Both the position numbers and the translations under genes were made by a program. 64,000 bases of DNA from Blastococcus capsensis (GTDB taxonomy: Bacteria > Actinomycetota > Actinomycetes > Mycobacteriales > Geodermatophilaceae). Under the pieces are notes generated by a model. That model was not told where the DNA came from. It was given only the letters and a program-made list of their open reading frames with translations, and made no database searches. Each line of letters opens with the position of its first letter. Position 1 is the first letter of the stretch. This document shows, one piece after another, positions 1 to 64,000 of this stretch. The stretch is taken from the NCBI RefSeq assembly GCF_030165005.1, contig NZ_JASNNW010000006.1, positions 124,001-188,000 of the forward strand, given 5' to 3'.

Positions 1-199
1 CGAGGGCGGCGGCGCGCACCTGCAGCGCGGGTGAGTCGGGCAACTCGCCGTCGATGAGGACGCCGCGCCAGCGACTGCGACGCCACCGCCCGGAGCGCAC
101 CAGAGCCCGCAGCTCGCCGTCACCGAAATGGCTGAGCGCCTGTGCCGTCGTGAAGACCCCGTGCTGGGCGCTGACCATCCGGTAGAACGCGAAGTCCAT
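1..199 (-). CDS. AbiEi-antitoxin-like N-terminal domain protein, cut by window edge
   Basis: Only the first 66 codons are visible; the gene runs off the left edge. Translation from ATG at 199 gives a short winged-helix-like N-terminus with the pattern VFTTAQAL, then LRALVRSGRWRR and WRGVLIDG. In actinobacteria this N-terminus is typical of proteins annotated as type IV toxin-antitoxin AbiEi-family antitoxin domain proteins, which often carry a DUF559-type endonuclease domain further on; that second part is not visible here, so neither function can be confirmed. An ATG seven codons further in is an alternative start. No adjacent toxin gene is in view, so it may be a solitary homologue. Assignment is from the N-terminal pattern only. 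Confidence 0.55.
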   Translation of the reverse strand, partial: MDFAFYRMVSAQHGVFTTAQALSHFGDGELRALVRSGRWRRSRWRGVLIDGELPDSPALQVRAAAL

Positions 200-280
200 G
201 CCGGGAGGGTCGACATCCGCGCGGAGTGCCGACAGCTCCCCGACCGATCTGTGGACATGTCTATCTGGTGTGGATCCGCG

Positions 281-349
281 CGATCATGAAGTGTGGGACG
301 CGACGCGCCGGAAGCCAACGGCGTGCCGCTTCCCGGACTTCATGATCAC
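281..349. repeat. A-family palindromic element, copy 1
   Basis: GATCATGAAGT (282-292) is the exact inverse of ACTTCATGATC (337-347). The interior carries GGGACGCGACGCGCCG, which resembles the interior of the copies near 14.55 and 25.84 kb. The right arm overlaps the last codons and the TGA of meaB, so the element may act as the 3' end structure of the mut operon transcript. Confidence 0.75.
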
Positions 350-1338
350 GGAGAGGTTGTCAGGAAGGCGTCCAGGATCTGCTGCGCGGCCAGGGCGGGA
401 GTCAGCTCCCCGGCGAGCACCTGCTTCTCCAGGTCGGGAACGGCGGTCCGGACGCCGGGGTGACCTCGGAGCGCGTGCTCCAGCCCGTCGCGGACCAGCT
501 GCCAGGTCCAGCGCACCTGCTGGGTGCGGCGGCGCTCGCCGAACGCCCCGGACAGCTTGGCCCGCTCCTGGTGCTCCACCAGCTTGTCCCAGACCTCGTC
601 CAGGCCTTCCCCGGTGAGCCCGGCGCAGGTGAGCACCGGCACGTCCCAGGGCTCCCCGCGGCCGCGCAGCATCCGGATCGCCGAGGACAGCTCCCGCGCG
701 GCCTTCCGGGCGTCGGCGGCGGCCGGGCCGTCGGCCTTGTTCACGGCGATGACGTCGGCGATCTCGAGGATGCCGCGCTTGATGCCCTGCAGCTGGTCGC
801 CGGTGCGGGCGATGGTCAGGAACAGGAACGAGTCGACCATCTCGGCGACGGTGATCTCCGACTGGCCGACGCCGACGGTCTCCACCAGGACGACGTCGTA
901 GCCGGCGGCCTCCACGACGACCATCGACTCGCGGGTCGCCTGCGCCACCCCACCGAGCGTGCCCGACGTCGGCGAGGGCCGGATGAACGCGTTCTCATCG
1001 ACGGCCAGCCGCGCCATGCGGGTCTTGTCCCCGAGGATCGAGCCGCCGGAGCGGGCCGACGACGGGTCGACGGCGAGCACCGCGACCTTCGACCCCGCTG
1101 CGGTCAGGTCCACGCCCAGCTGGTCGATGAAGGTCGACTTGCCCACCCCGGGGACCCCGCTGATCCCCACGCGGCGCGCTCCGCCGGCGTGCGGCAGCAG
1201 CTCGACGAGCAGCTCCTGCGCCTTCTCCCGGTGGTCGGCGCGGCGCGACTCGACCAGCGTGATGGCCCGCGCCATCACCCGCCGGTCCCCGGCAAGCACG
1301 CCTTCGGCGAGGGCCGGTACGGCGATCTCCCGCGGCAT
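346..1338 (-). CDS. meaB: Methylmalonyl-CoA mutase-associated GTPase MeaB (ArgK/MeaB family)
   Basis: 330 aa, normal length for MeaB. This G3E-family P-loop GTPase binds methylmalonyl-CoA mutase, gates adenosylcobalamin loading and helps protect the mutase from inactivation. Visible motifs: Walker A GVPGVGKST (about 61-69), the family block DPSSARSGGS followed by GDKTRM (about 91-108), ETVGVGQSE (about 153-161) and the guanine-specificity motif NKAD (200-203). The start at ATG 1338 is preceded by GGGAG at good spacing. It is the last gene of the mutA-mutB-meaB operon, separated from mutB by an 80-base junction that carries a B-family repeat. The stop codon lies inside an A-family palindrome. 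Function is secure from family and context. Confidence 0.95.
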   Translation of the reverse strand: MPREIAVPALAEGVLAGDRRVMARAITLVESRRADHREKAQELLVELLPHAGGARRVGISGVPGVGKSTFIDQLGVDLTAAGSKVAVLAVDPSSARSGGSILGDKTRMARLAVDENAFIRPSPTSGTLGGVAQATRESMVVVEAAGYDVVLVETVGVGQSEITVAEMVDSFLFLTIARTGDQLQGIKRGILEIADVIAVNKADGPAAADARKAARELSSAIRMLRGRGEPWDVPVLTCAGLTGEGLDEVWDKLVEHQERAKLSGAFGERRRTQQVRWTWQLVRDGLEHALRGHPGVRTAVPDLEKQVLAGELTPALAAQQILDAFLTTSP

Positions 1339-1340
1339 TA

Positions 1341-1416
1341 CTCCCTCGCTCCCGCGGGTCGCTCCGCTCCTCGCTCGCTGGCGCTCGCTGCGATGCTCAC
1401 TCCCCTGTCCGCTCGG
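1341..1416 (-). repeat. B-family junction repeat, copy 1 (mutB/meaB)
   Basis: The mutB-meaB gap is filled with a degenerate GCTCGC-rich element containing CTCGCTGGCGCTCGCTGC, related to the copies at 3632 and 43283. Read on the minus strand its downstream end gives GGGAGCGAGGGAG, which contains the probable ribosome binding site of meaB. Confidence 0.55.
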
Positions 1417-1418
1417 CC

Positions 1419-3622
<2,204 letters not shown>

Positions 3623-3626
<4 letters not shown>

Positions 3627-5644
3627 GACTCCTCCTCGCTGGCGCTCGTCGGCCTCGTTCCCGCGAGGGCGACTCTGCTCGTCTGTTCGCTCGCAAGCTC
3701 GCTCACTGCCTGAACTCCTTCGAGACCCAGCTCGGAGTGCACGGTCCGCAGGGCCGCGAGGGTGTCGCAGCCGGCGAACACGTACCCGTCGACGCCGTCG
3801 ACGGCGAGGTCCGGCTTGCCGGCCAGCCACACCTGCGCGGCGCCGGCCGCCTTCAGTTCCTCGGCCAGCGCGGCAGCGGCGGACGCGTAGTCCTTGTCCG
3901 TGCCGCAGATGCAGGCCACCGTCGTCCCGGCCTCGGCGAAGCCGGAGGCGCCGTCGCCGGACGGCGTCGCCAGCCCGCCGGCCTGGAACAGGTTCGCCGC
4001 GAACGTGGCCCGGGCGGTGTGCTTGGCGATCGGACCGATCGTGGCGAGGTAGACGCCCGGCCGCCCCGCCGCCGCGTCGGCGGCGTCGCGCAGCTGCTCG
4101 AACTCCTGCGCGGCGCGTACCCGGGGCAGCCCGCCGGTGGCCGGCAGGATCTCCGCGGCCGGCTGCCGGTCGGGGAGCTTCTCGGCCAGGTTGGGGAACT
4201 CGCTGACACCGGTGATCGCGTCGGCGCGGGTGGCCAGCCGCTTGGCGCGGGCGTCCCAGGCGGTGGCGATGCGGTCCCGCACCAGACCGGAGGCCAGGGC
4301 GGCGGAGAGCCCGCCGGCCCGCTCGATCTCGGTGAACCAGTTCCAGGCCGCGCTGGCCAGGTCGTCGGTGAGCGACTCGACGTACCAGGAGCCGCCCGCC
4401 GGATCGAGGACCCGGGCCAGGTGCCCCTCCTCCACCAGCAGGCTCTGGGTGTTGCGGGCGATCCGGCGGGAGAAGGAGTCGGGCAGCCCGAGGGCGGCGT
4501 CGAACGGCTGCACCGTGACGGCGTCGGCGCCGCCCACGCCCGCGGCGAAGCAGGCCACCGTGGTGCGCAACATGTTCACCCACGGGTCGCGCTTCGTCGT
4601 CATCACCGACGAGGTGACCGCGTGCTGGCGCTGGCCGCGCGCCTCGGGCGACGCCCCGCTGACCTCGCCGACCCGGTCCCACAGCCGGCGGGCGGCGCGC
4701 AGCGCGGCGATCGTCGTGAACTGGTCGGCGGCGGCCGAGTAGCGGAACTCCAGCTGGGCGATCGCCTCGTCCACCGCCAGGCCGCCCTCGGTGAGGGCAC
4801 GCAGGTAGGCGACGCCGGCGGCGAGCGAGCAGCCGAGCTCCTCGACCACCGAGGCGCCGGCGTCGGAGAACACCGTGCCGTCGACGACGACGGTGCGCAG
4901 ACCGGGGTGGGCCGCCGCGCGGCGGGCGACGTCGGCGAGGCCGGAGAGATCCTGCTCCAGCCCCGAGACCGCCTGGACGCCGAGCGGGTCCAGCCCGAGC
5001 GAACCGCCGGACGCCAGATCGGTGCGCCCTTCGACCAGGTCGAGGAACGCCTCGGCCGCCCGCATCCCGCCCTGCACGCTCACCGGCGCCAGGTCCAGGT
5101 AGACGTCGGAGAGCACTTCGCCGAGGGAGTCGACGGGGATCGCGCCCTCGCCGAGCACCAGCCACAGCGAGGTGACGCCGTTCTCCAGGTCGGCCGCGAT
5201 GGCCTCCTTGGTCACGGCGACGTCGGGGTGCGCGTGCCGCTGCCGGATGTCCCACCCGCCGGACGCGCCGCCCTCGGCGCCGCCGGACGCGGTCACCTGG
5301 GCCGAGCCGGCCGGCCCACCGGCGGGGCGGGCACCGCGCACGAACGGCGGGAGGCCGGGCACGCCGACGCCCGCGGGGAGGTCGCCGGCGTCCTCGGCGG
5401 TGTAGAAGGGGGCCACCGTCACGCCCGGGGCCACCGGCCGGCGCAGCGCGTTCTCGACCGGGTCGGGGAGGTCCTGCCGACCGCCCTTGCGCAGCACGCC
5501 CGCGACCAGGTCGCGCCACTGGTCGCGGGTGACCGCGTCGAACTCGCCCGCGAGCGCGAGGTCCTCGGGGACCGCGTGCTCGGCCGGCACGTCGGCGTCA
5601 GCCGCCGCCGGCCCCTGGCCGGTCGTCTCGTCGGTCGTGCTCAT
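3623..5644 (-). CDS. mutA: Methylmalonyl-CoA mutase, small (non-catalytic) subunit
   Basis: 673 aa, slightly longer than usual for the small subunit. It has the mutase barrel ([32 protein letters not shown]-type patterns) but its C-terminal domain lacks the DxHxxG cobalamin-lower-ligand motif, as expected for this partner. The last roughly 25 residues, from ELASEQTSR to ASEEES, are encoded by a B-family repeat, which suggests that the tail was appended by repeat insertion. The start codon lies 47 bases inside the 3' end of the M20 hydrolase gene and the stop overlaps mutB by four bases, so translation is probably coupled throughout. No strong SD precedes the ATG. Confidence 0.95.
3632..3709 (-). 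repeat. B-family junction repeat, copy 2 (inside the mutA 3' end)
   Basis: The stretch 3632-3653 (plus-strand CTCCTCGCTGGCGCTCG then TCGGC) is identical over 22 bases to 43283-43304, and GCTCGCAAGCTCGC near 3690-3703 also recurs at the second site. On the transcribed strand the element ends in AGCGAGGAGG, which is the Shine-Dalgarno of mutB. It is translated as the MutA C-terminal tail. Confidence 0.8.
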
Positions 5645-6950
5645 CCTGGGATTCCCGCCTCTCGTCGACGGCTCGTCGGGCAGAAGTGTCTCCGGGGGCC
5701 GGTCTCCGCGTGCGAGGGGGTGCCCCTGAGCTGCCCGGAGACGGTTCGGCGTCGGCCTCCAGCGCGAGCAGCGCGGTGCGGGCCAGCAGGCGCACGCCGA
5801 CGCCGATGGCGCGCTCGTCGACGTCGAAGGTGCCCCGGTGCAGGTCGAGGGGGGCGCCCCCGCCGTGGGTGCCCAGCCGGGCCAGCGCGATCGGCATGAC
5901 GTCGGCGAACCAGCCGAAGTCCTCCCCGCCCATGCTCTGTGCGGAGAGGACCACGTTCTCCCCGCCGACGGTGCCGATGGCGGCCGAGCGCAGCAGGGCC
6001 ACCGCGCGCGGGTCGTTGACCACCGGTGGCACGCCGCGGATGTAGTCGACGCCCACCTCGGCGCCGGTGGTGGCCGCGACCCGCTCGACCAGCGAGCGGA
6101 GCAGGTCCTCCGCACCCTTCCAGGCCTCCCGGTCGAGCACTCGCACGGTGCCGCGCAACGTCCCGCGCTGCGGGATGGCGTTGGCGGCCACCCCGGCGTT
6201 CACCGCCCCCCAGACCAGGCTCATGCCGGCACGGGGATCCACCTGGCGGGACAGGAGCGAGGGCAGGTCGGTGATCAGCCGGCCGAGGGCGTCCACCAGG
6301 TCGACGGTGAGCTGCGGCCGCGCGGTGTGCCCGCCGGGCCCGGTGAGGGTGACGTCCATGCGGTCGCAGGCGGCGGTGATCGCTCCCGTGCGCAGCCCGA
6401 CCTTCCCCGCGGGCACCGCCGGGTCGCAGTGCAGCGCGAAGGCCCGGGACGCGCCGTCGAGCACGCCGGAGGCGACCACCTCGGTGGCACCGCCGGGCAC
6501 CGTCTCCTCCGCCGGCTGGAACACGCAGCGGACCCGGCCGGGCATGCCGTCCAGCTCGGCGAGGGCCAGGGCCACCCCGAGGATGACCGTGGTGTGCACG
6601 TCGTGGCCGCAGGCGTGGCAGAGGCCCTCCCGCGTGGACGCGTACGGGACGTCCTTGAGGTCGGCCAGCGGGAGGGCGTCGATGTCGGCGCGCAGCACCA
6701 CTACCGGTCCCCCACCCGCCCCGCCGTCGCCGCTGCCCACCTCGCAGACCAGCCCGGTGCCGGTGGGCAGCCGGCGGGGCTCGAGCCCTGCGGCGCGCAG
6801 CCGCTGCTCGATGAACGACGTCGTCTCGAACTCGGCGAAGGCGAGCTCGGGATGGGCGTGCAGGTGCCGCCGGATCGACACCAGGTCGGCGTGGTGGCCG
6901 GCGACCCACTCGTCGACGGCCGCCCCCAGCTTGTCGGCGATCGGGGTCAT
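5598..6950 (-). CDS. M20-family amidohydrolase (hippurate/N-acyl-amino-acid hydrolase type)
   Basis: 450 aa zinc amidohydrolase/peptidase. The metal site is visible as RADIDALPL (about 87-95) and CHACGHDVH (about 111-119), with the catalytic-acid block QPAEET (about 145-150), and GPGGHTARP in the dimerisation lid region; this pattern is the M20D group, which cleaves N-acyl or amide bonds of amino-acid derivatives. Substrate is unknown. The conserved fold appears to end near LLALEADAE; about 50 further residues are Arg/Gly/Asp-rich and run 47 bases into mutA. ATG 6950 overlaps the stop of the upstream ligase gene by ATGA. Mycobacteria carry M20 genes next to their deoD (PNP) gene, as here. Confidence 0.88.
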   Translation of the reverse strand: MTPIADKLGAAVDEWVAGHHADLVSIRRHLHAHPELAFAEFETTSFIEQRLRAAGLEPRRLPTGTGLVCEVGSGDGGAGGGPVVVLRADIDALPLADLKDVPYASTREGLCHACGHDVHTTVILGVALALAELDGMPGRVRCVFQPAEETVPGGATEVVASGVLDGASRAFALHCDPAVPAGKVGLRTGAITAACDRMDVTLTGPGGHTARPQLTVDLVDALGRLITDLPSLLSRQVDPRAGMSLVWGAVNAGVAANAIPQRGTLRGTVRVLDREAWKGAEDLLRSLVERVAATTGAEVGVDYIRGVPPVVNDPRAVALLRSAAIGTVGGENVVLSAQSMGGEDFGWFADVMPIALARLGTHGGGAPLDLHRGTFDVDERAIGVGVRLLARTALLALEADAEPSPGSSGAPPRTRRPAPGDTSARRAVDERRESQDEHDRRDDRPGAGGG

Positions 6951-8152
6951 GCGGCGTGCCCGCCCGCGCACTGCGCCGGTCCGGGCACCGGACCGGCGGG
7001 TCCGGTGCCCGGCCCATGCTCCGGCAGGCCGTCCCGAAGCTCGGCCAGCAGGCTGTCGACGACGCAGCGCAGCTCGCCGTCGTGCTGCAGTGCGGCCGCC
7101 CGCTGGCGCTGGTAGGAGGCGCCCACCTCGAGGATCCGCAGCACGTCGCGCAGCTCGGCCTCGCAGTCCAGCCGCTTCGCCGTCGGCACCAGCTCCTCGA
7201 CCAGCTCGGTGATCGCCTCGCGCACCGGGCGGACCGCGCCGTGCTCGTCCACGACGATCTCGGCGTCCAGGCCGTAGCGGGCCGCCCGCCACTTGTTCTC
7301 CCGCACCACCCACTCGGCCGGGCTGGGCAGGGTGTAGCCGCGGTCCAGCTGGGTGTCGAACTGCTCGACCAGGCACTGCGCCAGCGCGGCGACCGCGCCG
7401 ACCTCCTCGAGGGTGGGCAGGCCGTCGCAGATGCGCAGCTCCACGGTGCCGAAGTCGGGGTGCGGGCGGATGTCCCACCACACCTCCCGCACGCTCTCGA
7501 TGGCGCCGGCGTCGATGAGCGTCTCCATGTAGTCCTCGAACGCGCCCCAGCCGGCGAGCCGGAACGGCAGCCCCGCGGTGGGCATGCCCTCGAAGATCTT
7601 GGTCCGGGACGACGCCAGGCCGGTGTCGCAGCCGACCCAGAACGGGGAGGACGACGACAGCGCCAGGAAGTGCGGCACGTACTGGCACAGCGCGTTGACC
7701 ACCGGGATCACCTTCTCCGGCGCCCGGACGCCGACGTGCACGTGGACGCCGAAGATCTGCATCCGGCGGGCCAGCCACTGCATGCGCTCCACCAGCTGGC
7801 GGTAGCGCTCCTTGGGCGAGATCTCCTGGGTCTGCCAGTCGGTGAACGGGTGGGTGCCGGCGCACAGCACCCCGAGCCCGCGCTCGTCGGCGGCGGCGAC
7901 GACCTCGGCGAGGGTCCCGGCGAGGTCTGCCTTGGCCTCGCGCACGGTGGTGCAGACGCCGGTGATGATCTCGACGGTCGACTGCAGCAGCTCGTGCTTG
8001 GCCTTGGGGTGCTCCTCGGCGCCCTCGGGCCGGAGCCCCTCGAGGATCTCGACGGCGCCGGGCGACAGCTCCCGGGTCGCCCGGTCGACGAGCTGCAGCT
8101 CCCACTCCACACCGAGGCTGGCGCGCTCCGAGCTACGGAAGGGGATCTCCAC
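6947..8152 (-). CDS. Carboxylate-amine ligase, GCS2/YbdK family (glutamate-cysteine ligase-like)
   Basis: 401 aa. The start SLGVEWELQLVD, the blocks HELLQSTVE, GTHPFTDW, IFGVHVHVGV, ICDGLP and ENKWRAARYG identify the GCS2 (YbdK-type) ATP-dependent carboxylate-amine ligases. Members make gamma-glutamyl-type bonds; several have weak glutamate-cysteine ligase activity and in actinobacteria the true substrate is usually unknown. The C-terminus after about residue 375 is a Gly/Pro-rich low-complexity tail. It is the first gene of a probable five-gene minus-strand transcript (ligase, M20 amidohydrolase, mutA, mutB, meaB), with ATGA overlap to the next gene; pairing a ligase with an amidohydrolase suggests synthesis and breakdown of the same amide, which is only inference. 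Confidence 0.85.
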   Translation of the reverse strand: MEIPFRSSERASLGVEWELQLVDRATRELSPGAVEILEGLRPEGAEEHPKAKHELLQSTVEIITGVCTTVREAKADLAGTLAEVVAAADERGLGVLCAGTHPFTDWQTQEISPKERYRQLVERMQWLARRMQIFGVHVHVGVRAPEKVIPVVNALCQYVPHFLALSSSSPFWVGCDTGLASSRTKIFEGMPTAGLPFRLAGWGAFEDYMETLIDAGAIESVREVWWDIRPHPDFGTVELRICDGLPTLEEVGAVAALAQCLVEQFDTQLDRGYTLPSPAEWVVRENKWRAARYGLDAEIVVDEHGAVRPVREAITELVEELVPTAKRLDCEAELRDVLRILEVGASYQRQRAAALQHDGELRCVVDSLLAELRDGLPEHGPGTGPAGPVPGPAQCAGGHAA

Positions 8153-8442
8153 CTCCCGGAGTCTAGGGACGCCGGCCCGCCGCCACCCGGCGGCGGGACG
8201 AGATCACCTGCCCGGCCGACCCACGATCACCGCGGGTCCGCGGTCGTCGCCCACACCGGTCCGGCAGCCATCAGCGCGTGGTGGTCACCGCGCTGACGTC
8301 GACAGCAACCAGGCCGCAACCGTCGCGGGAATCCGGCCGCAACCCTCGAGCGGTCCGAGGACCGCGATCCGCATGTCGCCACGACAGGGCTCGGACGGCT
8401 TCCGGAAGGGATTCCCGGCCCGCCGTCCGAAACCGTTCCGGT

Positions 8443-9003
8443 TCAGGCGCCGGGGCGGAGATCCGTCGCGAGCCGGGCGTACAGGACGACGTCGCTCGGC
8501 TGCCCCCGGTGCAGGAAGCGCTGCCGGATCGTCCCCTCGGCGAGGAAGCCGGCGCGCTCGGCCACCCGGCGCGACCCGGTGTTGGCCGGATCGACCAGCA
8601 GCTCCACCCGGTGGACGCCGACGACGTCGAGGGCCCAGTCCGTGAGGACGCGGAGCGCGTCGGCCGTGCAGCCGCGACCACGCCGCCCGGGCGCGGTCCA
8701 GTAGCCGGCCTCGCCCACCCCGTCCTGCGGGGGGAACAGGCCCATGCTGCCCACCAGGGCCGCACCGCCGAGCGGCTCCACGGCGAACAGCGCGCCGCCC
8801 TCGTCCCAGATCTGCGGCGCGATGCCTGCGACGAACCCTTCCGCGTGCTCCTTCGTGTAGGGCACCGGCACCTGGGTCCACCGCTGGATCTCCGGGTCCT
8901 GGCAGGCCTCCAGCACCGCGGCTGCGTCATCCGGGCGCCAGGGCCGCAGGCGCACCCGCCGGCCGGTCAGGGTCGGCTGCCGCCCACGTTCCGTCGTCGT
9001 CAC
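8443..9003 (-). CDS. GNAT-family N-acetyltransferase (RimJ/RimL-like)
   Basis: 186 aa. The N-terminal [19 protein letters not shown] and the acetyl-CoA-binding block [15 protein letters not shown] followed by [13 protein letters not shown] are typical of the RimJ/RimL ribosomal-protein-type GNAT branch, which acetylates N-termini or small amines. The target cannot be told. GTG 9003 is chosen because GGAGG lies about nine bases upstream and the sequence before it no longer fits the family. It is divergent from punA, with 70 bases between start codons. The roughly 290 bases downstream, up to the ligase gene, hold no convincing gene. Confidence 0.85.
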
Positions 9004-9060
9004 GGCGTCGATCCTCCCGATCGCGGCCGGCAGAGGCCCACCGCTTCTCCACCGCTGCGT

Positions 9061-9066
9061 TAGCGT
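9061..9066 (+). promoter_or_regulatory. -10 box for leaderless punA
   Basis: TAGCGT lies seven bases before the GTG start of punA and there is no SD between them; this is the standard geometry of an actinobacterial leaderless promoter. Confidence 0.6.
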
Positions 9067-9073
9067 CGCCGCC

Positions 9074-9883
9074 GTGAGCGAGCTCCCCGGAACCGACCCC
9101 ACCACCATGGCCGCGCAGGCCGCCGAGGCCCTGACCACCGCGCTCGGTGGCGAGCACGACGTCGCCGTCGTCATGGGCTCGGGTTGGGCCCCCGCGGCCG
9201 ACGCCTTCGGCGAGGCGGCCGCCGCCGTGGCGATCGGCGACCTACCGGGGTTCGCCGCCCCCACCGCGGTCGGGCACGGCGGCCAGGTCCGCTCGGTGCG
9301 CGTGGGCGACCGCAAGGTCCTGCTCTTCCTCGGCCGCACCCACTTCTACGAGGGCCGCGGCGTCGAGCCGGTCGTCCACGGCGTGCGCACCGCGGCCGCC
9401 GCCGGCGTGCAGACGGTCATCCTCACCAACGCCGCCGGCGGGCTGGCCCCGGAGCACCGGGTCGGCCAGGCGGTCGTCATCTCCGACCACCTGAACCTCA
9501 CCGCGCGGTCGCCGCTGACGGGCGCGCACTTCGTCGACCTCACCGACCTCTACTCCGCGCGGCTGCGCACGCTGGCCCGCGAGCTCGACCCGGGCCTGAC
9601 CGAGGGCGTCTACGCCGCGCTGCCCGGCCCGCACTACGAGACCCCGGCCGAGATCCGGATGCTGCGCACGCTCGGCGCCGACCTGGTCGGCATGTCCACC
9701 GCGCTGGAGGCGATCGCCGCGCACGCCGCCGGCCTGGAGGTCTTCGGCCTCTCGCTGGTCACCAATGCCGCCGCGGGGGTCACCGGCGAGAAGCTGGACG
9801 CCGACGAGGTCATCACCGCCGGCCGGGCGGCCGCGGGCCGGCTCGGGGAGTTCCTGGTGGAGCTCGTCGGGCGGCTGCCGTGA
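9074..9883 (+). CDS. punA: Purine-nucleoside phosphorylase (trimeric class)
   Basis: 269 aa. Splits inosine, guanosine and their deoxy forms with phosphate into free base and (deoxy)ribose-1-phosphate in the cytoplasm. Trimeric low-molecular-mass PNP signatures: VVMGSGWAP (about 33-41), HFYEG near residue 92, [30 protein letters not shown] and VTNAAAG. The GTG start at 9074 has no SD but sits seven bases behind TAGCGT. It overlaps the next gene by GTGA and heads a three-gene operon with an SDR and a phosphosugar mutase. The order PNP, mutase, upp, then add, deoA and cdd further on resembles the mycobacterial deoD-pmmB-upp-add-deoA-cdd locus. Confidence 0.95.
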
Positions 9884-10698
9884 GTGGTCCCGTCCTCGTC
9901 ACCGGCGGGGCCGGGCGGATCGGGACGGTGCTGCGCGCCGGGCTGCCCGGGCGCGGCTGGGCCGTGCGCTCGCTCGACGTCGTACCGGTGCCGGAGCCGC
10001 GCCCGGGCGAGGAGCACCTCGTCGCCGACGTCACCGACCTGGCGGCGATGACCGAGGCCGCCCGGGGCGCCTCGGCGGTCGTCCACCTGGCCGGCATCGC
10101 CGGCGAGTCGACGTGGGCGGCGATCTCGCACGCCAACATCGAGGGCACGTACTGCGCGCTCGAGGCCGCCCGGCAGGCCGGCGTCCCCCGCGTGGTCCTG
10201 GCCAGCAGCAACCACGCCTCCGGCTACACGGAGCGGCCCGCGGACGGGCTGCTGCGCGAGGCCGACGCGCCGCCGCGGCCGGACACGTACTACGGCGTCT
10301 CGAAGGTGGCGATGGAGGCGCTGGGGTCGCTGTACGTCGACCGCTACGGCCTCGACGTCGTCTGCCTGCGGATCGGCAGCGCCTTCGCCGAGCCGACGAC
10401 GACGCGGCAGCTGTCCACCTGGCTCGCCCCCGCCGACACGGTGTCGCTCGTCGACGCGGCCCTGACCGCCCCGTCGCCGGGCTTCTCCGTCGTGTGGGGG
10501 GTTTCGGACAACACCCGCCGCTGGTGGGACCTCTCCGCCGCCGAGGCGCTGGGCTACCGCTCCACCGACGACGCCGAGCGTTACGCCGCGGCGCTGGTCG
10601 AGGCGCACGGCGAGCCCGACCTCTCCGGTCCGGTGCACCGCCGCGTGGGTGGCGAGTACACGACGCCTGCGTTCGACGCGGAGAACTTCCCGGCATGA
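9880..10698 (+). CDS. NAD-dependent epimerase/dehydratase-family SDR (uronate-dehydrogenase-like)
   Basis: 272 aa short-chain dehydrogenase. Rossmann motif GGAGRIG near residue 9, an Asp ending beta-2 (SLDVVP) that suggests NAD preference, HLAGIAGES and SSNHASGY after the cofactor site, and the catalytic YxxxK as YYGVSK. Sequence style matches the uronate dehydrogenase-like extended SDRs, but the substrate is not certain. The GTG start at 9880 overlaps the punA stop (GTGA), and its own stop overlaps the mutase ATG, so the three genes are translated as a unit. A role in sugar or pentose handling within nucleoside catabolism is inferred from position only. Confidence 0.85.
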
Positions 10699-12326
10699 CC
10701 GACGACCTGCTGGCCACCGCCCGCGCCTGGGCCGACGCCGATCCGCACGACGGCGACCGAGACGAAATCCTGGGGCTGATCGACGTGGGCGACACCACGG
10801 AGCTGGGCCGCCGCTTCGCGGGCCCGCTGACCTTCGGGACGGCGGGGCTGCGCGGCCCGCTGCGGGCGGGCCCGGCCGGGATGAACGCCGCCGTGGTGCT
10901 GCGCGCGGCGGCCGGGATGGGCCGCCACCTGCTGGACACCGGGCACGGCGGCGGGACGGTCGCGATCGGCTTCGACGCCCGGCGGCGGTCGGACGAGTTC
11001 GCCTCCCTCTCGGCCCAGGTGTTCTCGGCGCTGGGCTTCCAGGTGCAGCTGATGCCGCGGCCGCTGCCCACCCCGGTGCTGGCCTTCGCCGTCCGCCACC
11101 TCGGCGCGGTGGCCGGCGTGATGGTCACCGCCAGCCACAACCCGCCCGAGGACAACGGCTACAAGCTCTACCTGGCGGGCGGCGCCCAGCTGGTGCCGCC
11201 GGCCGACCGGGAGATCGAGGCCGCCATCGCCGCCGTCGGCCCGGCGCGGGAGATCCCGCTGGCCGGCGGGCACGGGGTCCTGGGCGATGACGTGCTCACC
11301 GAGTACGTGGCCGCCGTCGTGCGAGCGCTGGACCCGGAGCGGGTGCCGGCTGCCGACCGGGCGGCGCTGCGCGTCGCCTACACCGCCATGCACGGGGTGG
11401 GTGCGTCGACGACCCGGCTGGTGTTCGCCGCGGCGGGCTTCGCGGAGCCGGCCGGCGTGCCCGAGCAGGACAGCCCCGACCCGGCGTTCCCGACGGTCGC
11501 CTTCCCGAACCCGGAGGAGCCCGGAGCGGTGGACCTGCTCACCGCGCTGGCCGAGCGGTCCGGTGCCGACGTCGCGATCGCGCAGGACCCCGACGCCGAC
11601 CGCTGCTCGGTGGTCGTCGGTGGCCGGCAGCTGACCGGCGACGAGGTGGGAGCGCTGCTCGCCGACTGGCTGCTGCGCCGCGGGGTGCGCGGGACGTATG
11701 CGTCATCGCTGGTGAGCGGCTCGCTGATGCACGTCGTCGCCGAGTCGCACGGGGTGCCGTCGGAGGAGACCCCGACCGGGTTCAAGTGGATCATGCGGGC
11801 CGGCTCGGACGCCGCACCCCTGGTGTACGGCTACGAGGAGGCGCTGGGCTACTCGGTGGCGCCGTCGGTGGTGCGGGACAAGGACGGCATCTCCGCCGCG
11901 CTCGCCGTCGCGCTGCTGGCCGCGGAGCTCGAGGCCGGGGGCCGCACGCTGCTCGACCGGCTGGACGAGCTGGCCCGGGAGCACGGGCTGTTCGTCACCG
12001 GCCAGCTGTCGGTGCGGGTGGAGGACCTCTCGGTCATCTCCGGGGCGATGGCGCGGTTGCGCTCGGCCCCGCCGGCCACCCTGCTCGGCCGGCCGGTGGA
12101 GTCCGCCGACCTCGCACTCGCGACGCCGCCGGTGGATGCCGTGCGGCTGCTGGGCGACGGCGTGCGGGTGATCGTCCGGCCCAGCGGCACCGAGCCCAAG
12201 CTCAAGGCGTACCTGGAGACGGTCGTCCCGGTGCACGACGACGCCGGCCTGATCGCCGCCCGCGGGCGCGGTGCCGACGAGCTGGACCAGCTGCGTGCCG
12301 AGATGTCGGCGGCGCTGGGGCTGTAG
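10695..12326 (+). CDS. Phosphosugar mutase (phosphoglucomutase/phosphomannomutase/phosphopentomutase family)
   Basis: 543 aa alpha-D-phosphohexomutase. Phosphoserine loop TASHNPPEDNGYK, metal loop DPDADR, sugar-specificity loop around YEEALGYS, and phosphate-binding C-terminal loop RPSGTEPKLK are all intact. The family moves phosphate between C1 and C6 (or C5) of sugars. Being coupled to purine-nucleoside phosphorylase, it is most likely to convert (deoxy)ribose-1-phosphate to the 5-phosphate, the step DeoB does elsewhere; the mycobacterial counterpart (pmmB next to deoD) is named as phosphomannomutase. ATG 10695 overlaps the SDR stop as ATGA. It ends 36 bases from the convergent DUF805 gene with no clear terminator hairpin. 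Confidence 0.9.
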   Translation: MTDDLLATARAWADADPHDGDRDEILGLIDVGDTTELGRRFAGPLTFGTAGLRGPLRAGPAGMNAAVVLRAAAGMGRHLLDTGHGGGTVAIGFDARRRSDEFASLSAQVFSALGFQVQLMPRPLPTPVLAFAVRHLGAVAGVMVTASHNPPEDNGYKLYLAGGAQLVPPADREIEAAIAAVGPAREIPLAGGHGVLGDDVLTEYVAAVVRALDPERVPAADRAALRVAYTAMHGVGASTTRLVFAAAGFAEPAGVPEQDSPDPAFPTVAFPNPEEPGAVDLLTALAERSGADVAIAQDPDADRCSVVVGGRQLTGDEVGALLADWLLRRGVRGTYASSLVSGSLMHVVAESHGVPSEETPTGFKWIMRAGSDAAPLVYGYEEALGYSVAPSVVRDKDGISAALAVALLAAELEAGGRTLLDRLDELAREHGLFVTGQLSVRVEDLSVISGAMARLRSAPPATLLGRPVESADLALATPPVDAVRLLGDGVRVIVRPSGTEPKLKAYLETVVPVHDDAGLIAARGRGADELDQLRAEMSAALGL

Positions 12327-12362
12327 GCCGGCCGCCCGTGCCTGCTACCGGAGGGGTTCGGG

Positions 12363-12773
12363 TCAGGCGGACACCGGGCCGGAGACCGGCACGTCGGGCT
12401 CGGGCCCGTACTGGTTCGGGCCCTCATCACCGGGCAGCGCGGCCTGGACCAGCAGCACGATCGTCCCGACGAGCGGCAGCAGGTAGAAGAGCAGCCACCA
12501 GGCGGAGTGCCCTCGGTCGTGCAGTCGCGCCACCATGGACGTGGTCTGCGGCACGAGAGTCAGCAGCAACACGGCCCCGCTGAAGATGCTCGAGCTCACC
12601 CGGAAGCTGCCGCCGTTCGCGTTCGCCACGGCCTCGTCCACCTGCGAGAGCACCACTGCTGCATCAGCGGCCAGAGCCAGCGCCACGAGGCCGGCGAGCG
12701 GCAGGAAGTAGTGCAGCCAGAAGGTGCGCGGCGCGATCCGGCCGGTCCGCACGTACCAGTTGGTGAAATTCAC
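12363..12773 (-). CDS. DUF805 membrane protein
   Basis: 136 aa. The DUF805 pattern is clear: an aromatic N-terminus (NFTNWYVRTGRIAPRTFW), one hydrophobic helix (about 24-45), a second (about 65-80), the conserved RLHDRGHSAWWLL, and a third helix around residues 95-115 followed by a Pro/Gly tail ending in PDVPVSGPVSA. Function of the family is unknown; members are small inner-membrane proteins. Convergent with the mutase gene. ATG at 12773. Confidence 0.85.
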   Translation of the reverse strand: MNFTNWYVRTGRIAPRTFWLHYFLPLAGLVALALAADAAVVLSQVDEAVANANGGSFRVSSSIFSGAVLLLTLVPQTTSMVARLHDRGHSAWWLLFYLLPLVGTIVLLVQAALPGDEGPNQYGPEPDVPVSGPVSA

Positions 12774-12956
12774 CGGGTCTCCGTCCGGTCGAGGTCGAGA
12801 GGGCGAGCTCGATCCCGACTCTGGTGGAGGAGGTCACATGACGCTGAGCAGCGCATACGGATCACCCGGTCGGGTGAAACAGCAGCACGCTATCCGGTCG
12901 CACGGGTGGATCCGGTCGGGCGTGCTGTCCGCGCCGAACGACTCCGCCCCGGCCGA

Positions 12957-13847
12957 TCAGCGGGCGACCGGCTCCCGGCAACCCGACTCCAGCGCCTGGG
13001 CGGCAGTCGCGAGCACGGCGACGACATCGCGGCCGAACGCGACGTCGCAGGGGTGCGCCCCGCCGGTCAGGGCCGCCGCACCGAGTTCGTCGACCGCCAC
13101 CTGGAACGCCTCGACCGGGGCCTCGACGTCGGGCAGCAGCACCAACCGCCCGGCGTCCCCGTGCACGAAGAACTCGATGCCGGACGACATCGGCGCCACC
13201 GTGTGCGACAGCGACACGGTCGAGGCGATCCCCGACTCGTGGGTGAGCACCAGGTGCACGGTGTCCCGCAGCCCGGCGCCGGCCTGCACCGCGACGACGG
13301 GCCCCAACGCGGGGACGAGCACCGACAGCGCGTGCGGGCCGATGTCCCAGAGCGCCCCACGCTCCTGGCGCCACGGCGAGGCCGCGAACGGCGTCCCGGC
13401 CAGCGAGCCCAGCCACGAGCCGGCGCCCCCCGCGAGCTCCGTCCGCGCCGCCTGGGTCAGCCACGTGGAGGTCTGCGACTGGAAGCGGAAGGTGAAGAAG
13501 ACGACCGAGGCGACGCCGGCGTCCCGGACGGCGGAGACCACGCGGTCGGCGGCGGGGACGTCCAGGGCGATCGGTTTCTCCAGCAGGAGGTGCTTGCCGG
13601 CTGCGGCGGCACGCTCGGCCAGGGGTGCCTGCACGTCCGGCGGCAGGGCGAGCGTGACGGCGTCGACCTGCGACAGCAGCTCGTCGACGTCACCGAACCC
13701 CGGCACCTCGAACTCCGCTCCCAGCGCCTCGGCCCGCTCGGCGTCCCGGCCCCACACCCCGACCAGCTCGGCCGCCGGGTGGGCGGCCAGCGCGGTCGCG
13801 TGCACCGCCTTCGCCCAGTGGCCGGTGCCGAGGACCCCGAAGCGCAC
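12957..13847 (-). CDS. Gfo/Idh/MocA-family NAD(P)-dependent oxidoreductase
   Basis: 296 aa. N-terminal Rossmann fold FGVLGTGHWAKAVH, then the family hallmark LLEKPIAL (EKP, near residue 93) and a C-terminal half with the DIGPHALS block that holds the catalytic-site His. Such enzymes oxidise or reduce C-OH groups on sugars, inositols or amino sugars; substrate unknown. GTG 13847 lies two bases after the upp stop, so it is probably co-transcribed with and translationally coupled to upp. Its place in a nucleoside cluster hints at a sugar-related role, not more. Confidence 0.88.
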   Translation of the reverse strand: MRFGVLGTGHWAKAVHATALAAHPAAELVGVWGRDAERAEALGAEFEVPGFGDVDELLSQVDAVTLALPPDVQAPLAERAAAAGKHLLLEKPIALDVPAADRVVSAVRDAGVASVVFFTFRFQSQTSTWLTQAARTELAGGAGSWLGSLAGTPFAASPWRQERGALWDIGPHALSVLVPALGPVVAVQAGAGLRDTVHLVLTHESGIASTVSLSHTVAPMSSGIEFFVHGDAGRLVLLPDVEAPVEAFQVAVDELGAAALTGGAHPCDVAFGRDVVAVLATAAQALESGCREPVAR

Positions 13848-13849
13848 GG

Positions 13850-14473
13850 TCAGACCGCGCCGAACTGGCGGTCGCCGGCGTCGCCGAGGCCCGGGACGAT
13901 GTAGGCCTTGTCGTTGAGCCCCTCGTCGATGCTGGCGGTGAACACCCGCAGCGGCAGGCCGCTCTCCTCCAGCCGGCGGATGCCGTCGGGAGCGGCGAGC
14001 GCGCACAGCACGGTGATCGAGGTGGTGCCGCGCGCCGTCAGCAGCTCGCAGCAGTGCACCAGCGAGCCGCCGGTGGCGAGCATCGGGTCGAGCACGAAGA
14101 CGTCCCGGCCCACGAGCGACTCCGGCAGCGAGGCCATGTAGGCCTCGGGCTGGAAGGTCTCCTCGTTGCGGGCGAGGCCGACGAAGCCCATCTGCGACTC
14201 GGGCAGCATGCCGTGCGCCGTGTCGGCCATGCCCAGGCCCGCCCGCAGCACCGGAACGATCAGCGGCGGAGCCGCGAGCCGGTACCCCGTCGTCGTGGTG
14301 ACCGGGGTGGTGATCTGCTCCTCCGCCACGATCAGGTCGCGGGTCGCCTCGTAGACCAGCATCTGCGTGAGCTCGCGCAGGGCGGCCCGGAACATGGCGT
14401 TGTCCGTCCGCTCGTCCCGCATCCGGGAGAGGCGGGCACGGGCCAGCGGGTGGTCGACGACGGTGAGCTGCAC
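13850..14473 (-). CDS. upp: Uracil phosphoribosyltransferase
   Basis: 207 aa, exact family length. Salvages uracil with PRPP to UMP. PRPP-binding loop DPMLATGGS (about 130-138), the early conserved block [22 protein letters not shown], and the C-terminal uracil-binding [15 protein letters not shown] are all present. GTG 14473 fits the family N-terminus ([10 protein letters not shown]). It is the first gene of a two-gene minus-strand transcript with the Gfo/Idh gene. In the cluster it takes the uracil released by the thymidine/uridine phosphorylase and cytidine deaminase pathway. Confidence 0.96.
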
Positions 14474-14553
14474 GGGCAGAACCGTAGCGAGCTGACCGGA
14501 CCGGCAGACACCCCCGCCCGTGCACCGCCCCCAGCTCCGCTCACCCCGGGAGC

Positions 14554-14712
<159 letters not shown>

Positions 14713-14786
14713 GTCGGGGCTCATCAGCGGCCCCGGTCGGATGAGCAGGTTCGGGAAATGTCCGGCCGCAGGGGAGAATGGCCGCC

Positions 14787-15800
14787 ATGACCCACGTGCT
14801 CGACCCCGGCGCGCTGTCCGGGGCGATCCCCACGGTGCGCGCGCCGCTGGCTCCGTACGACGACGTCACCCGGACCGCGGCCGCCTTCCGCGCCTTCCTG
14901 CACGGGCTGCCCGGCGTGGATCAGGTCGGCGCCGAGGCCCGCGTCGCCACCCTGGGCACCCGGTCGATCAAGACGACGTCGAAGGCGTGGGCGATCGACA
15001 CCGCCATCTCGATGGTCGACCTCACCACCCTCGAGGGCGCCGACACCCCCGGCAGGGTCCGCAGCCTCGCCGCGAAGGCCAGGCAGCCCGACCCGTCCGA
15101 CCCGACGACCCCGCAGGTCGCGGCGGTCTGCGTCTACGGCGACCTGGCCGGCGTCGCCCGCGAGGCGCTCGGCGACAGCGGCATCCACGTCGCCGCCGTC
15201 GCCACCGCCTTCCCGAGCGGCCGCGCCAGCCGGGCCGTGAAGATCGCCGACGTGCAGGACGCCGTGGCGAACGGCGCCGACGAGATCGACATGGTCATCG
15301 ACCGGGGCGCCTTCCTCGGCGGCCGCTACCTCGACGTGTACGAGGAGGTGGTCGCGGTGAAGGAGGCCTGTTCCCGGCCTGACGGAGGCGCCCCCGCCCA
15401 CCTCAAGGTCATCCTCGAGACCGGCGAGCTGGTCACCCTCGACAACGTCCGCCGCGCCAGCTGGATCGCGATGCTCGCCGGTGGCGACTTCATCAAGACC
15501 TCCACCGGCAAGGTGAACCCGGCCGCCACCCTCCCGGTGAGCCTGGTGATGCTGGAGGCGGTCCGCGACTTCCGCGCCGCGACCGGCCGCCAGGTCGGCT
15601 TCAAGCCCGCCGGCGGCATCCGGACCACGAAGGACGCGATCAAACACCTCGTCCTGATCAACGAGACCGTCGGCGCCGACTGGCTGGACCCCGACTGGTT
15701 CCGGTTCGGCGCCTCCGGCCTGCTGGGCGACCTCCTGCTGCAGCGGCAGAAGCTGCGCACCGGCCACTACTCCGGCCCCGACTACGTCACGGTGGACTGA
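14787..15800 (+). CDS. deoC: Deoxyribose-phosphate aldolase
   Basis: 337 aa, the long actinobacterial DeoC type. Cleaves 2-deoxyribose-5-phosphate to acetaldehyde and glyceraldehyde-3-phosphate. The Schiff-base lysine lies in [10 protein letters not shown], with the partner lysine in [23 protein letters not shown] and KVILETGEL are further family blocks. Two in-frame ATGs exist (14778 and 14787); the second is chosen because GGGGAG is too close to the first. It is followed after six bases by an aldehyde dehydrogenase that could oxidise the acetaldehyde, so the operon completes deoxynucleoside sugar breakdown. Confidence 0.95.
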
Positions 15801-15806
15801 CCGACG

Positions 15807-17285
15807 ATGACTTCTTCTCCGCCCAGCCCGGCCCAGCCCGCGACCAGCATGTTCGAGTACGCCCCCGCGCCCGAGTCGCGGTCCATCGTCGACATCGCGC
15901 CGTCCTACGGCCTGTTCGTCGACGGCGAGTTCGTCGACGGCACCGGGGAGTCGTTCAAGACGGTCAACCCGGCCACGGAGGAGGTCCTCACCGAGGTCTC
16001 CGCCGCGAGCGCGGCCGACGTCGACCGCGCGGTCCGCGCCGCCCGGCGGGCGTTCGAGAAGACCTGGGGCCCGATGCGTCCGGCCGACCGCAGCAAGTAC
16101 CTGTTCCGGATCGCCCGGCTGCTGCAGGAGCGGGCGCGGGAGTTCGCCGTCCTGGAGTCGCTGGACAACGGGAAGCCGATCCGGGAATCACGGGACATCG
16201 ACGTCCCCCTGGCCGCCGCGCACTTCTTCTACCACGCGGGCTGGGCCGACAAGCTCGAGCACGCGGGGCTCGGGTCGAACCCACGCCCGCTGGGTGTGGC
16301 CGGTCAGGTCATCCCGTGGAACTTCCCGCTGCTGATGCTGGCGTGGAAGGTCGCGCCCGCGCTGGCCACCGGCAACACCGTCGTCCTCAAGCCGGCCGAG
16401 ACCACCCCGCTCACGGCGCTGCTGTTCGCCGAGGTCTGCCGGCAGGCCGACCTGCCGCCGGGCGTGGTGAACATCGTCACCGGCGCCGGGGAGACCGGCC
16501 GTGCGGTCGTCGAGCACGACGACGTGGACAAGGTGGCGTTCACCGGTTCGACCGAAGTGGGCCGGTCGATCGCCCGCTCCGTGGCCGGCACGGTCAAGTT
16601 GCTGACCCTCGAGCTGGGCGGCAAGGCGGCCAACATCGTCTTCGACGACGCCCCGATCGACCAGGCCGTCGAGGGCATCGTGCAGGGCATCTTCTTCAAC
16701 CAGGGCCACGTGTGCTGCGCGGGCAGCCGGCTGCTGGTGCAGGAGTCGATCCACGACGAGGTCATCGCGAGCCTGCAGCGCCGCATCGGCACGCTGCGCG
16801 TGGGCGACCCGCTGGACAAGAACACCGACATCGGGGCGATCAACAGCGCCGAGCAGCTCGCCCGCATCCGAGAGCTCTCCGACATCGGCGAGGCCGAGGG
16901 CGCCCAGCGCTGGCAGCCCGCCTGCGACCTGCCCGAGCGCGGCTACTGGTTCCCGCCGACCGTCTTCACCGGCGTCTCCCCCGCCCACCGCATCGCCCGC
17001 GACGAGGTGTTCGGCCCCGTCCTGTCCGTGCTCACCTTCCGCACCCCCGACGAGGCGGTGGCGAAGGCGAACAACACCACCTACGGGCTGTCGGCCGGCA
17101 TCTGGAGCGAGAAGGGATCGCGGATCCTGAAGATCGCCGACCAGCTACGCGCCGGCGTCGTGTGGGCCAACACCTTCAACAAGTTCGACCCGACGTCGCC
17201 CTTCGGCGGCTACAAGCAGTCCGGCTACGGCCGCGAGGGCGGCCGGCACGGTCTGGCCGCGTACCTGAAGGGTGCTGACCAGTGA
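15807..17285 (+). CDS. Aldehyde dehydrogenase (NAD(P)-dependent), deoC-linked
   Basis: 492 aa, full length. NAD-binding block IPWNFPLLMLAWK, FTGSTEVGR, general-base Glu in LELGGKAANIV, catalytic Cys in GHVCCAGS, and C-terminal EVFGPVLSV and SPFGGYKQSGYGRE are all intact. By its position straight after deoC the most likely substrate is acetaldehyde, giving acetate, or a related aldehyde from sugar breakdown; substrate is inferred. Its stop overlaps the GTG of the next gene (GTGA), which encodes a shortened paralogue, so the two products may be made in fixed ratio and act together. Confidence 0.92.
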   Translation: MTSSPPSPAQPATSMFEYAPAPESRSIVDIAPSYGLFVDGEFVDGTGESFKTVNPATEEVLTEVSAASAADVDRAVRAARRAFEKTWGPMRPADRSKYLFRIARLLQERAREFAVLESLDNGKPIRESRDIDVPLAAAHFFYHAGWADKLEHAGLGSNPRPLGVAGQVIPWNFPLLMLAWKVAPALATGNTVVLKPAETTPLTALLFAEVCRQADLPPGVVNIVTGAGETGRAVVEHDDVDKVAFTGSTEVGRSIARSVAGTVKLLTLELGGKAANIVFDDAPIDQAVEGIVQGIFFNQGHVCCAGSRLLVQESIHDEVIASLQRRIGTLRVGDPLDKNTDIGAINSAEQLARIRELSDIGEAEGAQRWQPACDLPERGYWFPPTVFTGVSPAHRIARDEVFGPVLSVLTFRTPDEAVAKANNTTYGLSAGIWSEKGSRILKIADQLRAGVVWANTFNKFDPTSPFGGYKQSGYGREGGRHGLAAYLKGADQ

Positions 17286-18151
17286 GTTCCGACCGGCTGG
17301 CCGTCCGCAAGACCTACAAGCTGTACGTGAACGGCGCTTTCCCGCGCTCGGAGAGCGGCCGCACCTACGAGGTGACGGACACGAAGGGCCACTTCCAGGC
17401 CAACGTGGCGCGGGCGAGCCGCAAGGACGCCCGCGACGCCGTCGTCGCCGCCCGGGCCGCCTTCCCCAAGTGGTCGACGTCCACCGCCTACAACCGCGGC
17501 CAGGTGCTCTACCGGGTGGCCGAGGTGATGGAGGGGCGACACGTCCAGTTCTGCGACGAGGTCGCCGCCGGCGAGGGCCTGTCGGCGTCCAAGGCGCGGG
17601 CCGCCGTGGACGCCGCCATCGACCGCTGGGTCTGGTACGCCGGCTGGACCGACAAGCTGGCCGCCGTCCTCGGCAGCGCGAACCCCGTGGCGGGGCCCTA
17701 CTTCGACTTCTCGCTTCCCGAGCCCAGCGGCGTCGTCGCCGTCCTGGCGCCGCAGCAGTCCTCGCTGCTCGGCCTGGTCAGCGTGCTGGCACCCGTGCTG
17801 GCCACCGGCAGCACCGCCGTCGTCGTCACCTCCAGGGACCGGCCGATCCCGGCCGTCACCCTCGCGGAGGTGCTGGCCACCAGCGACGTCCCCGGCGGAG
17901 TGGTCAACCTCCTCACCGGCGACGCCGCAGAGCTGGGTCCGTGGCTGGCCGAGCACGCCGACGTCGACGGCATCGACCTGACCGGCGCCCCGGCGACGCG
18001 GGCCATGGAGTTCGAGCGGGAGGCCGCCGGCACCATCAAGCGCGTCGTCCGCCCCCCGGCGACCGAGCCCGACTGGACCGCCGACCCGGGGCTGTCGCGC
18101 ATGACGCCTTTCCTGGAGACCAAGACGGTCTGGCATCCCATCGGGTTGTGA
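17282..18151 (+). CDS. Short aldehyde dehydrogenase-family protein lacking the catalytic half
   Basis: 289 aa, about 60 percent of a normal ALDH. The N-terminal coenzyme-binding part is recognisable (VNGAFPRSESGR; SGVVAVLAPQQSSLLGL at the position of the IPWNFP block; PGGVVNLLTG), but the sequence diverges after residue 245 and both the general-base Glu motif and the catalytic Cys region are missing. It ends cleanly in KTVWHPIGL. I recall similar short ALDH-like proteins ending in WHPIG beside deoC in other actinobacteria, which would mean a real family rather than a broken gene, but I cannot verify that here. It may be a structural or regulatory partner of the preceding enzyme. Start GTG 17282 is fixed by the GTGA overlap. 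Confidence 0.75.
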   Translation: MSSDRLAVRKTYKLYVNGAFPRSESGRTYEVTDTKGHFQANVARASRKDARDAVVAARAAFPKWSTSTAYNRGQVLYRVAEVMEGRHVQFCDEVAAGEGLSASKARAAVDAAIDRWVWYAGWTDKLAAVLGSANPVAGPYFDFSLPEPSGVVAVLAPQQSSLLGLVSVLAPVLATGSTAVVVTSRDRPIPAVTLAEVLATSDVPGGVVNLLTGDAAELGPWLAEHADVDGIDLTGAPATRAMEFEREAAGTIKRVVRPPATEPDWTADPGLSRMTPFLETKTVWHPIGL

Positions 18152-18227
18152 GCGGCCCCGTCCCGAGCGTGCGAGGGGTGGGGAGGACGGGGTCCTTCTC
18201 CTGGCACCCCATCGGCGTGTGCGGCCC
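18131..18227. repeat. Imperfect 26-28 bp direct duplication flanking C-family hairpin copy 1
   Basis: TGGCATCCCATCGGGTTG (from 18131) recurs as TGGCACCCCATCGGCG (from 18202), both followed by TGTG/GTGA and GCGGCCC. The first copy encodes the C-terminus WHPIG and stop of the short ALDH; the second follows the hairpin. Confidence 0.75.
18154..18195. terminator. C-family intergenic hairpin, copy 1
   Basis: Arms GGCCCCGTCC (18154-18163) and GGACGGGGTCC (18185-18195), apical region CGAGCGTGCGAG. Lies three bases after the short-ALDH stop, followed by TTCTC; a plausible terminator of the deoC operon. Confidence 0.65.
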
Positions 18228-18278
18228 GCTGGCCCGGCCCCGGGATGCGCGCCAGGGCCGACAGGGCAGGATGGGCGG

Positions 18279-19628
18279 GTGGCCAGGCCCAGCATCGTCC
18301 CCATCGCACTGACCCTCGACGACCGCACGGGATACACGCTGTGGGCCCCCCCGTGGGAGGAGGACGGCGAGGAGTGGCAGGCCTTCCTCGGGACCACCGA
18401 GGGGAACACCGCCACCCTGCACCTCTTCCCCACGCCGGCGAAGCTCGCCGCCTTCTGCCGCACCCGTACCGAGCACGACCTCGCCGACCACCCGGTGTGG
18501 CCGGTCGTCGCCGGGCTCGGCGCGGCCGACCTGACCCCGGACGACGACCACCGGTACGACCTCGACGGTGTCTACGACATGGCGGCCGAAGACCCCGACC
18601 GGTGGGCCGTGGAGGAGCTGGCGGCGACGGTCGACATCGTCAGCCGGCTCGCCGAGTGCCTGGACACCACCGACGAGGACGACGACGACGACGAGTTCGA
18701 GGCCGTCGCCGAGCTCGCCGGCAAGCCGGAGATCGGCTCCCTCGGCCTGGGCGTCGAGGCCTTCGCCGGCCGCTCCGGCGAGGACGCCTGGATCGGGGTC
18801 GGCACCGTCCTCGACGACCTGTGGGAGGACGTCGTCGAGGAGCTGTCGGAGCACTTCGACTGGACCGGCGGCGGCACCGCCACCCTCGACGAGTACCCGT
18901 CGGCCTCCGAAGCAGGCGACCACGTCGCCGGCGGCTCGGACGACGAGGCCCCGCTGCCCGCGCGCGCCGGCACCGCACCGGCCGGCGCCACCGCCGCATC
19001 GGCGGCTCCCCGGGCCGGTGTGCGCACGATCGCGCGCGGCAGCCGGGTCACCGCGTCGGCGCCCGCCGTCGCCGCGGCCGCCGAGTTCTGGGAGGCCGTC
19101 GGCATCCTGCCGGTCGAGCTCGTCGTCCCCGAGGGCGCCGGGGTCACCCTGCGCTGCTACGTCGAGGACGTCGCCCGGTTCCTCGGCCGCGACGGGGAGG
19201 TCTTCCTGTTCGGCAGCCCCACCGAGCTCGCGCGGTTCTCCGCGGGCAAGGAGCGGCACGACCTGACCGAGATCGCGTCCTGGCCGGAGGTGGCCGACAC
19301 CGACACCCCCCCGCTCCCGGCCGAGCAGGACCGCTACGACCTCACCGAGGTGTCCGAGGCCCTCACCGAGGTGGCCGACGGCGCCGCCGGCCTCGTCCCG
19401 CTGCGGGCACTGCTGCAGCCGGTGGAGGGCGTGCGCGACCTGGCCGAGTACGCCGGGCTCACCCGGGTGGAGGAGCTGCTCGCCCCCACCGCACCGCTGG
19501 GCCGGGCGCTGGCCCGCGCCGAGCGCGAGCCGGAGGCCGTCCTCGGTGCCGCCGAGGCCGCCCAGCTCCACCCGGTGTGGGACGAGATCGTGGCGGAGAT
19601 CTGCGGGGCGCTGGTCTTCCGCGACTGA
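18279..19628 (+). CDS. Acidic two-repeat protein of unknown function
   Basis: 449 aa from GTG 18279 (AGGA upstream); I do not recognise a named family. The protein looks like two diverged copies of one domain. Copy 1 (about 1-130) has TLHLFPTPAKLAAFCR, then EHDLADHPVW and RYDLDGVYD; copy 2 (about 285-400) has EVFLFGSPTELARFSA, then RHDLTEIASW and RYDLTEVSE, in the same order and spacing. Between them are a strongly acidic stretch (DEDDDDDEFE near residue 150) and an Ala/Gly-rich linker. No signal peptide or membrane helix, so cytoplasmic. It ends before a strong intrinsic-type hairpin, convergent with the DEAD-box helicase gene. Confidence 0.7.
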   Translation: MARPSIVPIALTLDDRTGYTLWAPPWEEDGEEWQAFLGTTEGNTATLHLFPTPAKLAAFCRTRTEHDLADHPVWPVVAGLGAADLTPDDDHRYDLDGVYDMAAEDPDRWAVEELAATVDIVSRLAECLDTTDEDDDDDEFEAVAELAGKPEIGSLGLGVEAFAGRSGEDAWIGVGTVLDDLWEDVVEELSEHFDWTGGGTATLDEYPSASEAGDHVAGGSDDEAPLPARAGTAPAGATAASAAPRAGVRTIARGSRVTASAPAVAAAAEFWEAVGILPVELVVPEGAGVTLRCYVEDVARFLGRDGEVFLFGSPTELARFSAGKERHDLTEIASWPEVADTDTPPLPAEQDRYDLTEVSEALTEVADGAAGLVPLRALLQPVEGVRDLAEYAGLTRVEELLAPTAPLGRALARAEREPEAVLGAAEAAQLHPVWDEIVAEICGALVFRD

Positions 19629-19643
19629 ACCGCCCGGACGACG

Positions 19644-19690
19644 GACGTGGCCGGCCCCGGGAGATCCCGGGACCGGCCACGTCTGTCTTT
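19644..19690 (+). terminator. Strong hairpin terminator after the two-repeat protein gene
   Basis: GACGTGGCCGGCCCCGGGA (19644-19662) pairs with TCCCGGGACCGGCCACGTC (19665-19683) with a single C-A mismatch and a two-base loop, followed by TGTCTTT. Confidence 0.85.
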
Positions 19691-19692
19691 CC

Positions 19693-19748
19693 GGTCCCCT
19701 TCCAGGGGCCCGCCCCGAGCTGGCGAGGGGTGGGGAGGAAGGGGATCC
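19693..19748. terminator. C-family intergenic hairpin, copy 2
   Basis: Arms GGTCCCCTTCC (19693-19703) and GGAAGGGGATCC (19737-19748) with CCCCGAGCTGGCGAGGGG between. It abuts the helicase stop codon at 19753, so it may terminate that minus-strand transcript. Confidence 0.65.
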
Positions 19749-19752
19749 TCTT

Positions 19753-21300
19753 TCAGCTGCCGTAGCGCGACGGACGGCTGGGCCGCCCGCCGGAGCGACC
19801 GCGATCACCGTAGGACCGCTCGCCGGACGAGGACCGCTCGCCGTAGGAGCGCTCCCCGCCGGACCGCTCACCGGCCGGCCGGGGCCGGTCGCCGAAGGAG
19901 CGACGCGGGCCCCCGCGGGAGCCACCGGTGGGACGGTCACCGTCACGACGCGGACGCCCACCGGGGCCGCCACCACCGCGGCGCATGTCGCGCTGGGTGC
20001 GCTCCTTGGGCTCCACCGGGATGCCCTTGGCGACGAGGTCGTTGATGGGCGCGTCGCCCGGACGGGTCCGGTCGATCGGCGGGTCCACCTTGGCCGTGCG
20101 GAACCGGCGCTTGGCCTGGCCCACCTGGTCGGGCAGCAGCAGGGAGACGACGACACCGGCGGCACCGGCGCGGGCGGTGCGGCCCGAACGGTGCAGGTAG
20201 GTCTTGGCGTCCGTCGGCGGGTCGTAGTGCAGGACCAGCGAGACGTCGTCGACGTGGATGCCGCGGGCGGCGACGTCGGTGGCGACGAGCACCGGCGAGC
20301 GGGCGTCGGTGAACTCCTCCAGCGCACGCTTGCGCGCCGCCTGGGGCAGCCCGCCGTGGATCGCCTCGGCCTTGATGCCGGCGGCCTTGAGGTTCTCGGC
20401 CAGCCGGTCCACACCCAGCTGCGTGCGGGCGAAGATGATCGTGCGGCCGGGGCGACCGGCGAGCTCGGTGGCCACCTGCAGCTTGTCGCGGAAGGCGAGG
20501 GTGAAGGCCAGGTGCTCGGCCGGCGGGGCCTCGCCGCCGGGGCGGACGACCTCGTGACGAGCCGGGTCCTTGAGGTAGCGGCGGACCAGGGAGTCGACCT
20601 CGCCGTCCAGGGTGGCGGAGAACAGCAGCCGCTGGGCGTTGCGGTCGGTCTGGTCGAGCAGCTCCTTGACGACCGGGAGGAAGCCCAGGTCGGCCATGAA
20701 GTCGGCCTCGTCCAGGACGGTGACGACGACGTCGGCCAGGGTGCACTCGCCCTGGCTGATCAGGTCCTGCAGCCGGCCGGGGGTGGCGATGACGACGTCG
20801 ACCCCGCGCCGCAGCTGCTGGATCTGGCGGTACATGGGGGCGCCGCCGTAGACGGTCGCCAGCACGACGCCGGTGGCCTGGCCCAGCGGCGCCAGGTTGT
20901 CGTGCACCTGCTGCGCCAGCTCACGGGTGGGCACGAGGACCAGGCCGCGCGGGGCGCGGCGGCCGCTCTTCACCTCGGCGCCGATGCGGGCCAGCAGCGG
21001 CAGCCCGAAAGCGAGCGTCTTGCCCGAGCCAGTGGCGGCCTTGCCCAGCACGTCGCGCCCGGCGAGGGCGTCCGGCAGGGCCGAGGTCTGGATGGCGAAC
21101 GGGCGGTGGATACCGCGCCGCTCCAGCGCCGTCACCAGCTGCTGGGGCAGGCCCAGCTGGCCGAAGGTGGGGCCGGCCTCGGTGGTGCCGGTCTCGACGG
21201 CGTCGTCCGCCGCGGTGTTCTCGACAGGGTTCTCAGTGGTGTTCTGAACGGCGTTCTCGGCCTTGGTGGACTCGAACGCGACAGGGTGGACCAAAGTCAT
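19753..21300 (-). CDS. DEAD-box ATP-dependent RNA helicase with RG-rich tail
   Basis: 515 aa. Q motif FAIQTSALP, motif I ATGSGKT, Ia PTRELAQQ, Ib TPGRLQD, motif II DEAD (in VLDEADF), SAT (LFSATLD), motif V ATDVAARGIH and motif VI HRSGRTARAG are all intact. The last roughly 100 residues are Arg/Gly/Ser-rich with repeats such as GERSYGER, an RNA-binding tail typical of actinobacterial RhlE/DeaD-like helicases involved in RNA unfolding, ribosome assembly or cold response. The 5' leader of about 175 bases upstream contains three small hairpins, suggesting post-transcriptional control. Which exact helicase subfamily it is cannot be fixed by eye. Confidence 0.92.
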   Translation of the reverse strand: MTLVHPVAFESTKAENAVQNTTENPVENTAADDAVETGTTEAGPTFGQLGLPQQLVTALERRGIHRPFAIQTSALPDALAGRDVLGKAATGSGKTLAFGLPLLARIGAEVKSGRRAPRGLVLVPTRELAQQVHDNLAPLGQATGVVLATVYGGAPMYRQIQQLRRGVDVVIATPGRLQDLISQGECTLADVVVTVLDEADFMADLGFLPVVKELLDQTDRNAQRLLFSATLDGEVDSLVRRYLKDPARHEVVRPGGEAPPAEHLAFTLAFRDKLQVATELAGRPGRTIIFARTQLGVDRLAENLKAAGIKAEAIHGGLPQAARKRALEEFTDARSPVLVATDVAARGIHVDDVSLVLHYDPPTDAKTYLHRSGRTARAGAAGVVVSLLLPDQVGQAKRRFRTAKVDPPIDRTRPGDAPINDLVAKGIPVEPKERTQRDMRRGGGGPGGRPRRDGDRPTGGSRGGPRRSFGDRPRPAGERSGGERSYGERSSSGERSYGDRGRSGGRPSRPSRYGS

Positions 21301-21487
21301 GCGGGGTGGGGCTCCGATACTGCTCGGAGCGCGTCCCGTGAAAGAGGAGGAGCACCGTCAGGTACCGGCGTCCTCACTTGGCGATCGTCTGCGCCCAGGG
21401 ATGGAACGCGGGATCTGCACGGATGCGCTCATGCCCGGACAAACCGTCCGGGAGGATGACCGGCCTTGTGCCGGTACGCCCAGGTTA
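21301..21487 (-). promoter_or_regulatory. Probable promoter and long structured 5' leader of the DEAD-box helicase gene
   Basis: A minus-strand -10-like TAACCT lies at 21482-21487; no good -35 is seen. Between it and the ATG are stems GCTCCGA/TCGGAGC (21311-21330), CCCGGAC/GTCCGGG (21434-21452) and ACCGGC/GCCGGT (about 21459-21475). Confidence 0.45.
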
Positions 21488-21542
21488 GCAGCGAAGATCG
21501 CGGATCGATTCCCGAGCGGGGGGTGGCTGCCGTCACCCCGGG

Positions 21543-22616
21543 TCAGGACTGGAGAGCGGCGTACCCGGGGCGGACGACCTCGTCGAGCAGCCGGGCACGC
21601 TCGTCGTCGGCCAGGAAGGCGCCCGCCAGCGCCCGCTCGGTGATCGTCCGCACGTCGTCCCACGTCCAGCCGAACGTCGTCGCGACGTCGGTGACCTCGC
21701 TCGTGGCCGAGACGCCGCTCATCAACCGGTTGTCGGTGTTCAGGGTGACCGCGAAGCCGAGGCGGTGCAGCCGGTCCACCGGGTGCGCGGCCAGCGACGG
21801 GTAGGCCCCGGTCTGCACGTTCGACGACGGCGCGACCTCCAGGGGAACCTGCTCGTCCCGCACCCGCTGGGCCACGGGGCCGAGCGCGCCGTCCTCGCCC
21901 ACCTCGTCGGCGATCCGGACACCGTGGCCCAGCCGCTCGGCGCCGGCGCCGTCCAGGGCGGCCACGATGCTGTCGATGCCGGCTGCCTCCCCCGCGTGGA
22001 TGGTGCGGTGGCCGTGCCCGCGGTCGAGGACGGCGAGGGCGGACGGGATGCGGTCCGGGGGGAAGCCGATCTCCGGGCCGGCCAGGTCGAAGCCCACCAC
22101 CCCCGCATCGCGGTAGCGCACCACCAGTTCGGCGACCTCGTCCCAGCGGTCGTCCTGCCGCATGGCGCACAGCAGGGTGCCGATGCGGATCGGCGTGCCC
22201 GTTCCCGCGGCGTCACGGCTGCCCTGCGCGTAGCCGTCGAGCATGGCCTCCACGGCCACCTCGAGCGGCATGCCCGGCGTGAGCAGCTCGGGAGCCATGC
22301 GGACCTCGGCGTACACGACGCCGTCCGCGGCGAGGTCCACGGCGCACTCCCGCGCCACCCGGTGGACCGCCTCGGGGCTCTGCATCACGCCGACGGTGTG
22401 CGCGAACGTCTCCAGGTACCGGACCAGCGACCCGGAGTCGGCCGACTGCCGGAACCACCGGCCGAGCGCATCGGCGTCGGACGCCGGCAGGGCGCGGTAC
22501 CCCGCCGCGTCGGCCAGCTCCAGCACGGTCTGCGGCCGCAGCCCGCCGTCCAGGTGGTCGTGCAGGAGGACCTTCGGGGCGCGGCGGACGTTCTCGGCGT
22601 CGAGCGGAGCAGGCAC
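21543..22616 (-). CDS. add: Adenosine deaminase
   Basis: 357 aa. Hydrolyses adenosine and deoxyadenosine to inosine forms, feeding purine-nucleoside phosphorylase. Metal and catalytic motifs: HDHLDG (about 18-23), IHAGE, RLGHGVR, VAPSSNVQT and LNTDNRLMSG, the last in the form common to actinobacterial adenosine deaminases. GTG 22616 is chosen: it is the first start before the conserved KVLLHDHLDG and lies six bases after GATAAT, so the mRNA may be leaderless. Divergence from other cluster members is small; the gene belongs functionally with punA, upp, deoA and cdd. Confidence 0.94.
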   Translation of the reverse strand: MPAPLDAENVRRAPKVLLHDHLDGGLRPQTVLELADAAGYRALPASDADALGRWFRQSADSGSLVRYLETFAHTVGVMQSPEAVHRVARECAVDLAADGVVYAEVRMAPELLTPGMPLEVAVEAMLDGYAQGSRDAAGTGTPIRIGTLLCAMRQDDRWDEVAELVVRYRDAGVVGFDLAGPEIGFPPDRIPSALAVLDRGHGHRTIHAGEAAGIDSIVAALDGAGAERLGHGVRIADEVGEDGALGPVAQRVRDEQVPLEVAPSSNVQTGAYPSLAAHPVDRLHRLGFAVTLNTDNRLMSGVSATSEVTDVATTFGWTWDDVRTITERALAGAFLADDERARLLDEVVRPGYAALQS

Positions 22617-22622
22617 CGCTCC

Positions 22623-22628
22623 ATTATC
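22623..22628 (-). promoter_or_regulatory. -10 box for add
   Basis: On the minus strand GATAAT sits six bases upstream of the GTG start of add. Confidence 0.5.
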
Positions 22629-22782
22629 ACTTTGCGGCCTTACGGGACGACAGCTGGGCAGGAAGGGCCACAAGCCGGACAAGGGCTCCATGCGCTCATG
22701 CGCAGCGGACGGATACGACGCAAGTCGGCACCGGAAACTCGATCCGGACAGGGCAGGCGCGGCGACTCGACGCGAGCGCCGA

Positions 22783-23196
22783 TTACGAGGAACTCGAGTC
22801 CACCATCCGCAGCCACAGCGTCCGATCTTGTCGCTCATCCAAGGAGACGACGATCCTATAAAGCCCAGGGCGGTCTACAGGATGGAGCGACATCGGGACA
22901 GTCAGCGGGAAGTTGACGGTAGGGACGAGAGGCTTCATCCCCTCGTCAGTCACCGGGCGACGCAGCTCCCCCGCCAACCTGAAGACCTGCTGACCCTGCT
23001 CGTCGAATGCCGTCACAGCGACGCTATGACTCAAATCAGGCTCGTCTGAATCCAACTCGAGCAGGAGGGCCATGTCGACACCAAAAGGTGCAGGAAAAGC
23101 AGAACTCGCGACGACGGTTACCCCACCACCGAGCACATGCAAGAGACTCTCGCGAACGGTGGCCGAATCACAAAGAAGCGCAGCCGTCAGTCTCAC
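22783..23196 (-). CDS. Hypothetical protein, DUF6941-like
   Basis: 137 aa. The N-terminus MRLTAALLCDSATVRE followed by LLHVLGGGVT and ALLLELDSDE is the pattern I associate with the uncharacterised DUF6941 family; no catalytic motif, signal peptide or membrane segment is visible. It is the third gene of a three-gene cassette, joined to the gene before it by an ATGA overlap (23193-23196). The local DNA is visibly less G+C-rich than its surroundings (runs such as CTTCCATAGTCACC), suggesting transfer. Family name given from memory of the pattern, so moderate certainty. Confidence 0.6.
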   Translation of the reverse strand: MRLTAALLCDSATVRESLLHVLGGGVTVVASSAFPAPFGVDMALLLELDSDEPDLSHSVAVTAFDEQGQQVFRLAGELRRPVTDEGMKPLVPTVNFPLTVPMSLHPVDRPGLYRIVVSLDERQDRTLWLRMVDSSSS

Positions 23197-23606
23197 GAGA
23201 GTGACGACCCAGCAAAGGAGAGATGCTCATTTCGCGTTACCACTCTACGATCAAACGGGTGCTCATGCAGCTCGCTTCCATAGTCACCAAGCAGCGGGGA
23301 GCGACTCGGCGTATTCCATGACACAACCCACCCTTGGTTAACGACTCCGAGCCCATGCGGCTTGGCAACCGCCGCGAAGTCCATGGCGACCTCATCCGAG
23401 GATTGGCGCGTACGCCAGTGCATCAAAAGGTAGACTTCGTCGTCCTCGATGGCCCCGACGGTGGCACCGAAGGTCAAGCCTTCAGCATCATCTACCGCAA
23501 CAACCTCGTCACCGACAGCGATCTCGCCGTCGACTTGGTCGAGGTAGCCGAGCACTTGACCCCCACGAACCAGATCATTGAAGTCGACGTGGATTGTCGC
23601 CGTCAT
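23193..23606 (-). CDS. Hypothetical protein, middle gene of low-G+C cassette
   Basis: 137 aa, not recognised. The first 65 residues look like a small beta-barrel-type domain (VDFNDLVRGGQV, then EIAVGDEVVAVDDAEGLTFGATVGAIEDDEVYLLMHW). The second half (QSSDEVAMDFAAVAK onward) is unlike the first, uses AT-richer codons and has no known motif. It overlaps both neighbours by four bases (ATGA), so it is translationally coupled within the cassette. No signal peptide or transmembrane segment. It may be a fusion or have a replaced C-terminus. Confidence 0.65.
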   Translation of the reverse strand: MTATIHVDFNDLVRGGQVLGYLDQVDGEIAVGDEVVAVDDAEGLTFGATVGAIEDDEVYLLMHWRTRQSSDEVAMDFAAVAKPHGLGVVNQGWVVSWNTPSRSPLLGDYGSELHEHPFDRRVVTRNEHLSFAGSSLS

Positions 23607-24031
23607 GTCGGCTCCTTCCCCTTAGCCGGGTTGGGTGCGGGCTCCTCGAAGCTCGCAACGAAGTCCACCGCCCTTGATTCTGTCACTTCTCCGTCGAAGG
23701 CGACGTTGTAGTGCACGTCCCCTTGCCCGTTCGAGGGATCATGCTCCAGCGCGAAGCCAGCCGCCTCCAGGCGCCCTGCGGTAGACCGCTGCACCTGCCC
23801 GTGCGGGACGCCCGATTCGGCACAGACCCGCACGAACGCGGCCTCCTCCGTCTCCCCTTCGCCCCTGTTGGCGGCGAACACAGAGATCAGCGGCCGGCGG
23901 CCGCGATCCTCCAACCCTTGGAGCTTGCGTAGGACCACCTGCGGATCGCGGACCTGGCCGCCGCGGATGACCACTGCCGTCCCGGTCAGATCCACAGACA
24001 CAGACAGGAACTTAGCCGTCTCGCCCGCCAA
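23603..24031 (-). CDS. Hypothetical protein, first gene of low-G+C cassette
   Basis: 142 aa if started at TTG 24031; GTG codons about ten codons further in (near 23995-24001) are alternatives and no strong SD decides. Not recognised. It is cytoplasmic-looking, with a mixed alpha/beta pattern (TGTAVVIRGGQVRDPQVVLRK, PLISVFAANRGEGET, VHYNVAFDGEV) and a charged Pro/Lys-rich tail. ATGA overlap with the next gene. The three genes together look like one operon of unknown role inserted between add and an ABC transporter. Confidence 0.55.
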   Translation of the reverse strand: MAGETAKFLSVSVDLTGTAVVIRGGQVRDPQVVLRKLQGLEDRGRRPLISVFAANRGEGETEEAAFVRVCAESGVPHGQVQRSTAGRLEAAGFALEHDPSNGQGDVHYNVAFDGEVTESRAVDFVASFEEPAPNPAKGKEPT

Positions 24032-24076
24032 GCTGCGAAGCCAGGCGGATGGCCGGACTGCGCAAGGACGTCCCCG

Positions 24077-24886
24077 TCACCGACTTCCGCGATCCTGCCA
24101 GCGGAAGGTGGCGACGCAGAGGAACAGGCCGACGACGCACCAGGTGCCCAGCACGATCGCGACGGTCCCGAGCTCCCACGACCCGGCCGGCTCCCGGGCG
24201 GCGAGGGAGTCGGGCAGGAAGACCGCGCGCAGCCCCTGCGCCAGCCACTTGACCGGGAAGACCGCGGCGACGTCCTGCAGCCAGCCGGGAACCTGGTCGA
24301 AGGGCATGAACACGCCGGAGATGAACTCCAGCACCAGGGCGATCGGCGTGACCGTGGCCGACGCCGACCGCGAGTTGCGGGCCAGCGACGACACGGCGAT
24401 GCCCAGGAGCGTGCAGGCCGCCGCGCCGAGCAGCGTCACCCAGGCGAAGGTCAGCCAGTCGGCGCCCGACGGGAGGTCGATCCCGAACACGAGCACGCCG
24501 ACGAGCAGCAGGATCCCGATGGTGGCGAGCGTCACCGCCACCACCTGCGCCACCTTGCCGACGAAGTAGGCGGTCTTGGGCATCGGGCTGCCGGCCAGCG
24601 CCTTGAGCGTTCCGTCGGAGCGCTCGCCGGCGATGTGGATGGCCAGATTCTGCAGGCTGGCGCCGACGATGCCGGCGGCGATCACCCCGGCCATGAAGTA
24701 CTGCGGGAAGTCGACGCCGGAGCCGAGGTCGTAGTCCAGGACCGCACCGAGGCCCAGCAGCAGGATCACCGGGAACAGCAGGGTGAAGACCACCGACTCC
24801 CGCTGCCGGAAGAACTCCTTGAGCTCCACCCCGGCCCGGGTCCGGGAGACCCGCGCCAGCGAGGGCAGCGCGGTGGACGTCGTCAC
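24077..24886 (-). CDS. ABC-2 type transporter permease
   Basis: 269 aa integral membrane protein of about six helices. The N-terminal VELKEFFRQRESVVFTLLFPVILLL, IAGERSDGTLKALAGSPMP and the late FISGVFMPFDQVPGWLQ are the typical ABC-2 (drug/antibiotic or polysaccharide export) permease blocks. GTG 24886 overlaps the ATPase stop by GTGA, so the two form an exporter pair. Substrate unknown; such pairs often export hydrophobic compounds or help with resistance. The last residues (RWQDRGSR) are cytoplasmic. Confidence 0.9.
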   Translation of the reverse strand: MTTSTALPSLARVSRTRAGVELKEFFRQRESVVFTLLFPVILLLGLGAVLDYDLGSGVDFPQYFMAGVIAAGIVGASLQNLAIHIAGERSDGTLKALAGSPMPKTAYFVGKVAQVVAVTLATIGILLLVGVLVFGIDLPSGADWLTFAWVTLLGAAACTLLGIAVSSLARNSRSASATVTPIALVLEFISGVFMPFDQVPGWLQDVAAVFPVKWLAQGLRAVFLPDSLAAREPAGSWELGTVAIVLGTWCVVGLFLCVATFRWQDRGSR

Positions 24887-25785
24887 GAGCGGTCCCCGAT
24901 CATCGTCAGGTAGACGTCCTCGAGCGTGGGCCGGCGCACCGCGAGGTCGGGGACCTCACCGGGGAAGCGGGCCGCCAGCTCGGCGACGAACGCGGTGGGC
25001 CGGGCGGTCTCGACGGTGCGCCGGGCGCCGCCCTCGGTCCAGCTGACGACGGCCGGTGCGGTGCCGCGGCCGCCCAGCGCGGTGGGGACGGCGACCTCCG
25101 CCAGCTGGCCGCGGGCGATGACCCCGACCCGGTCGGCCAGCTCCTCGGCCTCGTCCAGGTAGTGGGTGGTCAGCAGCATCGTCGTGCCGAGCTCGCGCAG
25201 CGAGCGGATCAGGGCCCAGAACTGGCGCCGCGCCTCGGGGTCGAACCCGGTGGTCGGCTCGTCCAGGAACAGCAGCGTGGGCCGGCCGACGATGCCCAGA
25301 GCCACGTCGAGCCGGCGGCGCTGCCCGCCGGACAGGGTGCGGCCACGGGCGCCGGCCTTGTCCGTGAGGCCGACCAGCTCGAGCACCTCGTCGGCGTCGC
25401 GCGGATCGGCGAAGTAGGAGGCCTGCGCCGTCAGCAGCTCCCGGACCGACAGCTGGCTGTCACCGGCGCCGGACTGCAGCACGATGCCCAGGTCGGCCTT
25501 CCAGCGGCGGCCGCCCCTGGCCGGGTCCACACCGAGCACGCGGACCTCCCCGCCGTCCCGGTCGCGGTAGCCCTCGCAGATCTCGACGGTGGTCGTCTTG
25601 CCGGCGCCGTTGGGTCCGAGCAGGGCGAAGATCTCCCCGCGGCGGATGTCGAGGTCCAGCCCGTCGACGACGGCGCGGTCGCCGTACCGCTTGACCAGAC
25701 CGCGGATGGAGATGGCCGCATCGGGGTCCAGCGGGGCACCGAGGGCCGTCGGCCGCACGCCGGGAGCCGCGGGAGTCCGTGTCAC
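24883..25785 (-). CDS. ABC transporter ATP-binding protein (export type)
   Basis: 300 aa from GTG 25785, the most likely start (a GTG at 25821 is also in frame and GGAGG lies between them). Walker A GPNGAGKTT, signature LSGGQRRRLDVAL, Walker B LLFLDEPTTG and the switch His in TTHYLDEAEEL are intact. The C-terminal extension after about residue 215 resembles that of DrrA-type export ATPases. It pairs with the following ABC-2 permease. The upstream gap contains an A-family palindrome shared with the end of deoA. Confidence 0.92.
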   Translation of the reverse strand: MTRTPAAPGVRPTALGAPLDPDAAISIRGLVKRYGDRAVVDGLDLDIRRGEIFALLGPNGAGKTTTVEICEGYRDRDGGEVRVLGVDPARGGRRWKADLGIVLQSGAGDSQLSVRELLTAQASYFADPRDADEVLELVGLTDKAGARGRTLSGGQRRRLDVALGIVGRPTLLFLDEPTTGFDPEARRQFWALIRSLRELGTTMLLTTHYLDEAEELADRVGVIARGQLAEVAVPTALGGRGTAPAVVSWTEGGARRTVETARPTAFVAELAARFPGEVPDLAVRRPTLEDVYLTMIGDRS

Positions 25786-25834
25786 GAGCGACCAGTGTCC
25801 TCCTCGTTCTGGACACTTCACCGAGCCCCCCGAC

Positions 25835-25904
25835 GATCATGAGCTCCGGGAGGCGACACACCGCCGCTCACCGGCATGTCACGTCCGGAACTTCATGATC
25901 ACGG
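25835..25904. repeat. A-family palindromic element, copy 3
   Basis: Starts GATCATGAGCTCCGGG, continues AGGCGACACACCG, and ends CTTCATGATCACG. Length and interior match copy 1. Lies between the deoA stop and the exporter ATPase start, so it may be the 3' structure of the nucleoside operon. Confidence 0.7.
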
Positions 25905-25916
25905 GGGAATGGGCGC

Positions 25917-27187
<1,271 letters not shown>

Positions 27188-27188
<1 letters not shown>

Positions 27189-27628
27189 CAGGCCCCTCGC
27201 GCCGCGGCCGCGACGAGGTCGTCCGGCCCGAAGGCATCGGGCAGCACCTCGCGCATGGGCACGATCCGGGTCTGGGTGGGCGAGGACTTGGAGACGGTCT
27301 CGATGAGCATGTCCGCGCCGCCGTGCTCCCACAGCAGCTGACGGCAGCGCCCGCACGGCATGAGCGGCTGCCCGTCCCCGCCCACGCAGGCCACCGCCAC
27401 CAGTCGGCCGCCGCCGGTCCGGGCGAGGTCGCTGACCATGCCGCACTCGGCGCACAGGGCCAGGCCGTAGGAAGCGTTCTCGACGTTGCACCCGGTGACC
27501 ACCCGGCCGTCGTCCACCAGGCCCGCGACGCCCACCGGGAACTTCGAGTACGGCGCGTAGGCATGCGTCATCGCCTCGCGCGCCGCGAGCCGCAGCGCAT
27601 CCCAGTCCACGGCGCTCTCGCCGCCCAC
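27188..27628 (-). CDS. cdd: Cytidine deaminase
   Basis: 146 aa. Converts cytidine/deoxycytidine to uridine/deoxyuridine. Zinc motifs CNVENASYGLALCAE (Cys-Ala-Glu with the proton-shuttle Glu) and MPCGRCRQLL are intact; YAPYSKFPVGVA is the conserved N-terminal block. GTG 27628 shares one base with the TAG stop of the preceding permease gene, and the stop shares one base with the deoA ATG. The product supplies uridine to the following phosphorylase. Confidence 0.96.
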
Positions 27629-28917
27629 TAGTGCTCCCCTCGTCGGTACACCAGTCCGTCGGCCTTCGGCATCCGCAACCGCTGGGAGGCCAGTGACAGC
27701 ACCAGCAGGGTGGTGAGGTGCGGGGTGAAGAAGACGATCCCGTCGGGCAGTTCCTCGACGGTGACGAAGCCGATCAGCGCCGCCGCCGCGACCACCCCGG
27801 CGAACCCGGCCGGGGTCCAGCGGCGACGCGCCGCCTGGTAGACGGCCACCCCGGCCAGCAGCAGCGCGACCAGGAGCAGCAGCGCGACGACCGCCGTCCG
27901 GCTGCGCAGCTGCAGGGCGTCCGCGAAGCCGAACAGACCGGCGCCCGCGGCCAGGCCACCCGGCCGCCAGTTACCGAAGATGAGTGCGGCCAGCCCGATG
28001 AAGCCACGGCCACCGGTCTGCCCCTCGCGGTAGATACCGGCGACGAAGACGAGGAAGACACCACCGAGGCCGGCCAGCGCGCCGGAGATGATCACCGCGA
28101 TGTACTTCATCCGGTAGACCGGCACGCCCAGCGAGTCGGCGGCCGCCGGATTCTCCCCGCAGGACCGCAACCGCAGCCCGAACGCCGTCCGCCACAGGAC
28201 CAGGTAGGAGATCGGGATCAGCAGCAGCGCGACCAGCGTCACCACGCCGAGCCCAGCGGTGAGCCCACGGAGCACCCCGGCCAGGTCGCTGAGCAGGAAC
28301 CAGCCGGTCTTCTCGAGGTCGCCGAGCAGGTCCGGGCCGGAGGACAGCACCGGGACGGAGATCTCCGGAGGGTCCCCCCGGAGGGACGGCGACTGGGTCG
28401 GCCCGCCCCCGGTCCCCTCGACGTAGACCAGTTCCGAGAGGAAGCGCACGAGGCCGGCGGCCAGGATGTTGATCGCCACACCGGAGATGACGTGGTCGAC
28501 ACCGAAGGTCACCGTCGCGATGGCGTGCAGCAGACCGCCCACCGCACCGAGCAGGAGGCCGCCGACGATGGCGCCCCCCCAGCCCCAGTGCCAGCCGGCC
28601 CACCCGGCACCCCAGGTGCCGAGGATGAGCATCCCCTCGAGGCCGATGTTCACGATCCCGGCCCGCTCGGAGTAGAGGCCGCCGAGCGCGGCGAGCCCGA
28701 TGGGCACCGCGAGGAGCAGCGCCGCGCGCAGCGTCGAGGACGACGTCAGCGCCTCCTCCCCGGAGACCGCCCGGGTGAAGGAGAAGACGAACAGCAGCCC
28801 GAGGACCAGCCACAGGATCCGTCGGCCCCGGCCACCGCCGGTCAGCAGATCGGTGAGCGGGCCGCGGCTGGGCCGGGTCGCGGTGCCCTCCCCGGTCGTG
28901 GAAGCGGTGCTTCTCAT
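27628..28917 (-). CDS. Nucleoside/simple-sugar ABC importer, permease 2
   Basis: 429 aa, roughly ten hydrophobic helices. The YSERAGIVNIGLEGMLILGTWGA block and GGRGFIGLAALIFGNW are hallmarks of the second permease of BmpA-type nucleoside importers (NupQ/YufQ group). It ends with a short charged tail. ATG 28917 overlaps the stop of permease 1 (ATGA). Located between the first permease and cdd, so importer and catabolic enzymes are made from one transcript. Substrate class is inferred from BmpA and cdd/deoA. Confidence 0.92.
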   Translation of the reverse strand: MRSTASTTGEGTATRPSRGPLTDLLTGGGRGRRILWLVLGLLFVFSFTRAVSGEEALTSSSTLRAALLLAVPIGLAALGGLYSERAGIVNIGLEGMLILGTWGAGWAGWHWGWGGAIVGGLLLGAVGGLLHAIATVTFGVDHVISGVAINILAAGLVRFLSELVYVEGTGGGPTQSPSLRGDPPEISVPVLSSGPDLLGDLEKTGWFLLSDLAGVLRGLTAGLGVVTLVALLLIPISYLVLWRTAFGLRLRSCGENPAAADSLGVPVYRMKYIAVIISGALAGLGGVFLVFVAGIYREGQTGGRGFIGLAALIFGNWRPGGLAAGAGLFGFADALQLRSRTAVVALLLLVALLLAGVAVYQAARRRWTPAGFAGVVAAAALIGFVTVEELPDGIVFFTPHLTTLLVLSLASQRLRMPKADGLVYRRGEH

Positions 28918-30140
28918 GCGCGCGCCCCCTCGGGCGTGCCGGGGACGCCGGTGCGGACGCGGTGGCCGCCGTCCGGTCCGCTGTCGGGGCCTGGGCCGCC
29001 GCCCGGGCCGCCACCGTCCGCACCCGGGTCCGGGGGCGCGCCGGTCGCCGCGGCACCGGCCCGCTCGGCCGAGCGCAGGGTCAGCCGGCGGACGACCTCG
29101 TTGGCGACCACGACGGCGAGCACGATCGTGCCCTGGATGATCGTGACGACCGAGGCGGGGATGTCGGCGAACTGCAGCGGCAGGGCCGCCCGGTCGAGGA
29201 ACGCGAACAGCAGCGCGGCCAGGGCGACCCCCAGCACGTTGTTGCGGCCGAGCAGGGCCACCGCGATGCCCAGGAAGCCGAGGCCGGCGGTGAACTCGGT
29301 CCCGAAGGAGTGTGCGTCCCCCAGCAGGTCCGGCAGGCCGACCAGGCCGGCGACCGCGCCGGAGAGCAGCATGGTCGTGACGACCATCCGGCGGGCGTCG
29401 ACGCCGCTGGCGGTGGCGGCGGACGCCGACATGCCGGTCGCCCGCAGGTCGAAGCCGAACCGGGTCCGCTGGACGAGCACCGAGATCACGACGCCGATGA
29501 CGACCGCGACGACGAGGAACCCGAACAGCTCGGTGCGCGGCTCGGCCAGGCCGAAGGCGCCCAGCACCCCGTTCAGCCCCGGGAACCAGGCCGACTCGGG
29601 CAGCGGCGCCGTCGTGATGATCGACGCCCCCTCCGCACTGCCCCGCAGCGGGCCGGTGAGCAGGAAGGACGCCAACCCCAGCGCGATGAAGTTGAGCATG
29701 ATCGAGCTGATGACCTCGCTGACGCCGCGGGTCACCTTGAGCACACCGACGATGCCGGCCCAGAAGGCGCCGACCACCATCGCGACGACGATCACCAGCA
29801 GGACGTGCAGCGGGCCCGGAAGCACGACGGCGGCACCCACCGCGGCGCTGACGACGGTCGCCATCCGGTACTGGCCCTCGACGCCGATGTTGAACAGGCC
29901 CATCCGGAAGGCGATCGACACGGCCAGCCCGGCGAGGAACAGCGGGACGGCGCGGTTGAGGATCACCACGATCGACTGGACCTGCTGGGACGGCGCGTCG
30001 CCGAGGTCCACCATCACCTGCAACGCCCGCAGCGGGTCCTGGCCGATCAGCGCGATCACCAGGCCGGAGATGACCAGGGCCACGAGGACGGCGAGCACCG
30101 GGCCGAGCAGCGCCAGGCCGGTGCGGCGCAGGCGGTTCAT
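28914..30140 (-). CDS. Nucleoside/simple-sugar ABC importer, permease 1
   Basis: 408 aa. About nine membrane helices; the block FRMGLFNIGVEGQYRMA and VSEVISSIMLNFIAL are typical of the first permease of BmpA-linked importers (NupP/YufP group). The C-terminal 50 residues are a Gly/Pro/Asp-rich cytoplasmic tail (GADGGGPGGGPGPD) unusual for the family, probably low-complexity growth. ATG 30140 overlaps the ATPase stop (ATGA). Confidence 0.92.
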   Translation of the reverse strand: MNRLRRTGLALLGPVLAVLVALVISGLVIALIGQDPLRALQVMVDLGDAPSQQVQSIVVILNRAVPLFLAGLAVSIAFRMGLFNIGVEGQYRMATVVSAAVGAAVVLPGPLHVLLVIVVAMVVGAFWAGIVGVLKVTRGVSEVISSIMLNFIALGLASFLLTGPLRGSAEGASIITTAPLPESAWFPGLNGVLGAFGLAEPRTELFGFLVVAVVIGVVISVLVQRTRFGFDLRATGMSASAATASGVDARRMVVTTMLLSGAVAGLVGLPDLLGDAHSFGTEFTAGLGFLGIAVALLGRNNVLGVALAALLFAFLDRAALPLQFADIPASVVTIIQGTIVLAVVVANEVVRRLTLRSAERAGAAATGAPPDPGADGGGPGGGPGPDSGPDGGHRVRTGVPGTPEGARA

Positions 30141-31720
30141 GCCGCACCCGCCGCGGTCCGGGCGCCGGTCATGTACCCGCCCAGTTCCTCGGGGGTGACC
30201 TGGCGGGGGTCCACGGTGGCGACGAGGCGGCCACGGAGCATGACGTGCAGGGTGTCGGAGAGCCCGATCAGCTCGTCCAGGTCGGCGGAGATCAGCACGA
30301 TGCCCATCCCTTCGGCGCGCGCGTCCTTGAGCAGCTCCCAGATGACCGCCTGGGCTCCGACGTCGACGCCGCGGGTCGGGTGGGCGGCGACCAGCAACCG
30401 CGGGGCGGCGCTCATCTCCCGGCCGATGATCAGCTTCTGCTGGTTCCCACCGGAGAGCGCGACGGCGAGCGAGTCCGGCCCGGGGGCCCGGACGTCGTAC
30501 TCGCGCATGATCCGCGCCGTGTCGGTGCGGGCGCGGCCGCGGTCGATGAACGGTCCGCGGGCGGCCGGTGGCCGGGTCTGGTGCCCGAGGATCCGGTTCT
30601 CCCACAGCGGCGCGTCCAGCAGCATCCCCTGGCGGTGGCGATCCTCGGGGATGAAGCCCATGCCGGCCTCCCGGCGGGCCCGCGTGCTCCACCCGGTGAT
30701 GTCCGCCTCCCGCAGCCGGACGGCGCCGGACGCGAGCGGGCGCAGACCCATGACGGCGTCGACGAGTTCGGCCTGCCCGTTGCCCTCCACGCCCGCGATG
30801 CCGACCACCTCGCCCTCGCGGACGGTCAGGTCCACCGCGTCGACCAGCGGCCGGCCGGCCCCGGAGTCGACCGTGACCCCGGCCAACCGCAGGACCGGGA
30901 CCTGGCGCACGGTCGAGCTGCGCGTCTCGGGGGTGGGCAGCTCCGAGCCGACCATCATCTGGGCCAGCTCCTTCGCCGTGGTCGTCCGCGGATCGGCCTC
31001 GCCGACCGTCGTCCCGCGGCGGATCACGGTGATCGAGTCCGCCACCCGGCGGACCTCGTCGAGCTTGTGCGAGATGAAGATGACCGCCAGGCCCTCGCGC
31101 TTGAGCTCGGCGAGGTTGCCGAACAGCTCGTCGACCTCCTGGGGAACGAGGACGGCGGTCGGCTCGTCCAGGATCAGGGTGCGGGCCCCGCGGTAGAGGA
31201 CCTTGGCGATCTCGACCCGTTGCCGGTCACCGACGCCCAGGCCCTCGACCAGCACGTCGGGGTCCAGCCCCAGCCGGTAGCGCTCGGAGATCGCGGCGAT
31301 CCGCCGCCGGGCCTCCGCCCGGTCCAGCCGACCGCCCTTGGTCGGCTCGCTGCCGAGCACGACGTTCTCCAGCACCGTGAAGTTGTCGGCGAGCATGAAG
31401 TGCTGGTGCACCATGCCGATGCCGGCGGCGATGGCGTCCGCGGGGCTGCGGAAGTGGACCTCGCGCCCCTCGAGCAGGATCTGCCCCTCGTCCGGCCGGT
31501 GCATCCCGTAGAGAGTCTTCATCAGGGTGGACTTGCCGGCCCCGTTCTCGCCGACGATGGCGTGCACCTCCCCCCGGCGGACCCGGAGCTCGATGTCCTT
31601 GTTCGCCACGACGCCGGGGAAGCGCTTGGTGATCCTGCGCAGCTCCACCGCGAACGGGACGCCGCCGGCTGCTCCGTCCCCGACCGGCGGGGTACCGCCG
31701 ACCGCTCCTGCTGCGGCCAT
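30137..31720 (-). CDS. Nucleoside/simple-sugar ABC importer, two-domain ATPase
   Basis: 527 aa with two tandem ABC domains, the form used by sugar and nucleoside (BmpA-type) importers. First domain: Walker A GENGAGKST, Q-loop VHQHFML, Walker B LILDEPTAVL. Second domain: altered Walker A GVEGNGQAEL, signature LSGGNQQKL, and Walker B region AAHPTRGVD, the usual degenerate pattern. ATG 31720 has GAGAGGGG upstream. It is separated from bmpA by 274 bases that hold three very stable hairpins, so it may be expressed at lower level than the lipoprotein from the same promoter. Confidence 0.93.
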   Translation of the reverse strand: MAAAGAVGGTPPVGDGAAGGVPFAVELRRITKRFPGVVANKDIELRVRRGEVHAIVGENGAGKSTLMKTLYGMHRPDEGQILLEGREVHFRSPADAIAAGIGMVHQHFMLADNFTVLENVVLGSEPTKGGRLDRAEARRRIAAISERYRLGLDPDVLVEGLGVGDRQRVEIAKVLYRGARTLILDEPTAVLVPQEVDELFGNLAELKREGLAVIFISHKLDEVRRVADSITVIRRGTTVGEADPRTTTAKELAQMMVGSELPTPETRSSTVRQVPVLRLAGVTVDSGAGRPLVDAVDLTVREGEVVGIAGVEGNGQAELVDAVMGLRPLASGAVRLREADITGWSTRARREAGMGFIPEDRHRQGMLLDAPLWENRILGHQTRPPAARGPFIDRGRARTDTARIMREYDVRAPGPDSLAVALSGGNQQKLIIGREMSAAPRLLVAAHPTRGVDVGAQAVIWELLKDARAEGMGIVLISADLDELIGLSDTLHVMLRGRLVATVDPRQVTPEELGGYMTGARTAAGAA

Positions 31721-31773
31721 GGGGCCCCTCTCTCGCGGTCGGCCGCGGATGGCGGCGCACGTCCACTCGTCTG

Positions 31774-31804
31774 CCCGGCGGGGCGGGATCCCCGCCCCGC
31801 CGGG
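31774..31804 (-). terminator. Intercistronic hairpin I, bmpA to importer ATPase
   Basis: Perfect 14-bp arms CCCGGCGGGGCGGG and CCCGCCCCGCCGGG around ATC. No U-tract follows; could be a read-through attenuator or RNA-stabilising structure. Confidence 0.7.
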
Positions 31805-31906
31805 TCCTACCGGGTGCGGCCTTCGGCGCACCCGGGCACGGGCATGATGCCGCACCGCCTCGCCGTCGGTCGGGCCGCCCCGGGTGGGCCGGCGGCCACG
31901 ATGACG

Positions 31907-31942
31907 ACGGCGGGCCCGAGCGCATGCGCCCGGGCCCGCCGT
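31907..31942 (-). terminator. Intercistronic hairpin II
   Basis: Arms ACGGCGGGCCCG (31907-31918) and CGGGCCCGCCGT (31931-31942), perfect 12 bp; the loop itself is palindromic (GCGCATGCGC). Confidence 0.7.
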
Positions 31943-31958
31943 GGATCGAACCGAGGGA

Positions 31959-31987
31959 CGCGGGCCCGCCCCGGGGGCGGGCCCGCG
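31959..31987 (-). terminator. Intercistronic hairpin III, directly after bmpA stop
   Basis: Arms CGCGGGCCCGCC (31959-31970) and GGCGGGCCCGCG (31976-31987) with a five-base loop, beginning seven bases beyond the bmpA stop. Likely protects or terminates the lipoprotein message. Confidence 0.75.
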
Positions 31988-31994
31988 CTCCGGG

Positions 31995-33044
31995 TCACGG
32001 TGTGCTCGGGACCTCGATCTCGCCGTCGATGATCTGCTGGCGGTACTCCTCGATCTGGCCCTGGATGTCGTCGATCTGGCCGCCGGAGGTGGCCAGGCCG
32101 ACGCCGTCGCTCGCCAGGTCGTTGGTGATGTCGACGCCACCCTGGACGTTGCCCTCGGAGTAGTCGGTGATGAACGCCTCCACGGCGTTGTCGACCCGCT
32201 TGAGCATCGAGGTCATGATCACGGCCTGGAGCTCCGGGTCGTCGACCGTCTGGTACTGGTCGGAGTCGACGCCGATCGCGCGGTTGCCGGTCTCGGCCGC
32301 CGCCTGGAAGACACCGGTGCCCGAGCCGCCTGCCGCGTGGTAGACGATGTCGGCGCCGGCGTCGTACATGCTGCGGGCCAGGATCTGCCCGCGCGCCGGG
32401 TCGCCGAAGCCGGAGAAGTCACCGGCCGGCGAGATGTACTCGACGTCGACCTGGATGTCGGGGTTGACCGCTTTGGCGCCGGCCACGTACCCCGCCTCGA
32501 ACTTCTGGATCAGCGGCATCTCGACGCCACCGATGAAACCGATGTGGTCGGTCTCGCTCTTCAGCGCCGCAGCAGCGCCGGCGAGGAAGGACCCCTGCTC
32601 CTCGGCGAACAGCAGACCGGTCACGTTCTCGACCCCGAGCTCGGCGACCGACGAGTCGACGATCGCGAAGGTGGTGTCGGGGAACTCCTCGGCGACCTCG
32701 GCGATCGACTCGCCGTACGCGAAGCCGACGGCGATGACCGGGTCGAAGCCCTCCTGGGCCAGGTTGGCCAGGCCCTCGACGCGGTCGGAGCCGTCCTCGT
32801 TCGGGCTGAACTCCTGGACGTCACCGCCGAGCGCCTCGACGGCGGCCTCCGCGCCGGCGTAGGCCGAGTCGTTGAACGACTGGTCGCCGCGGCCACCCAC
32901 GTCGTACGCGAGGCCGACCTGGAGGTCCTCCGCGGTCGCGCCGGTGTTCCCGCCCGCCTCGGGCTCCTCGTCGCTCGCGCAGGCCGCCAGGGCCAGGCTG
33001 CCGGCCAGCAGCAGCGCCACGCCGCGCGCGCTGGCCTTCGTCAT
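31995..33044 (-). CDS. bmpA: BmpA-family nucleoside-binding lipoprotein (ABC importer)
   Basis: 349 aa. N-terminal lipoprotein signal with hydrophobic core and lipobox LALAAC (Cys about 22), then a periplasmic-binding fold of the BMP/Med family: AYDVGGRGDQSFND, GFAYGESIAEVA, GFIGGVEMPLI, VYHAAGGSGTGVFQAA and a late IGVDSDQYQTV, which matches nucleoside-binding members such as PnrA/BmpA. ATG 33044 is chosen; a TTG 15 bases upstream with AAGGAG would add MRGAR and is also possible. First gene of the importer-cdd-deoA operon, with strong hairpins directly downstream. Confidence 0.93.
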   Translation of the reverse strand: MTKASARGVALLLAGSLALAACASDEEPEAGGNTGATAEDLQVGLAYDVGGRGDQSFNDSAYAGAEAAVEALGGDVQEFSPNEDGSDRVEGLANLAQEGFDPVIAVGFAYGESIAEVAEEFPDTTFAIVDSSVAELGVENVTGLLFAEEQGSFLAGAAAALKSETDHIGFIGGVEMPLIQKFEAGYVAGAKAVNPDIQVDVEYISPAGDFSGFGDPARGQILARSMYDAGADIVYHAAGGSGTGVFQAAAETGNRAIGVDSDQYQTVDDPELQAVIMTSMLKRVDNAVEAFITDYSEGNVQGGVDITNDLASDGVGLATSGGQIDDIQGQIEEYRQQIIDGEIEVPSTP

Positions 33045-33171
33045 CCGCGCTCCGCGCAAGACGATCTCCTTCGCTGGGGGGAGGCGCCCGCCGCACGGCG
33101 GCGTCTCCCGGGGGTGTGGATGTGCACGTGTCCGGCGGCCCGCGTGCGGCGGGTCGTGCGTCACGCCCCGG

Positions 33172-33177
33172 ACGCTA
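33172..33177 (-). promoter_or_regulatory. Candidate -10 box for the bmpA operon
   Basis: Minus-strand TAGCGT in the context GATTAGCGTC, giving a leader of about 120 bases; no convincing -35 is visible. Confidence 0.35.
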
Positions 33178-33293
33178 ATCGCGCCGACGGAGGGGGCTGC
33201 CACCCTCGGCACGGACTGAGACCCGATCGTTGCGAAGGCTCATTCGTTCGGGCACTGCGCCTCCCGGACGCCGTGGCGCACGTCACCTGCGCA

Positions 33294-33299
33294 TAGCCT
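33294..33299 (+). promoter_or_regulatory. -10 box for leaderless DD-carboxypeptidase gene
   Basis: TAGCCT ends six bases before the ATG at 33306, with no SD between. Confidence 0.55.
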
Positions 33300-33305
33300 C
33301 CGGAC

Positions 33306-34619
33306 ATGGGACGACGGTGGCGGGCGGCGGCAGCGGCCGCCCTGGTCGCCCTGCTGGCGCCCGTCGGTGCGGCGCAGGCCGGGCCGGCCCGCGAGACCAC
33401 GGCTCCGTCCTCGTGGCCCGCCGTCGACCACGCCGCCCCGACCCCGACCGCGCCCCGCACCGGGTTACCGCCGCGGGGCAGCGCGCCCGACGGCGGCACC
33501 GTGGGCGGTGACCGGCTGCGCACCCGTGGGGTGGTGGTGGCCGCCGGCGCTCCCCCGTTGCCCGCCGGCATCGCGGCGTCCGGCTGGCTGGTCGCCGACG
33601 CAGGCACCGGGGCGGTGCTGGGTGCGCGGGATCCGCACGGCCGCTACTACCCCGCGAGCACGCTGAAGACGCTGACCTTCCTGACCCTGGCCCACCGGCT
33701 GGACCCGGCCGAGGTCGTGGTGGGCACGGTGGCCGACGAACAGGTGGAGGGCAGCCGGGTCGGGCTGGTCGCCGGCGGGCGGTACCCGGTGTCGCTGCTG
33801 TTCACCGCGCTGGTGCTGCAGTCGGGCAACGACGCGGCGAACGCGCTGGCCCGCGCAGCCGGCGGCGAGGCCGCCACCCTTGCCGCGATGAACCGGACCG
33901 CCCGGGACCTCGGTGCCTTCGACACCGTCGCCGGCACCTCGTCGGGCCTCGACGTCGTCGGGCAGTCCTCCTCCGCCTACGACCTGGCGCTGTTCTTCCG
34001 CGCCCTCCTGGAAGATCCCGCCACCGCCGCCGTGCTGCGTGTCCCGACCGCCGACATGCCGGCGGTCGAGGGCCGGTTCCCCGGCTTCCAGATCCAGAAC
34101 CAGAACCCGCTGCTCGGCACCTATCCGGGCAACCTGGGCGCCAAGACCGGGTTCACCGACGCCGCCCGGCACACGTTCGTCACCGCGGCCGAGCGCGACG
34201 GCCGGCGGCTGGTGGTCAGCGTGCTGGACACCGAGAGCGTGCCGCTGCGGGCGGCCGACCAGGCCGCACTGCTGCTCGACTGGGGCTTCGCCGTCCCGGC
34301 CGGCACCGCTGGGGTCGGTCGGCTCGTCCGCCCCGCCGACCTCGTGGCGACGCCGACGCCGGCTCCGATGGCGGCTCCGACGGCACCCGCGGTGGACACC
34401 TCGCCGGTCTCCCGGCCGGACCCGTCCCCGGCCACCGCACCCGTCGCGGAGGACTCCCTGCCCTGGATCGCGGTGGCCCTGACCGTCGCGGCGATCGGCG
34501 GGGTCGCTGCGGTCAGCGTGCGGACGTCCGGTCGCCGTCGGGGGCGTCGGTCCTCGTCGGCCCCGCTGCCGGGGCGGCGTCCGCCACCGCCGGGAGGCTG
34601 GCCGTCCAGGCCGCGGTGA
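33306..34619 (+). CDS. D-alanyl-D-alanine carboxypeptidase, S11 family (DacB-like)
   Basis: 437 aa. Signal peptide (residues 1-25, ending AQA), a Pro/Thr-rich linker, then the penicillin-binding catalytic domain with SxxK as ASTLK (Ser about 117), SGN (about 178-180) and KTG (about 280-282). A C-terminal membrane helix (about 385-405) is followed by a basic Arg/Pro tail, so the enzyme is membrane-anchored on the outside and trims peptidoglycan pentapeptides. The final 107 bases overlap the 3' end of the convergent YihY-family gene; the Arg/Pro-rich tail is what lies in the overlap. Confidence 0.92.
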   Translation: MGRRWRAAAAAALVALLAPVGAAQAGPARETTAPSSWPAVDHAAPTPTAPRTGLPPRGSAPDGGTVGGDRLRTRGVVVAAGAPPLPAGIAASGWLVADAGTGAVLGARDPHGRYYPASTLKTLTFLTLAHRLDPAEVVVGTVADEQVEGSRVGLVAGGRYPVSLLFTALVLQSGNDAANALARAAGGEAATLAAMNRTARDLGAFDTVAGTSSGLDVVGQSSSAYDLALFFRALLEDPATAAVLRVPTADMPAVEGRFPGFQIQNQNPLLGTYPGNLGAKTGFTDAARHTFVTAAERDGRRLVVSVLDTESVPLRAADQAALLLDWGFAVPAGTAGVGRLVRPADLVATPTPAPMAAPTAPAVDTSPVSRPDPSPATAPVAEDSLPWIAVALTVAAIGGVAAVSVRTSGRRRGRRSSSAPLPGRRPPPPGGWPSRPR

Positions 34620-35502
34620 AGAACGCGAACCGGAAGACGATGTTGATCCAGACCAGGATCCCGACCGCGCCGCCGAAGGCCGACGCGGTCACGCTGCCGG
34701 AGATGACCGACAGGTAGAGGTTGCCGATCAGCTTCAGCGCCTCGAACCCGGCGGCACCGAACAGCGCCCCCGGCAGCAGCCGGCGCAGGGGGTGCCTGGT
34801 CGAGGGCACCACCTTCAGCAGCCACAGGAAGACGACGGTGTCGCCGGCGAAGGCCAGTGCGAGGCTGATGACCGCGGTCAGGATGAACAGACCCGGCGCG
34901 TCCTGGAGGCCGAGCACCTCGAGCAGCCAGCCGGTGGCCCAGGTGGCCACCCCGGTCAGCCCCAAGCTGAGGATCCCGAGAGCGCCCAGCAGGATGAGCG
35001 CCAGGATGTCCTGGACGTTGTCGCGCAGGAACTCCGGTTCCTCCGGGTGCCCCTTCCAGATGCGCTCCATGCCGATGCGCAGCTTGTCCATGGCGCGCAG
35101 GCCCGCGTAGAGGAAGCCGACCAGGCCGATGAGCCCGACCACGCCGGCGGAGCCGACGGCGGCCTGGAGGTTGGTGACGATCTCCTGGCCGGTGGAGCCG
35201 GGGAAGGTGTCGCGGATGGCGCCGTACAGCTCCCGCTGGAGCAGCTCGTTGCCCGAGAGCACCAGCCCGATGATCGAGGCGATCAGCATCAGCACCGGGA
35301 AGAGCCCCAGGAACGCGAAGTAGGTGACGCCGGCGGCCATCAGGTCGCCCTGCGTCCGCTGGTACCGGCCACCGGCGCGGGCGAGGTGGTCCAGCCACGG
35401 GGAACGCCGGCGGGCGGCCTCGCCGGTGGACTCGATGCGGTCCCACATCCGGGCGGGCCAGGCCTTGCGGGCCGGGTCGTCACCGGTGCGGGAGGAACTC
35501 AC
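34513..35502 (-). CDS. YihY/virulence factor BrkB-family membrane protein
   Basis: 329 aa. Six hydrophobic helices in the YihY/BrkB arrangement, with the hallmark GVTYFAFLGLFPVLMLI (about 55-71), GFLYAGLRAMDKLR and a late GAVGILVWINIVFRFAFF. Family function is uncertain (once called RNase BN; probably a transporter). GTG 35502 is the first plausible start after a B12-independent, repeat-rich upstream region; SD is weak. It converges on and overlaps the carboxypeptidase gene by 107 bases. The C-terminal 25 residues are a soluble Ala/Pro/Asp tail. Confidence 0.85.
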   Translation of the reverse strand: MSSSRTGDDPARKAWPARMWDRIESTGEAARRRSPWLDHLARAGGRYQRTQGDLMAAGVTYFAFLGLFPVLMLIASIIGLVLSGNELLQRELYGAIRDTFPGSTGQEIVTNLQAAVGSAGVVGLIGLVGFLYAGLRAMDKLRIGMERIWKGHPEEPEFLRDNVQDILALILLGALGILSLGLTGVATWATGWLLEVLGLQDAPGLFILTAVISLALAFAGDTVVFLWLLKVVPSTRHPLRRLLPGALFGAAGFEALKLIGNLYLSVISGSVTASAFGGAVGILVWINIVFRFAFFTAAWTASLPAVADAAPAAGPTRTDAPDGDRTSAR

Positions 35503-35547
35503 CGCCCGAGTCTCGGCGATCGGCTTCCGCGCCGCGCCCCGGCGGCC

Positions 35548-35601
35548 GCTTGCGGGGTCCCGCCGCAAGCCTGCGAGCGGCGGGGGGCGAGGGATCCTTC
35601 T

Positions 35602-35606
<5 letters not shown>
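35548..35606. terminator. C-family hairpin, degenerate copy 3
   Basis: GCTTGCGG/CCGCAAGC stem (35548-35570) followed by CCTGCGAGCGGCGGG and GGGATCCTTCTTCA, the last matching the ends of C copies 1, 2 and 8. It abuts the stop of the 2'-5' RNA ligase-like gene. Confidence 0.5.
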
Positions 35607-39369
<3,763 letters not shown>

Positions 39370-39371
39370 AA

Positions 39372-39428
39372 GGACCCCTCTGCCCCCCCACCGCTCGCAG
39401 GCTCGCGTCGGGACCCTGCAGAGGGGCC
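39372..39428. terminator. C-family intergenic hairpin, copy 4
   Basis: Arms GGACCCCTCTGC (39372-39383) and GCAGAGGGGCC (39418-39428); apical CTCGCAGGCTCG. Sits exactly between the convergent stops of galE and the CBS/CorC gene, so it can serve both strands. Confidence 0.75.
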
Positions 39429-39433
39429 GACCG

Positions 39434-40762
39434 TCAGCCGGCGGAGGCCTCGCTGCGGTCCTCCTCGTCGGGCGCCGGCGCCGGCGGCGGGCTGACCACC
39501 AGCCGGGCGATCCGCCGTCCGTCGAGCTCGAGGACCGTGATCGTCCGGCCTTCGAGCTCGACGCTGTCGCCGACCTGGGGTAGCCGGCCGAGCACCGCGA
39601 GCACGTAGCCGGCCGCCGTCTCGTACGGCCCCTCGGGCAGCTGGAGGCCGGTGGACTCGGCGAAGTCGTCCAGGTTGAGCAGGCCGTCGACCTCGCGGGG
39701 CGCGTCAGGTGACTGCTTCGCCTCCGGGGTGACCTCCTCGTCGTACTCGTCGTAGATCTCCCCGATGACCTCCTCGATCAGGTCCTCCAGGGTGACGATC
39801 CCGTCGGTGCCGCCGTACTCGTCGACGACGATCGCCAGGTGCTGGTTCTCCCGGCGCATCTCGCTGAGCACGGTCAGGACGCCGGCGGTACCCGGCAGCC
39901 GGGTGACGTCGCGGGCGAGGTCGCCGACGGTGGCGGCGCGGCCGGCCGGATGGTTGGGCAGGAAGAGGTCGCGCACGTGGACGAAGCCGGTGACGTCGTC
40001 CTGGTCCCGCCCGACGACCGGGAACCGTGACCAGTTCGACTCGGCGACGAGCCTGGCCGCGCGGCTGGCGGTCATGGACGCATCGAGGAACTGCACCTCG
40101 GTGCGCGGGGTCATGACCTCGCGCACCTCGCGCTCGCCGGCCCGGAAGACCTCGTCGATCAGCCGGCGCTCGTCGCTGCTGAGCGACTCGTGCGCCGCCA
40201 CGAGGTCGCGCAGCTCCTCCTGGCTGATGGACTCGCCGCTGATCTTCGGGTCGCCGCCCAGGAGCCGGACCAGGACGTTGGTCGACTTCGACAGCAGCCA
40301 GATCACCGGCCGGGAGAGCTTGGCCAGCAGGTTCAGGGGGGCCGCGACGAGGAGCGCGAATCCCTCCGCGCGCTGCAGCGCCAGCCGCTTGGGGGTCAGC
40401 TCGCCGACCACGAGCGACAGGTAGCTGATCGCGATGGTGACCAGGACGAGGGCCAGTGTCCCGGCCAGCCCCTCACCGATGCCGCGGCTCACCAGCCAGT
40501 CGGCGAACGGCTGGGACAGCGTGCTGGCACCGAAAGCTGCGGAGAAGAACCCGGCGAAGGTCACACCGACCTGGACCGCCGCGAGGAACCGGTTGGGGTC
40601 GCTGAGCAGCTTCTGCACGGCCTGGCCGCGGCGGCCCTGCTCGGCCAGGGAGCGCACCTGCCCCTCGCGGAGGGAGACGAGCGCGATCTCGGCGCCGGAG
40701 AACACGCCGCCGATCAGGACGAAGACGATGACCATGACGATGCTGAGCCAGACGTCGCTCAC
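39434..40762 (-). CDS. Hemolysin-family protein: CNNM (DUF21) + CBS pair + CorC/HlyC domain
   Basis: 442 aa. Four hydrophobic segments in the first 160 residues (CNNM/DUF21 domain, with SGAEIALVSLRE and VVGELTPKRLAL), two CBS domains (about 205-325, including VMTPRTEVQFLD and IVVDEYGGTDGIVTLEDLIEE) and a C-terminal CorC/HlyC domain ending before a Pro/Glu tail. The family is linked to Mg2+/Co2+ efflux or resistance rather than haemolysis. GTG 40762, with GAGGAG ten bases upstream. Confidence 0.9.
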   Translation of the reverse strand: MSDVWLSIVMVIVFVLIGGVFSGAEIALVSLREGQVRSLAEQGRRGQAVQKLLSDPNRFLAAVQVGVTFAGFFSAAFGASTLSQPFADWLVSRGIGEGLAGTLALVLVTIAISYLSLVVGELTPKRLALQRAEGFALLVAAPLNLLAKLSRPVIWLLSKSTNVLVRLLGGDPKISGESISQEELRDLVAAHESLSSDERRLIDEVFRAGEREVREVMTPRTEVQFLDASMTASRAARLVAESNWSRFPVVGRDQDDVTGFVHVRDLFLPNHPAGRAATVGDLARDVTRLPGTAGVLTVLSEMRRENQHLAIVVDEYGGTDGIVTLEDLIEEVIGEIYDEYDEEVTPEAKQSPDAPREVDGLLNLDDFAESTGLQLPEGPYETAAGYVLAVLGRLPQVGDSVELEGRTITVLELDGRRIARLVVSPPPAPAPDEEDRSEASAG

Positions 40763-40938
40763 CGGCGGCGTGCTCCTCGGGGTTGGTGGTGCGGGCGGAC
40801 GTGCCCATGGTGCCGGTCCTTGCTGGCCGACGGAGTCGCGGGCACAACCGGAGCCCCCGGTTCGACCGGTGAGCCCGCCCACTGCGCGGGACTACCGCTG
40901 CGGACACAGCACGGTTAGTCTCCAGTCGATAACGGATC

Positions 40939-41904
40939 GTGATCAACCTGAGGACCTCGATGCGCCACCGGCCTTCCGCTCCCCCGCGGCCGCACCGACC
41001 GAGCGTTCGCACCCCGCGGCCGGGGCGCTCCCGATCCGGCCGGCTCTACTCCCTCGCGGGCCGGCTGTCCCGGGTCCTCGTCGCGACGGCGGCGGTCACC
41101 GCGACGCTGCTGGTGGTACCGGTCCTGCCCGGCCCTGCCGAATCGCCGACCGTGGGGCTCGACGCGAGCTCCCGGTCGGGGGCCGCCGGGTCGCAGGAGT
41201 CCTCCACCTCGGCGTTCCCCGGCACCTCCCCCGCGCCGGTCGCCACCGGCGGCGCCCCGGCCGGCCCAGCCGTCGCGGCGCCGTCCCCGCCGCCCATCGA
41301 CACCCTGCCGGCCGCGCCCCCGTCCACCGCGCCCCCGTCCACCGCGACCCCGACGACCGGGACCCCGACGGCCGACGTCGCGGCCGAGACCCCGACGGCC
41401 GACGTCGCGGCCGAGACCCCGACGGCCGACGTCGCGGCCGGCGCCCCGGTGCCCGTCCCGGCCCCGACGCCTCCCCCTGCACCCCCCGCTGGCGCGGCGC
41501 CGAGGGCGACCGTCGCGGCCGCCCAACCGGCCGGCTCCCCCGGCGAGGCGCAGGTGCTGGCGCTGGTGAATGCCGAGCGCGGACGTGCGGGGTGCGGACC
41601 GCTCACCGCCGACCCAGGGCTGGCCGCGGTGGCCCGGGCGCACAGCACCGACATGCGCGACCGCGGGTTCTTCGACCACGTGAACCTCGACGGGCTGGAC
41701 CCCTTCGACCGCGCGGACAGGGCCGGCGTCGCCGCGCGGGCGGAGAACATCGCCCGGGGCCAGGCCGACGCCGCCGCCGTCATGACCTCGTGGATGAACA
41801 GCCCGGGGCACCGGCAGAACATCCTCGACTGCAGCCTGACCCGGCTCGGGGTCGGCATCGCCGCGGGCCCCGGCGGCCCCTGGTGGACCCAGCTCTTCGG
41901 CTGA
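40939..41904 (+). CDS. Secreted CAP/SCP-domain protein with Pro/Thr-rich repeat linker
   Basis: 321 aa (a GTG start at 40939; ATG 40960 is an alternative). A basic N-terminus and a hydrophobic signal/anchor (about 44-65) lead to a 110-residue Pro/Ala/Thr-rich linker that contains three copies of ETPTADVAA-like units. The C-terminal CAP domain (about 195-321) shows LALVNAERGRAGCGPLTADPGL, ARAHSTDMRDRGFFDH, AENIARGQ and WMNSPGHRQNILD with its conserved His/Glu. Probably cell-surface; function of bacterial CAP proteins is not settled. Convergent with icd. Confidence 0.85.
   Translation: MINLRTSMRHRPSAPPRPHRPSVRTPRPGRSRSGRLYSLAGRLSRVLVATAAVTATLLVVPVLPGPAESPTVGLDASSRSGAAGSQESSTSAFPGTSPAPVATGGAPAGPAVAAPSPPPIDTLPAAPPSTAPPSTATPTTGTPTADVAAETPTADVAAETPTADVAAGAPVPVPAPTPPPAPPAGAAPRATVAAAQPAGSPGEAQVLALVNAERGRAGCGPLTADPGLAAVARAHSTDMRDRGFFDHVNLDGLDPFDRADRAGVAARAENIARGQADAAAVMTSWMNSPGHRQNILDCSLTRLGVGIAAGPGGPWWTQLFG
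41362..41440 (+). repeat. 27-bp tandem repeat (three units) in CAP protein linker
   Basis: Unit begins ACCCCGACGGCCGACGTCGC and ends GGCCGAG; starts at 41362, 41389 and 41416 with near-identity. Encodes TPTADVAAE repeats. Confidence 0.9.
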
Positions 41905-41928
41905 CCCCACCCCCACCCCAGCACGCTC

Positions 41929-41977
41929 ATGCGCATGGATGCGGTTCTGCGCCCCGGATGACCGCATCCATGCGCAT
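41929..41977. repeat. 17-bp perfect palindrome between CAP gene and icd
   Basis: ATGCGCATGGATGCGGT (41929-41945) is the exact inverse of ACCGCATCCATGCGCAT (41961-41977); 15-base loop. Different in sequence from the A, B and C families. Confidence 0.85.
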
Positions 41978-42011
41978 ACCGGCGCCATGGCGCCGCCCCC
42001 GGACGCGCAAC

Positions 42012-42040
42012 GGCCCCCTCACCCGCAGGGTGAGGGGGCC
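42012..42040. terminator. Hairpin terminator downstream of icd
   Basis: GGCCCCCTCACCC/GGGTGAGGGGGCC with a three-base loop, 22 bases beyond the icd stop. Confidence 0.8.
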
Positions 42041-42062
42041 GCCGGCGGTCAGCTCAGGGCGC

Positions 42063-43277
42063 TCAGGCCATGGCCTTCTGCAGGTTGGTGTCGATGGCCG
42101 CCAGGAAGTCCTGGGTGGTCAGCCACGGCTGGTCCTTGGAGATCAGCAGCGCGAGGTCCTTGGTCATCTGGCCGCTCTCGACGGTGTCGATGCAGACCTT
42201 CTCCAGCGTCTCGGCGAAGCGGGTCACCTCCGGGGTGTTGTCCAGCTTGCCGCGGTGGGCCAGACCCCGGGTCCAGGCGAAGATGGAGGCGATCGGGTTC
42301 GTCGACGTCTCCTTGCCCTGCTGGTGCTGCCGGAAGTGGCGGGTCACCGTCCCGTGGGCGGCCTCGGCCTCGACCGTGCGGCCGTCGGGGCTCATCAGCA
42401 CCGAGGTCATGAGGCCGAGCGAGCCGAAGCCCTGGGCGACGGTGTCGGACTGCACGTCACCGTCGTAGTTCTTGCAGGCCCACACGTAGCCGCCCTCCCA
42501 TTTGAGGGACGCGGCGACCATGTCGTCGATGAGCCGGTGCTCGTAGGTGATGCCGGCGGACTCGAACTTGTCCTTGAACTCGGCCTGGAAGACCTCCTCG
42601 AACAGGTCCTTGAAGCGGCCGTCGTAGGCCTTGAGGATCGTGTTCTTGGTCGACAGGTAGACGGGGTAGTTGCGCTGCAAGCCGTAGTTCATCGAGGCCC
42701 GCGCGAAGTCGCGGATCGAGTCGTCGAGGTTGTACATCGCCATCGCGACGCCGCCGCCCGGCGACTGGAAGACCTCGTGCTCGATCGGCGCGGAGCCGTC
42801 GGCAGGCTGGAAGCTGATCGTCAGCGTGCCCTCGCCGGGGAACTTGAAATCGGTGGCGCGGTACTGGTCGCCGAAGGCGTGGCGGCCGACGACGATCGGC
42901 TTGGTCCAGCCCGGCACCAGCCGCGGCACGTTCTCCATGATGATCGGCTCGCGGAAGATGACGCCGCCGAGGATGTTGCGGATCGTCCCGTTGGGCGAGC
43001 GGTACATCCGCTTCAGACCGAACTCCTCGACCCGCGCCTCGTCCGGCGTGATCGTCGCACACTTGACGCCGACGCCGTGCTTCTTGATGGCGTTCGCGGA
43101 GTCGACGGTGATCTGGTCGTCGGTCGCGTCCCGGGCCTCGATGCCCAGGTCGTAGTACTCGAGGTTCACATCGAGGTACGGCAGGATCAGCTGGTCCTTG
43201 ATGAACTGCCAGATGATCCGGGTCATCTCGTCGCCGTCGAGTTCGACGACGGTGCCCTCGACCTTGATCTTGCTCAC
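42063..43277 (-). CDS. icd: NADP-dependent isocitrate dehydrogenase (homodimeric, eukaryote-like)
   Basis: 404 aa. Oxidative decarboxylation of isocitrate to 2-oxoglutarate. Early [14 protein letters not shown], the substrate region [12 protein letters not shown] (Ser-Asn and Arg contact isocitrate), the metal aspartates in the NYDGDVQSD region, and [10 protein letters not shown] are those of the homodimeric NADP enzyme. GTG 43277 has AGGAG upstream; that SD is the end of a B-family repeat. Transcribed after mdh, separated by the repeat, so they are probably co-expressed TCA genes. Strong terminator hairpin follows. Confidence 0.96.
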
Positions 43278-43282
43278 TTGCT

Positions 43283-43357
43283 CTCCTCGCTGGCGCTCGT
43301 CGGCTGCGTTCGCAGCCGCTGCTCTGTCATCGGTGCGCTCGCAAGCTCGCGCACTCA
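43283..43357 (-). repeat. B-family junction repeat, copy 3 (mdh/icd)
   Basis: Shares 22 identical bases (43283-43304) and GCTCGCAAGCTCGC with the copy in mutA. Fills the mdh-icd gap; its minus-strand end GCGAGGAGAG supplies the SD of icd. Confidence 0.8.
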
Positions 43358-43390
43358 GGTGTTCCCTCTCTGCGGCTCTGAGCGTGCGGC

Positions 43391-44344
43391 TCAGAGGTCG
43401 GCTACGTCAGCCTGCTTGGCGCGTACGGCCTCGGCCGCCTCGCGCAGCCCGGTCAGTTCGCTCTCGGCCAGGTCGCTCTCGACGACCCGCCGCACACCGT
43501 TCCGGCCGATCTCGGCCTCGACGCCCAGGTAGACGCCGTTGATCCCGTATTCGCCGTCGACCCAGGCGCAGACCGGCATGACGGCACCGGAATCCTCCAT
43601 GACCGCCTTGGCCATCCGGGCGGCGGCGGCCGACGGCGCGTAGTACGCCGAGCCCGTCTTCAGCAGCGCCACGACCTCTGCGCCACCGTTGCGGGTGCGG
43701 TCGACCAGGTGCGCGATCCGGTCCGCGGCCATCACCTCGGACAGCGGCTTGCCGTCCACCGTGCAGCGCGAGGGCACCGGCACCATCGTGTCGCCGTGCG
43801 AGCCCAGGGTGAGGGTCTGCACGGAGCCGACCGGGACGCCGAGCTCCTCGGCGACGTTGTTGGTGAAGCGGGCCGTGTCGAGCATGCCCGCCTGGCCCAT
43901 GACCCGGTGCCTCGGGAAACCGGTGGCCAGCTGTGCCAGCGCCGTCATCTCGTCCAGCGGGTTGGACACGACGATGACCACGGCGTCCGGCGAGGTCTGC
44001 GCGATGTTCTCCGAGACCTGGCGGACGATGCCGGCATTGGTCTCGATCAGGTCCATCCGGCTCATGCCGGGCTTGCGCGGCAGACCCGCGGTGATCACGA
44101 CGACGTCGGAGCCCTCGGTGCCCTCGTAGGACCCGCCGCCGACGCCGACGACCGTGGTCTCGAAGCCCTCGATCGGCCGGGACTGGTTCATGTCGAGGGC
44201 CAGTCCCTCGGGCTTGCCCTCCACGATGTCGGTGAGCACGACGGTTTCGAAGATGCCGTACTCCGCGAGGCGCAGAGCGGTGGTGGAGCCGTAGAAACCG
44301 GCACCGACCACGGTGACCTTCCCGTTCCCGGGCTGCTTCGCCAT
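43391..44344 (-). CDS. mdh: Malate dehydrogenase (LDH-like type)
   Basis: 317 aa from ATG 44344. NAD-dependent oxidation of malate to oxaloacetate. Rossmann [26 protein letters not shown], the catalytic GSHGDTM (His) and the substrate Arg in LPRKPGMSR identify the LDH-type malate dehydrogenase. The start is fixed by a TAGGTT -10 seven bases upstream; an ORF extension to 44353 is unlikely. It precedes icd, and follows folD-DUF3017, an arrangement common in actinobacteria. Confidence 0.95.
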
Positions 44345-44351
44345 GGCGGTC

Positions 44352-44357
44352 AACCTA
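44352..44357 (-). promoter_or_regulatory. -10 box for leaderless mdh
   Basis: TAGGTT lies seven bases upstream of the mdh ATG, no SD. Confidence 0.6.
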
Positions 44358-44392
44358 TCGCTGGTCGCCGTCCCGCGCTGCCGGGGGTCCGT

Positions 44393-44692
44393 TCACGTAC
44401 CGGGAATCGACAGCGCGGCGACGGCGAGGGCGAGGCCGACCCCGGCCATGAGCACGACGTCGACCGCCCGGCTGCGCACGGCGAGGAAGCCGACCCGGCG
44501 CACCGGCAGCAGCAACCGCAGCACCGCGGCGCCCACCAGGGCCAGTGCCACGACGACCAGGCCCCAGCGCCAGTGCTCGAAGGTGACCAGGACCAGTCCG
44601 GCGCCGACCACGAGCAGCACCGCCAGCAGCGGCAGCTGCCGCACGAGCCCGGCCAGGAAAGGCCGGCGGACGTAGAGCGGCGGGCGGCTCAC
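44393..44692 (-). CDS. DUF3017 small membrane protein
   Basis: 99 aa. Three hydrophobic helices (about 22-42, 46-63, 78-97) with VRRVGFLAVRSRAVDVVLM between the last two, the DUF3017 pattern. Function unknown, but the gene is regularly found between folD and mdh in actinobacteria. GTG 44692 lies two bases after the folD stop, so it is translationally coupled. Confidence 0.88.
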   Translation of the reverse strand: MSRPPLYVRRPFLAGLVRQLPLLAVLLVVGAGLVLVTFEHWRWGLVVVALALVGAAVLRLLLPVRRVGFLAVRSRAVDVVLMAGVGLALAVAALSIPGT

Positions 44693-44694
44693 CG

Positions 44695-45564
44695 TCAGGC
44701 CGGGAGAGCCCCGGGTGCGGCCGCCTGCTCCGCGGCGAGCACCACGTTCTGCAGCAGCATGGCCCGGGTCATCGGGCCCACTCCCCCGGGGTTGGGGGCC
44801 ACGTGGCCGGCGACGTCGGCGACGTCGAGCGCGACGTCACCGGCGATCTTCCCGTCGACCCGGCTCACGCCCACGTCGAGCACGGCGGCCCCCGGCCGCA
44901 CCATGTCCGCGGTGATCAGCCCGGGCACCCCGGCGGCGGCGACCACGATGTCGGCGGAACGGACGTGCCCGGCGACGTCGCGGGTGCCGGTGTGGCACAG
45001 GGTCACCGTGGCGTTCTCCGACCGGCGGGTGAGGAGCAGGCCGAGCGGGCGGCCCACCGTGATGCCGCGACCGATGACGACGACCTCCGCTCCGGCGATC
45101 GGCACGTCGTGGCGGCGCAGCAGCTCGACGATGCCGACCGGGGTGCAGGGCAGCGGGCCGGACACGTTCAGGACCAGGCGGCCCAGGTTGACCGGATGCA
45201 GCCCGTCCGCATCCTTGACGGGATCCATCGCCTCCAGGACGGCGCTCTCCTCGATGCCCTCCGGCAGCGGGAGCTGGACGATGTAGCCGGTGCAGGTGGG
45301 GTCGGCGTTCAGCTCCTCCACCACGGCGAGCACGTCGGCCTGGCTGGCTGTGGCGGGGAGTTCCCGCTGGATGCTCGCGATGCCGACCTGGGCGCAGTCG
45401 GAGTGCTTCGCGTTCACGTACCAGCGGCTGCCGGGATCGTCGCCGACGAGCAGCGTGCCCAGCCCCGGCCGGCGACCGGCCGCGGTGAGGGCTGCCACCC
45501 GTTCGGTGAGCTCCTCGCGGATCGTCGCCGCGGTGGCCTTGCCGTCCAGGATCGTCGCGGGCAC
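44695..45564 (-). CDS. folD: Bifunctional methylenetetrahydrofolate dehydrogenase/cyclohydrolase
   Basis: 289 aa. Interconverts 5,10-methylene-THF, methenyl-THF and 10-formyl-THF, giving the formyl donor used by PurN and PurH nearby. [14 protein letters not shown] contains the catalytic Tyr/Lys pair; [32 protein letters not shown] and the C-terminal [14 protein letters not shown] are intact. GTG 45564, six bases after CAGACT, a -10-like box shared with another gene in this window, so possibly leaderless. Confidence 0.96.
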
Positions 45565-45686
45565 GCCGACAGTCTGCCGGAGAGGGTCCCGCCGACGCCG
45601 ATCCGGCCCTGGCCTCGCCGTGCGGGTCGTCCGGCCCGGCGACATGCGGAGGTGCGCGATGACCGAGCGCGACCGGAGCAGGACCG

Positions 45687-45974
45687 GTGCGACCGCGTCC
45701 CACGGCGCCGGTCTACTCCGACCGGCCGGTGGCCTTTCGCGGCCCCGAGAGCCTCGGCGGCCAGCTGCTCTGGCTCCCCGCCCGCACCCACCGGTTCCTC
45801 GGGTCCGTGGCACTCCTGGTCAGCGCCGTCGTCACCGCGGCCGTCGTCGTCCCGCTCGCGGACGTCGACTGGGAGGTCGGCGCCTTCGGTCCCGGCTTCT
45901 GGTGCGCGATCGCCGTCGCCGTCCTCGGCCTGCTCGGGTCGCTGAAGGCGCTGCTGACCGGCCCGAGGTACTGA
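45687..45974 (+). CDS. Small two-helix membrane protein
   Basis: 95 aa, not recognised. GTG 45687 follows GGAGCAGGA. Two hydrophobic helices (about 37-58 and 72-92) with an Arg/Pro-rich N-terminus; the rest is short linkers. Another frame opens from ATG 45659 but gives no membrane-like protein. A perfect small hairpin follows the stop. Real gene status is moderate: length and helices are credible, homologues cannot be checked. Confidence 0.5.
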
Positions 45975-45980
45975 GCACAT

Positions 45981-45999
45981 CGTCATCCTCCGGATGACG
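45981..45999. terminator. CCTCCGG-loop hairpin after the 95-aa membrane protein gene
   Basis: CGTCATCC/GGATGACG around TCC, seven bases after the stop. Same CCTCCGG apex as hairpins at 46.06 and 59.7-59.96 kb. Confidence 0.6.
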
Positions 46000-46095
46000 A
46001 CGCGGCCAACGGCCGTCCCCAGCTGCGCGGCGCCGCTGAGTCACGCCTGCGCGGACCCTCCGGGCCCACTCGGCGTGACCGTGCGATCGGTGTGA

Positions 46096-46824
46096 TCAGT
46101 CCACGACGACGGCGCCGTGGGCGCGGGCGAACTGCACCGCCTGCACGAGGTCGAGGCGGACGCCGGTGAGCTCGAAGGCGTGCCAGTTGATCTCGTCGGT
46201 GGAGGCGCCGCGCAGGTCGGTGCCGCGGAGCTTGGCGCCCTGGAGCCTGGCGCGGCCCAGGTCAGCGCCGGTCAGATCGCACTCGCGCAGGTCGGCGTCG
46301 GTGAGGTCGGCCTCCCGGAACCGCTGGCCGGAGAGATCCAACCCGGAGAGGTCGGCGCCGCGCAGCGCCGCGTAGCTCCAGTCGCACTCGGTCGCCGTCA
46401 TCGGTCGCAGGCGCGCGCCCGGGAACTGGGAGCCGGTGAGCTTGCACCCGTCCCAGGTGGCGTCGATGAGCGTCGCGCGGTCGAACCGGCAGGACAGGAA
46501 CGCCGACCCCAGGTGCCGCGCGCCGGCCATGCGCACCCCGGTGAGGATGCACTGGTCGAACACGCACCGCCGGGTGACCAGCTCCTCCAGCCCGGCGTCG
46601 TCGAAACGGCAGCGGAGGAACGTGACGCCGTCCAGCTCGGCGCCCCACCAGTCGACCCGGGCGAAGTCCTCCGCCTCGACGACGGCGCCTGCCTCCGGCG
46701 GGCCGACGTGCGGTTTCGGCCCCGTGCGGGGGCCCGACGCGAGCCTGCGAGCGGTGGGGGGACGAAGGACCCCGTTCCCCTCACCCTTCGCAGGCTCAGG
46801 GTGAGCCTCTGGACGGGGCCTCAA
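46096..46824 (-). CDS. Pentapeptide-repeat protein
   Basis: 242 aa if started at TTG 46824, which overlaps the purH stop as TTGA; no ATG or GTG occurs in frame until inside the repeat fold. Residues 1-35 are encoded by a C-family repeat ([14 protein letters not shown]). The core from about residue 65 shows A(D/N)LxX pentads, e.g. [62 protein letters not shown], forming a right-handed quadrilateral beta-helix. Such proteins can mimic DNA (Qnr/MfpA), but function here is unknown. Confidence 0.78.
46728..46820. repeat. C-family hairpin, copy 5 (compound, inside pentapeptide gene start)
   Basis: Main arms GGACCCCGTTCC (46767-46778) and GGACGGGGCC (46811-46820); inner stem CTCACCCT/AGGGTGAG; loop CGCAGGCT. 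A preceding half copy with CGAGCCTGCGAGC sits at 46728-46766. It is read through by the pentapeptide gene. Confidence 0.7.
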
Positions 46825-48371
46825 TGCGCGAAGTGACGGGTGCCGGTCAGGTACAGCGCCACGCCCGCGGCGGCCGCCGCGGCGACGACCTCGTCGTCGC
46901 GCACCGACCCGCCGGGCTGGACCACCGCGCGCACGCCCGCGTCCAGCAGCACCTGCAGGCCGTCGGCGAACGGGAAGAACGCGTCGGAGGCGGCGACCGA
47001 ACCGGTGGCCCGCTCCCCCGCCCGCGCAACCGCGAGGCGCGCGGAGTCGACCCGGTTGACCTGGCCCATGCCCACGCCGACGGTCGCCCGGTCGTGCGCC
47101 AGCAGGATCGCGTTGCTCTTGACCGCGCGCACCGCCCGCCAGGCGAAGACGAGGTCATCGAGGCCGGCGGCGTCCAGCGGCTCGCCGGTGGCCAGCGTCC
47201 AGGTCGTCGGGTCGTCGCCCGCGGCGTCGATGCGGTCGCGGCCCTGCAGCAGCAGCCCGCCGCTGATCGGGCGCAGCTCGATCCCGCTCTCGGGCAGGTG
47301 CGGCAGCCGCAGCAGCCGCACGTTCTTCTTGCCGGTCAGCACCGCCACCGCGTCGTCGGTGAACGACGGGGCGACGACCACCTCGGTGAAGACCTCCGCC
47401 ACCTGCTCGGCCATCGTGAGGTCTACCTCGCGGTTGGCGGCGATCACGCCGCCGAACGCCGACACCGGGTCGCAGGCGTGCGCCTTGCGGTGCGCGGCGG
47501 CGATGTCTGCGCCCACGGCGATCCCGCACGGGTTGGCGTGCTTGATGATCGCCACGCACGGCTCGTCGTGGTCGTGCGCGGCGCGCCAGGCGGCGTCGGT
47601 GTCGACGTAGTTGTTGTAGGACATCTGCTTGCCGTGCAGCTGCTCGGCGTGCGCGAGCCCGGGCCGGTCGGAGCGGTACAGCGCGGCGCGCTGGTGCGGG
47701 TTCTCCCCGTAGCGCAGCACGTCGGTGCGCGCCCAGTTCGCGCCGACCCAGCCGGGGAAGCCGCTGTCGTCGTCGGGCGCGAGCACGTTGCCCATCCAGG
47801 AGGCGACGGCGATGTCGTAGCTCGCCGTGTGCCGGAACGCGGCCGCGGCCAGCTGCTGGCGCTCGGCCAGGCTGAACCCGCCGGCGCCGACCGCGGCGAG
47901 GACGTCGCCGTAGCGCGCCGGGTCGACGACGACGGCGACCGACGGGTGGTTCTTGGCCGCGGCGCGGACCATGGCCGGGCCCCCGATGTCGATCTGCTCG
48001 ACGCACTCGTCGGGGCTCGCCCCGGAGGCGACCGTCTCGGTGAACGGGTACAGGTTGACCACCACGAGGTCGAACGCCACGATCCCCAGGTCCGCGAGCT
48101 GGGTCACGTGCGCGTCCTTGCGCCGGTCGGCCAGGATGCCGGCGTGCACGGCGGGGTGCAGGGTCTTCACCCGGCCGTCCAGGCACTCGGGGAAGCCGGT
48201 GACCTGCTCGACCGGCGTCACGGGCACCCCCGCACCGGCGATCCGCCGCGCAGTGGCACCGGTGCTGACCAGTTCCACACCGGCCGCGGCCAGGCCGCGG
48301 GCGAGATCCTCGATCCCGGTTTTGTCGTAGACGCCCAGCAGGGCGCGGCGGATCGGCGTGCGGTCGCTCAT
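46821..48371 (-). CDS. purH: AICAR transformylase/IMP cyclohydrolase
   Basis: 516 aa, full length. Last two steps of de novo IMP synthesis. The MGS-like cyclohydrolase domain (1-200: [47 protein letters not shown]) precedes the transformylase domain ([23 protein letters not shown] with the catalytic Lys-His, [22 protein letters not shown]). ATG 48371 lies right at the purN stop (shares one base), so purN-purH are coupled; the stop overlaps the pentapeptide gene start. Confidence 0.97.
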
Positions 48372-49012
48372 CAGGGGCTCTTCCTCGTCGGGGGCGGGCT
48401 GGTCGGGGGTGGAGTGACGAACTCCGCCACCGTCTCCACCAGGAGCTCGCGCTCCACGTCCTTGATCCGCTCGTGCAGCCGCGCCTCGTCGTCGCCCGGC
48501 AGCACCAGCACCTCGCGCTGGGCCAGCACCGGCCCCGTGTCGACGCCGGCGTCCACCAGGTGCACGGTCGCGCCCGTGACCGGGACCCCCGCCGCGAGCG
48601 CGTCGCGCACGGCGGAGGCGCCGGGGAAGGCCGGCAGCAGCGCCGGGTGGGTGTTGAGGAACCGTTCCCCGAACGCGCCCAGGACCGCCGGCCCGACGAT
48701 CTTCATGAAGCCGGCGGAGACGACCAGGTCGGGAGCGAAGCCGGCGATCCGGCCGGCCAGTGCCTCGTCCCAGGCAGCGCGGTCGGGATGGTCACCGACG
48801 GCGCAGACGAAGGTGGGCAGCCCGCGCCGGCGGGCGTGCTCCAGGCCGGGGGCGTCGCGGTCGGCCCCGACCGCGACGACGACGGCGGGATAGCCGGGAT
48901 CGTCGGTCGCCGCCAGCAGGGCCGCGCACAGCGACCCGGTGCCCGAGAGCAGGACCACGAGCCGCGCCCGGTGCGGAGGCTCGGCCGATGCCCCTGTCTC
49001 ACCCACGCCCAC
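48371..49012 (-). CDS. purN: Phosphoribosylglycinamide formyltransferase
   Basis: 213 aa. 10-formyl-THF-dependent formylation of [28 protein letters not shown], the catalytic Asn-His-Asp set in [12 protein letters not shown], and [15 protein letters not shown] are intact. GTG 49012 is chosen because TAGGGT lies seven bases upstream with no SD (leaderless). It is the first gene of purN-purH-pentapeptide. Confidence 0.95.
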
Positions 49013-49019
49013 GGGCTCG

Positions 49020-49025
49020 ACCCTA
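49020..49025 (-). promoter_or_regulatory. -10 box for leaderless purN operon
   Basis: TAGGGT (in TTATAGGGT) seven bases before the purN GTG. Confidence 0.65.
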
Positions 49026-49040
49026 TAAGGACACCCACGA

Positions 49041-49094
49041 GGACCCCGTCCCCCTCGCCACTCGCAGGCTCGCGACGAGCCTCCGGACGGGGCC
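49041..49094. terminator. C-family intergenic hairpin, copy 6
   Basis: Arms GGACCCCGTCC (49041-49051) and GGACGGGGCC (49085-49094); apical CTCGCAGGCTCG. Just after the DUF6350 stop and before the purN promoter. Confidence 0.75.
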
Positions 49095-49098
49095 ACGT

Positions 49099-50295
49099 TC
49101 AGCCGAACGCCCGCCACCGGGTCACCGCGCCGGCCACCGCCGCCGCGATCCCGGCCTGCGCGGCGACCGCGATACCGGTGGCCACCGGCGGCGCCCCGAT
49201 CACCGCCAGCGCCCCGTCCCCCAGCGAGCCGCCGGCCACCCAGGCGAGGACGCCGGCGACCACCCCGAGCAGGACGCCGGTCAGCAGCCCGGCCAGCCCG
49301 GCGACGACGGAGCCGCTCCGGGAGCCGCTGGACCATCGCGCGAGCGTCGCGCCGGCCACCAGCCCCGCCACGGCCGGGATCACCTGGGAGACGAAGGCGA
49401 CCAGCGGAACCGCCTGGGTGTCCGGCAGCCCCGCCAGCAACGGCAGGGCGGGCACCGCCCCCAGCGTCACGCCGTGCACCGAGACGAGCGTGCCGCTGCC
49501 GACGTAGAACCCCGGCCCGGCGGCGAGGCCGAGGACGGCGACCCCCGCGTTGGGCAGGAGGAGGACCCCCAGCCCCAGCAGTCCGGCGGCCCCTGCGCCG
49601 GCGCCGCCGAGAGAGCCGGACACGGCCGCGTACCCCGCAGCATCGCTGCCCAGCGCCACGGCCACGACCACCAGGCCCAGCGCGAGGGCGGTGAGGGTTC
49701 CGGCCAGCACCCCCCGGAGCACGGGTCGCACCATCCCGGGCAGCCGGTCGAGCGCGGCGTCGATCGAACCGGACTCCCGGCCGGCACCCCAGCCGACGGC
49801 GCTCACCGCCAGAGCGGCCGGGGCCAGCAGGGTCCGCAGCCAGCCGATGCCCGCGGTCCCGTCGTCGACGACCAGAGCCAGCAGCCCGGTCAGCACCAGG
49901 TGGAGGGCCACCACCGAGCCGGCGGCCCGGGCGACGTCCCGCCCGCTCGAGCCGTCGTCGAGGAGCCGGACGGCCACCCGACCGGCCCAGGACAGCCCCC
50001 TGGCCACCAGGAGGGTCAGCAGCAGCGGCGCCAGGACCAGCGGCCCCGAGGGGAGCAGCAGTTCCCCGCCCTGCGCGAGCAGCCACAGTCGCGCGGCGAG
50101 GGCGGCCGACGCTCCGAGCGGCATGCCGCCGGTCGGGTCCAGCGCCTGGACGACGACCAGTGCGAGGACCAGCCCGGCGAGGCCGGCGACGGTGACGGCC
50201 ACGGTCGCGGCGGCGGTGAGGACGACGGAGGCAGCCGACCGTGCGGCCGTCCCGGCGTCCCGCCGAGAGGGCCGGCGTGCGAGCAGGGTGACCAC
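49099..50295 (-). CDS. DUF6350 polytopic membrane protein (PerM-like)
   Basis: 398 aa, about ten hydrophobic helices and few charged loops. Gene order sucC-sucD-(Pro-rich membrane protein)-this gene-purN-purH matches mycobacterial Rv0951-Rv0957, where Rv0955 is PerM, a membrane protein needed for cell division and persistence. I therefore call it a PerM/DUF6350 homologue; the low-complexity helices alone would not be enough. Starts at GTG 50295. Confidence 0.8.
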   Translation of the reverse strand: MVTLLARRPSRRDAGTAARSAASVVLTAAATVAVTVAGLAGLVLALVVVQALDPTGGMPLGASAALAARLWLLAQGGELLLPSGPLVLAPLLLTLLVARGLSWAGRVAVRLLDDGSSGRDVARAAGSVVALHLVLTGLLALVVDDGTAGIGWLRTLLAPAALAVSAVGWGAGRESGSIDAALDRLPGMVRPVLRGVLAGTLTALALGLVVVAVALGSDAAGYAAVSGSLGGAGAGAAGLLGLGVLLLPNAGVAVLGLAAGPGFYVGSGTLVSVHGVTLGAVPALPLLAGLPDTQAVPLVAFVSQVIPAVAGLVAGATLARWSSGSRSGSVVAGLAGLLTGVLLGVVAGVLAWVAGGSLGDGALAVIGAPPVATGIAVAAQAGIAAAVAGAVTRWRAFG

Positions 50296-50378
50296 CTCTC
50301 CACTCTCGCAAGCTCCCCCGGCGGATGCGGAGCACTCGCCGGAGCCGGGTGGTGCGTGTCGGCGGCGCCGGAGCGGGA

Positions 50379-51644
50379 TCAGGTGTCCGTGCGGGGACTC
50401 TCGCTCTCCGTGACGCCCGGGCCCTCACCGGCAGCGGTCGACCCACCCGCTCCGGCGGCGTCACCGGGCCGGTGACGTTCCTCCTCCGGGGGGCGGGGCT
50501 GGGTCTGCCACGGCGGGGGCGTCGGTGCGTACCCGTGCTGGCCGGCCGCGGGGCCGGGCTGCCCGGGGTAGGCCTGTGGTGGGAGCGGCCCGGGACCAGG
50601 CGCGTAGGACGGACCGGGCTGCTGGGCGGCGTAGGGGTAGGGCTGCCCGGGGGCGCCGGCCCCCGGCCAGTAGCCGCCGGGCTGTGGAGCGCTCGGCCGG
50701 GCCGGACGGTCACGCATCTCGCGGCGCAGTGCCAGCGCCGGGACCACCGTGATGACGACCGCCGTCAGGAAGGCGAGCAGCGCCCAGAACGAGAAGGCGT
50801 AGCGCAGTGTGTCCAGCCAGGCGAACAAGGTCAGCACCAGTCCCAGCCCGGCCAGCGCCACGGTCACCGAGGACCGCGGGAACGTCAGCGACGTCCGGAC
50901 GAACCCGGGCAGCAGCGCCCACCCGGCCGCGAGCAGGAACAGCACGAACGCCGAGACCACCATGCCGTTGTCGAAGCCGCTGAAGGTGACGCCGAACGTG
51001 GCGTCACCGAAGCGCCACCACGGCAGCAGGCCGAACAGCAGGAACAGCACCGTCCCCCCGGCCACGGCGTAGTCGCCGCGCGTGAGCCGCTTGAGGTCGA
51101 CGGAGAACTCGGCACCGCCACCGGATACCCGGGTACCCGGGTATCCGGGCGGACCGTAGGGGGCCTGCCCGTACGGCGGCGGCCCGTAGGGCGGCTGGCC
51201 GTACGGGGGCGGCCCGTAGGGCGGCTGGCCGTACGGGGGCGGCTGGCCGTACGGGGGCGGCTGGCCGTACGGGGGCGGCCCGTAGGGCGGCTGGCCGTAC
51301 GGGGGCGGCCCGTAGGGCGGCTGGCCGTACGGGGGCGGCCCGGAGGGCGGCTGTCCGTAGCCCGGCTGGGGAGAAGGTTGCTGGCCGTAGTGCGGCTGGC
51401 CGTATGCCGGCGGCCCGTACGGCTGCTGCCCGTAGCCCGGCTGCCCGGCCGCCTGGCCGTAGCCGGGCGGCTGACCGTACGCGGGTTGCCCGTACGGGGG
51501 CCGGCCGGGCGAGGGCTCGCCGTGCTCCTGCCCCGGTGCGGGCCGGTCGCGCGCGGAAGGCTGCTGCCCCTGCCCGAGCGGCTGCTGTGCCCCGGGGTGC
51601 GGCTGCGCGTCCTCGGGCGGCTGCGGGGGCTGGCTGGCGGTCAC
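50379..51644 (-). CDS. DUF5336-like membrane protein with PYGQP repeats
   Basis: 421 aa from GTG 51644 (GAGGAG upstream). N-terminal 170 residues are Pro/Gly/Tyr/Gln-rich with tandem [10 protein letters not shown] units; then four hydrophobic helices (about 190-315: [57 protein letters not shown]) and a second Pro/Gly/Tyr-rich tail. Position between sucD and the PerM-like gene equals mycobacterial Rv0954, which is of this kind. Function unknown; low-complexity ends suggest protein interaction or phase behaviour at the membrane. Confidence 0.78.
51121..51148. repeat. 28-bp perfect palindrome inside the Pro-rich membrane protein gene
   Basis: CCGGATACCCGGGT (51121-51134) is followed directly by its inverse complement ACCCGGGTATCCGG (51135-51148). 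It encodes the junction between the PYGQP repeats and the membrane part. Confidence 0.9.
51171..51350 (-). repeat. 30-bp tandem repeats encoding [10 protein letters not shown]
   Basis: Alternating units built from CCCGTAGGGCGGCTGG and CCGTACGGGGGCGG, five or so copies with one shortened stretch at 51241-51270, indicating slippage. Confidence 0.9.
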
Positions 51645-51750
51645 TGGGCACTCCTCGCGGAACGGGACAGGTGCTCGTCGATCGTGGCGGTCGCGGGCAC
51701 CGGGCCGCAACGGCGGGTCCCCGACCGGAGCCGCCTCCCCGAGGAGCGGC

Positions 51751-51787
51751 GCTGCCCGGCGACCGCGGGCAGCGGTCGCCGGGCAGC
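51751..51787. terminator. 16-bp perfect hairpin between DUF5336-like gene and sucD
   Basis: GCTGCCCGGCGACCGC/GCGGTCGCCGGGCAGC with a five-base loop. No U-tract; likely end of the sucCD transcript or a boundary ahead of the next gene. Confidence 0.7.
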
Positions 51788-51808
51788 GTCGTGACGGGCT
51801 GGATCGGG

Positions 51809-51908
51809 CCCCCTGCAGGGTCCCGCCCTGAGCCTGGTGACGTGCTGGAACAGGCCCCCCTGCAGGGTCCCGCCCTGAGCCTGCGAAGGGCGGGGGGCAG
51901 GGGGGTCC
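51809..51908. repeat. C-family element, copy 7, with 28-bp perfect direct repeat
   Basis: CCCCCTGCAGGGTCCCGCCC followed by TGAGCCTG occurs at 51809-51836 and again at 51856-51883. The second unit pairs its CCCCCTGC with GGGGGGCAGGGGGG-type sequence near 51892-51906 next to the sucD stop. Confidence 0.75.
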
Positions 51909-51912
51909 TTTA

Positions 51913-52791
51913 TCAGGCGCCGACGATCTCCCGCATGAGCTTCGCCGTCTCCGACGGGGTCTTGCCCACGCGCACGCCGGCGGCCTCGAGGGCCTCCTTC
52001 TTCGCCTGGGCGGTACCGGCCGAGCCGGAGACGATGGCACCGGCGTGGCCCATCGTCTTGCCCTCGGGGGCGGTGAAGCCGGCGACGTAGCCGACGACCG
52101 GCTTGGTCACGTTGGCCTTGATGAAATCCGCGGCCCGCTCCTCGGCGTCGCCACCGATCTCACCGATCATCACGATGGCCTCGGTCTCCGGGTCTTCCTG
52201 GAAGGCCTGGAGGCAGTCGATGTGGGTGGTGCCGATGACCGGGTCGCCACCGATGCCGACCGCGGTGGAGAAACCGATGTCGCGCAGCTCGTACATCATC
52301 TGGTAGGTCAGCGTGCCGGATTTGCTGACCAGGCCGATCTTCCCCTGCTTGGTGATGTTGGCCGGGATGATGCCGGCGTTGCTGCGCCCGGGGCTGATCA
52401 GGCCGGGGCAGTTCGGGCCGATGATCCGGGTGGAGCCACCCTGGGCGTGGGCCCAGACATAGGTCGAGTCGTGCACCGGGATGCCCTCGGTGATGACGAC
52501 GGCGAGCCCGATCTGCGCGTCGACGGCCTCGATGACGGCCGCCTTGGCGAACGGGGGCGGCACGAAGATGACGCTGACATCGGCGCCGGTCTCCTTCATC
52601 GCATCGGCGACACTGCCGAAGACCGGGACGCTGGTGCCGTCGAAGTCGACGCTGGTGCCGGCCTTGCGCGGGTTGACGCCACCGACGATGGCGGTGCCGG
52701 AGGCGAGCATGCGCGACGTGTGCTTGCTGCCCTCGGAACCGGTCATGCCCTGGACGATGACCTTGCTGTTCTCGTTGAGGAAGATCGACAT
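51913..52791 (-). CDS. sucD: Succinyl-CoA synthetase (ligase) alpha subunit
   Basis: 292 aa. Forms the alpha2beta2 or alpha-beta enzyme with SucC, converting succinyl-CoA to succinate with ATP/GTP formation. CoA-binding start [45 protein letters not shown] and the active-site phosphohistidine in [12 protein letters not shown] are present. ATG 52791 is clear. Separated from sucC by a 92-base gap holding C copy 8, unlike the short gap usual in other bacteria. Confidence 0.97.
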
Positions 52792-52827
52792 CTCTACTGA
52801 ATCCTGTCTCGGAATTGGGGCCGCGGC

Positions 52828-52881
52828 GGCCCCGTCCAGAGGCTCGTCCCGAGCCTGCGAGGGATGAGGGGGACGGGGTCC
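52828..52881. terminator. C-family intergenic hairpin, copy 8 (sucC/sucD gap)
   Basis: Arms GGCCCCGTCC (52828-52837) and GGACGGGGTCC (52871-52881), inner CTCGTCCC/GGGATGAG, apical GAGCCTGCGAG. It lies within an operon, so it must allow read-through or SucD must have another promoter. Confidence 0.75.
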
Positions 52882-52883
52882 TT

Positions 52884-54044
52884 CTAGGCGGCGAGCTCGG
52901 CGGCCCGGCGAGCGGCGCCGTCCATCGTGTCGACCAGGGTGACCAGCGGGTGGTTGGCCTCGGCGAGGATCCGCCGGCCCTCCTCCACGTTGTTGCCGTC
53001 GAGGCGGACCACCAGCGGCTTGGTGGCCTGGTCGCCCAGCTGCTGCAGGGCGGCGACGATGCCGTTGGCGACGGCGTCGCAGGCGGTGATCCCGCCGAAG
53101 ACGTTGACGAACACGCTCTTCACGGCCGGGTCGGAGAGGATGATCCCCAGGCCGTTGGCCATCACCTCGGCCGAGGCGCCGCCACCGATGTCGAGGAAGT
53201 TGGCCGGGCGGACCCCGCCGAAGTCCTCGCCCGCGTAGGCGACGACGTCCAGCGTGCTCATGACCAGGCCGGCACCGTTGCCGATGATCCCGACCTCGCC
53301 CTCGAGCTTGACGTAGTTGAGGTCCTTCTCCTTCGCCGCGGCCTCGAGCGGATCGGCGGCGGCAGCGTCCTCGAGAGCCGCGTGCTCGGCGTGCCGGAAG
53401 CCGGCGTTCTCGTCGAGGGTGACTTTGGCGTCGAGCGCCAGCACGGTGCCGTCGGGAGCCTTGGCCAGCGGGTTGACCTCGACCAGGGTGGCGTCCTCCT
53501 TGGCGAAGACGTCCCACAGCTGGACGGCGATGGCGATGACCTGGTCGCGCACCTCGGGGGCGAACCCGGCGGCGTCCACGATCTCGGCCGCCTTGGCGGT
53601 GTCCACGCCGACGGAGGCGTCGATCGGGATGCGGGCCAGCGCCTCGGGGCGCTCGACGGCGAGCTGCTCGATCTCCATGCCGCCCTCGACGCTGGCCATG
53701 GCCAGGAAGGTGCGGTTGGAGCGGTCGAGCAGGTAGGAGAAGTAGTACTCCTCGGCGATGTCGCTGGCCTGGGCGACCATCACGCGGTGCGTGATGTGCC
53801 CCTTGATGTCGAGGCCGAGGATGTCCTGGGCGCGCGCCTTGGCGTCCTCGGGGTTGTCGGCGAGCTTCACGCCGCCGGCCTTGCCGCGGCCGCCGGTCTT
53901 CACCTGCGCCTTCACGACGACGGTCTGCCCGATCTCGCGGGCGATCGCCTCCGCCTGCTCGGGCGTCTCGGCGACGCCACCGGGGAGCACGGGGACACCG
54001 TGCGAGGCCAACAGGTCACGGGCCTGGTACTCGAAGAGATCCAC
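52884..54044 (-). CDS. sucC: Succinyl-CoA synthetase (ligase) beta subunit
   Basis: 386 aa, ATP-grasp subunit. [42 protein letters not shown]-type motif as [27 protein letters not shown] and [10 protein letters not shown] are those of SucC. GTG 54044 has no SD and lies eight bases after TACGGT, suggesting a leaderless start; ORF extension upstream is non-conserved. First gene of sucC-sucD. Confidence 0.96.
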
Positions 54045-54052
54045 GAACAGGC

Positions 54053-54058
54053 ACCGTA
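54053..54058 (-). promoter_or_regulatory. -10 box for sucC
   Basis: TACGGT eight bases before the GTG of sucC. Confidence 0.45.
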
Positions 54059-54192
54059 GACCGCCCGTAACCACAGCGCTGCCCCGGGCGTTACCTCGGT
54101 GGGCCCGTCGTGGGGTGCATCACACGACGGCTCACTCGTTCGCAGCACCGAACCTGCTGGCCGACCGCGTGTCCCCGACCCGAGGAGCCTCC

Positions 54193-56046
54193 GTGCGCCG
54201 AGCCGCGACCGCCCTGCTGTCCACCGCGCTGACCGCCGGCGGGCTGACCGCCCTCGCCCCGCCGGCTGCCGCGGCGGAGATCCTTCCCCGGGACCTCACC
54301 ATCACCGTCACCGGCCTGGGCCCCGAGGAGCGCACCTGCGCGATCGACGCCGACCTCTACGTGCCGGCCGGCGTCACCAGCCGGAAGCCCGCACCGGCGC
54401 TGCTGGCCACGAACGGGTTCGGGGGCACCAAGGCCGACCAGGCCGACCTCGCCCAGGGCTTCGGCGAGCACGGCTACGTGACCCTCTCGTACACCGGCCT
54501 CGGCTTCGTCGACGGCGACCGCTGCCCGATCACCCTCGACGACGTCGAGCACGACGGCGCGGCGGCCAGCCAGCTGCTGCGGTTCCTGGGCGGCGACCCG
54601 TCGATCCACGCGGTCGACGACGCGACGGGGGACCGCGTGGTGCTCGACCAGGTCGCCCGCGAGGACCGCGGCCGCACGATGACCCACGACCCGCAGGTCG
54701 GCATGCTGGGCGGCTCGTACGGTGGCCAGATCCAGTTCGCGACCGCGGCCGCGGAGCGCCGGGCCGGCACCGACCGGCTGGACGCCATCGTACCGATGAT
54801 CACCTGGAACGACCTGTCCTACTCGCTGGCCCCCGACAACAGCGCCCTTCCCGGCGGCACGGCCCGCTCGGGCTCGGTGAGCTCGGCGGCGACCGGTGTC
54901 TTCAAGCACCAGTGGGCCGCGCTGTTCACCGCCCTGGGCGCGGTCAACGGCGTGCAGGACGGGCAGGCACTGGCCATCCCGGCCCCGTCCGGCGGGTTCA
55001 TCCGGGAGAACTGCGTCAACTTCGAGCCCCAGGTCTGCCAGGCCCTGGCCGAGGTGGCCGCCCAAGGCCATCCCAGCCAGGCGTCGATCGACTACCTGCG
55101 CTCCAACTCCGTGGCCGGCTACACGGGCCAGGTGCGGGTGCCGACCCTGATCACCCAGGGCCAGGCCGACACGCTGTTCAACCTGCAGGAGTCGGTAGCC
55201 ACCTACACCGCCTTGCGCCGGCAGGGGACGCCGGTCTCGCTGGTGTGGCAGTCGTGGGGACACAGCGCCTCGGAGCCGGCGCCCGGCGAGCTCGACCTGC
55301 GCGACCCGGAGAACAGCTACCAGGGCAGGCAGGTCCTGGCCTGGTTCGACCACTACGTCCGCGGCCAGGGGAAGGCGCCGGCTCCGTCGTTCTCCTACTA
55401 CCGCGGGTGGGAGCAGGCCGCCGGCTCCTCGATCGAGCAGGCCTACGCCGTGGCACCGAGCTATCCGGTCGGTCGCGAACGCACCTTCCACCTGTCCGCC
55501 TCCGGCCCGGCCGGCGGCACGCTGGTGCCCGACCGGACGCAGGTCCGGCCCGGCGCCAGTGGCTACAGCAGCGTGGCACCGGTCGGCCCGAACTACACCG
55601 AGACGTCGTTCCTCGACCAGTCCCGTCCGGTCACCGATCCGCCGGGGACGGCGATCCGCTTCTCCACCGCCCCGCTCGCCCAGGCCATGGACGTCGTCGG
55701 CTCGCCCCGGCTGACCGTGCAGCTGAGCTCGCCGGCTGTCGCCGCCACCCAGCTCGGCGGGCCGGCGGGTCAGTTGGTCGTCTACGCGAAGCTCTACGAC
55801 GTGGGGCCCGGCGGCGCGGTGGAGCTGCCGCACCGGCTGATCTCCCCGGTGCGGATACCCGACGTGACCAGGCCGGTCACCATCGAGCTGCCGGGGATCG
55901 TGCACCGCTTCGAGAAGGGGCACCAGCTGGCGATCGTGCTGGCCGGCGGCGACTTCGCCTACCGCGGCGCCACGCTCCCCCAGCCGGTCACCCTCACCAC
56001 CGGCACGGGCGTGCAGCACACGCTGACGCTGCCCGTCGTCGGCTGA
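54193..56046 (+). CDS. Secreted CocE/NonD-family alpha/beta hydrolase (X-Pro dipeptidyl-peptidase-like)
   Basis: 617 aa from GTG 54193 (GAGGAG six bases before). Signal peptide 1-29 ending PAAAA. The catalytic domain has the nucleophile elbow GGSYGGQ (Ser about 178), Asp in TQGQADTLF and His in SWGHSASE; the C-terminal third is the jelly-roll X-Pro dipeptidyl-peptidase C domain (FSTAPLAQAMDVVGSPRLTVQLSS). Family members hydrolyse esters or Xaa-Pro peptides. Substrate unknown; extracellular. Divergent from sucC. Confidence 0.88.
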   Translation: MRRAATALLSTALTAGGLTALAPPAAAAEILPRDLTITVTGLGPEERTCAIDADLYVPAGVTSRKPAPALLATNGFGGTKADQADLAQGFGEHGYVTLSYTGLGFVDGDRCPITLDDVEHDGAAASQLLRFLGGDPSIHAVDDATGDRVVLDQVAREDRGRTMTHDPQVGMLGGSYGGQIQFATAAAERRAGTDRLDAIVPMITWNDLSYSLAPDNSALPGGTARSGSVSSAATGVFKHQWAALFTALGAVNGVQDGQALAIPAPSGGFIRENCVNFEPQVCQALAEVAAQGHPSQASIDYLRSNSVAGYTGQVRVPTLITQGQADTLFNLQESVATYTALRRQGTPVSLVWQSWGHSASEPAPGELDLRDPENSYQGRQVLAWFDHYVRGQGKAPAPSFSYYRGWEQAAGSSIEQAYAVAPSYPVGRERTFHLSASGPAGGTLVPDRTQVRPGASGYSSVAPVGPNYTETSFLDQSRPVTDPPGTAIRFSTAPLAQAMDVVGSPRLTVQLSSPAVAATQLGGPAGQLVVYAKLYDVGPGGAVELPHRLISPVRIPDVTRPVTIELPGIVHRFEKGHQLAIVLAGGDFAYRGATLPQPVTLTTGTGVQHTLTLPVVG

Positions 56047-56050
56047 TGCA

Positions 56051-56110
56051 GGCATAGGAGGCTATGCCTATGTCTGCGGCGCTCGAGACGTATGCATAGC
56101 CTCCTATGCC
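56051..56110. repeat. 17-bp perfect palindrome between hydrolase gene and B12-binding protein gene
   Basis: GGCATAGGAGGCTATGC (56051-56067) against GCATAGCCTCCTATGCC (56094-56110), 26-base loop, in a convergent gap. Only five bases after the hydrolase stop. Confidence 0.85.
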
Positions 56111-56119
56111 CGGGGACGG

Positions 56120-56530
56120 TCAGGCGCCGGCCGGCTCCCCCACGTGGGTGCGCACCCACTCGACGATGTCGGTCGTCGTGGCACCCGGCGTGAAGATCCC
56201 GGTGACGCCGATCCGCTCCAGCTCCGGCACGTCCTCCTCGGGGATGATCCCGCCGCCGAACACGACGACGTCGTCGACCCCCCGCTCGCGCAGCAGCTCC
56301 GTGAGCCGGGCGAACAGCGTCATGTGGGCGCCGGAGAGCACGGAGAGCCCCACGGCGTCCGCGTCCTCCTGCACCACCGTCTCCACGATCTGCTCGGGCG
56401 TCTGGTGCAGGCCGGTGTAGACGACCTCCATGCCGGCGTCGCGCAGTGCCCGCGCCACCACCTTGGCGCCACGGTCGTGCCCGTCGAGTCCCGGCTTGGC
56501 GATGACCACCCGGATGCGTTCGTCCACCAC
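56120..56530 (-). CDS. Stand-alone cobalamin (B12)-binding protein, IcmB-like
   Basis: 136 aa from GTG 56530. Contains the cobalamin signature DGHDRG (His about 20), SVLSGAH and [10 protein letters not shown], i.e. the B12 domain of acyl-CoA mutases without a barrel. Length equals the small subunit of isobutyryl-CoA mutase (IcmB), and an icmB-type gene near sucCD/pcrA is known in Streptomyces; a large IcmA partner is not in the window. Leaderless start is supported by TAAGCT seven bases upstream. Alternative: an unspecialised B12 carrier for another mutase. Confidence 0.8.
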
Positions 56531-56537
56531 GGCAGGC

Positions 56538-56543
56538 AGCTTA
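56538..56543 (-). promoter_or_regulatory. -10 box for leaderless B12-binding protein gene
   Basis: TAAGCT seven bases before GTG 56530; it overlaps the stop codon of the upstream membrane protein gene. Confidence 0.6.
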
Positions 56544-57479
56544 GGAGCTTGCCGCCCGCGGAGTGGCACCGGTCACGTCCGGCGACCGGCGGGTGCGCCA
56601 GGCGAACAGGGTGAGACCGAGCATCGCCAGCCCGGTGACGATCAGCCCGGCGCCGGGGACCGTCCAGACCAGCTCGTCCGACGCCACCGCGTCCCGCAGC
56701 CCCACGAGCCCGGCGGAGAGCACCGCGACGGCCACTGCCAGCAGACCGCCCACGGCGCCGAGACGGGGCCGCAGCGACGGCGCGACGACCGAGCAGAGCA
56801 ACAGCGCACCGGCCAGCAGCAGCCCGCCGAGCAGCGCCAGGCCCGGCCGCTCGAGCAGAGCCTGCGGTCCCTCCCGGCTGACGACGGTCTCCAGGCCCGT
56901 CGCCGGATCGGTCTGCAGCTCGTCCGGGACGTCGGCAGCGGGGAGCGCGAGGCACAGGACGGCGGTCACGCCGAGCAGCAGGGCGGTACCGGCCAGGAGC
57001 GAGCGGACCGGATCGAGCGCACCGCCGTCGTCCATGACCGTGCGACCCCAGGCGGCCATGGCCACGACGCCGGCAGCCACGGTGAGCGCGAGCGCGGCGA
57101 CACCCAGCACCCAGCCGGCGCCCCGCTGGACGCCGCTGGTGAGCACCAGCTCCCCGGCCACCACCTCCACCCCCGGGCGCGTCGTGGAACTGCTGCCCCG
57201 GTAGATCTCGATGAGCAGCTGCCCGACCGCGAGGGCGCCGGCCACGGCGGCGTAGGCCAGCCCCAGCTTGGGGACGGCGCGGCGGGCCAGGCTCGCGCCC
57301 ATCGCCACGTGGACGGCCGGGACCAGGAGGGCCACCAGCGCGCCGCCGACACCGCGCACCTCGCGCAGCTCCTCACCGCCGACGACGAGATACGTCGGGA
57401 AGGCGGCCGCGACACCGGCGAGACCGGCCAGGACGAGGAGCACACCACAGAGGACGACCGTCGGTGGCACGGCGCCCAT
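56541..57479 (-). CDS. Polytopic membrane protein of unknown function
   Basis: 312 aa from ATG 57479 (a GTG at about 57520 with GGAG upstream would add 14 residues). About eight hydrophobic helices (for example [71 protein letters not shown]) and two polar loops near 95-110 and 195-220. Not recognised; no transporter signature. Stop codon touches the promoter of the B12-binding gene. Confidence 0.7.
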
Positions 57480-57785
57480 GACGACCCTGTCCCCCGTCGC
57501 CGTCGACGGCGCGAGGGTCACCCGTCCCGCTCCCCGGCGGGCGGTGGGTCGGGCACGGACGGTCCCGGTGCGGGCGTCGCGGGCGTCGCGGGCGGGCACG
57601 GTTCCCCCTTCGGCGGCAGGTGACGAACAGGACTCGATCGACGGCGCGACGGTGACGATCATGTGACGTGCGGCACATGTCGGCTTTACCGTCAGGTGAA
57701 CGGAGCACACACCGGAGCACGCACCGCCGGCGCCACGACCCGAACCCGAGGTCCCGCCGGCCGGCGCCAGACGGGGAGAACGGCC

Positions 57786-58676
57786 ATGCGCCCATCGAGC
57801 GACCTGGACTCGCGTCCAGGGTGGCACACCGAGGCGGACGCCGAGGTGACGCCACGAGGCCTGCGCGCGCTCTGCTCCCCCACCACCCTGACCGGCGGAC
57901 TGACCGAGCTGGCTTGGGTGGGCGCGCACGTCCTCATGTACCCGCTGGGTACGCGCATGGAGGCCCTGCGCGCCGACCCGCACAAGCGGGCCGGCGCGCA
58001 GCCCGCCGCCGTCCGGGCCCTCTTCGCCGCCGACCCGCTCGCCGCCCGCGTCCCCGTCCTCCTCGTGCACGGGCTGGTCGACAACCGATCGGTCTTCGCC
58101 GTCATGCGCCGCAGCCTGCGCAAGCGGGGCTTCACCTCGGTCTGCTCGTGGAACTACAGCCCGTTCCTCACCGATATCGACCAGGGCGCCACCGACCTCG
58201 GCCGGCACATCGAGCGGCTCTGCCGGCAGACCGGGCACGACCGCGTGCACGTCGTCGGCCACAGCCTGGGTGGGCTGATCGCCCGTCACCACGTGCAGCG
58301 GCAGGGCGGCGACCGACGGATCGACTGCCTGGTGACCCTGGGCACGCCGCACCGGGGCTCCGTCCTGGCCCACCTGCTGCCCACGCCGCTGATCCGCCAG
58401 CTCCGCCCGGGGTCGCCACTGCTGCGTGAGCTCGACGAGCCGGCCCCGGAGTGCCGGACCCGGATCACCGCCGTGTACAGCGACCTCGACCAGATGGTCC
58501 TGCCCACGCAATCGGGGCGCTGCGACCATCCCGACCTCGCTGCCCGCAACGTCCTCGTCCGGGGCGTCGGGCACATGTCCCTCCCCATCCACCGGGGAGT
58601 TCTCGACGAGGTCGCCTCGACCCTGGCCGGCGTCCGGCAGGACTCCGACACCCGGCCACTGGCCGCCGTCGCCTGA
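57786..58676 (+). CDS. Alpha/beta-fold lipase/esterase
   Basis: 296 aa from ATG 57786 (GGGGAG upstream). PVLLVHGLVDNRSVF forms the oxyanion-hole region, GHSLGG (about 160-165) the nucleophile elbow; YSDLDQMVLP holds the probable Asp and GVGHMSLPIH the catalytic His. No clear signal peptide, although the region 35-60 (LTELAWVGAHVLMYPLG) is amphipathic. Resembles triacylglycerol lipase-like or lipase-2-family esterases of actinobacteria. Stands alone, divergent from the membrane protein gene. Confidence 0.85.
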   Translation: MRPSSDLDSRPGWHTEADAEVTPRGLRALCSPTTLTGGLTELAWVGAHVLMYPLGTRMEALRADPHKRAGAQPAAVRALFAADPLAARVPVLLVHGLVDNRSVFAVMRRSLRKRGFTSVCSWNYSPFLTDIDQGATDLGRHIERLCRQTGHDRVHVVGHSLGGLIARHHVQRQGGDRRIDCLVTLGTPHRGSVLAHLLPTPLIRQLRPGSPLLRELDEPAPECRTRITAVYSDLDQMVLPTQSGRCDHPDLAARNVLVRGVGHMSLPIHRGVLDEVASTLAGVRQDSDTRPLAAVA

Positions 58677-58770
58677 CCCGTTCCGCGCGTCGGCGTCCAC
58701 GCCGGCGGCCGGCCGAGTCGACTCGGCCACCAGTCGATGTGCCTCCATCGCGACACGCAGCGCACGGTGC

Positions 58771-58799
58771 TTGGTCGCGTCCTGACGCATCGTTACGGT
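58771..58799 (+). promoter_or_regulatory. Housekeeping-type promoter of the M23 peptidase gene
   Basis: TTGGTC (58771-58776), a 17-base spacer and TACGGT (58794-58799). The implied transcript has a leader of about 110 bases, G+C-rich and likely structured. Confidence 0.65.
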
Positions 58800-58917
58800 T
58801 CGATCACGGCGCCGGTATCCACCGGCGGACGCCGACGAACCGGCGCCCACGCCGTCGCCGCTCCCCCGGCGAACGCCTTCCGGCGCTCGCCGGCCAGGTC
58901 GTCCGGGAAGGTTCGCC

Positions 58918-59718
58918 GTGTCTCTCAGCAGTGCACAGGTGCTGGAGAAGCAGGCTCCCCAGGTACTGCGCCTACCGAGGCCCCGGACCCCGTTGGAGAC
59001 CATCGCGCCGGCGCCGGCGAACGAGCCTGCGACCGCCCCCGCACCCGTTCCCCGCGCGTCCCGCCGCCGCCTGCCACACCCGCCTGGCCGACGGGCGCCC
59101 CTGTGGTTCGCCGCCCTCGTGGCCGGCGCCGTCGTCGCCGGGGTGCCCGCCATCGGCGGCGAGCAGCGGGAGGTCTCGGCCAGCGCGTCCGACTACGGGC
59201 TGGGCGTCAGCACCGAGGTGAGCTTCGCCGGCGGCCTGGAGGACGCGGGCGCGCGACGGGGCATCACCGAGGCCGAGGCCCAGGCCCGGCTGAGTGAACT
59301 CGCCGCCTCGCGCGCCGCCCGTCAGCCCGAGACGGTGCTCCCCACCGAGGGCACGCTCACCACCTGCTTCTGCCGGCGCTGGGGCACGATGCACTACGGC
59401 CTCGACATCGCCGCACCGCTGGGCACGCCCATCCGCGCGGCCACCGACGGCGTCGTCGTGCGGGCCGGCCGGGCCTCGGGCTACGGCAACGCGGTCTACG
59501 TCCAGGACCCCGACGGGAACGTGCACATCTACGGGCACATGCGCTACTACACCGTCTCCGAGGGCGATCTCGTCACCGCCGGCGACCAGATCGCCAAGGT
59601 CGGCAACGAGGGTCAGTCCACCGGTCCGCACCTGCACTACGAGATCCACCGCGGCGGCATGGACGGGCGCCCGATCGATCCGCGGGCCTGGCTGGCCGAG
59701 CGCGGGGTGGGTGTTTGA
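58918..59718 (+). CDS. M23-family peptidoglycan endopeptidase (LysM-less, membrane-anchored)
   Basis: 266 aa from GTG 58918 (GGGAAGG upstream). Cytoplasmic Pro-rich N-terminus, one membrane helix (about 62-80), a short helical linker (ARRGITEAEAQARLSEL) and the LytM/M23 domain with HYGLDI (first zinc His and Asp, about 158-163) and HLHYEI (about 239-244). Cleaves peptide cross-links of peptidoglycan, or is a related regulator. Gene order M23 peptidase-pcrA-chorismate mutase is like mycobacterial Rv0950c-Rv0949-Rv0948c. Confidence 0.92.
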   Translation: MSLSSAQVLEKQAPQVLRLPRPRTPLETIAPAPANEPATAPAPVPRASRRRLPHPPGRRAPLWFAALVAGAVVAGVPAIGGEQREVSASASDYGLGVSTEVSFAGGLEDAGARRGITEAEAQARLSELAASRAARQPETVLPTEGTLTTCFCRRWGTMHYGLDIAAPLGTPIRAATDGVVVRAGRASGYGNAVYVQDPDGNVHIYGHMRYYTVSEGDLVTAGDQIAKVGNEGQSTGPHLHYEIHRGGMDGRPIDPRAWLAERGVGV

Positions 59719-59729
59719 TCGTGCTGCCT

Positions 59730-59786
59730 GTCGGCCTCCGGCCGACACCGCGACCATACCTTTGGTCGGCCTCCGGCCGACACCGC
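59730..59786. repeat. Two identical 22-bp palindromes with CCTCCGG apex
   Basis: GTCGGCCTCCGGCCGACACC plus GC at 59730-59751 and again at 59765-59786. Each folds as GTCGGCC/GGCCGAC around TCC. They follow the M23 stop by 11 bases. Confidence 0.8.
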
Positions 59787-59837
59787 TTCCAGGTGCCGTC
59801 CCCCTGCTGCGTCGAGCGCAGCCCTGACCTTCGTCGG

Positions 59838-59960
59838 GGACCCTCCGGGCCCCGCTCCTCAGGTCGCCTCGCGGGGCGGCTCGCCTTCCGTACCGCCACT
59901 CGCTGGCCACCCACCTGATTGCCGCGGCTCCGTGACCTCGGATCAGGGACCCTCCGGGCC
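59838..59960. repeat. Pair of GGGACCCTCCGGGCCCC hairpins downstream of pcrA
   Basis: GGGGACCCTCCGGGCCCC occurs at about 59838-59855, and GGGACCCTCCGGGCCCC at about 59943-59959, the second just beyond the pcrA stop. A related GGACCCTCCGGGCCC is at about 46055-46069. Confidence 0.65.
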
Positions 59961-59971
59961 CCTTCCCGAGG

Positions 59972-62269
59972 TCACAGCTTGACGAGCGGGGCGTAGCGGA
60001 GGACGAGGCGCTTGGCGCCACCGGAGCCGAAGTCGACCGTGGCTTGGGCCTTGTCGCCCACGCCGGTCACCTCCACGACCGTGCCCAGCCCGAAGGCGTC
60101 GTGGCTGACCCGGTCGCCGACCTCCACCGAGATCACCTGGCGGTTGCCGGCTCCTCCCCGCAGACCGCCCGTCGCCAGCCCGGTCGCCGCCACCCGCGTC
60201 TGCGCCGAGCGGTAACCGGTCGACGGCGCCGGGGCCGGGTCGGTGCGGGCCCAGTGCACGGTCTCGCCCGGGAGCTCGTCGAGGAACCGCGACGGCGGGT
60301 TGTAGGCCGGCTGCCCCCAGCTGGTGCGCACCGTCGCCCGCGAGATGAGCAGCCGCTGCCGCGCCCGGGTGATCCCCACGTAGGCCAGCCGGCGCTCCTC
60401 CTCCAGCTCCCGCGGGTCGCCGAGTGCCCGCAGGTGCGGGAACACGCCGTCCTCCATCCCGGTCAGGAACACGACCGGGAACTCCAGCCCCTTCGCGGTG
60501 TGCAGGGTCATGAGCGTGACCACCCCCGCGTCGTCGCCGGAGACGGGGATCTGGTCGGCGTCGGCCACCAGCGAGACCTGCTCGAGGAAGTCGGTGACCG
60601 ACCCGCCCGGGTTGGCCGCCTCGAACTCCGCGGCCACCGAGATCAGCTCGTTGAGGTTGTCTACCCGCCCCTCGTCCTGCGGATCGGAACTGGCCTGCAG
60701 CTCGGCCAGGTAACCGGTGCGGTCGAGGATGCTCTCCAGGAGCGCGGCCGGGCCCGAGCCGGTCTCCACCAGCTGCTCGAACTCCTCGAGCATCGCGACG
60801 AACTCCTGCAGCGCCTTCAGCGAGCGGGTCGCGAGCTCACCGATCTCGGTGCACCGCCGCAGCGCGGTCCCGAACGCGATCCGCTCGCGGTCGGCGAACC
60901 TCTCGATGCAGGACTCGGCCTTGTCACCGATGCCGCGCTTGGGCACGTTGATGATGCGGCGCAGGCTGACCACGTCGGCCGGGTTGGCCACCAGCTTCAG
61001 GTAGGCCAGCGCGTCGCGGACCTCCTTGCGCTCGTAGAAACGGACACCGCCGACGACCTTGTACGGCATGCCGACGCGGATGAAGACCTCTTCGAACACG
61101 CGGGAGGCATTGTTCGTGCGGTAGAAGACCGCGATGTCGGCAGGCCTGGCCGTGCCCTCGTCGACCAGGGCGTCGATCTGCTCGGCGACCCAGGCGGCCT
61201 CGTCGTGCTCGTTGTCGGCGACGTAGCCCTCGATCAGCTCGCCGTCGCCCGAGTCGGTCCACAGGCTCTTCGGGCGGCGGCCGGTGTTCTTCGAGATGAC
61301 CTGGTTCGCGGCCTTGAGGATCCGCTGGGTGGAGCGGTAGTTCTGCTCCAGCAGGATCGTGGTGGCCTGCGGGTAGTCGCGCTCGAACTCGTCGATGTTG
61401 CGGATCGTCGCGCCGCGGAAGGCGTAGATCGACTGGTCGGCGTCACCGACGACGCACAGCTCGGCCTGCGGCACCGGGTCCCCGCCGGTGCCCGTGAGTT
61501 CCCGCACCAGCATGTACTGGGCGTGGTTGGTGTCCTGGTACTCGTCGACGAGGACGTGGCGGAACCGGCGCCGGTAGTGCTCCGCGACGTCGGGGAACGC
61601 CTGCAGCAGGTGGACCGTCGTCATGATCAGGTCGTCGAAGTCCATGGCGTGCGCCTCGCGCAGCCGCCGCTGGTAGAGCGTGTACGCGTCCTTGAGCACC
61701 CGCTCCGGCGGGGTCTGCGGGGTGAACGCGTCCTCGTCGACCAGCTCGTTCTTCAGGTTCGACACCTGGTTGGCGAGGCTGCGCCCCGGGAAGCGCTTGG
61801 CGTCCAGGTCGAGGTCGCGGGCGACCATCGTCATCAGCCGGATCGAGTCGCCCTGGTCGTAGATGGTGAACAACGACTTCATACCCAGCTTGGCGGCCTC
61901 GGCCCGCAGGATGCGCACGCACATCGAGTGGAACGTCGACACCCACATCGACCGCGCACGCGGCCCGACGAGAGCCGCCACCCGCTCCTTCATCTCACCG
62001 GCGGCCTTGTTGGTGAAGGTGATCGCCAGGATCTCGCCCGGTTGCACGCCGCGGGCACCCAGCAGGTAGGCGATCCGGTGCGTCAGCACCCGGGTCTTGC
62101 CCGACCCGGCACCCGCGACGATGAGCAGCGGGCTGCCCTCGTGGACGACGGCGTCCCGCTGGGGGCCGTTGAGGCCGGCGAGCATCCGGTCCAGCTCCCG
62201 CCCCAGCGAGCCCGGTGCGGAGCGCTGCAGGGCGGCGGTGCCGGGGAGGGACTGCTGGAGGCTGCTCAT
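59972..62269 (-). CDS. pcrA: ATP-dependent DNA helicase PcrA/UvrD
   Basis: 765 aa from ATG 62269 (MSSLQQ, the usual actinobacterial PcrA-type beginning; ATG 62329 with GGAG upstream would add 20 residues). SF1A motifs: Q motif LNGPQRDAV, motif I AGAGSGKTR, Ia FTNKAAGEMKERV, II VDEYQDTN, III GDADQSIYAFRGA, IV LEQNYRST, V TLHTAKGLEFPVVFL, VI VGITRARQRL. The C-terminal 70 residues form the Tudor-like RNAP-binding region (VSHDAFGLGTVVEV). Works in nucleotide excision repair and replication-fork processing. Divergent from the chorismate mutase leader. Confidence 0.96.
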   Translation of the reverse strand: MSSLQQSLPGTAALQRSAPGSLGRELDRMLAGLNGPQRDAVVHEGSPLLIVAGAGSGKTRVLTHRIAYLLGARGVQPGEILAITFTNKAAGEMKERVAALVGPRARSMWVSTFHSMCVRILRAEAAKLGMKSLFTIYDQGDSIRLMTMVARDLDLDAKRFPGRSLANQVSNLKNELVDEDAFTPQTPPERVLKDAYTLYQRRLREAHAMDFDDLIMTTVHLLQAFPDVAEHYRRRFRHVLVDEYQDTNHAQYMLVRELTGTGGDPVPQAELCVVGDADQSIYAFRGATIRNIDEFERDYPQATTILLEQNYRSTQRILKAANQVISKNTGRRPKSLWTDSGDGELIEGYVADNEHDEAAWVAEQIDALVDEGTARPADIAVFYRTNNASRVFEEVFIRVGMPYKVVGGVRFYERKEVRDALAYLKLVANPADVVSLRRIINVPKRGIGDKAESCIERFADRERIAFGTALRRCTEIGELATRSLKALQEFVAMLEEFEQLVETGSGPAALLESILDRTGYLAELQASSDPQDEGRVDNLNELISVAAEFEAANPGGSVTDFLEQVSLVADADQIPVSGDDAGVVTLMTLHTAKGLEFPVVFLTGMEDGVFPHLRALGDPRELEEERRLAYVGITRARQRLLISRATVRTSWGQPAYNPPSRFLDELPGETVHWARTDPAPAPSTGYRSAQTRVAATGLATGGLRGGAGNRQVISVEVGDRVSHDAFGLGTVVEVTGVGDKAQATVDFGSGGAKRLVLRYAPLVKL

Positions 62270-62533
62270 GCCGCGGCCCCCCGCGGAAACGTGGAGCGCC
62301 AGCGGAGCGTTCTCGTGGGGTCGGTTCATGGACGCAGCTCCGCGACGCAGCTCCGCTGGGGATCAGGACACCTACGGCGCACTCCCGCTGGGGAACCGGA
62401 AGTCTGCGACGCCTTCACCCCGCCACTGTAAGCCGGGCGGGTGACGGTCCCGGCGGCCGCTGGACCGCTCGCACCACCTGCCTCACCGGTGCGGCCGTGG
62501 CGTCGGCGTCCGGCCGTGTGCCACACTCGTCCC

Positions 62534-62596
62534 GTGCTCGCCACGGTCAGCTTTTTCTACGGTCACCGGGATCCGGTGTCCGTCACCGCTGGCTGA
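62534..62596 (+). CDS. Probable leader peptide with Phe-Phe-Tyr codons (attenuator of chorismate mutase)
   Basis: GTG 62534 to TGA 62594-62596 encodes 20 residues, MLATVSFFYGHRDPVSVTAG. TTT TTC TAC at 62552-62560 makes a three-codon aromatic run. CACACT ends six bases before the GTG, so the transcript could be leaderless. Downstream are a stem overlapping the Tyr codon and an intrinsic terminator, then the chorismate mutase gene, whose product leads to Phe and Tyr. This is the layout of a ribosome-mediated attenuator. Expression not shown; inference from layout. Confidence 0.7.
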   Translation: MLATVSFFYGHRDPVSVTAG

Positions 62597-62646
62597 GCAC
62601 ACGCCGCAACAGACGCCCCGGGCCCGAGGAGCCCGGGGCGTTTCTC
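62559..62646 (+). promoter_or_regulatory. Putative Phe/Tyr attenuator: alternative stems and terminator
   Basis: Strand 1 ACGGTCACCGG (62559-62569) pairs with strand 2 CCGGTGTCCGT (62573-62583), one mismatch. Terminator stem CGCCCCGGGC (62614-62623) with GCCCGGGGCG (62631-62640), followed by TTTCTCGTTCT. Strand 2 can instead pair with the terminator's left side (CCGG 62573-62576 with CCGG 62618-62621; CGTC 62581-62584 with GACG 62612-62615), giving an antiterminator when a ribosome stalls on FFY. Confidence 0.65.
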
Positions 62647-62686
62647 GTTCTCGGGGCCCGGGTCCACGACCTCCCGAGGACCACCG

Positions 62687-62980
62687 ATGAGCACCCTCAC
62701 CACCTCCCCCGCCGCCGGCCCCACCGCCCCCGAGGACCCGGTCGAGCGGATCGGCGAGCTGCGCGGCGCGATCGACGCCTGCGACGCCGAGATCATCGAG
62801 CTGGTGCGCCGCCGCCTGGAGATCTCCCAGGAGATCGGCGCGCTGCGCTCGGCCTCCGGCGGCACCCGCCTCTCCCTCGCCCGCGAGCAGCAGGTGCTGT
62901 CCCGCTTCCGGGCCGAGCTGGGACCGGACGGCGCGGCACTGGGGATGATGCTGCTCCGACAGGGCCGCGGCCGGCTCTGA
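62687..62980 (+). CDS. Chorismate mutase, AroQ-delta type
   Basis: 97 aa all-helical AroQ fold. Converts chorismate to prephenate, the branch to Phe and Tyr. Helix 1 IGELRGAIDACDAEIIELVRRR (Arg and Asp/Glu active-site positions), then EISQEIG and SLAREQQVLSRF, and the C-terminus MMLLRQGRGRL, which resembles the short actinobacterial enzyme (mycobacterial Rv0948c) activated by complex formation with DAHP synthase. ATG 62687 has GAGG upstream. Expression is probably set by the upstream attenuator. Confidence 0.92.
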   Translation: MSTLTTSPAAGPTAPEDPVERIGELRGAIDACDAEIIELVRRRLEISQEIGALRSASGGTRLSLAREQQVLSRFRAELGPDGAALGMMLLRQGRGRL

Positions 62981-62984
62981 GAGA

Positions 62985-63040
62985 GGACCTCGCTGCCCCC
63001 CACCGCTCGCGAGCTCGCGGCGGGACCCTGCAGCGAGGCC
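62985..63040. terminator. C-family intergenic hairpin, copy 9
   Basis: Arms GGACCTCGCTGC (62985-62996) and GCAGCGAGGCC (63030-63040); apical CTCGCGAGCTCG. In the convergent gap between chorismate mutase and the small protein gene. Confidence 0.75.
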
Positions 63041-63334
63041 TTACGGGCCGCTGCGCCAGACCTGGGAGTCGTCGTCGCCCATCGCGGCCACCTCGAACAC
63101 CCGGCCCGGGCAGGCCTCGTCGGCCTCGTCCGCCAGGTCCTTGCCGAGATCCAGCGCCGCATCGAGGTCGGCCGCCTCGCACTCGGTCACCACGCGCAGC
63201 ACCGCCCGGTCCGGCTCGCGCCAGAGCCGCAGCTCCGGGTCGTCGGGCCGGAGCACGGTGCGGAGGGCGTCGATCGCGGCGTCGTCCAGCGGCGCGGAGG
63301 AGCGCAACGCGACGGACAGGGTGAACGCAGGCAC
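63041..63334 (-). CDS. Small hypothetical protein
   Basis: 97 aa from GTG 63334 (a GTG at 63355 is possible). Not recognised. Alternating beta/alpha pattern (FTLSVALRSSAPLDDAAIDALR, LRLWREPDRAVLRVVTECEAADLDAALDLG) with acidic helices and no membrane segment; resembles small ferredoxin-fold hypothetical proteins of actinobacteria. CAGACT lies six bases before the chosen GTG, the same geometry as folD. Confidence 0.6.
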   Translation of the reverse strand: MPAFTLSVALRSSAPLDDAAIDALRTVLRPDDPELRLWREPDRAVLRVVTECEAADLDAALDLGKDLADEADEACPGRVFEVAAMGDDDSQVWRSGP

Positions 63335-63420
63335 GTCCCGAGTCTGCGCGATCACCGTCGTGCCGCCGCTCCCGCCCCCGGTGTTCCCTCACGACCCCGA
63401 CGGGTTCGCCGGGCCCTCCG

Positions 63421-63426
63421 TAGGCT
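63421..63426 (+). promoter_or_regulatory. -10 box for leaderless PIG-L gene
   Basis: TAGGCT seven bases before GTG 63434. Confidence 0.6.
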
Positions 63427-63433
63427 CCGCCGG

Positions 63434-64000
63434 GTGAGTTCCCCGTTCCAGCCCCCGTCCGGTCCCGCCGCGCACGTCGAGCGCGTGCTGTGCGTCCTGG
63501 CCCACCCCGACGACGTCGACTTCGGCAGCGCGGGGACCGTCGCCACGTGGACCGCGGCGGGCACCGAGGTCACCTACCTGATCGTCACCGACGGCGACGC
63601 CGGCGGATTCGACGACACCCCCCGCGAGCAGATGGGGCCGCTGCGGCAGGCCGAGCAACGGGCGGCCGCCGCCGCGGTCGGGGTGACCGACGTGCGGTTC
63701 CTCGGCTACCCCGACGGCCGGCTCGAGCTCACCCTGGACCTGCGCCGCGACATCAGCCGGGTGATCCGGCAGGTGCGCCCGCAGCGGGTGCTCACCAGCT
63801 CGCCCGAGCGGTTCTGGGACCGGATCGGCGCCAGCCATCCCGACCACATGACCGTCGGCGAGTCGACCCTGCGGGCGGTCTACCCCGACGCCCGCAACCC
63901 GTTCGCCTTCCCCGAGCTGCTGGCCGACGAGGGGCTGGAGGCCTGGACCGTCGCGGAGGTGTGGCTGGGCGCCAGCCCGCGCCCCGACCACGCCGTCGAC
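63434..64000 (+). CDS. PIG-L (LmbE-like) deacetylase, cut by window edge
   Basis: 189 codons visible from GTG 63434 to the right edge, no stop. Zinc motif AHPDD (about 23-27) followed by DFGSAGT, DGDAGG, RFLGYPDGRL and SHPDHMTVG, the signature set of PIG-L deacetylases. The family includes the mycothiol enzymes MshB and Mca as well as N-acetylglucosaminyl deacetylases and lipid-linked forms; the visible part does not decide. It stands alone behind a leaderless promoter. Confidence 0.88.
   Translation, partial: MSSPFQPPSGPAAHVERVLCVLAHPDDVDFGSAGTVATWTAAGTEVTYLIVTDGDAGGFDDTPREQMGPLRQAEQRAAAAAVGVTDVRFLGYPDGRLELTLDLRRDISRVIRQVRPQRVLTSSPERFWDRIGASHPDHMTVGESTLRAVYPDARNPFAFPELLADEGLEAWTVAEVWLGASPRPDHAVD

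Follow-up and report, generated by a model that had tools for sequence, protein, structure and literature searches.

The question raised by this locus is how the gene of a chorismate mutase (CM) is regulated in the soil actinobacterium Blastococcus capsensis, and whether the short stretch in front of it works as a switch operated by the ribosome. The window, i.e. the whole analysed stretch of 64,000 nucleotides, includes a CM gene of 97 aa on the + strand (62687–62980), with a Shine-Dalgarno-like GAGGA read from the sequence at 62676–62680. An earlier note, made from the letters of the sequence, had placed a Phe/Tyr leader-peptide attenuator before this gene, and its coordinates were correct. 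The most probable answer, at a rough probability of 0.88, is indeed a classical ribosome-mediated transcription attenuator that couples CM expression to the supply of phenylalanine and tyrosine. This reading is based on features computed here: the leader and its codons, the two stems, the conservation and covariation of these parts, and the linkage to CM.

The predicted regulated gene was assigned by NCBIfam and Pfam (CM_2). It scored 99.8 bits with NCBIfam model NF005894 (cut-off 73) and 78.3 bits with the high-GC model TIGR01808 (cut-off 52.15), presumably the model of the AroQ-delta type named in the earlier note. Chorismate mutase starts phenylalanine and tyrosine synthesis, and by this assignment the regulated gene makes the same amino acids that would be sensed. 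The divergent pcrA helicase gene lies upstream on the − strand at 59972–62270 (TIGR01073, 985.8 bits), its start at 62270 being placed from the sequence and the ORF being listed from 62329. The + strand leader unit is 264 nt from this start, and as pcrA reads away, the terminator described below does not serve it. After CM, a 104-aa ORF on the − strand (63041–63355) was without Pfam or NCBIfam match at E 0.001.

The leader ORF, a GTG-started frame of 20 codons that had been recognised earlier, is present on the + strand at 62534–62596, encodes the peptide VLATVSFFYGHRDPVSVTAG, ends at the TGA stop codon 62594–62596 and is kept in relatives. Its control codons Phe-Phe-Tyr, supported by a residue-blind test and by codon usage, are at 62552–62560. 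An extended −10 promoter element, TGC-CACACT (62519–62527, + strand), is located 6 nt ahead of the start codon. At a spacing of 5–8 nt, such an extended −10 was found at 94 of 111 distinct leader starts, compared to 6 of 4440 ATG/GTG picked at random from these loci. A C/T-A-N3-T hexamer was present in 105 of the 111, each with one at 6 or 7 nt, and at 160 of the 4440 random ATG/GTG of the same loci (5–8 nt), the former count being inflated because a start with a −10-like hexamer was preferred among several possible starts when the leaders were picked. Judged from the promoter spacing, transcription probably starts at or beside the leader GTG, and the leader would then be translated from a leaderless mRNA. 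The pheL of Escherichia coli has a normal 5' UTR. Leaderless leader peptides are recorded in Streptomyces (PMC8079986), and the title of a paper on the Corynebacterium glutamicum ilvBNC operon, cited in PMC4046766, mentions leader peptide formation without a ribosome binding site. The actinobacterial ilv, leu and trp leaders resemble the CM leader in their ORF at or near the mRNA 5' end, control codons and hairpins, as far as these sources describe them, but serve other amino acids.

The strand 1:2 stem-loop (62559–62583, + strand; left arm 62559–62569, right arm 62573–62583) begins inside the Tyr codon and includes ten pairs, one 1x1 mismatch and a 3-nt loop. Folding returned it at −15.9 kcal/mol, just as it had been drawn from the letters, and the RNA 62520–62690 folded at z −4.2 relative to dinucleotide shuffles, with 0 of 200 shuffles as good. 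Among 68 distinct hairpin sequences 94.0% of the cells were paired, compared to 89.9% in shuffles, and two-sided changes numbered 23 compared to 5.8, five pairs having changed on both sides; these shuffle controls, like those for the terminator, ignore relatedness. The Gly codon contributes its third base to a pair with the first base of the codon six positions further along; this pair occurs as GC, CG, GU, AU, UA or UG and is open in 10 sequences, the mismatch of the window included.

The intrinsic terminator (strand 3:4; 62611–62643, + strand) is a 13-bp stem of −27.8 kcal/mol. The 10-bp stem of the earlier note forms its GC core (62614–62623/62631–62640), to which flanking pairs are added. 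The stem is followed by CTCGTTCTCG, and the T-run is therefore short; the T-rich end that had been noted thus holds as a T-rich tract, TTTCTCGTTCTC at 62641–62652 after the core (+ strand), and not as a long run of Ts, and short T-runs are present also in relatives. In an alignment of 49 sequences, four terminator pairs had changed on both sides, one of them from C-G to A-U in 11 sequences. A crude rule picked out a hairpin with Ts between leader and gene for 120 of 125 leaders, and one of −15 kcal/mol or lower for 106 of the 125, some of the weak picks probably being the wrong hairpin. When the structures were slid along the alignments of stem 1:2 and terminator, pairing dropped to 29–53%. 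The covariation picture of both stems was alike when 29 sequences of other families were analyzed alone. Terminator and stem were thus both conserved and covarying; for the stem, covariation in related genera had been proposed as a check.

The GC content is 70–77% in the sampled windows and hairpins are therefore common, so that stems and an FFY ORF might have come together by accident in a GC-rich intergenic region. The probability of this is close to nil, and a chance origin is already refuted by conservation: in addition to the covariation, covariance model R2, built of 29 sequences that, judged by their names and identifiers, come from other families, matched the window at 62552–62650 with 68.1 bits and an E-value of 3.2e-20 in the 64-kb window and 2.2e-18 in the genome, the E-values of this and the following model being rough after quick calibration. 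No other convincing site for R2 was detected in the genome, where the remaining matches up to E 1 were those to the opposite strand of both stems and a single site with E 0.97. Model R1, built of 49 sequences with the family of the window included, had a match at E ≤ 0.01 in 129 of 150 genomes of the order, and the 30 best loci all hold CM. The count of 129 overstates the CM linkage, as in at least six genomes the best match was elsewhere (G291, G334, G474, G514, G531 and G544), either at a gene of class I DAHP synthase or at a hairpin of no relation. Weak R1 matches in the own genome (C13, C14) were rejected as further copies, being hairpins without an aromatic leader, and the weak matches L342 and L343 were likewise set aside as unrelated hairpins. 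None of the Rfam leader families fitted the element; the search of 61500–64000 gave one sub-threshold match elsewhere on the − strand (E 3.8). A covariance model is now available for finding the CM leader element.

CM was present in all 60 relatives searched, spanning 16 families of the order. The earlier note had named a lack of conserved aromatic codons or terminator in relatives as the observation that would speak against it; both were kept, the codons with the strict leader core [F/Y][F/Y/L/S/P/A][Y/F]G in 52 of the 58 order-level CM loci with upstream sequence and a looser aromatic short ORF in five (L040, L046, L047, L055 and L060). An aromatic leader was absent in one of the 58 scored loci, L045. 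Two of the 60 genomes are outside this count, L010 because of a contig edge and L059 because the script missed it; in the latter a looser leader, MTHQRRYFAETRDGSGS, was read by eye from a wider stretch. Two loci of one genus (L316 and L317, genomes G291 and G055) share the −10 box and have a short ORF ahead of CM, but this ORF has no aromatic cluster. L316 represents the second genome without an aromatic leader in the genus of L045, and the switch may have been lost or retuned in this genus. Three same-genus relatives (L006, L008 and L022) differ by a few inserted codons and by FAY at the position of FFY, leaving one Phe and one Tyr codon.

As the strict core selects aromatic residues, a residue-blind check was added. 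It accepted ORFs with an extended −10, a start codon 6–7 nt on and a length of 10–35 aa within 450 nt of CM, and 49 of the 58 loci have one. Of these 49, all except L045 (48 loci) have a pair of aromatics inside three codons; among length-matched control ORFs from the same upstream regions, 215 of 931 (23%) do. The promoter rule was met by no ORF in the remaining nine loci (L037, L039, L042, L043, L044, L046, L047, L052 and L055).

A gene-blind scan with the DNA motif TTYTWYGGNYACCGNNNNCCGGTNNCNGT over a contig collection of 84,980 species found 78 loci. CM was located within about 800 nt downstream in 70; five stretches end too early to tell (L080, L100, L104, L111 and L135), and three matches were unrelated and non-actinobacterial (Hymenobacter L089, Paenibacillus L099 and planctomycete L128), so that 70 of the 73 scorable matches were at CM. 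The genera included Blastococcus, Modestobacter, Pseudonocardia, Actinomycetospora, Allokutzneria and Rhodococcus, and also Mycobacterium, Mycolicibacterium, Mycobacteroides, Nakamurella and Jatrophihabitans. Since the stem and two control codons are part of the motif, it is silent on their variation, and as several loci come from the same genomes as the CM-locus set, the two sets overlap. In a phylum-wide sample of 396 genomes, with one mismatch allowed, the motif was present in eight, each of them belonging to this order. By these comparisons the conserved RNA/ORF unit tied to CM is real, and its anatomy, as deduced from the sequences, is that of a classical ribosome-mediated attenuator.

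The control codons were tabulated from 70 distinct hairpin sequences selected for the aromatic core. The first was TTT in 60, TTC in nine and TAT in one, the third TAC in 59, TAT in ten and TTC in one, and the middle codon encoded Phe in 54, Tyr in nine and other residues in seven; synonymous codons are both in use at the first and third positions. The 87 distinct leader peptides, selected likewise, included FFY in 67 and FYY in ten, and eight had a Trp two residues ahead of the triplet. The lack of Trp within the triplet was dropped as a finding from this set, since the selection core excluded Trp and its absence is by construction. Among the order-level CM leaders picked by a rule admitting Trp, none was seen by eye to have it in the triplet. 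Outside the order, Trp adjoins the triplet in L322 (QWFSYG).

The leader peptide is conserved also past the Phe/Tyr codons (core YG[YH]RxPVxV), as might be expected if the ORF worked through an arrest peptide, or through translation coupling that opens the CM ribosome-binding site, instead of codon-specific attenuation; furthermore, in some folds the CM Shine-Dalgarno sequence pairs with bases that follow the terminator. However, the residues after FFY are conserved because they encode both arms of the covarying stem 1:2, and the loop codon varies freely. For this reason, the peptide conservation was rejected as proof of an arrest peptide. Across 43 loci the predicted Shine-Dalgarno pairing was uneven, ranging from 0.20 to 0.81, and as no consistent structure was seen in them, the idea that the CM ribosome-binding site is sequestered was rejected. 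With, in addition, a hairpin followed by Ts between leader and gene in nearly all leaders by the crude rule, arrest or coupling is considered unlikely, and transcription attenuation remains the preferred reading.

The predicted antiterminator (62567–62626, + strand) would pair 62567–62584 with 62612–62626, including CCGG:CCGG and CGTC:GACG, and close a small inner hairpin. With a modelled ribosome on the Phe codons, its edge 12 nt downstream, the RNA 62567–62628 folded strand 2 onto strand 3 at −25.4 kcal/mol, compared to −27.8 kcal/mol of the terminator by itself. When strand 4 was included, the terminator won even with the stalled ribosome, and the complete RNA folded to the terminator in each modelled state; kinetics must therefore decide. 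As long as strand 4 is not yet transcribed, strands 2 and 3 are joined by at least five pairs in 76 of 78 distinct leaders with a strong terminator, but composition-shuffled strand 2 pairs nearly as well, only one of the 78 beating 95% of its shuffles (median percentile 0.26).

Correlated changes were seen at the Val codon that ends strand 2, as GTC tends to occur with GACG at the edge of strand 3 and GTG with CACG. CACG was present in 30 of 41 GTG rows and in 7 of 35 GTC rows (Fisher 4e-6, uncorrected for relatedness and with some rows shortened by the search pattern). Among the Pseudonocardia rows, 17 distinct ones from 20 named loci, CACG was present in 11 of 13 with GTG and in none of four with GTC. 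The two Pseudonocardia GTG exceptions (L084 and L138) have CACG just past the cut of the pattern, and three GTC rows (L074, L111 and L140) have GACG just past it. The pairing of strand 2 with the left arm of the terminator, proposed in the earlier note, is thus backed by the modelled fold and by the correlated GTC/GACG and GTG/CACG changes and is not set apart by pairing strength from the shuffles; the 2:3 antiterminator is the weakest part of the predicted switch. When the RNA was folded with no ribosome, the beginning of the leader ORF (GTGCTC..., 62534–62547) paired with its end (...GAGCAC, 62585–62600), which in this model could keep RNA with an untranslated leader in the terminating state.

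The folding of the full RNA to the terminator in each modelled state would also suit a constitutive short RNA, made from a strong promoter, containing a translated mini-ORF and ended by the terminator, with CM transcribed by leak-through and no response to amino acids, and the analysis is sequence-based throughout. This reading is very improbable considering the enrichment of aromatic codons in leaders picked blind to residues, the joint changes of the antiterminator partner bases and the gene-blind matches, of which all scorable ones are at CM apart from the three non-actinobacterial ones.

In the attenuator model, ample charged tRNA-Phe and tRNA-Tyr would let the ribosome reach the leader stop codon, where stem 1:2 would form or strand 2 be covered, leaving strand 3 free. 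Strand 3 would then enter the 3:4 terminator, and RNA polymerase would stop about 40 nt before the CM start codon. Under a shortage of Phe or Tyr, the ribosome would halt on Phe-Phe-Tyr and cover strand 1; the freed strand 2 would pair with strand 3, the terminator would be delayed or prevented, and CM would be transcribed. The transcription start, stalling, read-through and sign of regulation are the parts of this model that we infer. The overall attenuator interpretation of the earlier note is in this sense supported by conservation and covariation, and provides, for a large actinobacterial group that includes mycobacteria, rhodococci and Pseudonocardia, a specific and testable proposal of how the Phe/Tyr branch point is controlled in transcription.

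The nearest known systems are E. coli pheL–pheA and C. glutamicum aroR–aroF, the attenuator of the latter reportedly described by Neshat et al. in 2014. In E. coli, leader-peptide attenuation by charged tRNA-Phe acts on an enzyme with chorismate mutase activity (PMC11802643). A Phe attenuator on such an activity is thus already known, and pheL–pheA resembles the CM leader in combining a leader peptide with attenuation of chorismate mutase activity, but pheA is a CM/prephenate dehydratase fusion and pheL senses Phe. The C. glutamicum leader has Phe-Tyr-Phe, where stalling is reported to raise transcription under Phe limitation, and is not affected by Tyr supply (PMC11802643, PMC4046766). Like the CM leader, it is an actinobacterial aromatic-codon leader peptide before an aromatic-pathway gene, but its target is DAHP synthase, with which the common pathway begins. 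For the mycobacterial chorismate mutase, the same kind of enzyme, partner activation by DAHP synthase is described (PMC4281200, PMC7762937); this acts on the protein, whereas the CM attenuator would act on synthesis, and the published control of this enzyme encountered so far in the available text of the sources is at the protein level.

Structures for Trp, Cys and Leu (ilv, leu) genes and ileS T-boxes were reported for actinobacterial amino-acid genes by Seliverstov in 2005, with no conserved structures for other amino-acid pathways in the portion of the paper available (PMC1262725). The same source states that changing the presumed regulatory codons of Streptomyces coelicolor ilvB had no effect, and a convincing leader therefore need not act by codon stalling. 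The available text of other sources names the C. glutamicum trp, ilv, leu and aroF leaders (PMC4046766, PMC11802643), eight S. lividans leaders with none before chorismate mutase (PMC8079986), the trpL leader only (PMC12125101), and predicted attenuators for tyrA in a table (PMC1173090). The word 'chorismate' is absent from the main text, as available, of PMC13236596, PMC4128351, PMC2965389, PMC4833913 and PMC8079986. Ribosome profiling of Mycobacteroides abscessus yielded 126 new small ORFs (PMC4974804), among which, going by the part of that report available, the CM leader may be included. No published report of the CM leader element was recognised in a full-text literature search, subscription papers being mostly outside it, and the leader is provisionally regarded as a new element of a known attenuator type.

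Outside the order, a short ORF in which aromatics are clustered, preceded at 4–9 nt by a −10-like hexamer, was found in 18 of 22 CM loci, e.g. MLTHPTFLFTYGNRPTGCHGRAA (L327) and VTSAATRFFYGYRPPVAVAAV (L324), under a looser rule by which two adjacent aromatics suffice and L328 and L339 are doubtful. No leader was found under this rule in L337, L338, L340 and L341, of which L338 and L340 are short stretches where the position given by the script may be off. Model R2 matched 31 of 118 genomes of the class at E ≤ 0.001. By coordinates, at least 17 of the 31 are beside CM, six in the order and 11 outside, the latter including G082 on the opposite strand. Three R2 matches with E-values from 4e-8 to 1.4e-7 (G615:C3:404381-404480, G637:C63:46247-46353 and G586:C418:4641-4747) belong to one other family of the class (f103), and no CM match was found in those genomes.

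The weak R1 matches off CM led to leaders ahead of class I DAHP synthase in other families of the order. L184, L186, L187, L188, L189 and L193 are directly before a PF00793 match, and the others were assigned by similarity at the beginning of the protein. Of 30 class I loci, 22 had an aromatic leader with a −10-like box, as did four of 20 further loci by a slightly wider rule, a fifth (L310) being doubtful. The rule of the 22/30 set found an aromatic leader in 0 of 30 loci of class II DAHP synthase and 0 of 30 loci of prephenate dehydratase. The class I DAHP synthase of the own genome had no leader by the slightly wider rule. All 29 typed DAHP synthase leader peptides had Trp and Tyr in one six-residue window, and 27 also Phe; the L184 and L189 leaders are without the Trp cluster.

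The control codons are thus suggested to differ, being Phe/Tyr for the branch enzyme CM and Trp/Tyr/Phe for class I DAHP synthase. Class II DAHP synthase, for which no such leader was found in 30 loci, is presumably the protein that activates CM in the mycobacterial work. It is possible, although as a tentative idea only, that the CM leader is one half of a codon-coded logic of Phe/Tyr for CM, Trp/Tyr/Phe for class I and none for class II, where Phe/Tyr shortage would raise CM over its allosteric partner and shift the complex. If so, RNA attenuation and protein–protein feedback would act on one stoichiometry. The class I DAHP synthase leaders (L187:432-566, L193, L232–L252, L296 and others), of which MRFWYGYFRPPGADQVAERVPR and VQRYFWFTKPAPGGHGRVNLR are examples, have their −10-like box 4–9 nt upstream.
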